Below, in pieces: positions 1 to 55,041 of a DNA stretch of 55,041 nucleotides. The notes beneath the pieces are model-generated. The model did not search any database. It worked only from the letters and a program-made list of their open reading frames with translations, and was not told the origin of the DNA. The translations under genes were made by a program, and so were the position numbers. Position 1 is the first letter of the stretch; each line of letters opens with the position of its first letter. The DNA comes from Kofleriaceae bacterium (lineage in GTDB: Bacteria > Myxococcota_A > Polyangia > Haliangiales > Haliangiaceae), in contig JANTGM010000030.1 in assembly GCA_024762925.1 (NCBI GenBank), positions 1 to 55,041 on the forward strand. The letters run 5' to 3'.

Positions 1-2
1 GT

Positions 3-260
3 GACGACGGCAATACGACCGACGATGGCAACGGCTGCGACACAGCTTGCCAGCAGAACAATACGTGCGGTGATGGCACTCTCGAAGACCTCTTTGAAGT
101 CTGCGACGACAACAATATCGATGCCTGTGGAACCTGCAGCGCGGCGTGCGATGTTGCCCAAGGTGCGACGCCAAACGACTGCGCCGATGGTGTGGGATGC
201 GTTGTGAACGGCGATTGCCTCAGTGATAACTGCGTCGCTGGTACATGTGCCGCCATCTAA
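3..260 (+). CDS. Cys-rich repeat surface protein, C-terminal part only
   Basis: Open reading frame entering from the left edge and ending at TAA 258-260; no start codon lies in the window, so only the last 85 residues are visible. Cysteines are regularly spaced, with motifs such as CGDGTLE and VCDDNN, then CGTCSAAC and a final CLSDNCVAGTC. This resembles the myxobacterial Cys-rich repeat (DUF4215 / myxo_disulf_rpt type), in which CGDG and CDDGN motifs frame disulfide-stabilised units in secreted or surface-anchored proteins. No membrane anchor or sorting tail is visible at the C-terminus, so the protein is probably secreted or anchored through its N-terminus. Ligand and role cannot be told from this fragment. 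Confidence 0.75.
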   Translation, partial: DDGNTTDDGNGCDTACQQNNTCGDGTLEDLFEVCDDNNIDACGTCSAACDVAQGATPNDCADGVGCVVNGDCLSDNCVAGTCAAI

Positions 261-266
261 GAAGGA

Positions 267-424
267 TTCTTAGTAGGCCCTGTTGTTTTCTTCGTACCCT
301 GTTGTTGACACAACGCATTCGGGATCGCTTCGGGCTCTTGGAGAGCGCTCCTAGGTCGACCCCATTGTGGTGAGGAGTACGGGTTCTGCAAGCGGAAAGC
401 GCTTTCGGAATAGTTCTTAGTAGG
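267..424. repeat. 11-bp direct repeat flanking a 136-bp gene-free stretch
   Basis: TTCTTAGTAGG occurs at 267-277 and again at 414-424, bracketing sequence with no convincing ORF. The enclosed stretch contains small palindromes (GAAAGCGCTTTC and GGAGAGCGCTCC-like). Either a chance repeat or the footprint of a small inserted element; no terminal inverted repeats were found. Confidence 0.4.
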
Positions 425-449
425 AGCCGATGTTGACACCGAACTTGGC

Positions 450-797
450 TTAGAGTTCCAAACAGGCGTCGATCGGCTTGACGATGGTGAAGCTGTGCTC
501 ATGGCCTTCCGTAAAGGTGAGCATCACTGGGTCGCCAGCCAGAATCGTCGCCAAGTCCGTAACTTCGAGCCGAATGCTGTGCTGGTGATCGCCATCGGTA
601 GTGAGCGTGATGGCGGTCTCCGACTGAAGATCCTCGCAGGTGATGGTAAGACGATGCGTCTGCCCAGAACTGTCCATGTTGGTGATTGTGAACTCGCGAA
701 GGCCAAGGTTGGCATCTGGTTGGGCAGGTTCATCCCCATCACCACCGCCGCTACAAGCACAACCGAGAAGAAGGACGAGAAGCGATCGGCGCAGCAT
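450..797 (-). CDS. small His-rich lipoprotein
   Basis: 115-residue protein. ATG at 795-797 is chosen because it starts a short signal peptide ending in the lipobox LLGCAC; the frame is open further upstream but would bury the signal sequence. After an acidic linker (GGGDGDEPAQPDAN) comes a single domain with paired-histidine motifs GDHQHSI and GHEHSFTI separated by a hydrophobic stretch (LATILAGDPVMLTF). Similar two-motif domains occur in other secreted bacterial proteins and suggest metal (copper or zinc) binding, but that is inference from the HxH pattern. Two cysteines (TCED, DACLE) could form a disulfide. It is convergent with the preceding Cys-rich gene and separated from it by 189 bp. 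Confidence 0.7.
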   Translation of the reverse strand: MLRRSLLVLLLGCACSGGGDGDEPAQPDANLGLREFTITNMDSSGQTHRLTITCEDLQSETAITLTTDGDHQHSIRLEVTDLATILAGDPVMLTFTEGHEHSFTIVKPIDACLEL

Positions 798-934
798 GGG
801 CGCAGTATACGGCGATGTGTGGGCCTGATTCTGCGAAACTGACGACGACTGCCCTGACACGAAGATCTGCAGCAGAGAACGGGAGATTGGGCACTGCGTC
901 GAGCCGGAGACCATGGGGTGCGAGCTTGGTGTTT

Positions 935-1099
935 TTGCTCCGCAAGTGCCGTCACCTGCGCGCGGTGGTCCGCGACCATCTCGTCGTCTCGCCAATCACT
1001 GGCGTGGCCAAGGGGCTTGGGCTCGACACGAAAACGGTGCTCACCGGCGTTGTCATTGCGACCATCTCAGCGGTCGCTATCTCGAAGGTGCTACCATGA
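935..1099 (+). CDS. possible small membrane protein
   Basis: A short frame of about 54 residues with a TTG start at 935 (GTG at 965 is an alternative). Its TGA overlaps the ATG of the next frame as ATGA at 1096-1099, which hints at translational coupling. The C-terminal half has one hydrophobic segment (TVLTGVVIATISAVAIS) preceded by a glycine-rich patch. Small membrane proteins next to cell wall hydrolases can be holin-like, but nothing here proves that. The downstream partner is decayed, so this may also be a remnant. Confidence 0.25.
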   Translation: MLRKCRHLRAVVRDHLVVSPITGVAKGLGLDTKTVLTGVVIATISAVAISKVLP

Positions 1100-1660
1100 A
1101 CGAACGTGACACATTGCTACTCGGTAGCCTCGCCCTTATCGGACTCGGCGGCATTGCCCACGCGACTTCGTGCAAGCCGAGCGACGAAACGATGGCCGCA
1201 ACCGCACCGCCGAAGCAACTCGGAAGCACGAAACGACGCAAGAGCCGCCGCATCGGAAGTGGCTCCTACTGGGCACAAACCGGCTCTACGACGCGAACCG
1301 ACGATATCGAAACGCTAGCACGCGTCATCGTTTCCGAGGCCAGCTCGCAGAGCCTGGCCGAGAAGCAAGCAATCGCCTGGGTCGCGCGAAACAAGTCAAT
1401 CGTGCGGCGAATACCCTTGGTAAAGTTCTTAGGAACACCCTTTGGTAAGCAAGGCGCGCGCATGGCAAATGGCAAGTGCCGCACCTTCTCAACGCGGCAA
1501 GCGGTGACGCCCGCAAGTGCTGAATTCGCCGCAAAGAGCGCCTTGATTGTCCCAATTTTTGGCCAGGGCGTCCGAAATCTGGCCAGGGCGTCCGAGTTCG
1601 GGACCGGACTTCGCTTGTTGCCTAGGAGTTTCAGGAGCTTCCAAATGGCACGAGACGTGT
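1096..1660 (+). pseudogene. decayed SleB-like cell wall hydrolase
   Basis: The frame from ATG 1096 gives a hydrophobic N-terminus (TLLLGSLALIGLGGIAHA), a basic linker, then a segment typical of SleB/hydrolase_2 murein hydrolases: ETLARVIVSEASS, with the family's conserved Glu, followed by EKQAIAWVARN and FSTRQA. After about residue 150 the similarity stops. The frame then runs through a 20-bp tandem duplication (GGCCAGGGCGTCCG at 1561 and 1581) and continues into the radC coding region in another frame, with no stop until 1938. The catalytic domain is therefore incomplete, and I call it a pseudogene or gene remnant. Its partner upstream is a possible small membrane protein, so the pair could derive from a phage or plasmid lysis cassette. 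Confidence 0.5.
1561..1600. repeat. 20-bp tandem duplication in the hydrolase remnant
   Basis: GGCCAGGGCGTCCGA is present at 1561 and 1581, spaced exactly 20 bp. A 20-bp duplication shifts the reading frame, so it could be the inactivating lesion of the hydrolase frame. Confidence 0.6.
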
Positions 1661-1673
1661 TTTGCTGTTGGCT

Positions 1674-2378
1674 ATGCAGGAGCAAAGCAGCGACTTCGAC
1701 TTTCGACCGCGCGAAGAACTCATCACATATGGCGCCCATCGCGTCTCTACCTTGCGCTTGCTCTCCATCGTGCTCGGCAGCGGGAGCAAACGTCTACCTG
1801 TGCAAAAGCTCGCATCATCACTCTTGGCTGAAAGTGGAGGCATTGTTGCTCTCTCCCACGCCGGAGTGGCCGAGCTTTGTGCCCACGATGGCATTGGGGA
1901 GGCGTTGGCAACGCGGCTTGTCGCGAGTTTTCAGCTAGGCCAGCGGGTCTTGGAGGCCTCTCTACCTGCAGCATCCGTTGTGCGTGGGCCCGACGACATT
2001 TTCAACCGTCTTCGAAGCCGTCTTGCCAGCCTCAACCAGGAGGTCTTCGTGGTGCTTGCACTCGATGTTCGGGGGCGCATTCTCGACGAGATCGAAGTGG
2101 CCCGAGGCTCGCTCTCCAGCGTGGAAGTGCACCCACGCGAGGTCTTTCGGCCGCTGATTCGTCGTTCCGCCTACGCTTGTGTCGTGGCGCACAATCACCC
2201 ATCGGGCGACCCAACTCCATCCAGCGACGATCTCTTGCTCACTCGTAGACTGCAAGAGGTAGGGCGTATCGTGGGCATTGAGCTGCTCGACCACGTCATT
2301 GTGGCCAGTGGCGGCTACTCCTCAATGGCCGATCAACTCCACACCGGAGCTGTTGAGGAGCCAGAGGGGGGCCAATAA
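1674..2378 (+). CDS. radC: RadC family JAMM/JAB-domain protein
   Basis: About 234 residues with the RadC architecture: an N-terminal helix-hairpin-helix-like region (FRPREELITYGAHRVSTLRL to GIGEALATRL) and a C-terminal JAMM metalloprotease-fold domain with the zinc-site signature HNHPSGDPTPSSDD (about residues 173-186) and an upstream Glu in the VEVHPREV strand. RadC proteins are widespread; despite the name, a DNA-repair role is not established and their substrates are unknown. ATG 1674 is preferred over TTG 1662 because it begins the usual short leader. No good Shine-Dalgarno is visible. The gene follows the hydrolase remnant and precedes an outer membrane protein by 46 bp on the same strand. 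Confidence 0.85.
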   Translation: MQEQSSDFDFRPREELITYGAHRVSTLRLLSIVLGSGSKRLPVQKLASSLLAESGGIVALSHAGVAELCAHDGIGEALATRLVASFQLGQRVLEASLPAASVVRGPDDIFNRLRSRLASLNQEVFVVLALDVRGRILDEIEVARGSLSSVEVHPREVFRPLIRRSAYACVVAHNHPSGDPTPSSDDLLLTRRLQEVGRIVGIELLDHVIVASGGYSSMADQLHTGAVEEPEGGQ

Positions 2379-2424
2379 GAGCCACTTTCTTGCCGCCAAC
2401 GATCACCTGGCTAGAATCATCAGA

Positions 2425-3324
2425 ATGTACCGAACGCTCTTTCTGGCTCCGGCGATTCTGCTCTGTATCAGCACAGTCGCGCAGGCCGATGCTGACTCAC
2501 TCACCGACAACCTCGGGCCAAGGGCGGTCGCGTTGGGTGATAGCATGCGGGCAGGGGCCATCGGCACGCAGTCGACCGTGCTCAATCCTGCGGGCCTTGC
2601 TCTCAACCGGCAGCTGGTCTTTGAGGGCTCCTTTGGCTATCGCGACACCGACAAAGCCAACATTGGATCGGTGGCTGCCTGCGATTCCACCACGCCAGTC
2701 GCGGGATGCTTCTACTATCACTACCTAAGCGCCGAGCCGGGGCTTGGCGACATGGATGTGAAACGGCGCTTTCACGAAGCGGGTATGACCGCAGCTCGGG
2801 CTCTTAGTCAGCAGATCATCCTTGGCACGAACACACGCTTCTTCGACTACAACTCCAATCTCGAGGGCGAAGAGGACCAGCGCGGCTACTCGATTGACCT
2901 AGGACTCATCTTTGCGCCGAGTCCCAGTGTTCGCGTCGCGGGGGTTGGCTACAACCTGGTTGGCACCGACTCTCCCCAGTATCCGCGTGGCGTTGGTACT
3001 GGTCTTGTTCTTAGGCCCGGTGGAGGGGCACTTGGCCTGAGTCTCGACGCACTGTGGAACTTGGACAGAGCAGATGGGGAAGATACGGGCCGATACGGCG
3101 GAGGGGTCGAATACATGCTCGCTCCAACGCCAATGGCCGCCTACCCGCTTCGTGTTGGCGGTGTCTATGATGACCTTACGAATGGTGGCTATGCGAGCTT
3201 TGGTGTGGGCTACTCAACACCAAAGATGGGCATCGATCTTGGCGGCCGAAAGCAGCTGAGCGGTGATGGCGACGAACTTGTCATTCAGGCTGGGCTTCGC
3301 ATTGTTGGCCCCACGCCTCGTTAG
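2425..3324 (+). CDS. outer membrane beta-barrel protein (PorV/FadL-like)
   Basis: 299 residues from ATG 2425, which starts a clear signal peptide (MYRTLFLAPAILLCISTVAQA). The mature N-terminus has a conserved turn found in PorV/UPF0164-type barrels, GPRAVALGDSMRAG followed by STVLNPAGLAL. The rest is alternating short hydrophobic strands rich in Gly, Tyr and Phe, such as YSIDLGLIFAPSPSVRVAGVGYN, ending in VIQAGLRIVG. It should sit in the outer membrane with about 14 strands. A substrate cannot be deduced. The frame is open further upstream and overlaps radC, but that extension lacks any signal and is not used. It lies in line with radC, with a 140-bp gap before the sigma factor gene. Confidence 0.75.
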   Translation: MYRTLFLAPAILLCISTVAQADADSLTDNLGPRAVALGDSMRAGAIGTQSTVLNPAGLALNRQLVFEGSFGYRDTDKANIGSVAACDSTTPVAGCFYYHYLSAEPGLGDMDVKRRFHEAGMTAARALSQQIILGTNTRFFDYNSNLEGEEDQRGYSIDLGLIFAPSPSVRVAGVGYNLVGTDSPQYPRGVGTGLVLRPGGGALGLSLDALWNLDRADGEDTGRYGGGVEYMLAPTPMAAYPLRVGGVYDDLTNGGYASFGVGYSTPKMGIDLGGRKQLSGDGDELVIQAGLRIVGPTPR

Positions 3325-3464
3325 TGCCACTCGTGTTTTCTCCGACAAGCTCCTTTGGGCGCAGCGTGGCCTCGAGGCGTGGTGTGGCTCTGCGGCATCA
3401 AGTCGGTCGCATCTGCGCCCAGGACCAAGTCGACTCCATCGGTAAGTAGGGTAGACTTCCGGCG

Positions 3465-4043
3465 ATGACTCGGGCGGAACGCAAGCTGGTCCGCCGGCTA
3501 AAGGACCGGGATGAGCGGGCCTTCTCCGAACTCATCGAGAGCAACGGCGATCGAGTCTTCAACTTGTGTTTCCGCCTGCTTGGCAACCGGGAAGAGGCGG
3601 AAGACTTGGCTCAGGACGTCTTCATCACGGTCTTCAAGAAGATCGATACGTTTCAGGGCGACTCCAAGCTCTCAACATGGATTTACCGAATCGCGAGCAA
3701 CCTCAGCAAAAACCGCATTCGATACTTGGCAGTGCGTCACGATCGATCCAAGGCAGAGTTTGATGAGACGGTGGATGCAAGTGCCGCCGCCGCCGCGCTC
3801 ACATCTCCAAATCAGGCCAAGAGCCCCGATGCTCACGTCGAAGGGCAGCAGCTCGAGGGCATCATGCAAGCCGCGATTGCCGAGCTCGAAGAGGACCATC
3901 GACTCCTCATCGTGCTTCGCGACATTGAGGAACTGAGCTACGAAGAAATCTGTGAGATTACCGAGCTTGCCGAAGGAACCGTGAAGTCGCGCTTGCACAG
4001 AGCACGGCTCGCTTTGCGCAAGAAGATGATGTCACGGATGTAG
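3465..4043 (+). CDS. ECF (sigma-E type) RNA polymerase sigma factor
   Basis: 192 residues with region 2 (AFSELIESNGDRVFNLCFRL, DLAQDVFITVFKKI, STWIYRIASNLSKNR) and region 4 (LEEDHRLLIVLRDIEELSYE, followed by an EGTVKSRLHRARLAL recognition helix). The linker between them is Ala-rich and about 50 residues long. ECF sigma factors direct RNA polymerase to extracytoplasmic stress promoters. The next gene starts 9 bp downstream and encodes a membrane protein of the right size to be its anti-sigma factor, so the pair is probably one operon, perhaps autoregulated from the 140-bp gap upstream. Confidence 0.93.
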   Translation: MTRAERKLVRRLKDRDERAFSELIESNGDRVFNLCFRLLGNREEAEDLAQDVFITVFKKIDTFQGDSKLSTWIYRIASNLSKNRIRYLAVRHDRSKAEFDETVDASAAAAALTSPNQAKSPDAHVEGQQLEGIMQAAIAELEEDHRLLIVLRDIEELSYEEICEITELAEGTVKSRLHRARLALRKKMMSRM

Positions 4044-4052
4044 GAGCATTTC

Positions 4053-4502
4053 ATGGGTGAAGAAGAAAACGACGAGCACGTAGAAGATAGTGACTTCGAT
4101 GCCAACGTAGAACTTTTCTCAGAGTACTACGAAGGTAGCCTTGCGCCGGAAAAGGCCAAGGAGGTCGAGGGGCTCATCGCCAGTGATGTAAAGTACAAGA
4201 AGGCCTACGAGGACTTTGAAAAGACGATGGAGATGCTCTCTGGAATGCACAAGATGAGCGCTCCGATGGACTTCGATAAGAAAGTCGAGGACACGATTCA
4301 CCGGCGTTCTGGCGGGCGTTTCTTTGGCAAACGGGCTTTCGGCGAGCGAATTCCCTACGAGATCTTGGCCATCATTGTCATGGTCGTCGCAGGAGCGGTC
4401 TATTGGATGGGACGCAGCAGCGCTACTGGTGGCCACAAACTGAACAACGAGTCAGAACCAGAGATCCACGAAGGCGCCAGGGACGTGGTTCCAAGGCTCT
4501 AA
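4053..4502 (+). CDS. probable membrane anti-sigma factor without zinc motif
   Basis: 149 residues: an acidic N-terminus, a helical cytoplasmic part (DANVELFSEYYEGSLAPEKA, YKKAYEDFEKTMEMLSGMHK), one membrane segment (ILAIIVMVVAGAVYWMG, about residues 108-124) and a short acidic tail outside. It follows the ECF sigma gene by 9 bp with a strong AGGAG ribosome site, the usual arrangement of sigma and anti-sigma. The anti-sigma domain fold (a helix with the YYEGSL element, then a second helix) fits zf-HC2-like proteins, but the HxxxCxxC zinc ligands are absent, so it would be a zinc-free version. The role is inferred mainly from position. Confidence 0.7.
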   Translation: MGEEENDEHVEDSDFDANVELFSEYYEGSLAPEKAKEVEGLIASDVKYKKAYEDFEKTMEMLSGMHKMSAPMDFDKKVEDTIHRRSGGRFFGKRAFGERIPYEILAIIVMVVAGAVYWMGRSSATGGHKLNNESEPEIHEGARDVVPRL

Positions 4503-4548
4503 ATGCGCTGGCGAAGAGCCTCTCGAGCATGCTAGATCGTGCCCGCCT

Positions 4549-5796
4549 ATGAGCACCTGCATCCTTATCCTCAGCCCTCTCGCCGAAGAACGAACGACCA
4601 AGGCCGCAGCGGCTTGTCAGGCTCGAGCCACAGCTCTTGGCTTGGCCGCACCAAGCATCGAGGTCATGGCTGAGCACCCGAGCCCACAGGACCTGGAGGG
4701 TCTTTTTGATCCATCCGACGATCCCGAAGAAGAGCCCGATGAAGAGGGCGATGCAATTCTTCAAGAGCGCATAGCCGCAGTGGAGTCTGTGATTCGCCTT
4801 GAAAGCGAACGCGCTTTGGCAAAAGACCCAGCGTTTGTGGAGTGCGTGCGCTTCTTGCTTCGGCGCTCGGGGGATGCGGTTGTGCAGTTTCCCGAAGGCA
4901 TTGCGGAAGTGGATATCGCCCAGGCTCTCATCTCGAGTCTTGAGGGCATTGAGGACTTTGACGAACGCGAGGAAGCTAGGCGCATGCATGCGCGCTTGGT
5001 GCAGACCAAATACCGAATGCTCGCGCAGCGTTGGAAAAGCGGAGAAGCGCACTGGGCTCCGCGAGCACTTTCGCACCAAGAAGTTGAGCAGTTTGAGAAG
5101 AGCAATCGCATGACCTTTCCCGCCGACTTTCGCGCCTACTTGGCGATTGTTGGCGTGGGACCAGGGCCTACCCAGCGCGGCATCGTTGCCTTGGACGAAC
5201 TTGAGAAGCCAAAGACCTATGCCAAGACCGCTGGGCGCTCCAAGCTTGGCAAGACAGTCATCGTTGGCCGCGTGGGTCCGGACCATGAACACATCTTGGT
5301 AAGCGATGGTGACTTTGCCGGAACCATCTGGGCGGTCGTCGAAGGCAGCTTGTCTCCCGGTCCAATCTCACCGGGCTTTCTGGAGTACATCGAGACCTGG
5401 ATTGGCGAGGGCGAACCAGAAGCGGTGCTCTGCGCCAACTGCGAACAACCCCTAGAGGTAAAAGATCTAGAGCGAGAGTTTTGTCAGGGCTGTGGCACGC
5501 GAAGAACCGCGTCTGCCGAGCTCAGCGAAGCGAACCAGGCTTTTCAAGCGCTGGCCGAAGGGCTGCTTGGCAAGCTTCTCGAAACCGAGCTTCTGGAGCT
5601 TGAGGACCCGCTCTTGCTCGCTCCGCTCATCGCAGCACTCACCGAGTACATGGCGGAGAAGGGCCACAAGTGGAAGTCCCCAGATCGGGCCGCGGCGTCG
5701 ATTGCCGGTTGGCTCTTACACCGCGACGAGGTTGCCGAACTACATGGCTCCAACACGGATGTTGCTCGCGTCTTCGCCAAAGTTGCCGGAGGCTAG
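4549..5796 (+). CDS. SUKH (SMI1/KNR4) domain protein with zinc ribbon
   Basis: 415 residues. The N-terminal 170 residues are acidic and helical with no recognised domain. At about 175-285 comes an SMI1/KNR4-like region: LSHQEVEQFEKSNRMTFPAD, then FRAYLAIVGVG and a strand/loop with ILVSDGDFAGTIWAVVEG. A four-Cys zinc ribbon follows (CANC, CQGC; about residues 295-315), then a helical tail. SUKH proteins are best known as immunity proteins against secreted toxins, though many act as adaptors. No toxin, VgrG or contact-dependent inhibition gene is nearby, so immunity is not supported by context. It is followed after 9 bp by the GFA-GNAT gene, probably co-transcribed. Confidence 0.65.
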   Translation: MSTCILILSPLAEERTTKAAAACQARATALGLAAPSIEVMAEHPSPQDLEGLFDPSDDPEEEPDEEGDAILQERIAAVESVIRLESERALAKDPAFVECVRFLLRRSGDAVVQFPEGIAEVDIAQALISSLEGIEDFDEREEARRMHARLVQTKYRMLAQRWKSGEAHWAPRALSHQEVEQFEKSNRMTFPADFRAYLAIVGVGPGPTQRGIVALDELEKPKTYAKTAGRSKLGKTVIVGRVGPDHEHILVSDGDFAGTIWAVVEGSLSPGPISPGFLEYIETWIGEGEPEAVLCANCEQPLEVKDLEREFCQGCGTRRTASAELSEANQAFQALAEGLLGKLLETELLELEDPLLLAPLIAALTEYMAEKGHKWKSPDRAAASIAGWLLHRDEVAELHGSNTDVARVFAKVAGG

Positions 5797-5805
5797 GCGC
5801 GACTG

Positions 5806-6717
5806 ATGCACGGTGGTTGCCTATGCGGCGCTTCGAGACTCTCTTTTACTGAGGTCGTCGACTCCTGGTACTGCCACTGCGAGAGTTGTCGCAAAGGAAG
5901 CGGGGCACCACTTGCCGCTTGGGCGCAAGTTCGGGCCGATGATCTGGAGCTTGTGGGCGATTCCCTGTCGGTGCATACGACTGCTGCGGGCAGTGTGAGG
6001 CACTTTTGTGGCAGCTGTGGATCGACTCTCTATGTACGGGCAAACCAAGGCGAGTGCTGCAACGTTGCCATTGGATGCCTCGATGATGCGAACCAAATCG
6101 AGCCCAAGCTGCATCGGTGCGTCGCGTCTCAATTGCGCTGGCTCAAGCTCCGCGACCTCATGCCCGACTCTCTCGATGCCCGCATTCCACCGATGGATGC
6201 GCGGGAGTATCACCGCAAAGCAAAGAGCCCAGAGATAACGCCCTCGTCGAACGTGGTTCTAAGAGAAGTTCGTAAGGACAATCTTCGCGATATTCTCTTG
6301 CTGGATGTTGAGGGAGGGCAGTTTCGCTATGTCGCACCCAATAGCTATTCGCTTGCTCAGGCGCAGTTTGATGAGCACGTGTGGTACCGCGCCATCTATG
6401 CCGACGAAACGCCCGTGGGCTTCTTGATGACGACGATCGATCAAGATGACTCAGAAGGGCAGCCAACCAAGGACTGTCCATTTCTCTGGCGCCTCTTGGT
6501 AGATGCGAAGTACCAAGGCATGGGGTTTGGGCGACGTGCTCTCATGCTTGCGATTGCCCAAGAAGCCAAGCGCGCCCCGGGAAAAGACTTCTGGACAAGT
6601 GCGGTGCATGGCATCACAGGGCCCATGGCCTTCTATCTCTCGGTAGGCTTTGAGGACACAGGGGTTGACGATGGCCGGGAACGCATTCTTCGCTATCGTC
6701 AAACGCCACGCTTGTAG
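5806..6717 (+). CDS. GFA domain fused to GNAT acetyltransferase
   Basis: 303 residues with two domains. Residues 1-125 form a GFA (DUF636, Mss4-like) zinc fold with the Cys pattern GGCLCGA, WYCHCESCRKGSG and FCGSCGS, the family that includes glutathione-dependent formaldehyde-activating enzyme. Residues 150-303 are a GNAT domain close to the diamine/spermidine acetyltransferase group: NVVLREVRKDNLRDILLLDV, NSYSLAQAQF, then the acetyl-CoA loop YQGMGFGRRAL and a C-terminal AFYLSVGFEDTG. The join is open and in frame with an ordinary linker, so it reads as a true fusion. The GFA part may bind substrate or zinc while GNAT acetylates an amine; the substrate is not known. A copy of the 170-bp repeat family begins 5 bp after the stop. 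Confidence 0.85.
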   Translation: MHGGCLCGASRLSFTEVVDSWYCHCESCRKGSGAPLAAWAQVRADDLELVGDSLSVHTTAAGSVRHFCGSCGSTLYVRANQGECCNVAIGCLDDANQIEPKLHRCVASQLRWLKLRDLMPDSLDARIPPMDAREYHRKAKSPEITPSSNVVLREVRKDNLRDILLLDVEGGQFRYVAPNSYSLAQAQFDEHVWYRAIYADETPVGFLMTTIDQDDSEGQPTKDCPFLWRLLVDAKYQGMGFGRRALMLAIAQEAKRAPGKDFWTSAVHGITGPMAFYLSVGFEDTGVDDGRERILRYRQTPRL

Positions 6718-6721
6718 TCTA

Positions 6722-6838
6722 GCGCGCGATTCATGAATATCGAACGCGCTCACTGGTCTTCTCGTCCGCTGGAGAGACTGGCTTAGCCCGTCTTCTTCGT
6801 TGTTCCTCGGTCGCTTGCCCCAGCAAACTCCCTCTTCG
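6722..6838 (+). repeat. interspersed repeat copy A (truncated)
   Basis: Left end GCGCGCGATTCATGAATAT matches copies D and E at 54598 and 54769 apart from single bases. The body (ACGCGCTCAC, CTGGAGAGACTGGC, TCGGTCGCTTGCCCCAGCAA) also matches. The right third is missing: similarity stops about 28 bp before the gnd stop codon. It lies 5 bp after the GFA-GNAT stop. Confidence 0.85.
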
Positions 6839-6865
6839 CTGGGCGCGCCCTATGTCGCACAGCCG

Positions 6866-8287
<1,422 letters not shown>

Positions 8288-8304
8288 GTCGTTGCCTTGT
8301 GGTC

Positions 8305-8976
8305 TCAGAGTTTGATGTTGGTAAGAATCGTTAGATTGGGCAGCGCGCTAGCGGGGAGTTGCGAGTCTCCGGCGATGAGCCGCGTTAGCGCCTCTCGTTT
8401 TGACTCTCCCATTGCGACGAGGATGCTATGAGAAGTTTTCTTAAGAAAAGGGAGTGTTAGTGTCATGCGTGCAGATGGCGGCTTAGGGCTGTCCTTCACG
8501 TGAGAGACAGAACCTGCACTTTGTGAGAGCTCTGGGTGCCCCGGAAAGAGCGATGCGATGTGGCCGTCTGGGCCCATGCCGAGCAGCGCGACGTCGAGGG
8601 CATTGCCAAAATCATCACGCAAGCTGTCTTCCACCCGTGCGATGGCAATATCCGGCGTCTCGCCATCGAGCCAAAGCGGAAGTTCGAGGCCAGGTGGATC
8701 ATCGTCGTCGAGGCCTCCTTGGCGATATACGGAGCCACGATTGCTATCGGCGCTATCTCGGTCGACACAGCGCTCATCCACCCAAGTGAGCCAAGTGAGT
8801 TGCCAAGCCCCACCCATGGCCCTTCGAATGCCCGCCAGCGGTGAGGTTGCAGACCCACCGGAGATCGCTAGACGGGCGTGACCTGTGGACTGCACGGCAC
8901 TGCGCAGCGCTGCGACAACAAGCTCACTCGCCCGGCCCGCAATTGCCACCTCATCGAGAAGCAGTATCTCAGCCAC
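8305..8976 (-). CDS. pgl: 6-phosphogluconolactonase
   Basis: About 223 residues in the DevB/SOL family, hydrolysing 6-phosphogluconolactone to 6-phosphogluconate. Recognisable elements are RLAISGGSATSPLAG, WVDERCVDRDSADSN, the LLGMGPDGHIASLFPGH signature, and a C-terminal RMTLTLPFLKK. I place the start at GTG 8974-8976, which overlaps the end of zwf by 8 bp and gives the normal N-terminus (VAEILLLDEVAIAGRASE). The frame is open far upstream inside zwf, but that extension has no homology and would be much too long. The overlap suggests translational coupling with zwf. Confidence 0.93.
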   Translation of the reverse strand: MAEILLLDEVAIAGRASELVVAALRSAVQSTGHARLAISGGSATSPLAGIRRAMGGAWQLTWLTWVDERCVDRDSADSNRGSVYRQGGLDDDDPPGLELPLWLDGETPDIAIARVEDSLRDDFGNALDVALLGMGPDGHIASLFPGHPELSQSAGSVSHVKDSPKPPSARMTLTLPFLKKTSHSILVAMGESKREALTRLIAGDSQLPASALPNLTILTNIKL

Positions 8977-10510
8977 GGGACCAGCCGCCTTCGCATCCCT
9001 CAAAGAGCGCGTCCGCCTCTTCAGGCCCCCAGCTTCCCGCTGCGTATTCTGCGATTGGTGGTGCGTCAGGCTCGGCCCAAGCTTTGATGAATTCATCGCT
9101 GTAGCACCAACTCGCATCGATTTCGTCAGACCGCAGGAACAAGGTTGGGTCGCCCTGGAGTGCATCGAGCAAGAGACGCTGGTACGCAGGCGCTGAACCA
9201 CACTGAAATACGTCGTCATAGTTGAATGAGAGTTTTGCTGGTGTCATGTCCATGCTCGCTCCAGGACGTTTGACTCCAAACGATAGGGACAACGCCTCAC
9301 TCGGTTGAATGCTGATGGTCAGTACGTTGGGTCGCAATTGGCACAGTGTTCCGTCGCGCAGCTGTTTGCGAAACTCGCTGGGGCTAAGGCCGTCGGGGCG
9401 ATTAAAGAGTTGAACTGGTGGCATGCGAAACTGCACCTTAATCTCGGTAAACTTCGACTTGAGACGCTTGCCATGGCGCAGCAAGAATGGAACACCATTC
9501 CAGCGCCAATTGTCTACTTCGGCTCGCAACGCAACATAGGTCTCGGTTTGTGAGCCCTCGGGAACTCCCTCTTCCTCCAAGTAGCCAACTACGTCCCTAT
9601 CGCCGATTTTTCCGGCAGAGTAGCGAGCACGTACCGAGGTTCGCGCAATGTCACTGCGATCTGGAACGTGAAGTGCGCGGAGAACCTCGACCTTCTGGTT
9701 GCGCACATCATTGCCGTTTAGTGTCGCGGGAGCCTCCATCGCCACGAGTGCAAGGAGTTGCAACATGTGATTTTGCACGACATCGCGCATGGCACCACTC
9801 TCGTCATAGAAGCCTGCGCGACCCTTCTCGACCCCGAGGTCTTCGGCCACGGTAATCTGCACAAGCTCAATGTGGTGACGGTTCCAAAGCGGCTCGAAGA
9901 TCGTGTTGTGAAAGCGAAAGCCCAAAATGTTCTGAACCGTCTCTTTGCCCAGGTAGTGATCGATTCGGTAGATTTGTTCTTCGCGAAGAAACTCGTGCAT
10001 GCAGGCATTCAAGGCCTGGGCGCTCTCCTGATCGTGGCCAAAAGGCTTCTCGACGACAACACGCCGCCACGTCGCACTGTTTTGGTCGCGCATGCGTAGC
10101 ATTCCCGCTTCGCCCAGGATGCGCAGAGTGTCGCTAAAGAGTTCGGGCTTGAGCGAGAGGTAGAAGAGTCTGCCCGCGATGTCACCCCCTGGCATTTGAT
10201 CGAGGTAGGCGCAAAGTCGCGTGACATCTTCTGGCCTCTGGACATCAGCACTCTTGTAGTGGATCCGCTTTGAGAGACTGGCAAATGCTTCTCGAAACTC
10301 CTCCGGAATCACGCCAACCAGATGCTCTCGAAACTCCTCATCCGTCTTCGCACTTCGGGAAACTCCAACAATCGAGACGTTCTCCTGAAGCTGGCCTTCG
10401 GCTTCCAGTCGCACCAACGCAGGAATCAGTTTTCGCCTTGTGAGATCCCCGCTGGCTCCAAAGATGATGAGTTGCGTTGTCCCTACCTTGTCCCCCATGC
10501 GGCGAATCAT
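8969..10510 (-). CDS. zwf: glucose-6-phosphate 1-dehydrogenase
   Basis: 513 residues, full length. It oxidises glucose 6-phosphate to 6-phosphogluconolactone, producing NADPH. The NADP site is IIFGASGDLTRRKLIPAL (residues 15-32), the conserved VVVEKPFGHD follows, and the active-site signature is RIDHYLGKETVQN. The C-terminal half contains KVQFRMPP and the conserved MTPAKLSFNYDD. The start is at 10510 (MIRRMGDK) or four codons later. It is the first gene of the zwf-pgl-gnd operon, with a 156-bp divergent region shared with the kinase-like gene at 10667. No glucokinase or opcA accompanies it here. Confidence 0.97.
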   Translation of the reverse strand: MIRRMGDKVGTTQLIIFGASGDLTRRKLIPALVRLEAEGQLQENVSIVGVSRSAKTDEEFREHLVGVIPEEFREAFASLSKRIHYKSADVQRPEDVTRLCAYLDQMPGGDIAGRLFYLSLKPELFSDTLRILGEAGMLRMRDQNSATWRRVVVEKPFGHDQESAQALNACMHEFLREEQIYRIDHYLGKETVQNILGFRFHNTIFEPLWNRHHIELVQITVAEDLGVEKGRAGFYDESGAMRDVVQNHMLQLLALVAMEAPATLNGNDVRNQKVEVLRALHVPDRSDIARTSVRARYSAGKIGDRDVVGYLEEEGVPEGSQTETYVALRAEVDNWRWNGVPFLLRHGKRLKSKFTEIKVQFRMPPVQLFNRPDGLSPSEFRKQLRDGTLCQLRPNVLTISIQPSEALSLSFGVKRPGASMDMTPAKLSFNYDDVFQCGSAPAYQRLLLDALQGDPTLFLRSDEIDASWCYSDEFIKAWAEPDAPPIAEYAAGSWGPEEADALFEGCEGGWSRG

Positions 10511-10666
10511 CCACCCATCTTGGTCTCCTCCACAAGCACAGGGGAGACACGAGTCCCCGGCAACGACCCGCTAAGCAGCCGATTTCTCGCATGTGCGCGA
10601 GTGCGGGGCATGGCCTCTTGCTTGCACTACCAATGGCGAGCCCCAAGGTCTTGGGCAACGACTCGT

Positions 10667-12037
10667 ATGGACACCCCTCGCAAACGAATCTCAGACTTTC
10701 ACCTCAGCCGCCAGGTTTACGATGGCGCCCGCTGCGAGGTGCACGAAGCGCGCTATGCCCAAGCTGGCGGTGTTGTGCAGTCGGCGGCGGTCAAAGTGCT
10801 CAAGCCCGAGTTTGCCTGCATCGGCGAGGAGCTTCGGCGCTTCCTGCGTGAAATCGATTGGGCCAGAATGCTCCGCCACAGCCTCTTTCCCCGCATCATG
10901 GAAGCGGGCGAGCACGATGGACACTACTTTCTGGCGATGGAGCGGATCGATGGTTGGACGCTCGAGGCGCTGCTTCGAGATCTGGCCGTGATGCAAGTAC
11001 GTCTTCCTTGCCAGGTTGGGCTGACCCTCGTGCACCAGATTGCCGATGGCTTGCAGAGCCTGCATGAGCACTGTGCGGAAAACACCCACCTCGGAGTGGT
11101 GCACTTGGGTATCGAGCCAAGCAACATCATGATGCGCAAAGATGGGGCTGCTGCGGTCTTTGACTTTGGAGAGGCAATGGCTGCGGGCGTAGGCGACATG
11201 GCAGCCGCAAGCACGCACACATCTGCCTACCAAGCCCCAGAACGCTTGCGAATGCTTCCTTTGGATAGGCGTGCAGATATCTACTCACTTGGCAAAGTGC
11301 TTGAGAGCATGAGCAAGTGCATGGACCCGAGCGAACTCGGGGCCGATGTACCAGCACTCATCGCTCGAGCTTGCAACACACACGCAGAAGAGCGTTTTGC
11401 GACCATGCGTGACTTCATGGATGCGATCGAAGTTGTTGCTAGTAACCGAAATATCGAGTTTAGCTGCCATGCTTGTAGCCGCTTTGGATTAGAAGTATTC
11501 GGAGAGTCCGAAATGCGCACCGATCCAAGAGCGCATCGCCCACGGGCTGCAGCGGCTCCAATGCGCATGCAATCTGAAGGCATGCCAACAGCACATGGGT
11601 TGCCGCCAACGTCATACAATCCCTTTGTCGATTCCAAGACAACTCCTTCTGAGACAAGCCCCAATGAGATGATGACCGTGGCTGGTGGTCCTTTGGCCGA
11701 AGGCAGTACAGATGCAGAGCCAGGGGCAGTGGTGGCAGCAGCGGAATCTGTGGGCGATGGCCTGGGCTTGGTCGAAGCAACGGAACTGAGCTCAAAGCCG
11801 CGCTTTATCGATGAGCATCTCGCTGTAACAGCAATGTCTGCACCACAGACGATGGAGGAGCTGGCTGTCTCACAAGACGCGACCCGCGTGAGCACGGCCC
11901 ACATCGAGGCCTCGGTGCCTGCAGACAAACCAAAACGCAAAGGCTTCCCAGAAGAACTCGTAGCGACAAAGGTGTATAGCCAGGAGCCAGACACCGACGA
12001 TGAGCTGGCGAGTGCCATCGAACGACTACGGCGCTAA
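10667..12037 (+). CDS. protein kinase-like protein, probable pseudokinase
   Basis: 456 residues: a kinase-fold domain (about 12-255) and a long disordered Ala/Pro/Ser/Thr-rich tail ending in KRKGFPEELVATKVYSQEPD. The ATP lysine is present (AAVKVLKPE, about residue 43) and so is the C-helix Glu (LREIDWARML). DFG is kept (FDFGEA, about 165) and an APE-like YQAPERL follows. The catalytic loop, however, reads VVHLGIEPSNIMM instead of HRDLKPSN: the catalytic Asp is replaced by Gly, and the glycine-rich loop is VYDGARCEV. It should bind nucleotide poorly or act as a scaffold. No membrane segment or PASTA domain. ATG 10667 was chosen because the fold starts directly after it; no ribosome site is obvious. 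It is divergent from zwf and convergent with the TPR-peptidase. Confidence 0.8.
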   Translation: MDTPRKRISDFHLSRQVYDGARCEVHEARYAQAGGVVQSAAVKVLKPEFACIGEELRRFLREIDWARMLRHSLFPRIMEAGEHDGHYFLAMERIDGWTLEALLRDLAVMQVRLPCQVGLTLVHQIADGLQSLHEHCAENTHLGVVHLGIEPSNIMMRKDGAAAVFDFGEAMAAGVGDMAAASTHTSAYQAPERLRMLPLDRRADIYSLGKVLESMSKCMDPSELGADVPALIARACNTHAEERFATMRDFMDAIEVVASNRNIEFSCHACSRFGLEVFGESEMRTDPRAHRPRAAAAPMRMQSEGMPTAHGLPPTSYNPFVDSKTTPSETSPNEMMTVAGGPLAEGSTDAEPGAVVAAAESVGDGLGLVEATELSSKPRFIDEHLAVTAMSAPQTMEELAVSQDATRVSTAHIEASVPADKPKRKGFPEELVATKVYSQEPDTDDELASAIERLRR

Positions 12038-12061
12038 CGACTGTGGTGCCAAACCAGAGCT

Positions 12062-12258
12062 AGCGCCAAGCTCGATGCCTCGGCGCTGCTTTCGCGTGGC
12101 GCTAAGCTCAATGCCCTCGGCGCGCTCTGCTGGCGCTACTTCAGCGCGGCGCTAAGCTCAATGCCTCGGCGCTGCTTTCGCGTGGCGCTAAGCTCAATGC
12201 CCTCGGCGCGCTCTGCTGGCGCTACTTCAACGTGGCGCTAAGCTCAATCCCCTCGGCG
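12062..12258. repeat. 86-bp tandem array derived from a gene 3' end
   Basis: Two full 86-bp units (12062-12147, 12148-12233) and the start of a third (12234-12258). The third lies inside the coding end of the TPR-peptidase gene on the minus strand. Each unit itself holds two related halves of 36 and 50 bp, both containing GGCGCTAAGCTCAATGCC. Read on the minus strand, the units repeat the codons for AEGIELSATLK with substitutions and frame changes, so the array is an amplified and decaying copy of the C-terminus. Confidence 0.9.
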
Positions 12259-15056
12259 TTTTCAGGCTCGATGTCGAGCACATCGCGCAACGCCTTCTTA
12301 GCCTCGCGTTTGTCGCCCTTGCCGATGAGCGCCTTTGCGCGCCCAAGATGGGCCAGAGCTGGACGCCTAAGTCTTGGGCGAATGAGCAACGCTGTGTCAA
12401 AGGCGTATAGCGCCTCATCAAAGCGCTTGACCTCGGTAAGAGCTTTCCCTAATCCAAGTTGCACCTTGCCCTGTGCTGGATCGAGGTTGAGAGCGAGCTC
12501 GCCAAAGTGAATGACACGACTCCAGCGTTTTGCCTTGGTGTAGTACTCCATGAGCTTGAGAAGCGGCCCCAGCGACATTTGTTCGATCATGACGTAGCTC
12601 TCGAGCTCTCGCATGGATTCTTCGAGTTTGCCTTCTTGGTTGTAGAATTCTGCCAGAGCTTCATATGGGTGTGACTTCTCTGGGTCGAGTGTTTTGGCTG
12701 TTTGCAGGTGTCCCACAAAGGCCTTCTTGTCCTTCTCTCGCATGGCTAGCATGGAGAGTCGAAGCCGCACGTCATAGCCATCTCCGCCACTGTTCACAAG
12801 TTGGCTAAATAGCTTCTTCGCTCTATCTGCGTCTTTGGCATGAAGTGCAAGCTCTGCTGCGACAAACAGGGCGATGTGATTGTTCGCATCGAGTGCGAGT
12901 GTTGCTTCGCTCGCTTTTGTTGCTTCCGGTGCCTTGCCTGCGTAAAAATACCCGAGCGTGAGCCTCGCTTGTGCATCAGAACTCTTCGGGGACTTCTTTG
13001 CCGCAGCCTCAAGGGCCTTCAGGTCGTCCAAGCCCTTGACTGGAAGAAAAAGGCTGCCTTTGTAGGGCGCAAGTCGCCGCCGCAAGTGTGCGCGAAACTC
13101 TTTGTCAAACTGTGCAACCGGGCGACCGGTGATCTTCTCAATTACGGCAGGCGTTTCAAGCCCCTTGGCAAAGAGCTTGAGACCCTCAACGACAGCGGGA
13201 AATCCATACTCCGCAACGATGTACTCAATGGTCACCGAACTCAGGTGATACGCAACCACAACCGCTTGCATGCTCGGTGTCATGAAAGCCAAGTTGAGTT
13301 CGGAAACCGATGGCAGGGTGCCGTCTTGCAGTGCCGCCCAAAGGTCTGCGTCGTTCTCTCGTCTCCACTCTGGGCGCGCGCGAATGGTCTCGTATTCGCT
13401 AAGTCCTTCGGTGTACCAGCGCGGAACTCGGTAATCACTTAGCTGAATCGCAAAGACGTGGCTTAGTTCGTGCCACATGATCATGCCCCAGTTAAGGTTG
13501 CCAACACTTGGTGCCATTGCGGTTACCACGTGGCCAAAGCAAACCCCAAGAGCGCCAAGGCCAGGCAAGCCCACTGTGCGCACTGCGTAGTGTTCGGCCT
13601 CTTTGTAGAGCTCTAGTGTGAGCGGCTGTGTGGGCGTGAAGCCATAGCGCTTGACCATGTCGGCATAGGCCTTCTCCATGGTGGGCGTGATGTAACGCTC
13701 CAGCACCTTGCGCTCCTCTTTGTGATACCGGATGTTGAAGTTCTTGCTCTTCGTCATCACGTAGTCTCGAGGAATGATCTTCTCAAAAAGGTCTAGAACG
13801 TTGAGCGTTCGCGCATTGAACTGGTCTCCGCGAAATGCCTTGCGCAGCCAGGCGATCCCCTCGTCCTCACGGCTTAGCCGCAGATAGCCACTACCCAGAA
13901 GCTGCATGGCTTCGTAGTCCTTGGGATTTCTCTTAACCGCTTCCTCACCCAGTTTGATCGCACCCTCATAGCGATGCTCCCGATCAGTGGAGTGCATCAT
14001 GATGTGAAAGAACTTGGAGTACTTCGGGTTGATATCAAAGACGCGCTTCTTCTGTGCTTCGTACTCTTTAACGTCATCGTGAAGCCAAGCAATCGTCGCC
14101 AAGACTGCACGTGCATCAAAGCTCTCAGGGTTGACTTCCAGAGCCCGCCTCGCGGTTGCCTTGGCCTTTTCCCACTCTCCGCGGTCGGTCTCTAAGCTCG
14201 CTCGGACCATGAGCGCACCGATGTGATTGGGGTTTACCTTGAGCGCTTGTTTGATGAACTCTTGCGACGCTTCAGCATCGTATCCCGTGTTCACCTCAAT
14301 GGCGGCCAGACCCGCAAGCGCGCCAGGATGCTTGGGATTTATCTTGAGAATGTCGGCAAAGCTCTTCTCGGCTTCGCCCTCGTTGTACTTGCTGAGAAAG
14401 AGATGGCCCCAATCGAAGTTCGCTCGGTGAAAGTCCGCCTGAATTGCGATGGCTTCTTCATAGCTTGAACTTGCGTCTGTGACACTTCCAAGGTGGCTTG
14501 CCGCTTCGGCAACAAAGTACTGCACCTCCGCGTTGGTCAAGTCCAAGCTGCCATCAGCGTACTCATCGAAGAAGAGGTTCCACAGGACATCGGCCTCTTT
14601 CGTCATGCCCAGGTTCACATACGCAAGTCCAAGCGCGTGACGCGTGAGCAAGTGCTTTGGATTCTTCTTGTAGAGAGGCTCCAGAAGATCTTTTGCCTGG
14701 CGATAACGACCTGTCTGCCGCCACAACTCCGCGAGTTGTGCATGTGCACGCAGCGATACCTCTTGGTCGCGGCTTTTCAGAAGTCCTTTGGCAATGTCAA
14801 TGGCGCCCTTGTAGTTGCCGACTTCTTGCTCAAGCTTTGAGAGCGCAAGCTTTGCCTTGTCAGCATCTGCACCTTTGGTGTCTTTGAGCGCGCGCTTGGC
14901 CAAGGAGTATTGACCCTGGGAAAGCCCATCGAGTCCCTTGGCCAGATCTGCAGACGCATCTTGTGTGCCAATCGTAAGGACAGCGACAGCAAGAGCTGCG
15001 TTCACCCATCCCCGAAAGCCGTGTTTGTTTGTGCTAGTGCCGCTCATTTCCGCCAT
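12222..15056 (-). CDS. TPR protein with HExxH peptidase domain, exported
   Basis: About 944 residues. An N-terminal signal peptide (GWVNAALAVAVLTIGTQDASA) is followed by roughly ten TPRs (to about residue 430), then a gluzincin-like peptidase domain (MA family). That domain has MIMWHELSHVFAIQLSDYRV (HELSH near 526-530) and a downstream Glu in RWYTEGLSEYE about 20 residues on. The C-terminal third is again TPRs. The protein is probably periplasmic and could process or assemble envelope proteins; the substrate is unknown. Start choice is uncertain: GTG 15080, ATG 15056 and ATG 15047 are all in frame and only the signal peptide guides it. The last 12 codons are part of the tandem array that continues downstream. 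Confidence 0.8.
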   Translation of the reverse strand: MAEMSGTSTNKHGFRGWVNAALAVAVLTIGTQDASADLAKGLDGLSQGQYSLAKRALKDTKGADADKAKLALSKLEQEVGNYKGAIDIAKGLLKSRDQEVSLRAHAQLAELWRQTGRYRQAKDLLEPLYKKNPKHLLTRHALGLAYVNLGMTKEADVLWNLFFDEYADGSLDLTNAEVQYFVAEAASHLGSVTDASSSYEEAIAIQADFHRANFDWGHLFLSKYNEGEAEKSFADILKINPKHPGALAGLAAIEVNTGYDAEASQEFIKQALKVNPNHIGALMVRASLETDRGEWEKAKATARRALEVNPESFDARAVLATIAWLHDDVKEYEAQKKRVFDINPKYSKFFHIMMHSTDREHRYEGAIKLGEEAVKRNPKDYEAMQLLGSGYLRLSREDEGIAWLRKAFRGDQFNARTLNVLDLFEKIIPRDYVMTKSKNFNIRYHKEERKVLERYITPTMEKAYADMVKRYGFTPTQPLTLELYKEAEHYAVRTVGLPGLGALGVCFGHVVTAMAPSVGNLNWGMIMWHELSHVFAIQLSDYRVPRWYTEGLSEYETIRARPEWRRENDADLWAALQDGTLPSVSELNLAFMTPSMQAVVVAYHLSSVTIEYIVAEYGFPAVVEGLKLFAKGLETPAVIEKITGRPVAQFDKEFRAHLRRRLAPYKGSLFLPVKGLDDLKALEAAAKKSPKSSDAQARLTLGYFYAGKAPEATKASEATLALDANNHIALFVAAELALHAKDADRAKKLFSQLVNSGGDGYDVRLRLSMLAMREKDKKAFVGHLQTAKTLDPEKSHPYEALAEFYNQEGKLEESMRELESYVMIEQMSLGPLLKLMEYYTKAKRWSRVIHFGELALNLDPAQGKVQLGLGKALTEVKRFDEALYAFDTALLIRPRLRRPALAHLGRAKALIGKGDKREAKKALRDVLDIEPENAEGIELSATLK

Positions 15057-15131
15057 CTTTGTCAGTAAATGTGGCCTCACCCATGAGAGCTGTCAACGTG
15101 CGTTCCACTCATCGGTGCTACACTATTCGTT

Positions 15132-15641
15132 ATGAGCGCTGATGGTGCCCAAGACTCCGCTGCTGACGGCAGTAGCATCTACGACGACTTCGATAGCTTC
15201 CTAAAGGTAGCGATCAAGGAATACTACGATCAGGGTTGGAAACAGCGGCGTGGCAATTTTATCGCCCTGCTCATCGCTAGTGGACAGACTTCATTTGCTC
15301 TAGCGAAAGACTCGGTCGTCGATGGCACAGGCACGAAGAAGGTCGCCATTGGCGCAGCAGCGGTGTTAGCGCTGCGCGTCGGGCTTCGATATGCCTTGGG
15401 CGGGCCCCTTGGGTTGGTGCTCACCGTTGCCGCAAGTGCTTCGATGGTCTCGTATTTCTTCCGAAATCAAAAAGACATCATTCGTCGCGTCGGCGTCTAC
15501 AAGAGCCTCATTAAAGAGAGCCACGATCGTCACTCCGAGATTGTTAGCGGCTGGCGAGACTCTCGCTATGAAGAGACTGAGCGCAACTTGATGGTGGATG
15601 GTCTCATGAAGAGGTTTCTCGAGCAAGTCGACGAGGACTAG
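15132..15641 (+). CDS. conserved-looking small membrane protein
   Basis: 169 residues, not assigned to a known family. The N-terminal 60 residues are soluble and acidic (SIYDDFDSFLKVAIKEYYDQ). Two hydrophobic stretches follow, VAIGAAAVLALRVGLRYALG and GPLGLVLTVAASASMVSYFF, then a charged helical C-terminus (DIIRRVGVYKSLIKESHDRH and onward). It would be an inner membrane protein with both ends in the cytoplasm. It is divergent from the TPR-peptidase (75 bp away) and 35 bp upstream of the next exported protein, probably in the same operon. Confidence 0.7.
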   Translation: MSADGAQDSAADGSSIYDDFDSFLKVAIKEYYDQGWKQRRGNFIALLIASGQTSFALAKDSVVDGTGTKKVAIGAAAVLALRVGLRYALGGPLGLVLTVAASASMVSYFFRNQKDIIRRVGVYKSLIKESHDRHSEIVSGWRDSRYEETERNLMVDGLMKRFLEQVDED

Positions 15642-15676
15642 GCGAACACGTGGTTCTGAGGTTTAGGGCGAGACGT

Positions 15677-16399
15677 ATGAAGCGAATCTTGTTGATCTTG
15701 TGCGCGTGCATGCTTTGGGTTGCAAGCCCCAGTTCTGCGCAGGCAGATAAAGACCTAGTCGGAATTCTTAGTATCGATACAAGCGGCGTTTCTGAAGCAA
15801 CCGCTGAGCAGTTTGAAGCCCAAGTCGAAGAAGCGCTCAAAGGCGTTGGCCGCCACTCTGTGAGTCGCAAAGCTCTGCGTGAGCGATTGCAGGGCAGCGA
15901 GTTTCTCGAAGGTTGCTACTTTGGGCCCTGTCTCACAGCACTGCGAGTCGCAAGCGGCGTTCCTCTTGTGCTTGTCGCTCGGATTCAAGGCGAGGGTTCC
16001 AGCTACAGTTTTGTCATTACCTTGGTCGATACCAAGACGGGAATGTTTACCGCTCAAGTCGCGCAAACCTGCCCAGTCTGCACAGTCGACGAGGCAATCA
16101 TGACTGCAACCCTCGCCACCATCGATCTTCTGAGTCCATCGGGCGAAGCAGCGATCAATCCCGATGGTACGAAGCTCAGTGCGGAGCAGGGCGGGTCAGA
16201 GAACGCGAAACGCCCGTCCATTGGTCCTCTTCGCACAGCAGGCTGGCTCTTTTTGGGGGCGGGCTTTGCGGCGGCAGCGGCAGGCGGGTACCTGCTCTTG
16301 CAGGATGAACGGCGAGATTTGTCGATTGGGGGACTCGCGTCTGGGGCTGCCCTCTTCACCGGCGGCGCCACAATCCTGCTCTTCTCCAAGGACTACTAG
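15677..16399 (+). CDS. exported protein with C-terminal membrane hairpin
   Basis: 240 residues from ATG 15677, which starts a signal peptide (MKRILLILCACMLWVASPSSAQA). The domain that follows (LVGILSIDTSGVSEATAEQF to ATIDLLSP) has a mixed alpha/beta pattern like the CsgG/TolB-N type sensor domains of Myxococcota proteins: a short region that looks for a named low-copy partner, with a CYFGPCLTALRVASGV motif. Two hydrophobic segments end the protein (TAGWLFLGAGFAAAAAGGYL and GGLASGAALFTGGATILLF). The family has no function known to me; an envelope localisation is the only firm inference. It is in line with the preceding membrane protein gene. Confidence 0.65.
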   Translation: MKRILLILCACMLWVASPSSAQADKDLVGILSIDTSGVSEATAEQFEAQVEEALKGVGRHSVSRKALRERLQGSEFLEGCYFGPCLTALRVASGVPLVLVARIQGEGSSYSFVITLVDTKTGMFTAQVAQTCPVCTVDEAIMTATLATIDLLSPSGEAAINPDGTKLSAEQGGSENAKRPSIGPLRTAGWLFLGAGFAAAAAGGYLLLQDERRDLSIGGLASGAALFTGGATILLFSKDY

Positions 16400-16489
16400 C
16401 GAACAACTTGTGCGGCTGAGATCGTGTTGGCGACGCCGAGCCGCTGGTTGGCAGTTGGTGAACCGCTGTGTTCGCAGGTTCTTCGCTTT

Positions 16490-16515
16490 CAGCGTTTGGC
16501 GTTCTGAGAACGCTG
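16490..16515 (+). terminator. possible weak hairpin after 16399
   Basis: CAGCGTT at 16490-16496 pairs with AACGCTG at 16509-16515; an alternative fold is GCGTTC-TGA-GAACGC at 16499-16513. There is no T-run after it, so it is at best a weak or Rho-dependent end. The 250 bp between the flanking genes holds nothing else I can name. Confidence 0.3.
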
Positions 16516-16649
16516 CCTCTAAAACCCTGCGCTTAGTATGGTAGTTGTAGTCAACGCAACGCTGCACGCCCAGACCTTTCGCGTGTGAAGCAGCACTGGT
16601 TCGCCACGAATTCCCCTCACCTTGGTCACACCAGTGGTATAGATCGGTT

Positions 16650-18623
16650 GTGTTTCGGTCTCCTGCACTCAGGCTGCGCGTTCTGGCGTTTTCCCTAGTC
16701 GCGGCCGCAGCCTGTGGTGGTGACCCTGCTCAATCCCCTGATGCAGGGCCAGACGCCCGAGTCCCGGAGGCGTCCCAAGCGCTCTTTGTGCTTCCGGGCA
16801 CCGATGACGCGCAGGGGTTTTTTGCGCTGCCGTATCCCAACAATCTTCGCATCGATTCACAGGGCTTCATAAATCTCGATTCTCTAGTTCGTCCCAATGC
16901 GTTCTTTGCCGACTACTTTGACACCATTTCTGAAAGACAAACGGGGTTTGGGATCACAGCTGCGACATACATGCGATTTGATGGGGCGCTCGACTCTGCA
17001 GCGCTTCCGACTGAGCCAATTCGCACGCTGATTCCCGATGCCCCCGTCTACTTGGTCAATGTGCAGCAGGGCTCTCCAAACTACGGTCGCAAGGTCGCGC
17101 TACAAGTGGCCTTTCACGCAGAAGGTGGGGACCTCATTGGCGACAATTGGCTGAGTTGTCTGCCATATCCTGGCATCGTACTCGAAGAGGCGAGCACCTA
17201 TGCCTTGGTTGCAACGAATCGACTGCTAGCCGAAGACGGCAGTCCCGTTCGCTCGGCGGCAGTCTTTGACAAGGTCATGCAACGGGCAACGTCATCCGAT
17301 GCGGCCATCGCCAACGCTCAGAACTTTTATGAACCTCTCACAACGTGGCTTGATGAGGATGGGGGGGATGAGCGCGAAGATGTGGTTAGTGCGTCGGTAT
17401 TCACGACACAAAGGCCAACCGAACTCATGGGCCGTTTTCGTCGCGTGATTCACGAGAGTGTTCCATCGCCAGAAGCCCGCGACATCACCTGGAGGCGTGA
17501 TCGACAAGGCTATGCAATCTACACAGGCCGTTTTGATTCACCCAACTTTCAGGCCGGTGAGTTTCCTTTCAAGACGCTAGCGCAAGGTGGGGGATTTGAG
17601 TTCGATGAGGCCGGCGACCCAATCGTGCAAGACATGTTTGATTTGCGCTTCTCGATGACCATACCGACCGAAATCCCAATGCCCGAAGCGGGGTGGCCGG
17701 TCGCGCTCTATGCGCACGGCACGACAGGCGATTACCTAAGCTACGTGAACGATGGCACTGCGGAGAACATGGCCGAGCGGGGCATCGCCGTCATTTCCAT
17801 CGACCAAGTCATGCACGGCGAAAGGCTTGAGTCCGGTGACGTTCAGACGCTCTTCTTCAACTTTCAAAACCCGCTCTCAAGTCGCGCCAACATGATGCAA
17901 GCCGCACTGGAGGACTTCCAGTTGATGCGCTTGGCGCGGAACATTGATTTCGTCGAGCGCCACATTGGTGGCCGTGCGGTGCGTTTTGATGCTTCTAAGG
18001 TGTATTTCATTGGCCACTCCCAGGGCGCAGGTACAGGAATTCCCTTTGCTGCGCATGAGCCAACGATCAAGGGAGCGATGTTTAGTGGAGCGAGCGGCCT
18101 CCTCTATCTAACTCTCATCACAAAGACCGAGCCCTATGACATTACCGAACTCATTCGGCTTGTCATTCGCGACCCAGAAATCACACGATTTCATCCAGCG
18201 TTGGCACTACTGCAAGCTTTCTACGAGCCCGCGGATGCCATCGTATACGCCAAGCTGCTCGTGCAAGAACCCCCACAAGGCTCGGCACCTAAGAACATCT
18301 TCCAACCCCTCGGGTTTGAAGATACCTACACTCCGCAGCCCACTCAGGAAGCCCTAGCAACAGCCTTTGGTCTTGATTTGGTTGCTCCGAGTCTCCAACC
18401 CATCGAAGGTCTTGAGCTGATTGAGAAGCGCGTCCTAACCGCCCCTGTAACCAACAATGCTGGTGAGGTCACAGCGGTTGCTGCGCAGTACCAACCAAAC
18501 TCAGGCGATGATGGGCACTTTGTGATTTTTGACATTCCCGCCGCAAGATTTCGGGCCGGAGAGTTCTTCCGGTCTCAAGTGGAAACAGGGAAGGCGACCA
18601 TCGTGGCGCCCCAGGCCCAATAG
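16650..18623 (+). CDS. alpha/beta-hydrolase lipoprotein (VolA/Pla-1-like lipase)
   Basis: 657 residues with a GTG start at 16650. The signal peptide ends in a lipobox, LVAAAACGG, followed by an Asp/Ala/Pro linker. Residues 45-330 form the N-terminal domain seen in surface lipases of the VolA/Pla-1 type (FALPYPNNLRIDSQGFINLD, then RTLIPDAPVYLVN). A hydrolase domain follows, with VALYAHGTTGDYLSYV (oxyanion region), IAVISIDQVMHGE and the nucleophile elbow YFIGHSQGAGTG (about residues 450-460), Ser being catalytic. The C-terminal DDGHFVIFD supplies the likely catalytic His. It should hydrolyse an ester at the cell surface; the substrate is not known. It stands alone, 90 bp before the giant outer membrane gene. 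Confidence 0.8.
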   Translation: MFRSPALRLRVLAFSLVAAAACGGDPAQSPDAGPDARVPEASQALFVLPGTDDAQGFFALPYPNNLRIDSQGFINLDSLVRPNAFFADYFDTISERQTGFGITAATYMRFDGALDSAALPTEPIRTLIPDAPVYLVNVQQGSPNYGRKVALQVAFHAEGGDLIGDNWLSCLPYPGIVLEEASTYALVATNRLLAEDGSPVRSAAVFDKVMQRATSSDAAIANAQNFYEPLTTWLDEDGGDEREDVVSASVFTTQRPTELMGRFRRVIHESVPSPEARDITWRRDRQGYAIYTGRFDSPNFQAGEFPFKTLAQGGGFEFDEAGDPIVQDMFDLRFSMTIPTEIPMPEAGWPVALYAHGTTGDYLSYVNDGTAENMAERGIAVISIDQVMHGERLESGDVQTLFFNFQNPLSSRANMMQAALEDFQLMRLARNIDFVERHIGGRAVRFDASKVYFIGHSQGAGTGIPFAAHEPTIKGAMFSGASGLLYLTLITKTEPYDITELIRLVIRDPEITRFHPALALLQAFYEPADAIVYAKLLVQEPPQGSAPKNIFQPLGFEDTYTPQPTQEALATAFGLDLVAPSLQPIEGLELIEKRVLTAPVTNNAGEVTAVAAQYQPNSGDDGHFVIFDIPAARFRAGEFFRSQVETGKATIVAPQAQ

Positions 18624-18712
18624 ACGGTTGTATAAGCGCACTTTCGCTTCGCCGAATGTGCTGCTTTCTTGGGGGTAGGGCGCACACCTACCTATACTGG
18701 GCTTCTGTGTCT

Positions 18713-21700
18713 ATGAACGTAGCTCGATTGACCTTCGCTCCCCTTGTGGTTGCGCTCTCTCTACTGTGGTCTGCATCTGCCTTTGCGGCTCCAGTGAGTG
18801 GTGTTGTGTACGACGCACGCACGGGACAACCCATCTCTGGTGTGCGACTACAGTTGTTCTATGACGACAACGATCTGGCGGAACCGGGTGTGTTGGTGCC
18901 AGAGGATCGATTGCCACCACGCGAGCAAGATCAACTCAGCAAGGATGACGGTTCCTACTCTTTTGAGATGCCCTCCGGAAGGCTCTATCGCATTGGCGTC
19001 ACTTCCAACGCCGATCATGCTTCGTTTCCTTCGACCACCGTCCCGCCGCTTGCAGGCTTTGCTCGACCAGGGGAAATCGGCCCAAACTCGCCGAGTGCCA
19101 CTGGTGATCGGCCGTTCTACATGCGCTTCGATGCAACCACCGACAATCGGAGCTTTCTAAACAATCACATCGCTCTCGATCAGCTTGGCGACCGAATCAC
19201 GCTGAGTTTCAAAGCAAATCGCAAGATTGCAAGCACCGGAGATATTCTTAGTTTCTCCGCCTCGCTTGTGAATGACAGCGGAAGAAACCTAAGTGAGGCG
19301 GAAGGCCGCGGGCTCTATTTCTCGGTGGCACTCGCTCGCGGCATCTCGATGAACCTGCCATCATTGCGTGCCTCTGTGCGCTCTGAAGGCGGCAATCCTG
19401 TTGCTCAGGTGGCATCTGCGCGTCGGGTGAGCCGGTCCGGAGATCGGCTACTTCGCTTTGGGCCTTTCAATGTCCCCAGGGGCTCCACACTCGAACTTGC
19501 GTATCAAGCAACGGTCGGCATCGACACCAAGCCTGGCCGCTACGACAGCCGAATGGTCGCGGTCAGTGCATCGGGTATCAACCTAAGCCCCGAGGCCGTT
19601 GCTCAAGTAGCGATTGCGCCCGACCGAGACTTCTCTACATCAACCATTCTCGGACGAGTCTTTTGTGATGACGACGGCAATGGAGTGCAGGGCGATGGCG
19701 AAGCTGGCGTGTTCGGCGCGAAGGTGTATGCAGCAATGGGGAGTGTTGCGACCACGGACACTGCAGGACGGTTTCACATAACGCGGGTTCCGCCCGGTTC
19801 GCACGTCTTCAAACTCGATGAAGGTTCGCTCGCTGGTGGCAAGGTGCTCGGCAAAGCCACGCAGCTCTTAGTGCTCTCTGAAGGATTGCCAATGCAGTTG
19901 CACTATCCAGTGACGTGCGTGCGACGCTGGGTTGACTCGAAGGTGGCCCGCGTTGTGTTTCCCCTCGCCCAACCGAAAGACGTGCCAACGGCCGAAGAGC
20001 TTCCACCATCTCCAACCATGCAGGTTCGTGGACGCATTCAGCCCATGACATTGTCCATCGATGGCCAGCGCCACGATCTACCTGGGTTGGAGATTCGTGA
20101 AGACTTCCCACCCTCCCTGCTTGCTGCGCCGGCCAAGGGCAAGACTGGGGCGCGCCTTGTCCCTGTGCCAGCAGGGGGATTTGCGTCTGAGCTCCCTCGC
20201 TGGAACATTGTTTGGAACGAGGCGAATTTTGGTACAGCCAAGAGCTGGCGCTTTACGATTGAGAAGAGTTCTGAATCCGGATCGCTGAGTCCCGTCCTGC
20301 ACAGGTCGGGGCAAGGGGCTCCGCCTCCCGTCATCGAGTGGAATGGGCTTAGCGACGCTGACAACGAAGCAGCCCCTGCAGTCTATGTTGCGCGGCTCAC
20401 GCTCACAAGCAAGGCAGGTGTAGAGGTCGCGACCCCGCGTCATGCCTTTGCTATTGGCGGCGGTAGTGCTGGCAGTGCGACTCAGCGTGTCTTGCTAAGG
20501 GACAAGCTCTTCGCTCAGAAGGGCGGTAAGCGGGTTGCCGAAGCGGCGCTGCAAGCAGCGATTGCAAAGACTGTGACTCGCCTGGGCACTACAGGGAGAA
20601 TTCAAATTGAGGTTCATGGTGATGGTGCGGGTGACAGACTCAAGTCGGCGGTGCAGACACAGAACGAGGCAAAGTTCATCAAAGAACAGTTCGTAGCCGC
20701 AGGCATTGAAGCGAGCCGTATCGAGGCGCGCGGACGAGGTGCATCCGAACCCATTGACGCCTCAAAAGGATCAGCTGCCCGAAGCAAGAATCGAAGGGTT
20801 GTCTTTGTGGTGCAGGTACCAGTGACCGCCACCGTCGCTGTGCCGAAGTGGATTGTGGGTAAACAAGAACTGCGAGTTGCAGGGCGGATTACTCCGATAG
20901 ACGCGGAGGGCGGGTTTGAAACTGTGGTGCCCAGGCCCGCAAATGGACTTCTTGCGGTAGACATGTTGGCAGCATCGGGCCGCCGTATCGCCTTGCCGAT
21001 TCAGGTGGGCAAAGATCCGGAAGTGGATACCGAGAGCGGAAGAGAGCGAGAGTACGCGGTCGTTGGAGATCTTGCGAAGCGCGAGCTGCGAGTTGATTTC
21101 GCAACAGCGCCCTCGGACCTGTGGTTGGTGGATGCGCGCCTAACAGCTGTGGGCGCGTTACCGGTTCCAGAGCTTCAAACGGAAGTACAGGGAACGGAGC
21201 GGCGTCTAACCTCACCCATGGATTTTCGCTTGGTGGCTTCGTCGAACCTCTCAGTGAAACGCTGGGAGCTTGTTGTAGTTTCAGAGACTGGAGCCACTGT
21301 GCATCGTGCGTCGAAAGACGGCGAAGTGCCTGCAGTCCTGCGTTGGGACGGTTTGGATGATGATTCCAAGTTTGTGCTCAAATCAGGGCAGCGATATCGA
21401 TATTGGCTAGATCTCGAAACTGCCGATGCTTCCGGCATTTCTACGACGCCACGCTGGTTCTCCGTTGATCCCGCCAAGAGTGCACGCGTTCTCGATAAGG
21501 GAGGTCGCTTATTCTCTAAGTCTGGAAGCCCTCGTGCCAATCTCAAGAATCTACTGTCGCGTTTCACGGCTAGAGTCGCTAAGAAAAACTCCGATCGCTT
21601 CTCGATCGTTGTCGAAGTGGTTGGCGATCGACCTCGGGTTGATGCAGTTCGGGCGGAGTTCGTTGCGTACTTGCAGAAGCTCGGACTTAAACCTGAGCGC

Positions 21701-24700
21701 TACGACTTGGTCGCCCGTGAGCTTGTCGGCAAGCGTGACCATATCTCTATCGTTCGAGACTCTCGCCCTGCGAAGGGTGCACCACAAGTTCGCATCAATC
21801 GACGAAGAGTGGCTCTCGATGGATCGACGTTCAACGAGAACGTGAAGCTCGCCCCAGGTCATCCGCTTGTTGTCGAAGTGCAGTCTGCAAGCGGAGCCTT
21901 GTTGCGGTATGTGACTGGGCAGTCGGAGACGGCGCGCACCAGTACTGCAGGTGGTGAGTTGATTGCACCGGGACCATTGGCGCGCCCACAAAAACCGCGC
22001 GAACTTCGCGATGACGAAATTCTCGCCAGTGATACGCCGGCAAAGAGCCTTCGCGTGCATCTGCCACCGCGAGGTCAAGAACTTGGAGCCAAAGAGCTTG
22101 CGATTTCGGGTTCTGTCTCGGCCAGCAAGGTGCGGATCAACGGCAAGGCAGTTGTGGTTCGGCCCAATGGTGAATTCCACGCCATCGTTCCGCTGACGAT
22201 TGGTAAGAACACGCTCGTGATACGTGCCGACGACACACTCGGAGGGTCTTCGACAATTCGCTGGCCGGTCCGGGTCCCAAAACACCACACTGTCGCTGTT
22301 GGCATGGTTGAGGGAGTCGCAGCAACGGCTGCGACATCTCGAGGCTGGTTTGCAGATACCGCAGGTCTAGCTGGCATGGGCAGAGACACGACACTGCAAG
22401 TTGGACCGCTACTACTCTCTGCGAGGGCCCAAGGCTTTGTTCAATCTCGAATGTCGGGTGGCCGGTTCTCAGACTCGGTTGAAGTGACCGCTCACATAAA
22501 CACCGCGAGAGAGCGCGACGCGTCGGCCTTTTTTGAGCAAGTGATTGATCCAGTCCGCTCCGATCTGACGCTTGGTGATGACGCCAGGGAGGATCAGGTT
22601 GTGAACACGCGCGGAAAGCTCTATGCGAAAGTTGTTGCAGGCGATTCGATGGCCGCCATGGGAAGCGTACGCACGCGCCTTGAGGGCGGAGGAGAATTGT
22701 TCTCATACGACAGAACTGCCGATGGCGCTGTGGCAGATTTGAAGCGCGACATTGGCAACAACCAAGTAGCTGTTCGTGCGTTTTCGACAAGTGATGCTAT
22801 TCCCTCCGTTCGCGACATCAACTGGTTTCGCGCTACCGGCGGATCGCTCTACTACTTGCGCCACGGTCATGTTCTCGAGGGTTCCGAAAAAGTTCAAATC
22901 GTTGTTCGCGATCGAGACAGTGGCTTGTTGCTCAGCGCCAACGAGTTGGCTCGCGGTGTTGACTATAGCGTTGAGTATGAGGGTGGGCGTATTCGGCTGA
23001 CCGAACCACTCACAGCGGCCAATCGCTCGTCTTGGGTGATTGACAACATGGACAGCAGCAGCACTCCTATGAGCGGGAACCTCGTCTACTTGAGCGTGCA
23101 GTACGAGCACGAGGATAATGTCGCATCGGCACAGCGGAGTCGCGGAGCGTACGCGAGCACGACTCTTGAAGAACGCCTCAGTGTGGGAGCGGGAATCGTC
23201 TCGGAAGACCGCGGCGATCAAGATGGGTATCGCCTGTTGGGCGCGGATGTATCCCTCCATCTAGGCAAGTTCTCTCATCTCAGCGCGGAAGTCGCCGCAT
23301 CGAGGCAGCGCGATGCCGCGCACTTTCTATCTACCGACGGAGGTTTGTCGTTCGGTGGGTTGCAACGAGACGCCCAGTTTGAAGCCGAGGGCAGCCCTAG
23401 CTCACTCTCTGGAATGCGACTTGGTTGGAAACTCAGCGCCGACCTTGCACTTCGCGACTGGACAAAGGCAGAAGAGTTCCGAGACTCAAGCTTGAGCCTC
23501 TATGTGCAAGATCTCGATCGCGGGTTTGCGAGCGGTGGAGCGGTGTTCGACGAAGGTCGATTCAAATTTGGTGGCCGTCTCCGTCACAGAATTTCTAAGA
23601 CTGACATGTTGCTCATCCGCCATGAAGGGCAAGTCTCGCAGCAGGCTCGTGTCGGACCTACATTGGACGATGTCATGGCCAACGCTACACCGGGCACGCC
23701 AGACGAGCGGGCTTCGTACATCACCAGCGCTCAGTGGGCCCGCGATGTTGGGCGCTGGCACTACAAGTTCGAAGGCATGCATCAGCGCATTACATCAACT
23801 GCTGCATTGGCGAACAACGCGACGTCGATCGATGTGCGACGCTTGGGGCTCGGCACCCTCGCTGCCTACGATATCTCTTCACGAATTCGACTTCACGTCG
23901 GGCAGCAAGTCGTAGCCAATCAAGGCGATGCTGATCCGGTTCTCACTCCGGTCTCGCCGATGGCATCAGGTTCTCGCAGCTCTGAAGCCCTGGCTGGTCT
24001 CGTGAGCAATGTGGGTGGTGGATTCAAGCTTGCACCCGATTTGAGCGTAGGCGCTGATCTCTTCCAGCGCTGGAATGGTGATAACGCAGTTCGCGTGGGA
24101 CTTCGCAACGCTCTCTCTTCCCGTGGTTCGATGTATGTGCAGGAGCAAGTTGGCGAGGTAGATGGACGCCTTAGCAACACAACTATTGTTGGCGCTGAGG
24201 ATCGCTTTGGTGCTGATAATGGTGGTCGAACGTACGGCGAGTACCAAGTCAATCGTGGCGTTTTAGGCAACCGAAATCGCTCGGTGCTTGGCTTGGGTCG
24301 GCGCTGGCAAATCACCAAGAGTCTGGGGCTTGGCGGCGGATTTGAACATCAACAGGCCTTCGGAGGTTTCCTTCCCGATGGAACGTCGATTGGAGATGCA
24401 CAGCGCAATGTTGGGCACACCTCCATCACATATGCGCCGACCAGAACATTTCGTATTGCAGCGCAGGCCGAGCTTCGGTTGGACCATGGCGACTCAGGAA
24501 GCGGCGTCGATGCTGGCGTCTTGGGTGCGGACCCGCGTGCGGGCCAGCTGCCGGGAGGGTTCGCTGACCACGACGGCATTGCCCAAGGTGCCGCACTTAT
24601 TATCGCACCCGGCGAGCAAACTCAGCTTCTAACCGGGATTGGGGCAGAGTGGCGGCTAGCCGACAAGCACACTTGGCTTGGACGTGCACGCTCGTCGCTA

Positions 24701-25267
24701 AGCACGCGTACAGCCGCAGGCGAAGACGAGAGCCGGACTCTTGCTCGCTTTACCGAGCTCACGACAGGTTGGGCATTTCGGCCAGCCGATACGGATCAAC
24801 TTGAAGTTCTGTCTAGGTACAGCTACTTGCTCGAGCAGCGACCCAGCTTGCTAGGAAACGACTCGCGACGGGAGCGCTCCCATGTTCTTGCGGTGCTTCC
24901 CTACGCGCGGCTACCCCATCGCATCTTGCTGTCGGGCAAACTGGCCTATAAATGGAGTGAGATGAATGAGGCATTCGTAGAGTCCGAGGACATCAGTACT
25001 CGTTTTTCGACGATTCTGGCGATTGCCCGTCTCGGCTATCAGTTCTACGGAAAGTGGGACGCATTGACCGAAGCGCGAGTTCTTGGACTTTGGGGTAACG
25101 CCGATGAAGAGAGTAAGGTCGGTTCGTTGCTTGAGATTGGACACTCGGTGGGACGGCACTTGCGCCTCGGAGCAGGTTACAACTTTAGTCACTTTTCCGA
25201 TAACGAACTCGGCGACTTGCGACGCGATAGCCACGGTTTCTTCTTTCGAATGACAGGCATGTACTAG
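18713..25267 (+). CDS. giant multidomain outer membrane protein (OmpA domains and barrel)
   Basis: 2184 residues from ATG 18713, start of a signal peptide (MNVARLTFAPLVVALSLLWS). First is a carboxypeptidase-regulatory-like domain (VSGVVYDARTGQPISGVRL). An SdrD B-like repeat follows near 308-370 (FCDDDGNGVQGDGEAGV, then GRFHITRVPPGSHVF). An OmpA-like domain spans about 591-702 (RIQIEVHGDGAG, then SKNRRVVFVVQV), and a second, degenerate copy about 932-1017 (FSIVVEVVGDRPRVDAVR). The C-terminal ~990 residues are strands rich in Gly, Ser, Arg and aromatics, ending HGFFFRMTGMY with a terminal aromatic residue as in barrel proteins. It probably anchors in the outer membrane and binds peptidoglycan. 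It may be a surface assembly platform; no partner adhesin gene is adjacent. Its TAG stop is also the first three bases of repeat copy B. Confidence 0.8.
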   Translation: MNVARLTFAPLVVALSLLWSASAFAAPVSGVVYDARTGQPISGVRLQLFYDDNDLAEPGVLVPEDRLPPREQDQLSKDDGSYSFEMPSGRLYRIGVTSNADHASFPSTTVPPLAGFARPGEIGPNSPSATGDRPFYMRFDATTDNRSFLNNHIALDQLGDRITLSFKANRKIASTGDILSFSASLVNDSGRNLSEAEGRGLYFSVALARGISMNLPSLRASVRSEGGNPVAQVASARRVSRSGDRLLRFGPFNVPRGSTLELAYQATVGIDTKPGRYDSRMVAVSASGINLSPEAVAQVAIAPDRDFSTSTILGRVFCDDDGNGVQGDGEAGVFGAKVYAAMGSVATTDTAGRFHITRVPPGSHVFKLDEGSLAGGKVLGKATQLLVLSEGLPMQLHYPVTCVRRWVDSKVARVVFPLAQPKDVPTAEELPPSPTMQVRGRIQPMTLSIDGQRHDLPGLEIREDFPPSLLAAPAKGKTGARLVPVPAGGFASELPRWNIVWNEANFGTAKSWRFTIEKSSESGSLSPVLHRSGQGAPPPVIEWNGLSDADNEAAPAVYVARLTLTSKAGVEVATPRHAFAIGGGSAGSATQRVLLRDKLFAQKGGKRVAEAALQAAIAKTVTRLGTTGRIQIEVHGDGAGDRLKSAVQTQNEAKFIKEQFVAAGIEASRIEARGRGASEPIDASKGSAARSKNRRVVFVVQVPVTATVAVPKWIVGKQELRVAGRITPIDAEGGFETVVPRPANGLLAVDMLAASGRRIALPIQVGKDPEVDTESGREREYAVVGDLAKRELRVDFATAPSDLWLVDARLTAVGALPVPELQTEVQGTERRLTSPMDFRLVASSNLSVKRWELVVVSETGATVHRASKDGEVPAVLRWDGLDDDSKFVLKSGQRYRYWLDLETADASGISTTPRWFSVDPAKSARVLDKGGRLFSKSGSPRANLKNLLSRFTARVAKKNSDRFSIVVEVVGDRPRVDAVRAEFVAYLQKLGLKPERYDLVARELVGKRDHISIVRDSRPAKGAPQVRINRRRVALDGSTFNENVKLAPGHPLVVEVQSASGALLRYVTGQSETARTSTAGGELIAPGPLARPQKPRELRDDEILASDTPAKSLRVHLPPRGQELGAKELAISGSVSASKVRINGKAVVVRPNGEFHAIVPLTIGKNTLVIRADDTLGGSSTIRWPVRVPKHHTVAVGMVEGVAATAATSRGWFADTAGLAGMGRDTTLQVGPLLLSARAQGFVQSRMSGGRFSDSVEVTAHINTARERDASAFFEQVIDPVRSDLTLGDDAREDQVVNTRGKLYAKVVAGDSMAAMGSVRTRLEGGGELFSYDRTADGAVADLKRDIGNNQVAVRAFSTSDAIPSVRDINWFRATGGSLYYLRHGHVLEGSEKVQIVVRDRDSGLLLSANELARGVDYSVEYEGGRIRLTEPLTAANRSSWVIDNMDSSSTPMSGNLVYLSVQYEHEDNVASAQRSRGAYASTTLEERLSVGAGIVSEDRGDQDGYRLLGADVSLHLGKFSHLSAEVAASRQRDAAHFLSTDGGLSFGGLQRDAQFEAEGSPSSLSGMRLGWKLSADLALRDWTKAEEFRDSSLSLYVQDLDRGFASGGAVFDEGRFKFGGRLRHRISKTDMLLIRHEGQVSQQARVGPTLDDVMANATPGTPDERASYITSAQWARDVGRWHYKFEGMHQRITSTAALANNATSIDVRRLGLGTLAAYDISSRIRLHVGQQVVANQGDADPVLTPVSPMASGSRSSEALAGLVSNVGGGFKLAPDLSVGADLFQRWNGDNAVRVGLRNALSSRGSMYVQEQVGEVDGRLSNTTIVGAEDRFGADNGGRTYGEYQVNRGVLGNRNRSVLGLGRRWQITKSLGLGGGFEHQQAFGGFLPDGTSIGDAQRNVGHTSITYAPTRTFRIAAQAELRLDHGDSGSGVDAGVLGADPRAGQLPGGFADHDGIAQGAALIIAPGEQTQLLTGIGAEWRLADKHTWLGRARSSLSTRTAAGEDESRTLARFTELTTGWAFRPADTDQLEVLSRYSYLLEQRPSLLGNDSRRERSHVLAVLPYARLPHRILLSGKLAYKWSEMNEAFVESEDISTRFSTILAIARLGYQFYGKWDALTEARVLGLWGNADEESKVGSLLEIGHSVGRHLRLGAGYNFSHFSDNELGDLRRDSHGFFFRMTGMY

Positions 25268-25433
25268 TGTCGGATTCAAAAATCTTGCTCGCGCTCGCTC
25301 GGTTCTTCGCCCTCTGGCCTTCGGCTCAGCGTTGCTCAGCGCCTCCCTTGCCCCAGCAAGCTCGTTGTTCGCGCCTTGCCAGTGAACGAACTCGCATCGC
25401 AATCGTCGATCAACCATTCTGGACCCGACACTA
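25265..25433 (+). repeat. interspersed repeat copy B, 169 bp with terminal inverted repeats
   Basis: Left end TAGTGTCGGATTCAAAAAT and right end ATTCTGGACCCGACACTA are imperfect inverted repeats: the nine outermost bases TAGTGTCGG/CCGACACTA match exactly. Its first TAG is the stop codon of the giant outer membrane gene. The interior has CTTGC-CCCA-GCAAG and a TTCGC...GTGAA hairpin. The rest of the 336-bp gene-free stretch (25434-25603) has no ORF; TAGTGCTTGATTC at 25432 faintly resembles a further left end. Confidence 0.88.
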
Positions 25434-25603
25434 GTGCTTGATTCAAGGACATTGCTTATTTCTCGCCAACTCTCTCGCTGCGTGGACAATCCGCCCGGTC
25501 TTGTTCATCCAGTCTCTGCGTCCACCCAGCTCCTTCTTCACGTCTTGCCTCCAAGCACGATACCTGCGCAAGATTCGTCCCAACTCCAAAGGAGCGAGCA
25601 GTA

Positions 25604-26272
25604 GTGTCACGAAAACGATTGGGCGAAATTCTTGTTGATGCAGGGGTAATCACCCTTCGCCAGCTCGAGCACGCCCTCAACGAACAGCGACGCTGGGGTG
25701 GTCAGGTTGGTAAAATTCTGATCGACGAAGGATTCGTCACCGAAGACCTCTTGGTGCGCGCTCTTGGAAAGCAGCTCAATTTGCCTGTTGTGAGTCTCGA
25801 TGGAGCAAACGTCAAGCGCGAGACGCTGGGAAAGATTTCCATCAACTTGGCTGAGCAGCATGGGGTTTTTCCGTTTCGATTGGAGGGCAAGTTCCTCGAC
25901 GTAGCCATGAGCGACCCACTCAACATGGGCATCATCGATGAACTGCGTATTCGGACGCGACTTAACGTGCGTCCCCACCTTGCCGGCACCTCCGAAATCG
26001 ACCGAGCCATTCGGGTTCACTACAAACACGACATGGATGTTGGTGGCATCGATGTCGACTTTGGAATTGTGGAAGAGCCCGAAGAGATTCTCCACGGTCG
26101 CCCTGATGATCTCTCCGACATGCGTGAGGCCGAGATTGCAGCGCTGCAGCGAAGGCTCTCGGCACTCGAGGCGTTGGTGACCCGCGATGAAGACGTCATT
26201 CGCAAGCTGCTCGGCCTTCTCGCTGACAAAGGCGTTGCGAGTCGCGAAGAAATCTTAGAAGCGATCAAGTAG
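25604..26272 (+). CDS. stand-alone MshEN (GspE/PilB N-terminal) c-di-GMP-binding domain protein
   Basis: 222 residues with a GTG start and AAGGAG upstream. Residues 4-60 match the tandem MshEN motif: RLGEILVDAGVITLRQLEHA and GGQVGKILIDEGFVTEDLLV, the paired elements that bind cyclic di-GMP in MshE and PilB-type ATPases. The rest of the GspE-II N-domain follows (KQLNLPVVSL, FPFRLEGKFLDVAMSDP). There is no ATPase domain; a coiled-coil-like segment (EAEIAALQRRLSALEALVTR) and a short tail end the protein. It is probably a cytosolic c-di-GMP sensor or adaptor, plausibly for the type IV pilus machinery encoded 12 kb away, but the partner is inferred. Confidence 0.85.
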   Translation: MSRKRLGEILVDAGVITLRQLEHALNEQRRWGGQVGKILIDEGFVTEDLLVRALGKQLNLPVVSLDGANVKRETLGKISINLAEQHGVFPFRLEGKFLDVAMSDPLNMGIIDELRIRTRLNVRPHLAGTSEIDRAIRVHYKHDMDVGGIDVDFGIVEEPEEILHGRPDDLSDMREAEIAALQRRLSALEALVTRDEDVIRKLLGLLADKGVASREEILEAIK

Positions 26273-26328
26273 GATCTTCGCTGGGACTTTGTCGCAAGCA
26301 AACCGCAGGCACGGTGCTAGCTTCGGAT

Positions 26329-26344
26329 GCCTGAGCTCTCAGGC
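26329..26344. terminator. perfect 7-bp palindrome, possible weak terminator
   Basis: GCCTGAG-CT-CTCAGGC lies 57 bp downstream of the MshEN gene. There is no T-run. The 170 bp from 26273 to 26442 hold nothing else; from 26443 onwards is repeat copy C. Confidence 0.3.
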
Positions 26345-26442
26345 GGGCATGGGGCAAGCGACCGATCAAGCAACGATGAGCGTTGGCGCCTCAACGCGTC
26401 CAGTGGCGAGAAGATGAGTGAGCACACTCAATCTCTTTGACT

Positions 26443-26602
26443 ATAGAACGCGCTCACTCGCCTTCTCGCCCGAAGGAGACTGGCTCTGCCAGTCTTCTTC
26501 GTTGTTCCTCGGTCGCTTGCCCCAGCAAGCTCGTTGTTCGCGTCTTGCCAGCGAACGAATTCCCGTCGCGATCGTCGATCCACCATTCTGGACCCGACAC
26601 TA
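26443..26602 (+). repeat. interspersed repeat copy C (hybrid type)
   Basis: The body matches copies D and E (ATAGAACGCGCTCACTCGCC, then the GACTGGC-TCT-GCCAGTC hairpin with 7-bp arms). The right end matches copy B instead (ATTCTGGACCCGACACTA). The left inverted repeat is not recognisable; the 26400-26442 region is divergent. It ends two bases from the PBP1A stop codon. The GTTCGC...GCGAAC hairpin is intact. Confidence 0.85.
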
Positions 26603-26603
26603 G

Positions 26604-29456
26604 CTAACCATCTTCGCCGGGTTTCGGCTTGCGTAGTGGCTTTATGTAGACAAGCGGCATGTGCATGGTTTTGCCCTTGCTGTGGTCCCCACGGTCTTTA
26701 AGACTCAGGCCTTCAGGAACGTTCCACGGAATCTCCTTGTTTGGGTGCCCCTGCGCCGCCCTGTACATGTACCGCGCCCACATGGGTTCGACTGTCATGT
26801 AGGCCGCATCCTTCACACCTAGCGGCCTCTCTCTCATGTCATCGCCCATCCATACGGTTGTGAGCCACCGGGACGTGTACGAGACAAAGGTGTTGTCCAT
26901 GGTTGCGCTTGAGGTTCCGGTCTTTCCCGCAGAGATGATGCCCGTGTTGCGAACGATCGAAGAGAAGCCACTCTTGATGGTCTGCCTAAGAAGTTTACTG
27001 GTAAGAAATGCGGCCCTCTCAGGGATTGCCTGCTTGGTTTCAATGCCCGCAACGGTCGCAAGTCTATCGAGCCTCTCAGCGCCGGTCAGCATGGGGTCGT
27101 AGTAGACCGTGTTGTCTTCGAGCAGGTTTCCCTTTCGGTCGAAGATGCGGCGCACCCAGACCCAATCAACGTCTCGGCCATTGCGAGCAAAGATGGCAAA
27201 GGCCTTACTCAGCTCATGCAGCTTGGTGCTTGAGGCTCCAAGGGCCAGTGCCTTGTCGGCGAAGATCTTGGTTGTGAAGCCAAGGCGCCGAGCCCACTTC
27301 TCTACGTTCTCGGCCCCAACCTTCTTGAAGATATCAACGGACGCAACGTTCTTGGAGAAGACCATCGCATACTCAAGGCTCACCTTGTTATCCATGGTGC
27401 CTTGGAAGTTTTCTGGAGTCCAAATCTCACCAGTCTCAGGATCAATTTCTGCCCGTGGCACGTCGTTTAGCGCCGTGTCAAAGCCATAGCCATAGGTGAA
27501 TGCCGCCGAATAGTAGATTGGCTTGTAGGTTGAGCCCGGCTGCCGCAATGCTTGGTATGCGCGATTGTATACGGAGCGATCAAAGTCGGTGCCGCCCACC
27601 ATTGCGACCACATAGCCGGTTTCGTGGTCTCCCGTGAAGATGGCGCTTTGCGGATGCGGAACTTGATCGAGCTTGACGCGGCCCTCGGCCTTTGCGCGAA
27701 GGGTTGCAAGGCGCTCTTCGGATGGAACGCCTTGCCAATGCGGGTTGACGCCTTTTGAGAGAAACCAGCGGTCGAACTCCTTGGCTCTTACGACATCCTT
27801 CTGGACCCAAATCACATCCCCCGTTCGCAGGGCGGATGCCGCGTTGCTGATCTCAACGTCGTTGATCGCTTCTGTTTTCGACCATGGTGAGGCCCATTTC
27901 ATGTTGCTTAATGGGAGTTCGTACTCTTGATCCGCGACACGTACCTTCACGAGCTTTGCGGCCACCTCTGTAACCAGTGCGAGGTAGCGCTTGTCCGCGA
28001 TGAGTTCGCGCTCGCCATACATCTCTTTGGCACGTTCTAAGAAAATGTCTTGGGAGCGTTTGTCGAGAGAGGCAACTGGCCCGCGCCAACCTTGGCGTTT
28101 GTCCTGTTTGTGCGCCCCATAGTCAACGTTTTCGTAGGCTAGCGCATCAGCGACCGGGTCAACCGCCGCTTCAACCCGCAAGCCCTTCTTTTGGAGCGCG
28201 TCTTTTCCATACTGTTCGTCGATGTAGGTTCGAACATGCTGCGCGTAGTAGGGAGACTGGTCACCAAAGATACTGCGATAGCTCTTAACCTCAAGGGGCT
28301 CGGCCTTTGCGAGCTCTGCTTCTTCTACACTGAGAAAGCTGTGCTGAACCATTCGGTCCAAGATCGCGTCACGGCGTCTCACCGCTCGCTCAGGATACCT
28401 GCTTGGTGAGTAGCGAGTTGGAGCCTGTGCGAGGCCAGCAATGGTGGCCATCTCGCTCACTGTGAGTTCTTCGAGTTTTTTGTCGAAGTAGCGCAGAGCC
28501 GCAGCTTTGACACCGTACGCCCCATTGCCAAGAAAGATATGGTTTAGGTAGACGGAGAGAATCGCTTCTTTGCTGTAGGTCGCCTCAAGCCGCCTAGCCA
28601 TGATAGCTTCCTTGGCTTTCCGATCGAGCGACTTGTCACTGGTGAGGAACTGCTTGGCAACTTGTTGTGTAATCGTAGAACCGCCTTGGGCAAAATCACC
28701 TGCTGTGATGTTGCGCCACGCTGCTCGCACAATGCCCTTGAAGTAGAGACCGCTGTGTTGGTGAAAGTCGTGGTCCTCAGCAGCGAGAAACGCATTGGAA
28801 AGCTGCGTGGGAATTGCATCAAACGGAGTAATCTCACGCCACTCTTCCGCGAATTCTGCAAGCAGGGTTCCGTCCGATGCATAGACGCGTGAGACCGCGG
28901 GAACGACGTTTGCGTATTGTGTGAGGTCGGGCGCAGGTGGAGCTTCCTTGGCAAAGTAGCTGTAGGTGAAGACGCTCGCGAGGATGAGTCCCGCAAGTAG
29001 GACAAACGCTGCGAAGGCATAGAGCTTTGCTGCCCAGTAGATGACACCACCGTCATAGCGTCGCTCAATGGACACCCGGGTTCGGGTGCCACGAGCATGT
29101 GTGCCACCTTCCGTTCCAAGGGAATTTTTCGCTGGCGGTGTTGGGACCATTTTCGCGGGATCTGTATTGCTCTTGTCGACCTTGATCTCGTTTGCCTTGG
29201 TTGCCTGGTCTGCAGTCTCGTCGTTCTTGTCGACCTTGATCTCGTTTGCCTTGGTTGCCTGGTCTGCAGTCTGGTCGTTCTTGCCGGCTTTGAGCTCGGG
29301 GCTGACTTGCTCGCTGCCCCCTTTGTCTTTGTTGGCCTCATCTTTGGCCGGCTCGCTCTGGCTCGCCGCCGATTTCTTCGCTGGCAAGCTCTCCTCAGCA
29401 GCGACCTTGTCCTCTGCTCTCTCACCTTTGCCGGCTTTCTTGGGATCCTGCTCCAC
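26604..29456 (-). CDS. bifunctional penicillin-binding protein 1A (glycosyltransferase/transpeptidase)
   Basis: 950 residues, GTG start at 29454-29456. A long charged N-terminus (about 130 residues) with a duplicated 18-residue unit precedes one membrane segment (YAFAAFVLLAGLILASVFTY). The GT51 domain has EDHDFHQHSGL (catalytic Glu, about 223), QGGSTITQQVAKQF and YLNHIFLGNGAYGVKAAA. The transpeptidase domain has RQPGSTYKP (active Ser, about 640), SKN (about 702) and AGKTGTSS (about 846). It polymerises and cross-links peptidoglycan in the periplasm. The region between the GT51 domain and the active Ser carries an extra insert, as in other PBP1A proteins. The gene is convergent with the MshEN gene and divergent from the next gene. 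There is no activator lipoprotein (LpoA/B) nearby. Confidence 0.94.
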   Translation of the reverse strand: MEQDPKKAGKGERAEDKVAAEESLPAKKSAASQSEPAKDEANKDKGGSEQVSPELKAGKNDQTADQATKANEIKVDKNDETADQATKANEIKVDKSNTDPAKMVPTPPAKNSLGTEGGTHARGTRTRVSIERRYDGGVIYWAAKLYAFAAFVLLAGLILASVFTYSYFAKEAPPAPDLTQYANVVPAVSRVYASDGTLLAEFAEEWREITPFDAIPTQLSNAFLAAEDHDFHQHSGLYFKGIVRAAWRNITAGDFAQGGSTITQQVAKQFLTSDKSLDRKAKEAIMARRLEATYSKEAILSVYLNHIFLGNGAYGVKAAALRYFDKKLEELTVSEMATIAGLAQAPTRYSPSRYPERAVRRRDAILDRMVQHSFLSVEEAELAKAEPLEVKSYRSIFGDQSPYYAQHVRTYIDEQYGKDALQKKGLRVEAAVDPVADALAYENVDYGAHKQDKRQGWRGPVASLDKRSQDIFLERAKEMYGERELIADKRYLALVTEVAAKLVKVRVADQEYELPLSNMKWASPWSKTEAINDVEISNAASALRTGDVIWVQKDVVRAKEFDRWFLSKGVNPHWQGVPSEERLATLRAKAEGRVKLDQVPHPQSAIFTGDHETGYVVAMVGGTDFDRSVYNRAYQALRQPGSTYKPIYYSAAFTYGYGFDTALNDVPRAEIDPETGEIWTPENFQGTMDNKVSLEYAMVFSKNVASVDIFKKVGAENVEKWARRLGFTTKIFADKALALGASSTKLHELSKAFAIFARNGRDVDWVWVRRIFDRKGNLLEDNTVYYDPMLTGAERLDRLATVAGIETKQAIPERAAFLTSKLLRQTIKSGFSSIVRNTGIISAGKTGTSSATMDNTFVSYTSRWLTTVWMGDDMRERPLGVKDAAYMTVEPMWARYMYRAAQGHPNKEIPWNVPEGLSLKDRGDHSKGKTMHMPLVYIKPLRKPKPGEDG
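29173..29280. repeat. 54-bp tandem duplication inside the PBP1A gene
   Basis: Two copies (29173-29226 and 29227-29280) differing by a few bases; each encodes an 18-residue segment of the cytoplasmic tail such as DQATKANEIKVDK. The duplication preserves frame, which fits a flexible tail under little constraint. Confidence 0.9.
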
Positions 29457-29507
29457 GTGAGGAGTCTAGCAGTAGGCACTCAGACGTGAAGCACATACAA
29501 TACGAGC

Positions 29508-30059
29508 ATGATGCGATTCCTGGTTCCAGCACTCGTGATTGTGTTGGCTCTGGCGGTCTACTGGCTAACTCGTACTCCCGCACAGGACACAGCCACACTC
29601 AAAGCACTGCCGGCAGATGTGGTGAGTGGTGGCGCGGCCTCCTCAGCTTCGAAAGACTCGACTGAGTCTGAGAACGTCGCACTTCCAGCACCGATACGCA
29701 TGCGTTCAGCGCCCCAAATCGAGGGGATTGTCACTCCCATTGCCTCCAACGACTCACTTGCCGATTCCTACCAGAGAGAAGAACGTGATGAGGCACAGGC
29801 CAAGGTTCACGATGGTGCCATTCGCGGCATCGTTGAAGAGCTAGCCGAGTCTGAGATCGGGACAGCGCACATTGAAGACCTGGATTGCCGAAGCCGTCAC
29901 TGCAAGCTACGGCTTGCAAGCGATGATGAAACGGGACTCGTAAAACTCGTAGATGCCCTTCAAGACGAGCGCGGATTTCTCGGTCGTGCAGAGAGCATGA
30001 TGCTCTCGCGGCAAGATGATGACATCGTGCTCTATCTGCGCTTCTCTCGGCCAAAGTGA
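29508..30059 (+). CDS. membrane-anchored protein with a C-terminal Cys motif
   Basis: 183 residues: a single N-terminal membrane segment (FLVPALVIVLALAVYWLT), a flexible Ser/Ala-rich stretch to about residue 90, then a compact domain containing DLDCRSRHCKLRL. That Cys-x5-Cys motif, with basic residues between, recurs in Myxococcota envelope proteins I have seen, usually in periplasmic domains; the function is unknown to me. It begins 51 bp from the PBP1A start in the opposite direction, so the two share a promoter region. Its end overlaps the barrel gene on the other strand by 28 bp. Confidence 0.6.
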   Translation: MMRFLVPALVIVLALAVYWLTRTPAQDTATLKALPADVVSGGAASSASKDSTESENVALPAPIRMRSAPQIEGIVTPIASNDSLADSYQREERDEAQAKVHDGAIRGIVEELAESEIGTAHIEDLDCRSRHCKLRLASDDETGLVKLVDALQDERGFLGRAESMMLSRQDDDIVLYLRFSRPK

Positions 30060-30964
30060 CGCATGAAGCCGAAGATGATCTGTCGCTGATCGAATCCGCT
30101 GTTGAGTATGGGCATGGTCGTAGTGGGCTCTTCTAGATCTCCTCGGTCGAGAATGGAGTAGTCGACGAAGAGGCTCACAGTGTCTGTGATTGCCCCAACG
30201 GCGCCTATGTGCATGTTTACTCGCGGCTGGGGATCGAGGGAGCCAAGTGTCTGAGGGTCGGGGTTGCCGTTTGTTGGCCGATGAAAGACTGGGTAGTAGT
30301 AGTCAAAGTTAAGCCACACACCAAACTTGCCGCGGTCAGGATCTCGGAGCGCAAGTCCAACCGTTGTGAAGACTTCGTCTACGAAGAATTGCCGGCTGAC
30401 GTCTTCCTTGAAGAGCAAGTGGGTGTGTGCGAATCCCAGGGAGGATTCGAAGAAGAGAACGTCTTGAAGCTCGTAGTGGTATTGCGCTGCAGCGTCTCCA
30501 CCGAGCCAGAAGCCAGCCTTGTCAAGTTGTGGGCCACCTTGGCCACGTGCCCACACAGAAATATTCTTATTGACGACGGTCTTGAGGCCAGCGAGGGACC
30601 CTTGCCAGACATGCTCGTTTGTGTAGCTGGGTTGCTTGGGAAGAATGTCGCTGCCTGCGAAGAGTTCGAAACGACCGAGTGAAATCATCGCGTGTAGGCG
30701 AAGCAACATGACATCCGTGAGCGCGACTTTCCTACCCCCAAGGCTCTCCTCACTGCTCGTTATGAAGTTGAGGCTGGCGCCAAGCTCCCACGGAAGGGAG
30801 CGCTGCTCCGGTCTTTTTACGATCTCCGTGTCATTGCCATACGCAATTTGCACCTCATCACTTGAGCGCGAGGCTTGCGAAGGAACACTGTACTGAGCGG
30901 TGGCATCACCCGCCCAGGCTCCAATGATTAGCGGTATTGCGAGAAGGCTGAGTCTTGCATGCAC
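30032..30964 (-). CDS. outer membrane beta-barrel protein
   Basis: 310 residues with a signal peptide (MHARLSLLAIPLIIGAWAGDATA). The mature part alternates short amphipathic strands and aromatic-rich turns (WELGASLNFI, FELFAGSDI, FGVWLNFDYYYPVFHR), and the final strand ends in FGFMRHFGREKRR, so the barrel is closed close to the C-terminus. It is in the same direction as glpK, only 19 bp downstream, so co-transcription is likely. It may form a channel for glycerol or glycerol-containing material, but this is inference from position only. Its coding end overlaps the convergent gene 29508-30059 by 28 bp. Confidence 0.7.
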   Translation of the reverse strand: MHARLSLLAIPLIIGAWAGDATAQYSVPSQASRSSDEVQIAYGNDTEIVKRPEQRSLPWELGASLNFITSSEESLGGRKVALTDVMLLRLHAMISLGRFELFAGSDILPKQPSYTNEHVWQGSLAGLKTVVNKNISVWARGQGGPQLDKAGFWLGGDAAAQYHYELQDVLFFESSLGFAHTHLLFKEDVSRQFFVDEVFTTVGLALRDPDRGKFGVWLNFDYYYPVFHRPTNGNPDPQTLGSLDPQPRVNMHIGAVGAITDTVSLFVDYSILDRGDLEEPTTTMPILNSGFDQRQIIFGFMRHFGREKRR

Positions 30965-30983
30965 TCGATCAGCCTAACACTGC

Positions 30984-32465
30984 TCAGGCCTTTGCCACGG
31001 CCTCGTCCCACGATTTGAGACGCACACGTCTGTCCTCTTCCGACATGCTTGGCGTAAAGCGTCGGTCTTCACGCCAAACCTTGCGAAGCTCCTCTTTGTC
31101 TTTCCACACGCCAGCACCAAGGCCTGCGAGGAAGGCGGCGCCGAGCGCAGTGGTCTCGAGTAACTCGGGACGAACGATTTCTGTGTCGAGAATGTCAGCC
31201 TGAAATTGCATGAGAAGGTTGTTGGCAGCGGCACCGCCATCGACTTTGAAGCTTCGCAGATCGTGACCCGAGTCGCGTTTCATCGCTCTCACAATGTCGA
31301 AGTTCTGTAGAGCAATCCCCTCAAGAACTGCGCGGGCAATATGCGCTTTGGTCGTACCGCGAGTGAGGCCTGTCATGATGCCTCGAGCGTTGGGACGCCA
31401 GTGTGGAGCACCCAGTCCTGCAAAGGCAGGCACAAGCACCACGCCACCTGTGTCAGGCACTTCACTGGCCATTGCTTCGATCTCACTCGCCTTGGAGAAC
31501 AGCCCCAAGCCATCGCGCAGCCACTGCACGGCCGCGCCAGCGATGAAGGCCGAACCCTCAAGCGCGTAATAGCCAGGGCCATCTGGGCCGAGTTTCCAAG
31601 CTACCGTGCTGAGCAACCCCGATTCGGAGTTTGGCCTCTTGGTGCCTGTGTTCATAAGGATGAAGGCGCCCGTACCATAGGTGCACTTGGCGCTGCCCGA
31701 CTCGAAACACGCCTGCCCAAAGAGCGCTGCTTGCTGATCTCCTGCGATTCCCGAAATTGGAATCCCGTCTGGTACGCCTGGTACTCCCTGCGTTTCTGCG
31801 TAAATTTCTGAGGAGCTGCGCACCTCGGGTAAGCACGTTAGGGGCACGTTGAAGAGTTCGAGTAAGCTCGGTTGCCACTCCATTGAATCGATGCCCATCA
31901 GCATTGTTCTGGAGGCGTTGCTCACGTCGGTGATATGTGCCGTTCCTCCGGAGAGTCGTGCAACGAGGTATGAGTCGATCGTGCCAAAGCAGAGCTCACC
32001 GCTTGCGGCGCGTTTTCTGCGACCACTGTCTTCGTCGAGCATCCAGCCAAGCTTGCTGCCGCTGAAGTAGGGGTCGAGAACAAGACCCGTTTGCTTGCGC
32101 ACTTCGTCTTCCAACCCTCGCTCTCGCATGCCTTCGCAGACATCGGCAGTGCGCCGGTCCTGCCAAACGATCGCGTTGCGCTCGGGGCGAAGGGTCTTAC
32201 GATCCCAAAGAAGGCTGGTCTCTCGTTGGTTGGTGATTCCGATCGCCGCAATGCTCTTCGGCTCGATTGCAGCTTGCTCGATTGCTCCTTGGAGAGCTGT
32301 ACAAACTGACTTCCAAATCTCTTCCGGATCATGTTCAACCCAACCTGGCTGGGGATAGATTTGCGGAAACTCGGCGTTCACTTTGCCGATGATGTTGAGG
32401 CGCTCATCGAGCACCAAAACCGTGCTACCAGTCGTTCCTTGATCAATTGAGATGACGTGACGCAT
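30984..32465 (-). CDS. glpK: glycerol kinase
   Basis: 493 residues, full length FGGY kinase. It phosphorylates glycerol with ATP to glycerol 3-phosphate in the cytosol. The N-terminal phosphate loop is SIDQGTTGSTVLVLDE, followed by the substrate region NQRETSLLWD and AIVWQDRRT. The second signature is SGIAGDQQAALFGQACF, with KCTYGTGAFILMNTG, and the C-terminal part holds VDGGAAANNLLMQFQADIL. No glpF or glpD lies beside it; its operon partner appears to be the barrel gene. An AT-rich stretch (CTATATAATTAG) sits just upstream of the start and may be part of its promoter. Confidence 0.96.
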   Translation of the reverse strand: MRHVISIDQGTTGSTVLVLDERLNIIGKVNAEFPQIYPQPGWVEHDPEEIWKSVCTALQGAIEQAAIEPKSIAAIGITNQRETSLLWDRKTLRPERNAIVWQDRRTADVCEGMRERGLEDEVRKQTGLVLDPYFSGSKLGWMLDEDSGRRKRAASGELCFGTIDSYLVARLSGGTAHITDVSNASRTMLMGIDSMEWQPSLLELFNVPLTCLPEVRSSSEIYAETQGVPGVPDGIPISGIAGDQQAALFGQACFESGSAKCTYGTGAFILMNTGTKRPNSESGLLSTVAWKLGPDGPGYYALEGSAFIAGAAVQWLRDGLGLFSKASEIEAMASEVPDTGGVVLVPAFAGLGAPHWRPNARGIMTGLTRGTTKAHIARAVLEGIALQNFDIVRAMKRDSGHDLRSFKVDGGAAANNLLMQFQADILDTEIVRPELLETTALGAAFLAGLGAGVWKDKEELRKVWREDRRFTPSMSEEDRRVRLKSWDEAVAKA

Positions 32466-32603
32466 AGGAGCCTCACTATATAATTAGTGGGTGGTGGCAC
32501 GACATAGGCGCACCTCCCAACTTCCAAGCAAGCGCTCTTGGCGGCAATTTCTGAGTCCAGGTGTCCGAATTGATAGGCGTCGAGTGCTATTATTTCTCTG
32601 TAC

Positions 32604-33497
32604 GTGAGTGAGTGGAAGACCAGGATTACCAAGGTCCAAGTCGTTAAGCCCAAGGCAACGGGTGGCGAGGCTTGCCTTGTACTCATCTACCCGCCTGGGC
32701 CAGAGCTCGGCAAACGTTGGAGCTTGGGCGAGACGGAGATCGTTGTAGGTCGCGGATCCGATTGCGATATTCAAATTGATCGCGACTCGGTTAGCCGACG
32801 ACATGCTCGGGTCTATCGAGTTGATGAGCAGTGGTTTGTTGAGGACCTCGGCTCCACAAATGGTTCCTACATCAATGATGTGCCGGTGCAAAGGTCGCCA
32901 CTTCGCGATGCTGACTTTGTAAAGATCGGTTCCGCCATCTTTAAGTTCCTCTCCGGGTCAGGCATCGAAACCTCGTACCACGAGGAGATTTACCGCATGA
33001 CCATCGTCGATGGTCTCACTGGGGCGCACAACAAGCGCTACTTCTTGGAGTTTCTGGAACGCGAAATCGCACGCTGCTCACGCTACGGGAGACCGCTATC
33101 CCTCATCATGTTCGATATCGATCACTTCAAGGCGATCAACGATACTCACGGGCACCTTACCGGTGACTACGTGCTCAAAGAGCTGTGCAGAAGGCTGCTG
33201 GGGCGTACACGTAAAGAAGAACTCTTAGCTCGATACGGTGGCGAGGAATTTGCCTGCGTGCTTCCCGAGACCGATCATGCGGGTGCTATGGCGTTTGCAG
33301 AACAAATACGCATTCTCACCGATAGCACGCCGTTTGAATACGAGGGGGACAGCTTCAAGGTAACCATCTCGCTTGGAGTCACAACGCTCAACAACGATGG
33401 TGGTGACCTCGTCGTCGAACCGGCCGTGCTCATCAAAGAGGCTGACGAGAATCTCTACGCCGCCAAGCACGGTGGGCGTAACCGAGTCGTTGGGTGA
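32604..33497 (+). CDS. FHA domain diguanylate cyclase
   Basis: 297 residues, GTG start. An N-terminal FHA domain ([20 protein letters not shown], then [15 protein letters not shown]) binds phosphothreonine peptides. The GGDEF domain (about 130-290) has [35 protein letters not shown] and the active-site loop YGGEEF, so it should make cyclic di-GMP. The inhibitory-site motif RxxD five residues upstream is RKEE here, a conservative change that might weaken product inhibition. An FHA domain implies control by a Ser/Thr kinase. The gene overlaps gluQ by 4 bp. Confidence 0.93.
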
Positions 33498-34390
33498 CTC
33501 TGGGGCGCGGGCGTTTTGCGCCTTCGATTACCGGTCAGGCGCATCCCGGCACATTGCTCGCGGCGCTTCTCTGTTGGCTGGACGCACGGTCTAGCGGTCG
33601 CGAGTTTGTTGTACGCCTAGAGGACTTGGACCACACACGGCTTCGCTCTGGGCAGCGTGAAGAGATGCTGGCAGCGCTCCGGTGGCTCGGCCTCGATTGG
33701 GAGGCATGTGTCTTACAGAGCGACCTTGGCCATCAGCACGAGGCCGCTCTCGACACCCTGCAGGCTCAAGGGCTTCTCTATCCATGCCAGTGCTCTCGAA
33801 AGCAGCGCAGGGCCAGCGGCAGACGCTCTCCAGACGGTGGCTTCGCCTATGGAAACACCTGTCGCGGGCGGGCGTTGAGCACCGATTGGCGTGAGTGCGG
33901 ACAGCCTTTGCGGGTGCGCCTACCTGACACAAGAGTCGAGCTTGTCGATGCGAGCGGGGCTGATTTGTCACAGTCGCCTGCTGACGAGATGGGCGACCCC
34001 GTGGTGCGGAGGGCAGATGGCGTGGTTGCCTACCACCTTGTGGTTGTTGTTGATGATGCAGCTAGCCAGATTAGTCATGTCGTGCGAGGGCGGGACTTGG
34101 CGAGCAGTACCGCTACACAGTTTCACCTCCAGTCCCTATTGGGGCTGAATCATCCGCAGTATCGCCACCACTTCTTGCTGCTTGAGACTCGGGAACAGAA
34201 GCTCGCAAAGCTGCACGGCTCGTTGCCCTTCTCCGAGCTGCAGTCGCACTTCACGGGACCCGAGTTTTGCGGAAAGCTCGCAAAGGTCGCCCAACTTCAA
34301 AAGAGCGATGCGCCGTGCACACCGGCGCACTTGATGGCGTCGTTTGACTGGCACCGCGTCCAGACCGAAGACGTTCTATTTCCCCAATAA
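33494..34390 (+). CDS. gluQ: glutamyl-queuosine tRNA(Asp) synthetase
   Basis: 298 residues, a GluRS-like catalytic core without the anticodon-binding domain. It activates glutamate and attaches it to queuosine in the anticodon of tRNA-Asp. Signatures: [20 protein letters not shown] (ATP motif), the class I fold [15 protein letters not shown], a Cys pair YPCQCS with a further CRGR that could be the zinc site, and the KMSKS equivalent KLAKLHG. The GTG at 33494 overlaps the TGA of the GGDEF gene. The functional link to c-di-GMP is not apparent; the pairing looks like chance co-transcription. Confidence 0.93.
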
Positions 34391-34422
34391 CAGCAGCTGT
34401 TCTAGAGCTTCTCTTCTCGCTT

Positions 34423-35526
34423 CTAGGCTTCGCTCAGCTTCTCGTCGAGCTTGCTGTCATCGAGGTAGTACTCTTTGCCGCGCCAGAACTCGTGCATTAC
34501 ACCAATGAGCGAGATCACCATAGCGATCCATGCAAGTGTCACGGTTTGGCTCTTGATGAGAACAGCAGCGACAAGAAGCGCGGAGCTTCCAAGCGAGCGT
34601 GCGCCAAAGCTTGCAGCGCTTGATGATGCCTGATGCCGAGAAAGCAGGTTGTCAAGACCACCAACTGCGAGCTCACCAGCAATGATGAGCAATACGGGAG
34701 CTGCCGGTGCGTCACTGTAGATCAGCGCCAGCGTGGCGCACACAGGTGTCGCAATGGCCGCGAGCACGCGAACCAAATCTGCTCGGTGAAAGCCGCCCGC
34801 TTTGTGAAGTGCGGGAATCGCCCCAAGAAGGTAATCGAGGCCACTTAGCCAGGTAATGAGGCAGATGCCGTAGATGCCGATTTTGATGCTGGTTAGCAGG
34901 CTATCGGGAATTGCAAAGAGAGCCACTGTGCCAAACATGAAAGGCACGCTCATCGCCAAGCTTCGATGAAACTTGTGTTTTGCGAACCAGAGAATTGCCA
35001 GGCCGATGATAGGCAGAGCCGAGACAATGCACAGCGTGGTGATCAACGTGTCTTTGCTGAGCAGGGCGGCGATGAAGAAGGTAATTATGCCCTGCATCTG
35101 CACCCAGGTTTTCACTTTGCCAAAGTAGCTGGTCTTTAGCTGCAGTCCTCGCCACTCATACGCGCTGCGAATTGAAGTGACTAAGAACTCGCGAACGAAG
35201 AGAAGTGCAACCGCCCACACTGGAAAAAAGCCAATCTCCAGACCGATGTCCATCACCGGGATGTAGAGCAGCGCGACAAAGATCTTGTCGGCGAGTGGGT
35301 CGAGCATGCCACCAAAGACCGTTGGACCGTGCTTGCGCGCGAGGTAGCCGTCGACAAAGTCGGTGCAGGCGATCACAGTGCCAATGATGATGGCCGCCCA
35401 CCACGAGCTCTTGTCGCCGCTCGTCCAAGGTGCTTGGTAGATGAGGTAGGTCATGACCGGCATCGCGAGCAAACGAGTTGCTGTCACCATGTTGGCGGTG
35501 ATGAGCGGTTTGCGAGCATCGGTCAC
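34423..35526 (-). CDS. pgsA: CDP-alcohol phosphatidyltransferase (PgsA-like), extended
   Basis: About 367 residues; GTG 35524-35526 is chosen over a TTG nine codons upstream. The N-terminal half is a CDP-alcohol phosphatidyltransferase with the complete signature DG-x2-AR-x8-G-x3-D-x3-D (VDGYLARKHGPTVFGGMLDP, then LADK), closest to phosphatidylglycerophosphate synthase, which makes PGP from CDP-diacylglycerol and glycerol 3-phosphate. Several membrane helices follow. The usual enzyme has about 190 residues; here a second set of hydrophobic segments (LVRVLAAIATPVCATLALIY, LLIIAGELAVGGLDNLL, VTLAWIAMVISLIGV) doubles the length. The extension might be a fused membrane protein of unknown role. 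It is on the minus strand, convergent with gluQ. Confidence 0.82.
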   Translation of the reverse strand: MTDARKPLITANMVTATRLLAMPVMTYLIYQAPWTSGDKSSWWAAIIIGTVIACTDFVDGYLARKHGPTVFGGMLDPLADKIFVALLYIPVMDIGLEIGFFPVWAVALLFVREFLVTSIRSAYEWRGLQLKTSYFGKVKTWVQMQGIITFFIAALLSKDTLITTLCIVSALPIIGLAILWFAKHKFHRSLAMSVPFMFGTVALFAIPDSLLTSIKIGIYGICLITWLSGLDYLLGAIPALHKAGGFHRADLVRVLAAIATPVCATLALIYSDAPAAPVLLIIAGELAVGGLDNLLSRHQASSSAASFGARSLGSSALLVAAVLIKSQTVTLAWIAMVISLIGVMHEFWRGKEYYLDDSKLDEKLSEA

Positions 35527-35574
35527 GGCGGGACTGTACCCGCAGGAACGCAATTAGTGGTGCTTCCGAAAGCG

Positions 35575-35604
35575 AAAAAGGACGCCCAAACGGGCGCCCT
35601 TTCG
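35575..35604 (-). terminator. Rho-independent terminator of the vWA lipoprotein gene
   Basis: Read on the minus strand, an imperfect 12-bp stem (GAAAGGGCGCCC pairing with GGGCGTCCTTTT around a GTTT loop) is followed by a T-run (TTTTT). It lies 27 bp after the stop of the lipoprotein gene (35631-37031) and before the pgsA start, so it separates the two genes. Confidence 0.85.
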
Positions 35605-35630
35605 TGCTCACGACGTCAATGAACTAGACA

Positions 35631-37031
35631 CTAGTTGGACACGCAGCGAGCCACAGTGGTTGTGTTGCTGGCGACATCTCCGGCTCCGCGCTCAATCACG
35701 AGAGTGAGTTGCGTTGGGGAAGACTCGATGCTGCACTGCTCGGTGTCCTGAACAAAGTGGTAGCAGGGAAGGTTGTCCATGGCTGCGTTGCATTTGGGAA
35801 TGACGGTCTCTTCCTGGCCATCTTGGTTTAGGTTGCGAACATCACTCACAGAACACTCAGGCTCGCCATCGGTGAGGACAAGGTCGCCCTCCATGCATGG
35901 GTTGCCAATGACTTTCGCGAGAAGCTCAGCGATAACGGTAAGAGCATCACTGAGATCATCGTTGCAGATTGTGGTGGTTGTGTTGCGGTTTGGGAATGCC
36001 TCAAGGAAGGCGGAGAGACGAACGGCTGGGTCGGCAACCTGGCCTGCACCATCGTCAACACCACAAGATGGGTCGAGTGTTGGCTCGCCATCGTTGCTGC
36101 CGATATTCACAGGGGTGGGCGGTCCAATGATGCCAGCTACGATGATTTGGCCTGGGTCATCCTTGAGAGTCTTGAGGAAGTTTGCGTACTCGTTCACGTT
36201 GTACATGTACGAGGAGTTCTCGCGAGGCACGCAGTCGACGCGTGGACCGCTGGAGCGTGGAGTATCGGGGTCGCACTGGACACCAAACTCAAAGCAGCGG
36301 AAGGAAGAGAGGAAGCCAAGCTCACTGTCGATGCGGTCTTGTGCAGCATCGGTGTTGAACATGCCGTTGTCTTCCACCGAGCAATCATCCTCATCGGAAA
36401 TGATGATGACAGCGAGGAAGGCGTTCTCACGAAGGAAGCCCTGGTTTTGCGCTTGTGAACCGTTGAGTGCACGACGCATAGACTCGAGAGGCTGCTCGAA
36501 ACCGCAACCACTCACACCGAGCTCTGCGATGCACGAGAAGGTGTCGGCCAGCTCGCCGTTGTAGTTCTTGGTACGGCTGCCATCTTCGTTGGCTGTATCA
36601 ATGATGTAGCGATCGGTTGGTGTTTCGCAGGCGCCCCGAGGAGCGTTCTGCAGAAGACCATTGTCGCCATTGTTCTCACAACCAGCGATGCCGCCAGTGC
36701 CTGCACCAATGTTGGTGGAGATAACGCCGATGTGTACGTTTGGAAGGCCACCCTCAATGTTGTTCAGAACATTGATGAAGCGCTGGAAGTTGGCCACCAA
36801 AGAGGCCTGCTCTTCACGCATCGAGTTGGAGTTATCGATAACGAAGAGAATGTCGATGTCGCGGTTAATCTGAACCGGGACTTCCTTCTCTTGCTCTCTG
36901 TTCTGGCGTGGATCGACTTTTGCGACCTCACGATCTGGGCAACCTGCAAGGGTCACCGCCAGAGTGCCGGCAATCATGGCCGGAGCTAGCAAGCTAGAAA
37001 CGAGTTTGTTCGATCGTGATGTTTTGCGCAT
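35631..37031 (-). CDS. vWA-domain lipoprotein, Cys-rich
   Basis: 466 residues. The signal peptide ends in a lipobox (LAVTLAGCPD). After a charged linker comes a von Willebrand factor A fold with the metal site DILFVIDNSNSMREEQ (DxSxS), followed by RALNGSQAQNQGFLRE and FLAVIIISDEDDCSVED. Many Cys residues (at least a dozen) in the second half, such as CGVDDGAG and CMEGDLVLTDGEPECS, suggest disulfides. vWA lipoproteins of this form are common on myxobacterial cells; the ligand is unknown. A good AGGAAG precedes the start. It is the only gene before its terminator on the minus strand. Confidence 0.85.
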   Translation of the reverse strand: MRKTSRSNKLVSSLLAPAMIAGTLAVTLAGCPDREVAKVDPRQNREQEKEVPVQINRDIDILFVIDNSNSMREEQASLVANFQRFINVLNNIEGGLPNVHIGVISTNIGAGTGGIAGCENNGDNGLLQNAPRGACETPTDRYIIDTANEDGSRTKNYNGELADTFSCIAELGVSGCGFEQPLESMRRALNGSQAQNQGFLRENAFLAVIIISDEDDCSVEDNGMFNTDAAQDRIDSELGFLSSFRCFEFGVQCDPDTPRSSGPRVDCVPRENSSYMYNVNEYANFLKTLKDDPGQIIVAGIIGPPTPVNIGSNDGEPTLDPSCGVDDGAGQVADPAVRLSAFLEAFPNRNTTTTICNDDLSDALTVIAELLAKVIGNPCMEGDLVLTDGEPECSVSDVRNLNQDGQEETVIPKCNAAMDNLPCYHFVQDTEQCSIESSPTQLTLVIERGAGDVASNTTTVARCVSN

Positions 37032-37178
37032 AGAACTTCCTGGATGGCTTCTAAAGAGTGGGTGAGAGTGGCTCTCAGTCGTAGTATCGGTGTCTCATGA
37101 AGCAAAGCAACGGCCAAGTGACCAATGCTGCGATTTCAGAGGTTTGTATCTGGATTGTGCGGGGCTTCTACTCTCCGA

Positions 37179-37214
37179 TGCCAACTGAGTTGGCACCAGA
37201 TCCAACGAAGTTGG
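37179..37214. promoter_or_regulatory. paired palindromes, possible operator upstream of the sigma-54 activator
   Basis: TGCCAAC-TGA-GTTGGCA (37179-37195) and CCAAC-GAA-GTTGG (37202-37214) share the same half-site, CCAAC/GTTGG. Their centres are 21 bp apart, two helical turns. They lie in the 356-bp region (37032-37387) between the divergent lipoprotein and activator genes, about 175 bp before the activator ATG and about 165 bp before the lipoprotein start. This is typical of a dimeric regulator bound in tandem. I see no clear -24/-12 element next to them. The rest of this gap holds nothing else I can identify. Confidence 0.5.
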
Positions 37215-37387
37215 CAGTATGAAGCATTCGCCCCAAAGAACGCGGCATACTAGATCAGCCTAGACCCTTGAGTCCAGCTCGGGACTCCCTTGGCCAGTTG
37301 CACCGATCATCAACGATGAGCCAACAACTGCGATCTGCAGAGGGCCCATGCTATCCTCACAGATGGACCGAGCTTGACCGGGCTTAG

Positions 37388-38695
37388 ATGAATCGTGTTC
37401 TAGTGTTCTTTGGGGAAGAATCGCAGTTTGGGGGGCTCACACTGATGCTTCGGCGCGCTGGCGTTCAGGCTACGACGACTCGTTCAGCCACCGCGCTGCG
37501 AAGTGCCCTCGCCGATCCCTATGATGGGGTGATTGCTCCAATGGAGAGCTTTGCCTCGATCCCCGAGCTTTCAGGATGCACAGCCCAACGAATCGCGGTT
37601 GCCGACCGAAGCCAAGCGGCCGAGCTTGAGCTGGCACTGGGTCGCAGCATTGATGACTACTTGATCGAACCGATTCGTGAAGAAGAAGTTCGGCTCGCGC
37701 TCCTGCGGCCGCCAACGCCACACAGGATCCCCAATCAGCCCGATCCCATTGTGGGAATCGAAAGCGGCCTGGCAGAGCCTTGGAAGGTGGCCCAAAAAGC
37801 GGCGGGCTTTGATGCGGATGTCTTGCTCACAGGCGAGAGTGGCACGGGCAAGGAGCTCTTTGCCCGGGCGATTCACCGGCTCTCGAAACGCAGTGCTGGT
37901 GCCTTTGTTCCTGTCAACTGCGCATCCATTCCGAAAGGGTTGGCAGAATCACTGCTCTTTGGCCACGTCGAAGGTGCCTTTACTGGGGCGCATGCAACCA
38001 CCACAGGCGTCTTCACCAAAGCCCACAAAGGAACACTTTTTCTGGACGAAGTTGGGGATTTTTCTGAGGAGATTCAAGTGAAGCTTCTCCGTGCCCTTCA
38101 GACCGGCGAAGTGCAACCCTTGGGCGCACCGCGAACGGAAACCGCTGATGTGCGTGTGGTTGCCGCGACTTCTCGCGACCTGCAAGCGATGATCGCATCC
38201 GGGCAATTTCGCGAAGACCTCTACTACCGCCTTGCTGTGATCCCCATCGAGCTGCCGCCATTGCGAGAGCGCCCAGGAGACATCGAGGCTCTCATCGAGC
38301 ACTTTCTTGAGACCTTTGCCACTCGCCATCAAGTCCAGCACGTAATAATATCGAGCGCCGCCAAGCAGATGCTTATGGAAGCGTCATGGCCGGGCAACGT
38401 GCGCGAGCTACAAAACGCCATCGAGCGGCTTGTCGTCTTGTGTGATGGGGAAGAGATTGGGGCGGATTTGGTGCACCGTGAGATTCGCGCCCGGTCGGCC
38501 GAAGCCAGGGCAAAAGGTCGGAGCCTGCACATGTCACAAGGGCAAACGCTAAAGCAGGCGATGCGCCTTGTAGAAGCCGAATTCATCCAAAACGCCCTCG
38601 ATGCCTGTGATGGAAAGCGCGGCGAATGCGCCAAACACCTGGCCATTTCCCAGCGCACCCTCCTCTATAAGCTCAAGGAGTACGACATCCATTGA
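37388..38695 (+). CDS. sigma-54-dependent activator with a degenerate receiver
   Basis: 435 residues. An N-terminal receiver-like domain (1-115) is followed by an AAA+ sigma-54 interaction domain: Walker A LLTGESGTGKELFARAIH (about 148), EGAFTGA (sigma contact, about 195) and Walker B GTLFLDEVGDFSEE. A Fis-type HTH ends it (CAKHLAISQRTLLYKLKEYD). In the receiver, the strand that should carry the phosphorylated Asp reads DGVIAPMESFASIP with no Asp in place, so two-component phosphorylation is unlikely. It lies 114 bp upstream of pilM in the same direction, making it a candidate regulator of the pilus genes. No partner histidine kinase is present in the window. Confidence 0.88.
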   Translation: MNRVLVFFGEESQFGGLTLMLRRAGVQATTTRSATALRSALADPYDGVIAPMESFASIPELSGCTAQRIAVADRSQAAELELALGRSIDDYLIEPIREEEVRLALLRPPTPHRIPNQPDPIVGIESGLAEPWKVAQKAAGFDADVLLTGESGTGKELFARAIHRLSKRSAGAFVPVNCASIPKGLAESLLFGHVEGAFTGAHATTTGVFTKAHKGTLFLDEVGDFSEEIQVKLLRALQTGEVQPLGAPRTETADVRVVAATSRDLQAMIASGQFREDLYYRLAVIPIELPPLRERPGDIEALIEHFLETFATRHQVQHVIISSAAKQMLMEASWPGNVRELQNAIERLVVLCDGEEIGADLVHREIRARSAEARAKGRSLHMSQGQTLKQAMRLVEAEFIQNALDACDGKRGECAKHLAISQRTLLYKLKEYDIH

Positions 38696-38726
38696 GCGAT
38701 TCTTATCGGTCTTTCGTGCCGTTTTT

Positions 38727-38755
38727 TTGCCTTAGGGCGAAGGCGGTTCTAGCAT
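38727..38755 (+). promoter_or_regulatory. weak sigma-70-type promoter candidate before pilM
   Basis: TTGCCT (38727-38732), a 17-bp spacer and TAGCAT (38750-38755) lie 55 bp before the pilM ATG. Each box matches the consensus at four of six positions. No sigma-54 motif was found in the same gap. Confidence 0.25.
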
Positions 38756-38809
38756 GTAGGACACACTCCCACAGAGTGCCCAAACCTCGCACAAGGTGCG
38801 TACGAAACT

Positions 38810-39856
38810 ATGGCTAAACCAATCATCGGACTCGACATCGGCTCTAGCAGCGTAAAAGCTGTTTGCTTCAAGAACACCAAGAAGGGGCTAGAGCTGCGCG
38901 CTTTCGGCATGGAGCCCCTCATGCCTCAGACCATTGTCGACGGAACGGTGATGGATCAGAACGCTGTGGTCGATGCCATTCGCGCTCTCTGGAATCGTCT
39001 GCGCATCAAGAGCAAGGACGTTGCGGTCGCAATCGCTGGCCACTCGGTGATCATTAAGAAGATCAATGTTCCCAAGATGAGCAGCTCACAGCTTGCAGAA
39101 CAGATTCCGTACGAAGCAGAGCATCATATTCCATTCGCGAAAGACGACGTCGAACTCGACTACGAGGTTGTGGTGGAAGAAAACATGGCAGGTCAGATGG
39201 AACTCATATTGGTTGCCGCCAAGAAAGAGGTCGTCCAGGACTACGCGGGCGTGGTTCGCGATGCGGGCCTAAACCCCATTGTCGTCGACGTGGCCGCCTT
39301 TGCCACGCAAAACGCATTTGAGGCCAACTACGAACTCGATCCAAGCGAGACCGTGGTCCTCATCAACATCGGCGCTTCCATCTCCAACATCAACATCATC
39401 AAGGGCAACGTCAGCCTCTTTACTCGTGACGTGACCATTGGTGGTAATGCCCTTACCGAGGAAATTCAGAAGCAGCTTTCGGTCTCTCAAGATGAAGCCG
39501 AGGCCTACAAGGTTGGTGGCTCCTACGATGAGCATGGCGTTGTGCCCCAAGAGGTTGAGCGCATCATCGAGGGTGTGGCCGATGTTATGGCGGGCGAGTT
39601 CCAACGCTCACTCGACTTCTTCCTCGCAACCTCTGCCGATACCGAGGTCTCCAAGATTTGCCTAAGCGGAGGTACCGCCAAAGTTTCCGCACTTCACAGG
39701 GCCATCGAACGTCGCTCCAGGCTCACAGTCGAAGTCATCGACTCGTGGCGTCGCGTCAAAGTCGACCCAAAACTCGACTCTGGCTACTTGGCAGCCCACT
39801 CTCCGGAAGCATTGGTAGGCGTCGGCCTCGCCCTTCGCTCAGCCAACGACAAATAG
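38810..39856 (+). CDS. pilM: type IV pilus assembly protein PilM
   Basis: 348 residues, actin-like fold. Motifs: PIIGLDIGSSSVKAV (ATP phosphate 1), VVLINIGASISNINII, CLSGGTAKVSALH, and the C-terminal PEALVGVGLALRS. It sits on the cytoplasmic face of the inner membrane and binds the N-terminus of PilN, linking the motor to the PilN-PilO periplasmic arms. It is first in pilMNOPQ, followed by pilN after 10 bp. It has the normal family length. Confidence 0.96.
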   Translation: MAKPIIGLDIGSSSVKAVCFKNTKKGLELRAFGMEPLMPQTIVDGTVMDQNAVVDAIRALWNRLRIKSKDVAVAIAGHSVIIKKINVPKMSSSQLAEQIPYEAEHHIPFAKDDVELDYEVVVEENMAGQMELILVAAKKEVVQDYAGVVRDAGLNPIVVDVAAFATQNAFEANYELDPSETVVLINIGASISNINIIKGNVSLFTRDVTIGGNALTEEIQKQLSVSQDEAEAYKVGGSYDEHGVVPQEVERIIEGVADVMAGEFQRSLDFFLATSADTEVSKICLSGGTAKVSALHRAIERRSRLTVEVIDSWRRVKVDPKLDSGYLAAHSPEALVGVGLALRSANDK

Positions 39857-39866
39857 GGATTCGCAC

Positions 39867-40517
39867 ATGATTCGGATAAACCTACTCCCACACAAAAAGA
39901 AGTCCTCGTCGAGATCCTCAACGCCTGTCGAAGGCGAAAAGAAGGTTGCCATCGGCATGGGCATCATCATGGCCGTAGCTGCTGGTCTCTTTTTCTTCGT
40001 TCACAGTCCCATGCAGGACGAGCTCGAAGCGCAGGAGGGCCGCAACGCCAAACTCGCCGCTGAGAACAAGAAGATCAATCAGCGCACAAAGGATTTTAAA
40101 GACCTGAAAGCAGCGTTCGAAGCAGCCAAGGTGCAAGCAGCTTCGATTCAGACGCTTAATAACGCCCGTGCGACTCCAGCAAACTTTCTCTACGAGCTAT
40201 CGAGTCTTCTCAAGAAGAATGGTCGCCCAACGATGACTGCAGAGATGGCGAGCGAGCTCGAAGCAAACGAGAACCTTCGCTGGCAAGATAATTGGGATCC
40301 TCAACATGTTTGGATTGATTCCATCAAAGAGGCCGGTGGCAAATTCACGATGGTTGGTTCGGCGCAGAGTGATGGTGACGTTACGCAGCTCGCGTACCGT
40401 CTTGCAGCGTCGGCCTACTTTGATCGCGTTCAGCCTGAAGGCTCGGTCAAGAAGAGCGGCAAGGCTGGCAACATCACAATCTACTCATTCAAAATTACGG
40501 GACAGGTGAGGTACTAG
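39867..40517 (+). CDS. pilN: type IV pilus assembly protein PilN
   Basis: 216 residues. The conserved PilM-binding N-terminus MIRINLLPHKKK is present, then a Ser-rich linker, one membrane segment (VAIGMGIIMAVAAGLFFFVH, about 28-47) and a periplasmic coiled coil (NAKLAAENKKINQRTKDFKD) plus a ferredoxin-like domain that pairs with PilO. It is part of the inner-membrane alignment complex. It ends 2 bp before pilO. Confidence 0.95.
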   Translation: MIRINLLPHKKKSSSRSSTPVEGEKKVAIGMGIIMAVAAGLFFFVHSPMQDELEAQEGRNAKLAAENKKINQRTKDFKDLKAAFEAAKVQAASIQTLNNARATPANFLYELSSLLKKNGRPTMTAEMASELEANENLRWQDNWDPQHVWIDSIKEAGGKFTMVGSAQSDGDVTQLAYRLAASAYFDRVQPEGSVKKSGKAGNITIYSFKITGQVRY

Positions 40518-40519
40518 TT

Positions 40520-41266
40520 ATGGCAAGTGAAAGCCCAATCGCCAAACTGGCTGCCAAACCGCTGAACTTTCAGCTTGGTGTCTTGGTTGCCTCCCTGCTC
40601 GCCATCTGCGGGCTCTACTACCAATTCTTCTATTCATCTCTTGATGAAGACCTCACTGGCGCCAAAGGCCACTACACCCGGCTCGAGAACGATAATAAGA
40701 AGGCAAAGGCCCGGGAAAAAGAGTGGAAGAAGATGGTCAAGGACAAAGAGGAGCTTGACCGCACTCTTGCCGCTAACCAGGTCTCGTTACCCGCAACAGC
40801 TGCACTCCCTTCGTTTATTGGGCATCTCCAGCGCCAAGCCGCAGTCGCTGGCGTGAGCTTCAAGAACTGGAGCCGCAAACCAGAAGAACCCGTAGCCGGG
40901 TACGTCAAAGTCCCTGTCTCGATTCAGGTCATTGGCAACTTCCACCAGATTCTCAAATACTTTCATTTGCTTGGGAAGACCAAGCGAATCATTACAATTG
41001 AGAACTTTTCTTTAACACCGGAAAAGAGCGATAGCGATGATGTTCTGCTTCGAGCCGACTTTCGAGCAACGACCTTCCGCCAGCCAGACGGGGCTGTGCC
41101 TGCCAAGAAAAAGGACGGTACGAAGAGCGGGATGATCAACAAGGCGAAAGACGCCAAGGAAAAGAAAGAAGCTCAGCTCGAGTCCGCCACCGGCACGTTG
41201 CCAGACAACAAACCCGCAGCTGCGGGCTCTGGAGTCGACCGCCTCAAGAATCCGGGAGCAAAGTAG
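40520..41266 (+). CDS. pilO: type IV pilus assembly protein PilO
   Basis: 248 residues. A cytoplasmic start (SPIAKLAAKPLNFQ), one membrane segment (LGVLVASLLAICGLYYQFFY), a coiled coil, and the PilO fold with LPSFIGHLQRQAAVAGVSF and VPVSIQVIGNFHQILKYFHL, then IITIENFSL. A Lys/Ala-rich tail of about 50 residues (KAKDAKEKKEAQLESATG) extends past the usual end. It pairs with PilN and contacts PilP. Confidence 0.95.
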   Translation: MASESPIAKLAAKPLNFQLGVLVASLLAICGLYYQFFYSSLDEDLTGAKGHYTRLENDNKKAKAREKEWKKMVKDKEELDRTLAANQVSLPATAALPSFIGHLQRQAAVAGVSFKNWSRKPEEPVAGYVKVPVSIQVIGNFHQILKYFHLLGKTKRIITIENFSLTPEKSDSDDVLLRADFRATTFRQPDGAVPAKKKDGTKSGMINKAKDAKEKKEAQLESATGTLPDNKPAAAGSGVDRLKNPGAK

Positions 41267-41278
41267 GAGATGGCAGCC

Positions 41279-41965
41279 ATGATTCGAACACGAAAAACGG
41301 AAACATGGGCAGGTCGCGGCTTGCTCTTGCTGGCTGCAATTGGGCTCGCCACGGGGGGAGCCGCCTGCGGAGATGACGAACCAAGCTCGTCAAAGCCACC
41401 CGCCAGAAAAGCTCGCAAGAAGAAGGCACCCAAGAAAGCCGTGGGCAAGGGCGGGAGCTTCACCTACCCCAAGGTGAGCCCGGAGTTGCGTCGCAAGCTT
41501 GGTGAAATTGACTTCGTTCCAGATCAAGCGGGCGAGACCAATCGAGATCCGTTTCGCTCTTGGGTTCTCAAGCCTATGACCGACGAGGGTGAAGACGCTG
41601 TTGAGATTGTAGATATCTGTACTGAAGGAAAGGTGCGATGGGGCGCTCAGAGTTATTCTGTTCGCGACCTAGCGCTTATTGGCCTCGTCAAGCGTGGCCG
41701 TAGCTATGCTCAGTTCACTGATGGCTCGGAACGCGATTCGTGGATTGTTCGCAAAGGGGACTGTATTGGCCAAGAGAAGGCCATTCTCGAAGAGATTGGT
41801 GTTGGCTATGTGCGCCTCTCCATCACCCCACCAGCTCCTCCGGGCGCACCAGCTCCTCCAGCACAGAAGCAAGAGATCAGCCTTCATCCGAACGAGCTCG
41901 ATATACCTGACTCCGTCGTCAACAACTTTGACGATGACACCCCTCCCTCTCCTCCCTCTCGGTAG
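41279..41965 (+). CDS. pilP: type IV pilus assembly lipoprotein PilP
   Basis: 228 residues from ATG 41279, chosen because AGGAG (41265-41269) is nine bases away. An in-frame ATG at 41270 has the AGGAG abutting it and is the alternative. The signal peptide ends with lipobox TGGAACGDD. After a Lys-rich flexible stretch (RKARKKKAPKKAVG), the PilP fold starts at NRDPFRSWVLKP and ends around DSWIVRKGDCIG; it binds the periplasmic part of PilQ. A Pro-rich tail follows. Pilotin-independent lipoprotein linker between the alignment complex and the secretin. Confidence 0.93.
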   Translation: MIRTRKTETWAGRGLLLLAAIGLATGGAACGDDEPSSSKPPARKARKKKAPKKAVGKGGSFTYPKVSPELRRKLGEIDFVPDQAGETNRDPFRSWVLKPMTDEGEDAVEIVDICTEGKVRWGAQSYSVRDLALIGLVKRGRSYAQFTDGSERDSWIVRKGDCIGQEKAILEEIGVGYVRLSITPPAPPGAPAPPAQKQEISLHPNELDIPDSVVNNFDDDTPPSPPSR

Positions 41966-42031
41966 TAGTTCGCAAAGCCTGGGATGGGCTTAGTGTTCTA
42001 CTTAGATAAGCGCCGCTAAAAGACAACGAGT

Positions 42032-42180
42032 CTGCAGAAAATTGTGATCTGCAGGCGGCGCAGGCGATACTTTTTATAGACGTACTTTTTGTCAGTGTGA
42101 GTCGCTGGTGCTGTGCACCATCGTCTCCGTTCCTTGCTCAATGGTTGAGTCTGGTGCTGGCGCGCACTCTTGTTGGAGTG
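42032..42180 (+). promoter_or_regulatory. hairpin-rich leader before pilQ
   Basis: The 219-bp gap between pilP and pilQ contains three inverted repeats. They are CTGCAGA...TCTGCAG (42032-42054), TGGTGC-TGT-GCACCA (42106-42120) and CACTC-TTGTTG-GAGTG (42165-42180). The last one includes the GGAG that appears to be the pilQ ribosome site (7 bp before ATG 42185). This could separate pilQ expression from pilMNOP or control its translation. AT-rich TACTTTTTATA (42068-42078) could be part of an internal promoter. Confidence 0.4.
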
Positions 42181-42184
42181 ACTC

Positions 42185-45100
42185 ATGACCATGAATACAA
42201 TTTGCACATCTTTGAATCGGTACAGCTGGGGCCGGATGGCAGCCTCTGCGTTAGTGCTTCTCGCTGGCCTTCTTCTGGGTACCCAAGCCGCAGACGCTGG
42301 AGGAGCGAAGGGCGAGATTCTCGATCTAAAATCGAGTTCGTCGAACGCAACCACGACTTTGCGGGTTCAGGGCTCTAGTACGCCAACCTTTACGGTGTAC
42401 AAACTTGAGAATCCCTCTCGAGTGGTTGTGGACGTTGTAGGAACAACTCTGAACTCAAAGCTCATTCGCAACGAGAGCAAAGTTGTTTGGGATGTGAACT
42501 CATGGGCTGTTGGGCAAGTGACTGCTCATACAATTTCCAAGTCCCGAGGCAAGGTTGTACGCGTCGTTGTCGGGCTCGCCCGAGATAGTCGCTACTCAGT
42601 GCGCGCCTCTGGAAAGGACGTGCTCGTCGAGGTCACGGCGAAGACAGCTCCTCCAAAGTCGTCTAACGCCATGGACGCCGCTGCAATCAAGAAGGCACGT
42701 ATTGCTAACGCCAATGCTCGCAAGGCCGCAGCAGCGGAACTGGCGCAAGCGAAGGCCGAAGCGCAAACGATTCGGGCACAGGCCGCACTTCGCGACCGCG
42801 AGGCCAAGGCCGCAATCGCGCGAGCCGAAGCGATGATGAACGAAGCAAAGCTGCGCAGTGCCGAGGCGCAGAAGGCCAGCCAAGCCGCGAAGACTGAGAT
42901 TGCCGCCGCTGCCAAGCGCCAAGCCAGCGCACGCAGCGCGGAAGCAACTGCCAATGCACGCAAGGCCGCTCTCGAGAAAGCCGAGAAGGCTGCACTTGCC
43001 GCGACGAGCAAAGCGAACCAAGCACGAGCACGCAACTCAAGCAATAGCGCCAAGCTCGCAGCCCAAGCTGAGGCCGCGACACGCGCCGCCGAGAAACGCC
43101 GCAAGTTGGCAGAGAAGGCACTGAAGCTGGCAGAGAAACGCCGAATCGCTTCGGAAACAGCAACGCGCGAAGCTGACGCACGCCGGGTCGCCGCAGCCAA
43201 GGCTCTCAAGCTTGCGCAAGCCGAGCGAAAGCGTGCCGAGGCACGTCGCGACCAAGCGATCGCCAGTGGCGGAGCCGCCACCTCAAAACGACAGAGCGCG
43301 GAACAGGCCGCTAGGGAAGCGGCCAAGCGTGCTCGCGAACTGCAAACTCTCGTGCGCGCTGAAGAGGCTCGCTTCGCCGCAGCTCGAAATCTTCGCACGC
43401 AAGAGGAAAGCGCTACGGCCAATGCTCGTAAGGCGCGTGCAAGCGCCGAGAAGAGTCGGAGCTCCGCGATTGCTGCACAGGCAAAACTCACGGCAGAAAT
43501 CGCTCGCCTATCAAAAGCCAAACGCGAGGCAAAACAGAGCCGGCTTGTGGCCGAGAAAGCCCTTGCCAAATCAAAGCAGGCGGCCGCCGACACAAGTGTT
43601 AGTCGCGCAACTCGCGATCGCCTAGCCAAAGAGGCAAAGAGCCTGAGCATCGCTCGCCAAACTGCCGAGGCCGCTCTAGCGAAACAACAGCGCAGCATTG
43701 TCGCTCGCCGCTCCCAGGTTGCCGAACTCAACAGCAAGCGCGAAGCTGCTCTCAAGGGGCTCATGAGTCTTGAGAAGAAAGCCAATCTTGCTCGCTCACG
43801 CAGAGAGGCGGAGGAGAAGAAGTTGGTTGCTCTGAGCGGGAAGCGCGCAAAGATGCAAGGCCAGCTCGATGAAGCGCGAGGCATGCGGATCGCAGCCAAA
43901 GCCGAGTTGGAACAAGCTCGCAAGACTCGACAGCAGGCCGAAGCTCTTCGCCTTGCCGCCGAGACGCAGCGCAAGCAGGCCGAGTCTCAGCGAATTGCTG
44001 CCGAGACGCAGCGCAAGCAGGCCGAGTCTCAGCGAATTGCCGCCGAGACGCAGCGCAAGCAGGCTGCCAACCAGAATCGACTCGCTCAGAACGAGCGCCG
44101 TGCAGCAGAGCTCGCTCACAGCGCCGCTGCTAAGTCGCAGTCCGAGGCTGAGTCTCAGCGCAAGCAAGCTGCTAAGCTCACCCTTGCCGCGCAGAAGGCT
44201 CGCAGTCGCGCCCTTGCGGCAGAGAGTCAAGTGCAGCGCGAACTTGAGCTTGCAAAGCGCGCTCGTCTTGCTGCGGAGACTGCACGTGAGAACTCAGCGC
44301 TTGAGATTCAAGAAGCTAAGCGTCAGGAACTTGAGGCAGCTCGGCACCTGAAAACACGACAAAACGCACGCCAAGTTGCCCAGCACAATCGCAAGGCGAG
44401 CGCTGCTGCGATCGCCAAGTCCAAAGCCTTGGAAGCAGCAGCAAAGGATGCCTTTGCAGCAGCAAAGGCCGAGCGCTTGCTTGCGGAGAAGGCTCGGGCA
44501 AAAGGGGAGGCTGCATTGAAGCTCGCGAACCAGCGCGAGATGGAAGCTGCTAAGAAACTCGCCCTGGCCAACAAGGCCAAGCCCGCGATCAAGAAGGTTC
44601 GTCCAAGCACTCGACTCTCTGACCTGGATGTGGTGCAGAGCCAGGGAGTCTCTCGTGTGGTCATCGCGATGAGTTCACCTTCCAAGCCTCGCGTTGTTTC
44701 CAATCGCGGAAACGAAGCTGTTCTCGAGATTCCGAATGCAGCGATTCGCAACGATCAAGAGCGCACACTCGATACATCAAGCTTGCGTGGCTCGGTGAGG
44801 GCTGTGTCCTCGTACCGAGATCCGAAGAACCCCAATACGCTAAAGATTGTCGTCGACCTCGCCTCTGCCTCCAAGGGTGTTCTCAAGCGGATCGGCAATA
44901 CATACTACTGGGAGTTCCCACAAGCTAAGAAGGCCGCAACCAAGGTCGCAACAGGCAAGCGAGCTGTCCGGAGCACCTCGTATCAAACCCAGGCAGTCGC
45001 GGGATACGGCTCTGCCTCGAGCCCCATCACCCAGCAGACCGTGGCACAACTTAAGAATCGCCGTCGAAAGACGTATCGTGGCCAGAAGATCGATCTCGAC

Positions 45101-46372
45101 TACAAGAAGAGTGACATCCATGACTTGATGCGCCTGCTTGCAGATGTTGGCGGTGTCAACATCATCGTGCCGGATGACATCAAGGCTCGTGTGACGATTC
45201 GCCTTCGACGTGTTCCTTGGGACCAGGCTCTCGACGTCATTCTCGCTTCCAAAGGCCTCGGCTACAAAATGGAAGGACCAGGCCTGTACCGCATCGCAAC
45301 TCGCAAAGAACTCGATACTGAGTTTCAAGCGAAGCTCGATCGGGCCAAGGCATTGGCTGACAGCGAAGCGCCAAAACCCGAAATCTTCAACCTCAACTAC
45401 GTCAACGCCAAGAAGATCAAGACGCAGCTCACTCCGCTGCTTTCTCCAAAGGGCAGCCTTGAAGTGGATACGCGGAACAACGCTCTCATCATCAATGACG
45501 TGAGCCGCAACCGCGGTCGCATCATCGACATGCTCACGCGTCTCGATACCCAAACTCCGCAGATTCAAATTGAGGCTCGCATTGTTGAGGCTCGAAGTAC
45601 CTTCGTTCGCGAGTTTGGTATTCAGTGGGGTGGCAACATGAGCGCATCTGCTGCGACGGGCAACGCGACAGGTCTTGTCTTCCCGAGCTCGGTTGGCCTC
45701 GCTGGTGCCGCAGATGATGGACAGACTCCAAACGCAGGTGTCGCCGCAAGTCCAACCGACTTTGCTGTCAACTTGCCGGCTGCCATTGGTACGGGCTCTG
45801 GTGGTGGTATCGGACTCTCGCTTGGTTCCGTTGGTGGAGCTCTGGGGCTCAATCTCCGCCTCTCGGCTCTCGAAGATGAAGGTTCGGTTCGAATCATCTC
45901 GTCTCCGAAAATTACGACCTCGAACAATATCGAAGCGCAAATCAAGTCGGGTGTTTCGATTCCCATCTCGGTGATTTCCGCAAACGGCGTGCAGACGCAG
46001 TTCATCCCGGCCGACTTGGAGCTCAAGGTGAAGCCTTCCGTCTCGCTTCGCGATTGCGCTGTCTCGATGGACATCGATGTCAAGAAGAACGAGGCCGACT
46101 TCGTGAACACTGGTGCACGAGGTGACCCCACCTTGCTCACCAAAGAAGCGAAGACCACAATCCTTGTGCAGGATGGCGACACCTCGGTCATTGGTGGCAT
46201 CTACACGAGAAACAGCGGTATGGCGTTTTCAAAGGTGCCGTTCTTTGGTGACCTTCCGGTCTTCGGTTGGCTTTTCAAGACGACAAGAAGCAACGACGAG
46301 CGCACTGAGGTGCTGATCTTCATCACTCCGAAAATCACCAATCGCTCGTTCCTTCCTTGCGCCGAACAGTAG
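42185..46372 (+). CDS. pilQ: type IV pilus secretin PilQ with a giant coiled-coil insert
   Basis: 1395 residues, about twice the usual size. Order: signal peptide (AASALVLLAGLLLGTQAADA), first AMIN domain (about 43-150, peptidoglycan binding), a continuous Ala/Lys/Glu/Arg-rich coiled coil (about 162-805), a second AMIN-like domain (RLSDLDVVQSQGVSRVVIAM, about 809-908), the short N0 domain (KIDLDYKKSDIHDLMRLLAD), an N1/NolW domain (FNLNYVNAKKIKTQLTPLL) and the secretin domain (VRIISSPKITTSNNIEAQIK, FFGDLPVFGWLFKTTRSN). It forms the outer membrane gate for the pilus. The coil carries a 42-bp tandem repeat and would span far into the periplasm. There is no frameshift; GGAG lies 7 bp before the ATG. 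Confidence 0.95.
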   Translation: MTMNTICTSLNRYSWGRMAASALVLLAGLLLGTQAADAGGAKGEILDLKSSSSNATTTLRVQGSSTPTFTVYKLENPSRVVVDVVGTTLNSKLIRNESKVVWDVNSWAVGQVTAHTISKSRGKVVRVVVGLARDSRYSVRASGKDVLVEVTAKTAPPKSSNAMDAAAIKKARIANANARKAAAAELAQAKAEAQTIRAQAALRDREAKAAIARAEAMMNEAKLRSAEAQKASQAAKTEIAAAAKRQASARSAEATANARKAALEKAEKAALAATSKANQARARNSSNSAKLAAQAEAATRAAEKRRKLAEKALKLAEKRRIASETATREADARRVAAAKALKLAQAERKRAEARRDQAIASGGAATSKRQSAEQAAREAAKRARELQTLVRAEEARFAAARNLRTQEESATANARKARASAEKSRSSAIAAQAKLTAEIARLSKAKREAKQSRLVAEKALAKSKQAAADTSVSRATRDRLAKEAKSLSIARQTAEAALAKQQRSIVARRSQVAELNSKREAALKGLMSLEKKANLARSRREAEEKKLVALSGKRAKMQGQLDEARGMRIAAKAELEQARKTRQQAEALRLAAETQRKQAESQRIAAETQRKQAESQRIAAETQRKQAANQNRLAQNERRAAELAHSAAAKSQSEAESQRKQAAKLTLAAQKARSRALAAESQVQRELELAKRARLAAETARENSALEIQEAKRQELEAARHLKTRQNARQVAQHNRKASAAAIAKSKALEAAAKDAFAAAKAERLLAEKARAKGEAALKLANQREMEAAKKLALANKAKPAIKKVRPSTRLSDLDVVQSQGVSRVVIAMSSPSKPRVVSNRGNEAVLEIPNAAIRNDQERTLDTSSLRGSVRAVSSYRDPKNPNTLKIVVDLASASKGVLKRIGNTYYWEFPQAKKAATKVATGKRAVRSTSYQTQAVAGYGSASSPITQQTVAQLKNRRRKTYRGQKIDLDYKKSDIHDLMRLLADVGGVNIIVPDDIKARVTIRLRRVPWDQALDVILASKGLGYKMEGPGLYRIATRKELDTEFQAKLDRAKALADSEAPKPEIFNLNYVNAKKIKTQLTPLLSPKGSLEVDTRNNALIINDVSRNRGRIIDMLTRLDTQTPQIQIEARIVEARSTFVREFGIQWGGNMSASAATGNATGLVFPSSVGLAGAADDGQTPNAGVAASPTDFAVNLPAAIGTGSGGGIGLSLGSVGGALGLNLRLSALEDEGSVRIISSPKITTSNNIEAQIKSGVSIPISVISANGVQTQFIPADLELKVKPSVSLRDCAVSMDIDVKKNEADFVNTGARGDPTLLTKEAKTTILVQDGDTSVIGGIYTRNSGMAFSKVPFFGDLPVFGWLFKTTRSNDERTEVLIFITPKITNRSFLPCAEQ
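43958..44065 (+). repeat. 42-bp tandem repeat in pilQ
   Basis: Units starting at 43958, 44000 and 44042 share GCCGAGACGCAGCGCAAGCA; about 2.6 copies. Each encodes 14 residues (AETQRKQAESQRIA) in frame. Fourteen residues is two heptads, so the repeat extends the coiled coil without breaking its register. Confidence 0.9.
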
Positions 46373-46387
46373 TAGGCGAGACTCGTG

Positions 46388-47983
46388 ATGCGTTCGGTTT
46401 TTCTCATAGGCTTCATGGCCTCTGGAAAAAGCGAGGTGTCACGGGTCTTGGCACAGCGACTTAACATGCCTTGTGTAGACTTAGATAGCGTCATTGAAGA
46501 ACAGGCTGGCAAAACCATTGCTACGCTGTTCGAAGAAGATGGCGAGCAGGGCTTTCGCGTTCGAGAGCGTGACGCGCTCATGTCACTTTGCGACGGGGAT
46601 GCAAGCGTTATCGCGACGGGCGGTGGAACTCCGTGCCAACCCGGTCTGCTCGATATGATGTTGGAGGCGGGCGATGTTGTGCATCTCGCCACCGAACTAT
46701 CAACCGCTCTTCGTCGCGTGGGAAGCAATCGCACCAGTCGACCTCTGCTTGCAAAGCCTGCAAGTGAAATTGAAGCTCTGTATCGCTCCCGAAGCCCTAT
46801 CTATCGGCGGGCCAACGTGACGATTTCTACGGAAGGGAAAAATCCCGAGGAAGTTGCCAGCGACATCATCTATGGTCTTGGCTGTCTCTCTGAGGGTTCG
46901 CAAGATGCAGTCGTTGCCCTGCGTGAGCGCAGCTACCCCATCGTGACTGCGAGTGGTTCCTTAGAAAAACTCCCAGAGGCCATCAGACAGCGATTGCCCA
47001 CGGTACGCCGTCTTGGGTTGGTGAGCGATGACAACGTAATGCCATTGTATGGCGCTGGGCTCGTTGCATCCCTAGAGGCCGCTGGCTACGACGTGGTTAC
47101 CGCCTGCATTGCACCAGGCGAGGGCAGCAAAACGCTTGAGGTTTTTGGTTCGGTGATCGACACCATGATCGCCGGTGGTCTCGATCGGAGTTCTGCCATC
47201 GTGGCTCTCGGTGGTGGTGTGGTTGGTGACCTTGCAGGCTTTGTTGGCTCGAGCCTGTATCGAGGCGTTCCTGTGGTGCAAGTGCCGACCACCCTGCTCG
47301 CAATGACCGACTCGGCGATTGGTGGCAAGACGGGAATCAATAGCAAGCACGGCAAGAACCTGCTTGGCGCTTTTTGGCAACCAACAGTTGTTTGGACCGA
47401 CACACAGACACTCACGACGCTTCCGATTCGCGAGCGTCGTGCGGCGTTTGGCGAGCTTGTGAAATACGCTCTGCTCGACGGTGCGCTCTGGAGCTTGGTT
47501 GAGTCCCTCGCGCCCAAAGTTGGAGCGGAGGTGCTCGATGTTGATGATGATCTCACCGCTCTGGTTCGCGCTTGTGCAAATATGAAGGCGGCGATCGTTT
47601 CAGAGGATGAACGGGAGCGCGGTCTGCGTGCAACGCTCAACCTTGGCCACACGGTTGGTCACGCGATCGAGGCAAGTGCAGGCTATGGGACTGTGCTGCA
47701 CGGCGAGGCGGTCGCACTTGGCCTGTTGGCGACGTGTCGTGTATCGCATCGACTCGGTCTGTGTGATGCCACACTGGAGACGCGTGTTGCAGGAGTACTC
47801 TCCGCAGCTGGGATTGGAACAGACTTGAACTCATGGCTGCGCACGGAAGTGCTGGAGCGCATGGGGGTAGACAAGAAACGCACAGGTAGCACGGTGCGTT
47901 TCATAGCACTCGCAGAACCCGGCGATGTGCGAACTCACGACATCGAATTGAGCAAGCTCACAGGCTTGTTACACACAGACTAA
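46388..47983 (+). CDS. aroKB: fused shikimate kinase / 3-dehydroquinate synthase (AroKB)
   Basis: 531 residues from ATG 46388 (a GTG lies one codon upstream). Residues 1-165 are shikimate kinase: Walker A LIGFMASGKSEVSRVLA, DLDSVIEEQAG, VIATGGGTPCQP and the R-rich lid. From about residue 175 onwards is dehydroquinate synthase with ALGGGVVGDLAGFVGSSLYR, the catalytic VPTTLLAMTDSAIGGKTGI and TLNLGHTVGHAIE. It thus covers DAHP to dehydroquinate and shikimate to shikimate 3-phosphate in one polypeptide. The linker is short. It begins 15 bp after pilQ. Confidence 0.95.
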   Translation: MRSVFLIGFMASGKSEVSRVLAQRLNMPCVDLDSVIEEQAGKTIATLFEEDGEQGFRVRERDALMSLCDGDASVIATGGGTPCQPGLLDMMLEAGDVVHLATELSTALRRVGSNRTSRPLLAKPASEIEALYRSRSPIYRRANVTISTEGKNPEEVASDIIYGLGCLSEGSQDAVVALRERSYPIVTASGSLEKLPEAIRQRLPTVRRLGLVSDDNVMPLYGAGLVASLEAAGYDVVTACIAPGEGSKTLEVFGSVIDTMIAGGLDRSSAIVALGGGVVGDLAGFVGSSLYRGVPVVQVPTTLLAMTDSAIGGKTGINSKHGKNLLGAFWQPTVVWTDTQTLTTLPIRERRAAFGELVKYALLDGALWSLVESLAPKVGAEVLDVDDDLTALVRACANMKAAIVSEDERERGLRATLNLGHTVGHAIEASAGYGTVLHGEAVALGLLATCRVSHRLGLCDATLETRVAGVLSAAGIGTDLNSWLRTEVLERMGVDKKRTGSTVRFIALAEPGDVRTHDIELSKLTGLLHTD

Positions 47984-48019
47984 GCTATGATGAATACCTA
48001 CAAGGTTAGGAGTTTGACG

Positions 48020-48745
48020 ATGAAGAAAATGCAAAACTACATCCCTTTGAGCATGCTCGTAGTGGGCGCTTTCGCGACACAAACTGGGTGCGTGGATGCT
48101 GGTGAGACACTACGAATTCTTCGGAATCAAGAGCCAGGTGCAAGTTGCGTAGTTCCGACCGACGAAGGCGCAGCGTTTCTAAGCTCTGGACTCATCGATG
48201 TCACAGCAGACTCTGGATACCTTTTCACGCCGCTTGTCGAGAGTCGCGCTGTTGGTGATGCGGAGACGGATCGCCGCGTCTTTCTTGAAGGGGCAGTTGT
48301 GAGGCTGAGGTTCGCGGAGGATTTCTTCGATGATGCGACATTGACGCGCCTTGAGGATGACGGGCTCTCCTACTTCACGCAGCCCTTTAGCGGCTCGATT
48401 GCCTCAAACGGAAGTGCCGCACTCAAGTTCGAAATCATTCCAAAGGCCGTCTTGGAAGAGATGCAGTCGGGGCTTGCTGCAGGTGAGGTCACTCGTGTGA
48501 CGGCTGAAATCGAAATGCGAGGAACGATTGATGGTGACGACGTCACCTCGCCGGCCTACAACTACCCAGTTGAAGTCTGCAACGGCTGCCTAAATCGGAC
48601 TATTGGCAGCTGCGACACAATCGATGAGGAAGACGTGCAAACTGGCGGCGTCTGTCAAGAGAAGCAAGACGGCGTCATCGACTGTTGCACCGCTGGTGAT
48701 GGCAGCTTGGTGTGCCCAGCGGTCGCCTCGGTCCCTGTGGAATAG
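48020..48745 (+). CDS. Cys-containing lipoprotein
   Basis: 241 residues from ATG 48020, which has AGGAG seven bases upstream; the frame is open for 11 more codons upstream. The signal peptide ends in lipobox ATQTGCVDAG. The middle is a beta-rich domain without a family I recognise. The C-terminus has ten or so Cys in a pattern EVCNGCLNRTIGSCD, GGVCQEKQ and DCCTAGDGSLVCP, presumably disulfide-bonded. It sits between aroKB and the roadblock gene, so an envelope role linked to the pilus is possible, but this is only context. Confidence 0.75.
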   Translation: MKKMQNYIPLSMLVVGAFATQTGCVDAGETLRILRNQEPGASCVVPTDEGAAFLSSGLIDVTADSGYLFTPLVESRAVGDAETDRRVFLEGAVVRLRFAEDFFDDATLTRLEDDGLSYFTQPFSGSIASNGSAALKFEIIPKAVLEEMQSGLAAGEVTRVTAEIEMRGTIDGDDVTSPAYNYPVEVCNGCLNRTIGSCDTIDEEDVQTGGVCQEKQDGVIDCCTAGDGSLVCPAVASVPVE

Positions 48746-48783
48746 TAGACTACTGGCAGATTTGGATTATCGCGGGGGTACTT

Positions 48784-49140
48784 GTGTTCGTTGAACAGAT
48801 TAAAGCAGTAGTAGACAAGATCGATGGCAGCATTGCTGGGCTCATCATGGGCCTCGACGGAATTGCGCTCGAACAATATGTGGTGGCCGATCGAGAGTTC
48901 GATATGAACACCGTGGGAATGGAGTTCTCCTTCATTCTTACCCAAGCGCGAAAAGCCGGGGAACTGCTCGAAATCGGAGGTGTGAGCGAAATGGTGGTCA
49001 AGGCCGAAGGGCTAACACTGCTCACTCGCATGGTCGGTGATGAGTATTTCCTAGCCGTGGTGCTTGGCCCCAGAGCCAATTTTGGCAAGACCCGCTTCCT
49101 CATGCGACTGGCAGAGGACAAGCTCCGACCTGAACTTTGA
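48784..49140 (+). CDS. roadblock/LC7 protein, MglC/MglB-like
   Basis: 118 residues, GTG start at 48784 with a G-rich ribosome site (GGGGG, about 6 bp away). The roadblock fold is clear: IDGSIAGLIMGLDGIALEQY, a helix FSFILTQARKAGELLEIGG, and a second strand/helix FLAVVLGPRANFGKTRFLM. Roadblock proteins act on small GTPases; in M. xanthus the MglB GAP and its paralogue MglC control MglA and polarity. As I recall it, mglC lies close to pilQ and sgmX in that species, so this gene is best read as MglC-like. No mglA gene is present in the window. The stop TGA overlaps the TTG start of aroQ. Confidence 0.82.
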   Translation: MFVEQIKAVVDKIDGSIAGLIMGLDGIALEQYVVADREFDMNTVGMEFSFILTQARKAGELLEIGGVSEMVVKAEGLTLLTRMVGDEYFLAVVLGPRANFGKTRFLMRLAEDKLRPEL

Positions 49141-49625
49141 GCGAAGCGCAAGCGGCTCTGGTTCGAATCCTCGCGATTCACGGTCCTAATCTCAACTTGC
49201 TCGGTACCCGGGATCCCGCGATCTACGGCACCACAACACTCGATGAGATCAATGCTGAGTTGATGCAGCGCGCCAAAGCCCGAAGTGCCCAGCTCGATGC
49301 CATGCAGAGCAATCTTGAAGGGGAGATTGTGGATGCGATTCAGGCTGCGCGTGGGCGTTACGACGCCCTCTTGCTCAACCCTGGTGGCTACTCTCACACA
49401 AGCGTAGCGATCCGGGATGCCCTAGACGCGTGTGGGATTCCAGCGGTGGAGTGCCATCTTTCCAATATTCATGCACGTGAAGACTTTCGGCATACCTCGC
49501 TAACTGCGGCCAAGAGCGTTGGATTGATAAGTGGATTCGGCGCACGAAGCTACTACCTGGGTCTGGACGCTGCCATAGCGCATGTGGAAATGTTGCGCCC
49601 TGATGAGTTCAGCCAGAAGCGCTAA
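49137..49625 (+). CDS. aroQ: 3-dehydroquinate dehydratase, type II
   Basis: 162 residues, TTG start overlapping the previous stop (TTGA). It converts dehydroquinate to dehydroshikimate and forms a dodecamer. Signatures: [20 protein letters not shown], the catalytic Tyr there, [19 protein letters not shown] and [15 protein letters not shown] with the active His. The [20 protein letters not shown] end is typical. With aroKB upstream, three shikimate steps are encoded in one cluster. Confidence 0.95.
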
Positions 49626-50250
49626 GAAAAAACCCCCCACGAAAAAGGCTAGCGTCAAAAAGCCCGCTCCAAAGAAGCGCGCCGCCGCCAAGAAGCCTGC
49701 CGCCAAGAAGCCTGCTTCCAAGAAGCCTGCCGCTAAGAAAACTTCTAAGAAGCCTGCAGCCAGTGAGGAAGTCGAAAACGAGACCGTGGCAATCTGTCGC
49801 CAGCTCGCAGGCATCGTAGAGAGTCACACGCTCAGTGAACTCATTGTCGACACTGCCGAGCTAAATCTCATTATCCGTCGTGGCGATGTGCAGCCAACGG
49901 GGATTCCCATGATGACGCACATGGCTGCGCCGGTTGCGCACCAAGCACCTGTGGCGGCTCCCACCACGTCTTCCGCCGACGCAACTCCCGCAGCGGCAGC
50001 CACAGATGAGTCGCTCCACGAAGTAACTTCGCCATTCGTCGGTACCTTCTATCGCGCTCCAAACCCCGATTCCTCGCCGTATTGCGAAGTTGGACAGCGC
50101 GTCGAGAAGGGCCAGGTGCTCTGCATCGTCGAGGCAATGAAACTCATGAATGAGATCGAGGCCGATGTATCAGGCACGCTCGAGGAAATCCTCGTCGAGA
50201 ATTCCGATCCAGTCGAGTACGGCCAATCTCTTTTCAAGATCAAGCCATAG
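49603..50250 (+). CDS. accB: biotin carboxyl carrier protein of acetyl-CoA carboxylase, with basic tail
   Basis: 215 residues from ATG 49603, overlapping aroQ by 23 bp. The biotinyl domain is standard: [20 protein letters not shown], then [20 protein letters not shown] with the biotinylated Lys, ending GQSLFKIKP. The usual helical start begins at [20 protein letters not shown]. Before it lies a histone H1-like tail of about 50 residues made of Lys, Ala and Pro repeats ([19 protein letters not shown]). The tail has 12-bp repeated DNA. An internal GTG near the normal start could give a tail-free form. The ordinary family length is 150-165 residues. Confidence 0.93.
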
Positions 50251-50266
50251 GCGGCAGGAGCCAACG

Positions 50267-51607
50267 ATGTTTAAGAAGGTCTTGATTGCGAATCGGGGGG
50301 AGATTGCTCTCCGAATCATTCGCGCTCTACGCGAAATGCAAATCCGATCCGTGGCGGTGTACTCCGAAGCTGATGCGGATGCGCTGCATGTGAAGTTTGC
50401 TGACGAAGCTGTGTGCATTGGGCCAGCATCTTCGACTCTAAGCTATCTCAATATTCCGGCAATTATCAGCGCGGCAGAGGTGACCGCTGCAGAGGCGGTG
50501 CATCCGGGCTACGGCTTTCTGGCCGAGAACGCGGAGTTCGCCGATGTCTGCAAGCGTTGTGGACTCACGTGGATAGGTCCCCAGCCCGATTTGATGCGGC
50601 TTATGGGCGACAAGATTCGCGCCCGCGCTGCCATGGAGGAATCGGGAGTCCCAATTCTTCCAGGCACTGGTGTCTTGCGCACTGAGCAAGATCTCTTCGA
50701 AGGAGCAGAGCGCATCGGGTTTCCGATCATTCTAAAAGCATCCGCTGGAGGTGGTGGACGTGGCATGAAGATCGTTCGCAGCCAGGACCAGCTAGTTCAT
50801 GACTGGGGAACGGGTCGCGCCGAAGCCCAAGCATCGTTTGGCAACCCCGATATGTACATGGAGCGCTTTTGTGAGCGCCCACGACACATTGAAGTTCAAG
50901 TTGTTGGCGATAGTCACGGCAACGCGACGCACTTGGGTGAGCGCGAATGCTCTGTGCAAAGACGGCATCAGAAAATTCTGGAAGAGGCACCAGGCACCGA
51001 TATCAGCGATGCGTTGCGAGCTCGCCTCACAGGTGCTGCAACCGAGGCCACCAGGCGTATTGGCTACGAAGGCGTCGGAACCGTCGAGTTTCTGCTCGAT
51101 GAGGATGAGCAGTTCTACTTCATGGAGATGAATACCCGCCTCCAAGTTGAGCATCCTGTGACTGAGATGGTCTATGGAGTCGATCTTGTCCGCGAGCAAA
51201 TCAAGATCGCCAGCGGCCACGAATTGTCATTCAAACAGCGCAAGGCTCGTGGGCACAGCATCGAGCTGCGAATCAATGCAGAGGACTCTGAGACGTTTGC
51301 GCCTTCACCGGGAAAAATCACTGGCCTCAACCTCCCTGGAGGGCTCGGCGTTCGCGTCGACACCCACATTTACGAAGGCTATGTAGTGCCGCCGCACTAC
51401 GATTCGCTCCTCGCGAAGGTCATTGTGCACGATACCGATCGCGGAGCCGCAATCAACCGGGCACTTCGCTGTCTCGACGAGTTCGTCATTGAGGGCATCA
51501 AGACCAACATCGCCTTTCACAAAAACATCCTCAATAGCGCGGAATATCGCGCTGGCAAGGTGGATACAGGGTTTGTGGCGCGCCTGCTAGAGAGTCGTGG
51601 TCGCTAG
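50267..51607 (+). CDS. accC: biotin carboxylase subunit of acetyl-CoA carboxylase
   Basis: 446 residues, normal length; AGGAG seven bases before the ATG. It carboxylates biotin on AccB using ATP and bicarbonate. Signatures: FKKVLIANRGEIALRIIRAL, the ATP-grasp glycine loop KASAGGGGRGMKIV, RHIEVQVVGDSHGNATHLGE and the FYFMEMNTRLQVEHPVTEM active-site stretch with RLQVEH. It starts 16 bp after accB, so both are co-transcribed. accA and accD are not in the window. Confidence 0.97.
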   Translation: MFKKVLIANRGEIALRIIRALREMQIRSVAVYSEADADALHVKFADEAVCIGPASSTLSYLNIPAIISAAEVTAAEAVHPGYGFLAENAEFADVCKRCGLTWIGPQPDLMRLMGDKIRARAAMEESGVPILPGTGVLRTEQDLFEGAERIGFPIILKASAGGGGRGMKIVRSQDQLVHDWGTGRAEAQASFGNPDMYMERFCERPRHIEVQVVGDSHGNATHLGERECSVQRRHQKILEEAPGTDISDALRARLTGAATEATRRIGYEGVGTVEFLLDEDEQFYFMEMNTRLQVEHPVTEMVYGVDLVREQIKIASGHELSFKQRKARGHSIELRINAEDSETFAPSPGKITGLNLPGGLGVRVDTHIYEGYVVPPHYDSLLAKVIVHDTDRGAAINRALRCLDEFVIEGIKTNIAFHKNILNSAEYRAGKVDTGFVARLLESRGR

Positions 51608-51635
51608 GCACCTACCTACACCCACGCAGACCCCA

Positions 51636-51650
51636 TTGAAGTGGCTTCAA
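51636..51650. promoter_or_regulatory. perfect palindrome between accC and the TPR gene
   Basis: TTGAAG-TGG-CTTCAA lies 28 bp after accC and about 180 bp before the TPR gene. It could be a weak transcription end or a protein-binding site; no T-run follows. The 222-bp gap also holds GGCCAA...TTGGCC (about 51714-51738), and no ORF. Confidence 0.35.
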
Positions 51651-51829
51651 ACTGAAACAGGAGTCTCTTCACACACAATTGGAAGAATCTTCGGCTGATA
51701 GGTTTTGTGGGGGCCAACCTGGTATCCTTCTTGGCCAAGAGTCTTCTTCTCTCCATTTTCGCGGGTTCTCTTCTTGCTCGCTGATCGCCAGCGCGCAGCG
51801 GCTCTGTGTATTCGAACTAGAAAATTCTA

Positions 51830-54583
51830 TTGGCGATAAACAGAAATAAGGTCATGGATGCGGGCCGAAAGGCTTATGAGAAGGGCCAGTACGACAAGGC
51901 GATCAAAGAGTATCTGAAAGTCGTAAAAGAGGATCCCAAGGACGTCCGCGTCTGGCTGAAGATCGGGGACATTTACGCTAAGCAAGATGCTAAGGGCGAA
52001 GCCACTGACACCTATATGAAGGTGGCCAAGTTCTACTCGGATCAGGGCTTCTACCTAAAAGCGGTTGCGGTCTACAAACAGATCCTCAAGGTGGATCCGC
52101 GTTTGGTTGAGGTGAATCTCAAGCTTGCGGAGCTGTATCGCCAGCTCGGGCTCTTGTCCGATGCCATGCAGCACTTTGAAATGGTTGCTGCGTTCTTTCA
52201 TCGTGAAGGAAAGACTCGCGAGGCACTGGCAACGCTGCGGCAACTGGTCGATCTCGATCCAGAGAACGTGGCAACGCGCATCAAACTCGCGGAGCTGTAT
52301 TCCAAAGAGGAGATGACCTCCGAGGCTATCGGCGAGTTCTCAACGACCTGCGAGTTTCTTCGCAAGAATGGCCGGCAAGACGACTTCATCAAGGTTGCAG
52401 AGCGTCTCCTCTTTCACGATCAAGAGAACATCGAGTTATGCCAGGAGTTGGCAACGCTCTACTTGCAGCGCAACGATCCCCGTCGTGCCTTGGCCAAGCT
52501 TCAGATTTGCTTTAAGGCAAATCAAAACGATCCCAATGTACTTGCCTTGCTCGCCCAGGCATTTCAGCGCTTGGATCAAAAAGGCAAGACCGTTTCGGTT
52601 CTCAAAGAGCTCGCACGAGTTCACGCGGAGTCAGGAAAACGCCAAGAAGCGGAAGAGGTTCATCGCAAGATCCTCGAGTACGTTCCCAATGACCCCGACT
52701 CTCTCAAGTTTCTAAATCGCGCAGGAAAGCCGTCAAACCTTGCGGACGCGGTGGATTTCACCGTTCCTGATAAGCCCGATGTCGCACCACCACCGCGCTT
52801 TGGCGGCAACAAGATGGGGCGGACAACCGGTTCGATGCCGCTGGTGCAGCCACCCTCCGACATGAATCCGTTAGGGGATTCGGCCGTACCAGATCAGCGT
52901 CCGGCCGAGGATGATTTTGTCGCCGAGCTAGAGCTTGATGAACAGAGCGGTTACGACCAGGCGGAAATTAGCAGCGTCGATTCCCAGGAAAGCGCTGATG
53001 AGATCGTAAAAATTCTCACAGAGACCGATGTCTATGTGAAGTACGGCCTGCATCAGAAAGCCATCGATCACTTGCGTCGGGTCTTCGAGATTGACGAGCG
53101 CAACCTCGAAGCTCGTGAGCGTCTACAGGACATCCTCATCAAAGAGGGGCGAGAAGCTGAGGGAATTCGCGAGCTGCAGGTCCTGGCGGAGCACACCGTT
53201 GGCGGAAATCCACAGCAAGCTCTTACTTATCTAAGGAAAATTCTTAGCCTTGATGGTGGCAACACAATCGCCCACGAGTTTGCGGAGCGTCATCGACTTG
53301 ATGTTGGCACTGGAACAGCGCCGCCCAACGACAACCCCGCGGGACACATCAGCGTCGCCGAGGACGAACTCGAGTTTGATGACCTCTCGTTTGATCAAGG
53401 CCTGATGGGAATGAACCCGAGCCCAGGCGTGGCTGTGCAGGCTTCGCCTGGTGGAACATCTTCGGTCACGCGACGCGAAGATGTGGACTACGACTTTGGA
53501 CTCGACGGCGCAGCGGGTGCCCCGGTAACGATGGAGGTCGACATTGGACAAGTCGAGAATGCGTTGGCGGTTGCGGAACTCGATGGCGATGAGCTCGATT
53601 TTGATCTAGCTCCTCCTCGCGATCCTCTTGCGGCAGGATCGTCAGCAGACCCTCAACCCTCCAACGACTTGGCGTTTGATCCGCACGATGCCGCGGCCTT
53701 TGATGGCAGGGCGCACTCTCATGGGATCGAACTCGTCGACGAACTCGATAGCGATGTGCTCGAGGAACTCGATTCGGACGAGTTTATTCTCGATGGCACT
53801 GATGCCTCAAATGAGCCACCCATGGACGACTTTGGCGCGAGCGTCGAAGTGGACTCTGGTGGGCCCTCAACCAACCTAGAAGACGATTTGGATGAGGCAG
53901 ACTTCTTCATGTCTCAAGGCCTCTTCGACGAGGCACAGGACATTCTCGATGTCTTGATGACCCGCTATCCCAACAACCCACTTGTCGCGTCAAAGAACGA
54001 AGAGCTGGAAATGGCTCGAAGCGGTGCGTCGACAGAGGGCGACAACTTGCTTGGCACTCACCTCAACAATGACAACCTGCTCGGTGACATTGATGATTCG
54101 TTTCTTGATGGCGCGCTCGATGGGCCAACAGGGCACGATGCAGTGAGCCCACAGACAGCTCCGCAGAATTTTGGACGAGCGCCATCTGTTGTTCTCGAAA
54201 ATCCGGTCGACGAGAACGATGCAGATACCCACTTTGACCTCGGTCTGGCCTACAAAGAGATGGGGCTCTACAGTGAAGCGATTTCCGCCTTTGAGAAGGT
54301 GATGGAGGTGCCTGGTCGCGAGGTCCAGTGTCGGCTCATGGTCGGGCTGTGCCACCGCGAACAAAACAGCCTCAGTGAATCAATCAGCCAGTTCAAGGCT
54401 GGGCTCTACGTAAACAACATCACGGGAGCTGAGAAGTTCAGCTTGTACTACGAGATTGGTGTGACATACGAGTCACTCCAAGATCCCCAAGAAGCGCTCT
54501 ACTACTACGAGATGGTGCTCAAGAAGCAGCCCGACTACCGTGATGTTGCCGAGCGCGTCGCAGAAATCAAGGCCGCTTCATAG
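51830..54583 (+). CDS. long TPR protein, SgmX-like
   Basis: 917 residues, TTG start (MAINRNKVMDAGRKAYEKGQ); ATG 51854 is the alternative. Three TPR blocks are separated by acidic, flexible linkers: an N-terminal block (about 1-300, beginning KGQYDKAIKEYLKVVKEDPK), a middle block (about 387-500) and a C-terminal block (about 685-917, including THFDLGLAYKEMGLYSEAI). There is no signal peptide and no membrane segment, so it is cytosolic. The position beside pil genes and a roadblock gene, the TPR content and the length fit SgmX, the M. xanthus polar protein that binds MglA-GTP and stimulates pilus extension. That identity is from synteny and architecture, not from alignment. The stop is followed 14 bp later by repeat copy D. 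Confidence 0.85.
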   Translation: MAINRNKVMDAGRKAYEKGQYDKAIKEYLKVVKEDPKDVRVWLKIGDIYAKQDAKGEATDTYMKVAKFYSDQGFYLKAVAVYKQILKVDPRLVEVNLKLAELYRQLGLLSDAMQHFEMVAAFFHREGKTREALATLRQLVDLDPENVATRIKLAELYSKEEMTSEAIGEFSTTCEFLRKNGRQDDFIKVAERLLFHDQENIELCQELATLYLQRNDPRRALAKLQICFKANQNDPNVLALLAQAFQRLDQKGKTVSVLKELARVHAESGKRQEAEEVHRKILEYVPNDPDSLKFLNRAGKPSNLADAVDFTVPDKPDVAPPPRFGGNKMGRTTGSMPLVQPPSDMNPLGDSAVPDQRPAEDDFVAELELDEQSGYDQAEISSVDSQESADEIVKILTETDVYVKYGLHQKAIDHLRRVFEIDERNLEARERLQDILIKEGREAEGIRELQVLAEHTVGGNPQQALTYLRKILSLDGGNTIAHEFAERHRLDVGTGTAPPNDNPAGHISVAEDELEFDDLSFDQGLMGMNPSPGVAVQASPGGTSSVTRREDVDYDFGLDGAAGAPVTMEVDIGQVENALAVAELDGDELDFDLAPPRDPLAAGSSADPQPSNDLAFDPHDAAAFDGRAHSHGIELVDELDSDVLEELDSDEFILDGTDASNEPPMDDFGASVEVDSGGPSTNLEDDLDEADFFMSQGLFDEAQDILDVLMTRYPNNPLVASKNEELEMARSGASTEGDNLLGTHLNNDNLLGDIDDSFLDGALDGPTGHDAVSPQTAPQNFGRAPSVVLENPVDENDADTHFDLGLAYKEMGLYSEAISAFEKVMEVPGREVQCRLMVGLCHREQNSLSESISQFKAGLYVNNITGAEKFSLYYEIGVTYESLQDPQEALYYYEMVLKKQPDYRDVAERVAEIKAAS

Positions 54584-54597
54584 CTGCTGCCGCGCTC

Positions 54598-54766
54598 GTG
54601 CGCGATTCATGAATATTGAACGCGCTCACTCGTCTTCTCGCCCGCTGGAGAGACTGGCTTTGCCAGCCTTCTTCGTTCGGTCGCTTGCCCCAGCAAACTC
54701 TCTCTTCCCGCCTCGCCAGCAAACGAGCTGACTGCGATCACGAATCAATGTCCATGGATCGCGCAC
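54598..54766 (+). repeat. interspersed repeat copy D, 169 bp with terminal inverted repeats
   Basis: Left end GTGCGCGATTCATGAATAT; right end ATGGATCGCGCAC. The 9 outer bases GTGCGCGAT pair exactly with ATCGCGCAC. The interior holds CTGGC-TTT-GCCAG. Two bases (TT) separate it from copy E. It lies 14 bp after the TPR gene stop. Confidence 0.9.
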
Positions 54767-54768
54767 TT

Positions 54769-54940
54769 GTGCGCGATTCATGAATATAGAACGCGCTCAC
54801 TCGCCTTCTCGCCCGCTGGAGAGACTGGCTTTGCCAGCCTTCTTCGTTCGGTCGCTTGCCCCCAGCAAACTCTCTCTTCCCGCCTCGCCAGCAAACGAGC
54901 TGACTTCGCGATCACGAATCAATGTCCATGGATCGCGCAC
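54769..54940 (+). repeat. interspersed repeat copy E, 172 bp, near-identical to copy D
   Basis: It differs from copy D by two substitutions, one extra C in the GCTTGCCCCC tract and an inserted TC near GACTTCGCGATC, so the pair is roughly 97 percent identical. Same terminal inverted repeats. This looks like a recent head-to-tail duplication. Confidence 0.92.
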
Positions 54941-54948
54941 TAACTAAC

Positions 54949-55041
54949 TAGTGTGGGATCCAGAGGCATAGAACGCCCTGGCTCGGTTCTTCGCCCTTTG
55001 AACGCCTTCGGCTCATCGTTGCTCAGATCCTTGCTTGCCCC
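54949..55041 (+). repeat. interspersed repeat copy F, cut by the window end
   Basis: Left end TAGTGTGGGATCCAGA resembles the inverted end of copy B (TAGTGTCGG). The body (GGCTCGGTTCTTCGCCCT, then CCTTCGGCTCATCGTTGCTCAG) follows copy B rather than D/E. Continues past the window. No gene is visible between 54584 and 55041; the whole 458 bp is repeats. Confidence 0.8.

Follow-up and report, generated by a model that had tools for sequence, protein, structure and literature searches.

Eight repeat copies, some of them truncated or decayed, punctuate the 55,041-nucleotide stretch analyzed here (the window). They raise the question of what kind of repeat they are, how they spread and why so many stand where genes end. 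A sequence-only reading had noticed six of them, described them as one family of about 170-bp repeats with terminal inverted repeats and interior hairpins, and proposed MITE-like elements, REP/BIME-like repeats or a repeated small RNA.

Copies in the window and in the genome

All six copies are present where they had been placed, and there are two more, a decayed copy (25431–25604) and a fragment (26350–26441). A truncated subfamily B copy (6719–6839, minus strand) starts at a CTAG one base past a gene's TAG stop codon and is followed by a convergent 6-phosphogluconate dehydrogenase gene. In a scan with this enzyme, the nearest sequences came from Nannocystis (67%) and from Myxococcota MAGs. 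The complete subfamily A copy (25264–25434, minus strand) runs CTAG TGTCGG...CCGACA CTAG, and its left CTAG contains the TAG stop of a 2,203-residue ORF (18656–25267). It has a CTAG in common with the old, strongly decayed copy beside it (25431–25604, minus strand; recognized by an nhmmer score of 19 and its edges), whose other edge, GTAG, lies just ahead of the next gene's GTG start and which is missing from the orthologous spacer in the same genus. Farther along, a subfamily D fragment (26350–26441, plus strand) adjoins a chimeric copy truncated at one end (26437–26603, minus strand), in which the low-coordinate half is B-type and the other half, ending in CCGACA CTAG, is A-type. Two complete subfamily B copies form an array, unit 1 (54595–54769, minus strand) with edges CTCG and CTTG, and unit 2 (54766–54943, minus strand) 97% identical to unit 1. 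Finally, a subfamily C copy (54948–55041, minus strand) begins at a CTAG and then runs off the contig end, and many other contig ends of the assembly likewise break within repeat copies. The copies are related, as the single-family description implied, but they fall into different subfamilies, and the copy at 26437 joins two of these.

The genome, assembled in 246 contigs, measures 6.79 Mb, and the window is its contig C30. Searching the whole genome and its relatives, as the sequence-only reading had suggested, reveals hundreds of copies here and none that can be recognized in 34 relatives of the order. The core CTTGCCCCAGCAA has 351 matches with at most one mismatch, compared with 6 for the reversed pattern, and 280 exact matches, compared with 0. 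This excess, about 345 core matches above background, means that the copies are not chance occurrences. Full-length copies are also recovered by blastn, with E values down to 1e-76 besides the query itself. By contrast, exact core matches number only 0–2 per genome in these 34 relatives, which include two members of the same genus; a whole B copy used as blastn query has no match in the two same-genus genomes, and the family was not seen in the plasmids searched. A viral contig that matches the core pattern proved to be unrelated sequence without the element's ends.

Our statistics rest on ~1.16 Mb of stretches mostly picked around copies, a sample biased for density but not for edges. In it, nhmmer finds 208 matches, 12 of which belong to an unrelated family, G (see below). 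There are at least six subfamilies, which begin TGTCGG.. (A), TGCGCGAT.. (B), TGTGGG.. or TGTGCGG.. (C), TGCGTGAT.. (D), TGCCA.. (E) and TGTCTAG.. (F). With 171–184 bp including edges, ~345 copies, and terminal inverted repeats with defined ends, they have the hallmarks of MITEs, which are repeated elements below ~400 bp without a transposase ORF. Mosaics are common, the window copy at 26437 being an example. Median divergence from consensus is 3.9% in subfamily B and 5.5% in A, and the burst is therefore not very recent.

CTAG edges and stop codons

Well-defined ends emerge once more copies are aligned. The terminal inverted repeats had been taken for the ends, but the true edge, CTAG or C-N-N-G, lies immediately beyond the TGTCGG and TGCGCGAT termini, giving a general form CTAG-TG[CT]...GATYC. 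An ab initio search for inverted repeats with a palindromic tetranucleotide at each edge yields 38 from 2,021 sites for CTAG, compared with 3 from 5,342 for GATC and 0 from 2,311 for GTAC; only GCGC comes near that number (36), but from 9,216 sites in GC-rich DNA. An edge CTAG stands at the left of 81 and at the right of 73 copies (~110 each). It flanks both sides in 38 of 87 complete copies, and relatives carry a single CTAG. Adjacent copies usually have one edge tetranucleotide in common, and 92 clusters include 27 pairs and 2 triples.

Variation within these edges, mostly to GA/TC, is found in the middle TA; the outer C and the element's own G hardly ever change (outer base 88/90 and 95/97). 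Because CTAG is palindromic and the outer bases are fixed, duplication of TA and duplication of CTAG as the target fit equally well. Left and right edges of a copy are often unequal in the middle dinucleotide (CTAG/CGAG in 10 cases, CTAG/CCAG in 5), which is not expected of simple duplication and would count against the elements being IS630-type MITEs. Across the genome, edge changes are almost confined to the middle TA, mainly as A to C (CTCG/CGAG), and leave the outer C and G unchanged, a pattern accounted for neither by simple mutation nor by a plain duplication of the target.

The edges often coincide with gene ends. Among 78 gene 3′ ends that flank copies, 29 fall exactly in an edge CTAG, and orthologues in two same-genus genomes terminate at that point to within 0–4 residues; of 11 such orthologues, 6 have a CTAG stop with no element, and none carries the repeat. 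For example, both same-genus orthologues of the 2,203-residue window ORF (18656–25267) end in CTAG without a repeat, and in one of these relatives the next gene begins ~30 bp beyond, a gap filled here by two elements (25264–25434 and the decayed 25431–25604). At this and other loci, the two same-genus genomes provide the empty sites expected of a MITE. Because C-TAG cannot lie in frame inside a gene, edge stops are native stops unless the gene has been shortened. As the orthologues in the genus stop there too, often at an empty CTAG, insertion spares the gene. Among 895 ORFs of at least 100 residues predicted by a simple caller, 484 end in TAG, more than in any other stop codon, and C precedes the TAG in 224 cases. 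Nearly half of TAG stops are thus CTAG, supplying many landing sites. The 3′-end placement needs no regulatory explanation, in our inference, as available non-coding CTAGs and purifying selection would suffice. Orientation relative to genes is random, both in tandem contexts (24/24) and at 3′ ends (25 same, 27 opposite).

Other CTAG-bounded repeats were also encountered. Family G of the same genome, with the form CTAG-AGCGTATCTCAC...ATGAGATACGCT-CTAG and a length of ~160–190 bp, has 12 matches in 1.16 Mb (e.g. contig C49 4704–4778, L048 1698–1769 and C20 12861–12931), and its ends resemble those of an IS630 relative, L130 (CTAGAGCATGATCC). A third is the short palindrome CTAGTTTTTGTCCCTAGCGGGACGGAAACTAG, which often follows CTTGCTCGCAAGCGTTAG hairpins, adjoins MITEs and occurs on contigs C37, C49, C58, C6, L017, L023, L027 and L047. 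A same-genus genome, G001, has its own 181-bp, near-palindromic CTAG-bounded family (L185 3721–3901, L199 and L200), with three complete copies that are 92–100% identical; six further genomes that were searched, among them the Kofleriaceae source genome (G000) and G002, lack this family.

A common hairpin fold

Nine subfamily representatives assume one common, long imperfect hairpin, with 90.5% of alignment cells paired as opposed to 33–40% when the structure is slid. In 25 of 51 pairs both sides have changed, a number reached in 0 of 500 shuffles; with nine related rows and a structure derived from the same alignment, this evidence is strong but not independent. One strand is favored, as arm mismatches are purine–purine in 52 cases and pyrimidine–pyrimidine in 8, and G-U in 38 and A-C in 20. 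Folding energies favor the same strand in 7 of 8 representatives, D being the exception, and purines predominate among the unpaired bases. If one arm were repaired from the other, the arms could stay complementary, but this alone would not give purine loops fixed on one strand.

Selection for the fold had been proposed from one copy, the chimera at 26437, whose first hairpin was read as extended to GACTGGC...GCCAGTC by paired changes. This longer stem is instead the consensus state of the subfamily, from which the copies at 54595 and 54766 have drifted. The more general proposal survives at one level only: covariation is real between subfamilies (25/51 compensatory pairs) and supports selection on the fold there, but such support is not seen among copies of one subfamily, where G-U-preserving and pair-breaking transitions number 44:51 in A and 68:59 in B, which is not convincing. 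We read this as a constraint that acts on source elements and not on resident copies. We see no host function, as individual copies drift and their orientation to genes is random.

These observations bear on an alternative in which the repeats are dispersed structured RNAs or regulatory elements (an mRNA 3′-end stabilizer, an attenuator or a small RNA) kept by the host and merely spread by transposition. The hairpin kept between subfamilies, the better folding of one strand in most of them with its largely purine unpaired bases, and the location of copies at gene 3′ ends would all suit such a role. Nevertheless, we consider it unlikely: the copies are randomly oriented to neighboring genes, within subfamilies there is no clear preference for changes that preserve G-U pairing, the family is restricted to one species, and CTAG stop codons explain the 3′-end position. 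The earlier suggestion of a repeated small RNA fares no better, as the Rfam 15 covariance models give no match at the gathering threshold; a match to an lncRNA family (E 0.58), seen only at a relaxed Rfam threshold, is attributable to chance.

The fold does sit awkwardly with the simplest form of a MITE. A plain MITE would need neither the hairpin body, rich in purines, nor a core that hardly varies (GCTTGCTGGGGCAAG, GAGCAAC and AAGGCGCGAA), and both count against that reading. Compensatory changes over at least six subfamilies, fixed purine–purine loops and this core form the basis of a more tentative proposal, to which we give perhaps one chance in a few: the strand-specific body could be a working RNA or single-stranded-DNA module that serves the element's spread or tolerance. 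If so, these MITEs would carry a nucleic-acid module, for example to process transcripts or to recruit a host factor, beyond the ends used by the transposase.

IS630 elements as the likely source

The sequence-only reading saw no encoded transposase, which holds for the window but not for the genome, where matches to DDE_3 (IS630) mark decayed transposase fragments joined to halves of repeats. On contig C40, a B-type end leads straight into transposase sequence, whose stop lies just before an end of the form TTTTCTATGCCTATGATCCAGACA-CGAG that resembles the ends of subfamilies C and E; on contig C140, a C-type end leads into the same transposase gene. No intact transposase was found in the genome, an assembly of 246 contigs broken at repeats, and a scan of genome contigs with the transposase as query found no relative. 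Among 379 genomes of the phylum, the nearest relative of the transposase is an intact 319-residue ORF with 53% amino-acid identity, and this IS630 relative has ends of the type CTAG-TGCGGGATTCA. Its 28-bp ends are CTAGTGCGGGGATCACAGATACGGGAGG and CCTTCCGTATTTTTGAATCCCGCACTAG (in short form, CTAGTGCGGGGATCACAG../..TTTTTGAATCCCGCACTAG). Beside CTAG, the right end agrees with a MITE end in 12 of 14 positions and the C40 end does so in 11 of 14, in each case better than any of 1,924 other CTAG flanks. The left end is weaker (10/14, reached by 0.5% of other CTAG flanks). A second IS630 relative also has CTAG on both sides. Homology of the repeats to these insertion sequences is confined to ~15–25 bp at the ends. 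A search for a transposase with matching ends, as had been advised, thus leads to an IS630 (DDE_3) relative, and to decayed pieces in the genome itself.

Shared ends, target and chimeras lead us to infer that the repeats are IS630-type MITEs, a reading to which we assign a probability of about 0.9. The MITE-like option of the sequence-only reading is thereby borne out and narrowed to the IS630 family and a CTAG target. IS630 itself targets TA within CTAG (Tenzen & Ohtsubo 1991, as cited in PMC2170065). In our model, an IS630-family transposase would bind the terminal repeats and excise the element, which would then be inserted at the TA of a CTAG with duplication of the target. Insertion into a C-TAG stop would regenerate CTAG and leave the protein intact; because CTAG is regenerated, stop codons and other non-coding CTAGs would be tolerated as landing sites. 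The CTAGs at element edges could be targeted anew, generating head-to-tail and mixed arrays, and chimeras and internal deletions probably arise when gaps are repaired or copies recombine. Source elements would have passed on the long hairpin body, with single copies decaying without visible selection.

An IS5-family source with a 4-bp CTAG/YTAR duplication, as reported for MITEPsy1 (PMC3189936), is improbable. It would account for the same target word, and a PF01609 fragment does lie inside one repeat on contig C213, but that match falls under the curated cut-off, interrupts the repeat mid-way and has no ends in common with it, and the repeat ends match IS630 elements instead. Flanked by a B-type half and, opposite, an A-type end, this PF01609-like transposase fragment (contig C213 1–480, L162) is foreign sequence caught between halves of MITEs. 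In the remaining earlier option, a RAYT (Y1 tyrosine transposase) would mobilize REP/BIME-like palindromes through their single-stranded hairpins. This option fits the high copy number, extragenic sites, strong hairpins and some paired or tandem arrangements, but can be set aside with little hesitation, as the genome has no Y1_Tnp match although the same search is positive in 5 of 14 control genomes, and the ~175-bp elements are too long, with terminal inverted repeats, CTAG on both sides and ends that match DDE-type insertion sequences.

As IS630-type MITEs, the repeats add a new case, with heavy amplification, to an already known kind of element. Set beside described systems by description, the nearest is RUP of Streptococcus pneumoniae, a 107-bp MITE with IS630-Spn1 ends and 110 copies in one genome (PMC3049150). 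Both have IS630-like ends, high copy number, a predicted RNA hairpin and proposed mobilization in trans; the repeats here are longer (171–184 bp) and more numerous (several hundred copies), are divided into at least six subfamilies, occupy CTAG sites, stop codons included, and form arrays and chimeras. The same transposase family includes IS630 of Shigella sonnei and ISY100 (IS630/Tc1-mariner; PMC2170065), and IS630 also uses TA within CTAG (Tenzen & Ohtsubo 1991, cited there), but these elements are autonomous, whereas the repeats are non-autonomous derivatives for which only decayed transposase was found. MITEPsy1 of Pseudomonas syringae is likewise a MITE that duplicates a CTAG (or YTAA) target on insertion; however, it was proposed to derive from ISPsy2 (IS5 family), is 100 bp long, has few copies and has unrelated ends, GGAAGGTCTG... 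(PMC3189936). By description, Correia/NEMIS and ERIC elements are MITEs too, lie between genes, number tens to hundreds and have bodies that fold as RNA, but unlike the present repeats they have known effects on mRNA processing (PMC10969869). REPs and REPINs with RAYT are also repeated, palindromic and extragenic, but use a Y1 tyrosine transposase and short REP units, neither of which was found here (PMC2817692, PMC3116915). No described family with the stop-codon pattern was found in the open-licence literature searched.

More broadly, the repeats are evidence of a large expansion of MITEs, restricted to one species, in a Myxococcota-affiliated genome, and link it to a group of IS630 elements that strongly prefers CTAG. 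They show a route to harmlessness, in which an element lands in CTAG stop codons and restores them. Because this 246-contig genome breaks partly at copies, such repeats may be under-seen in short-read assemblies. Finally, the conserved one-strand hairpin raises a testable question, namely why some bacterial MITEs keep elaborate folds.
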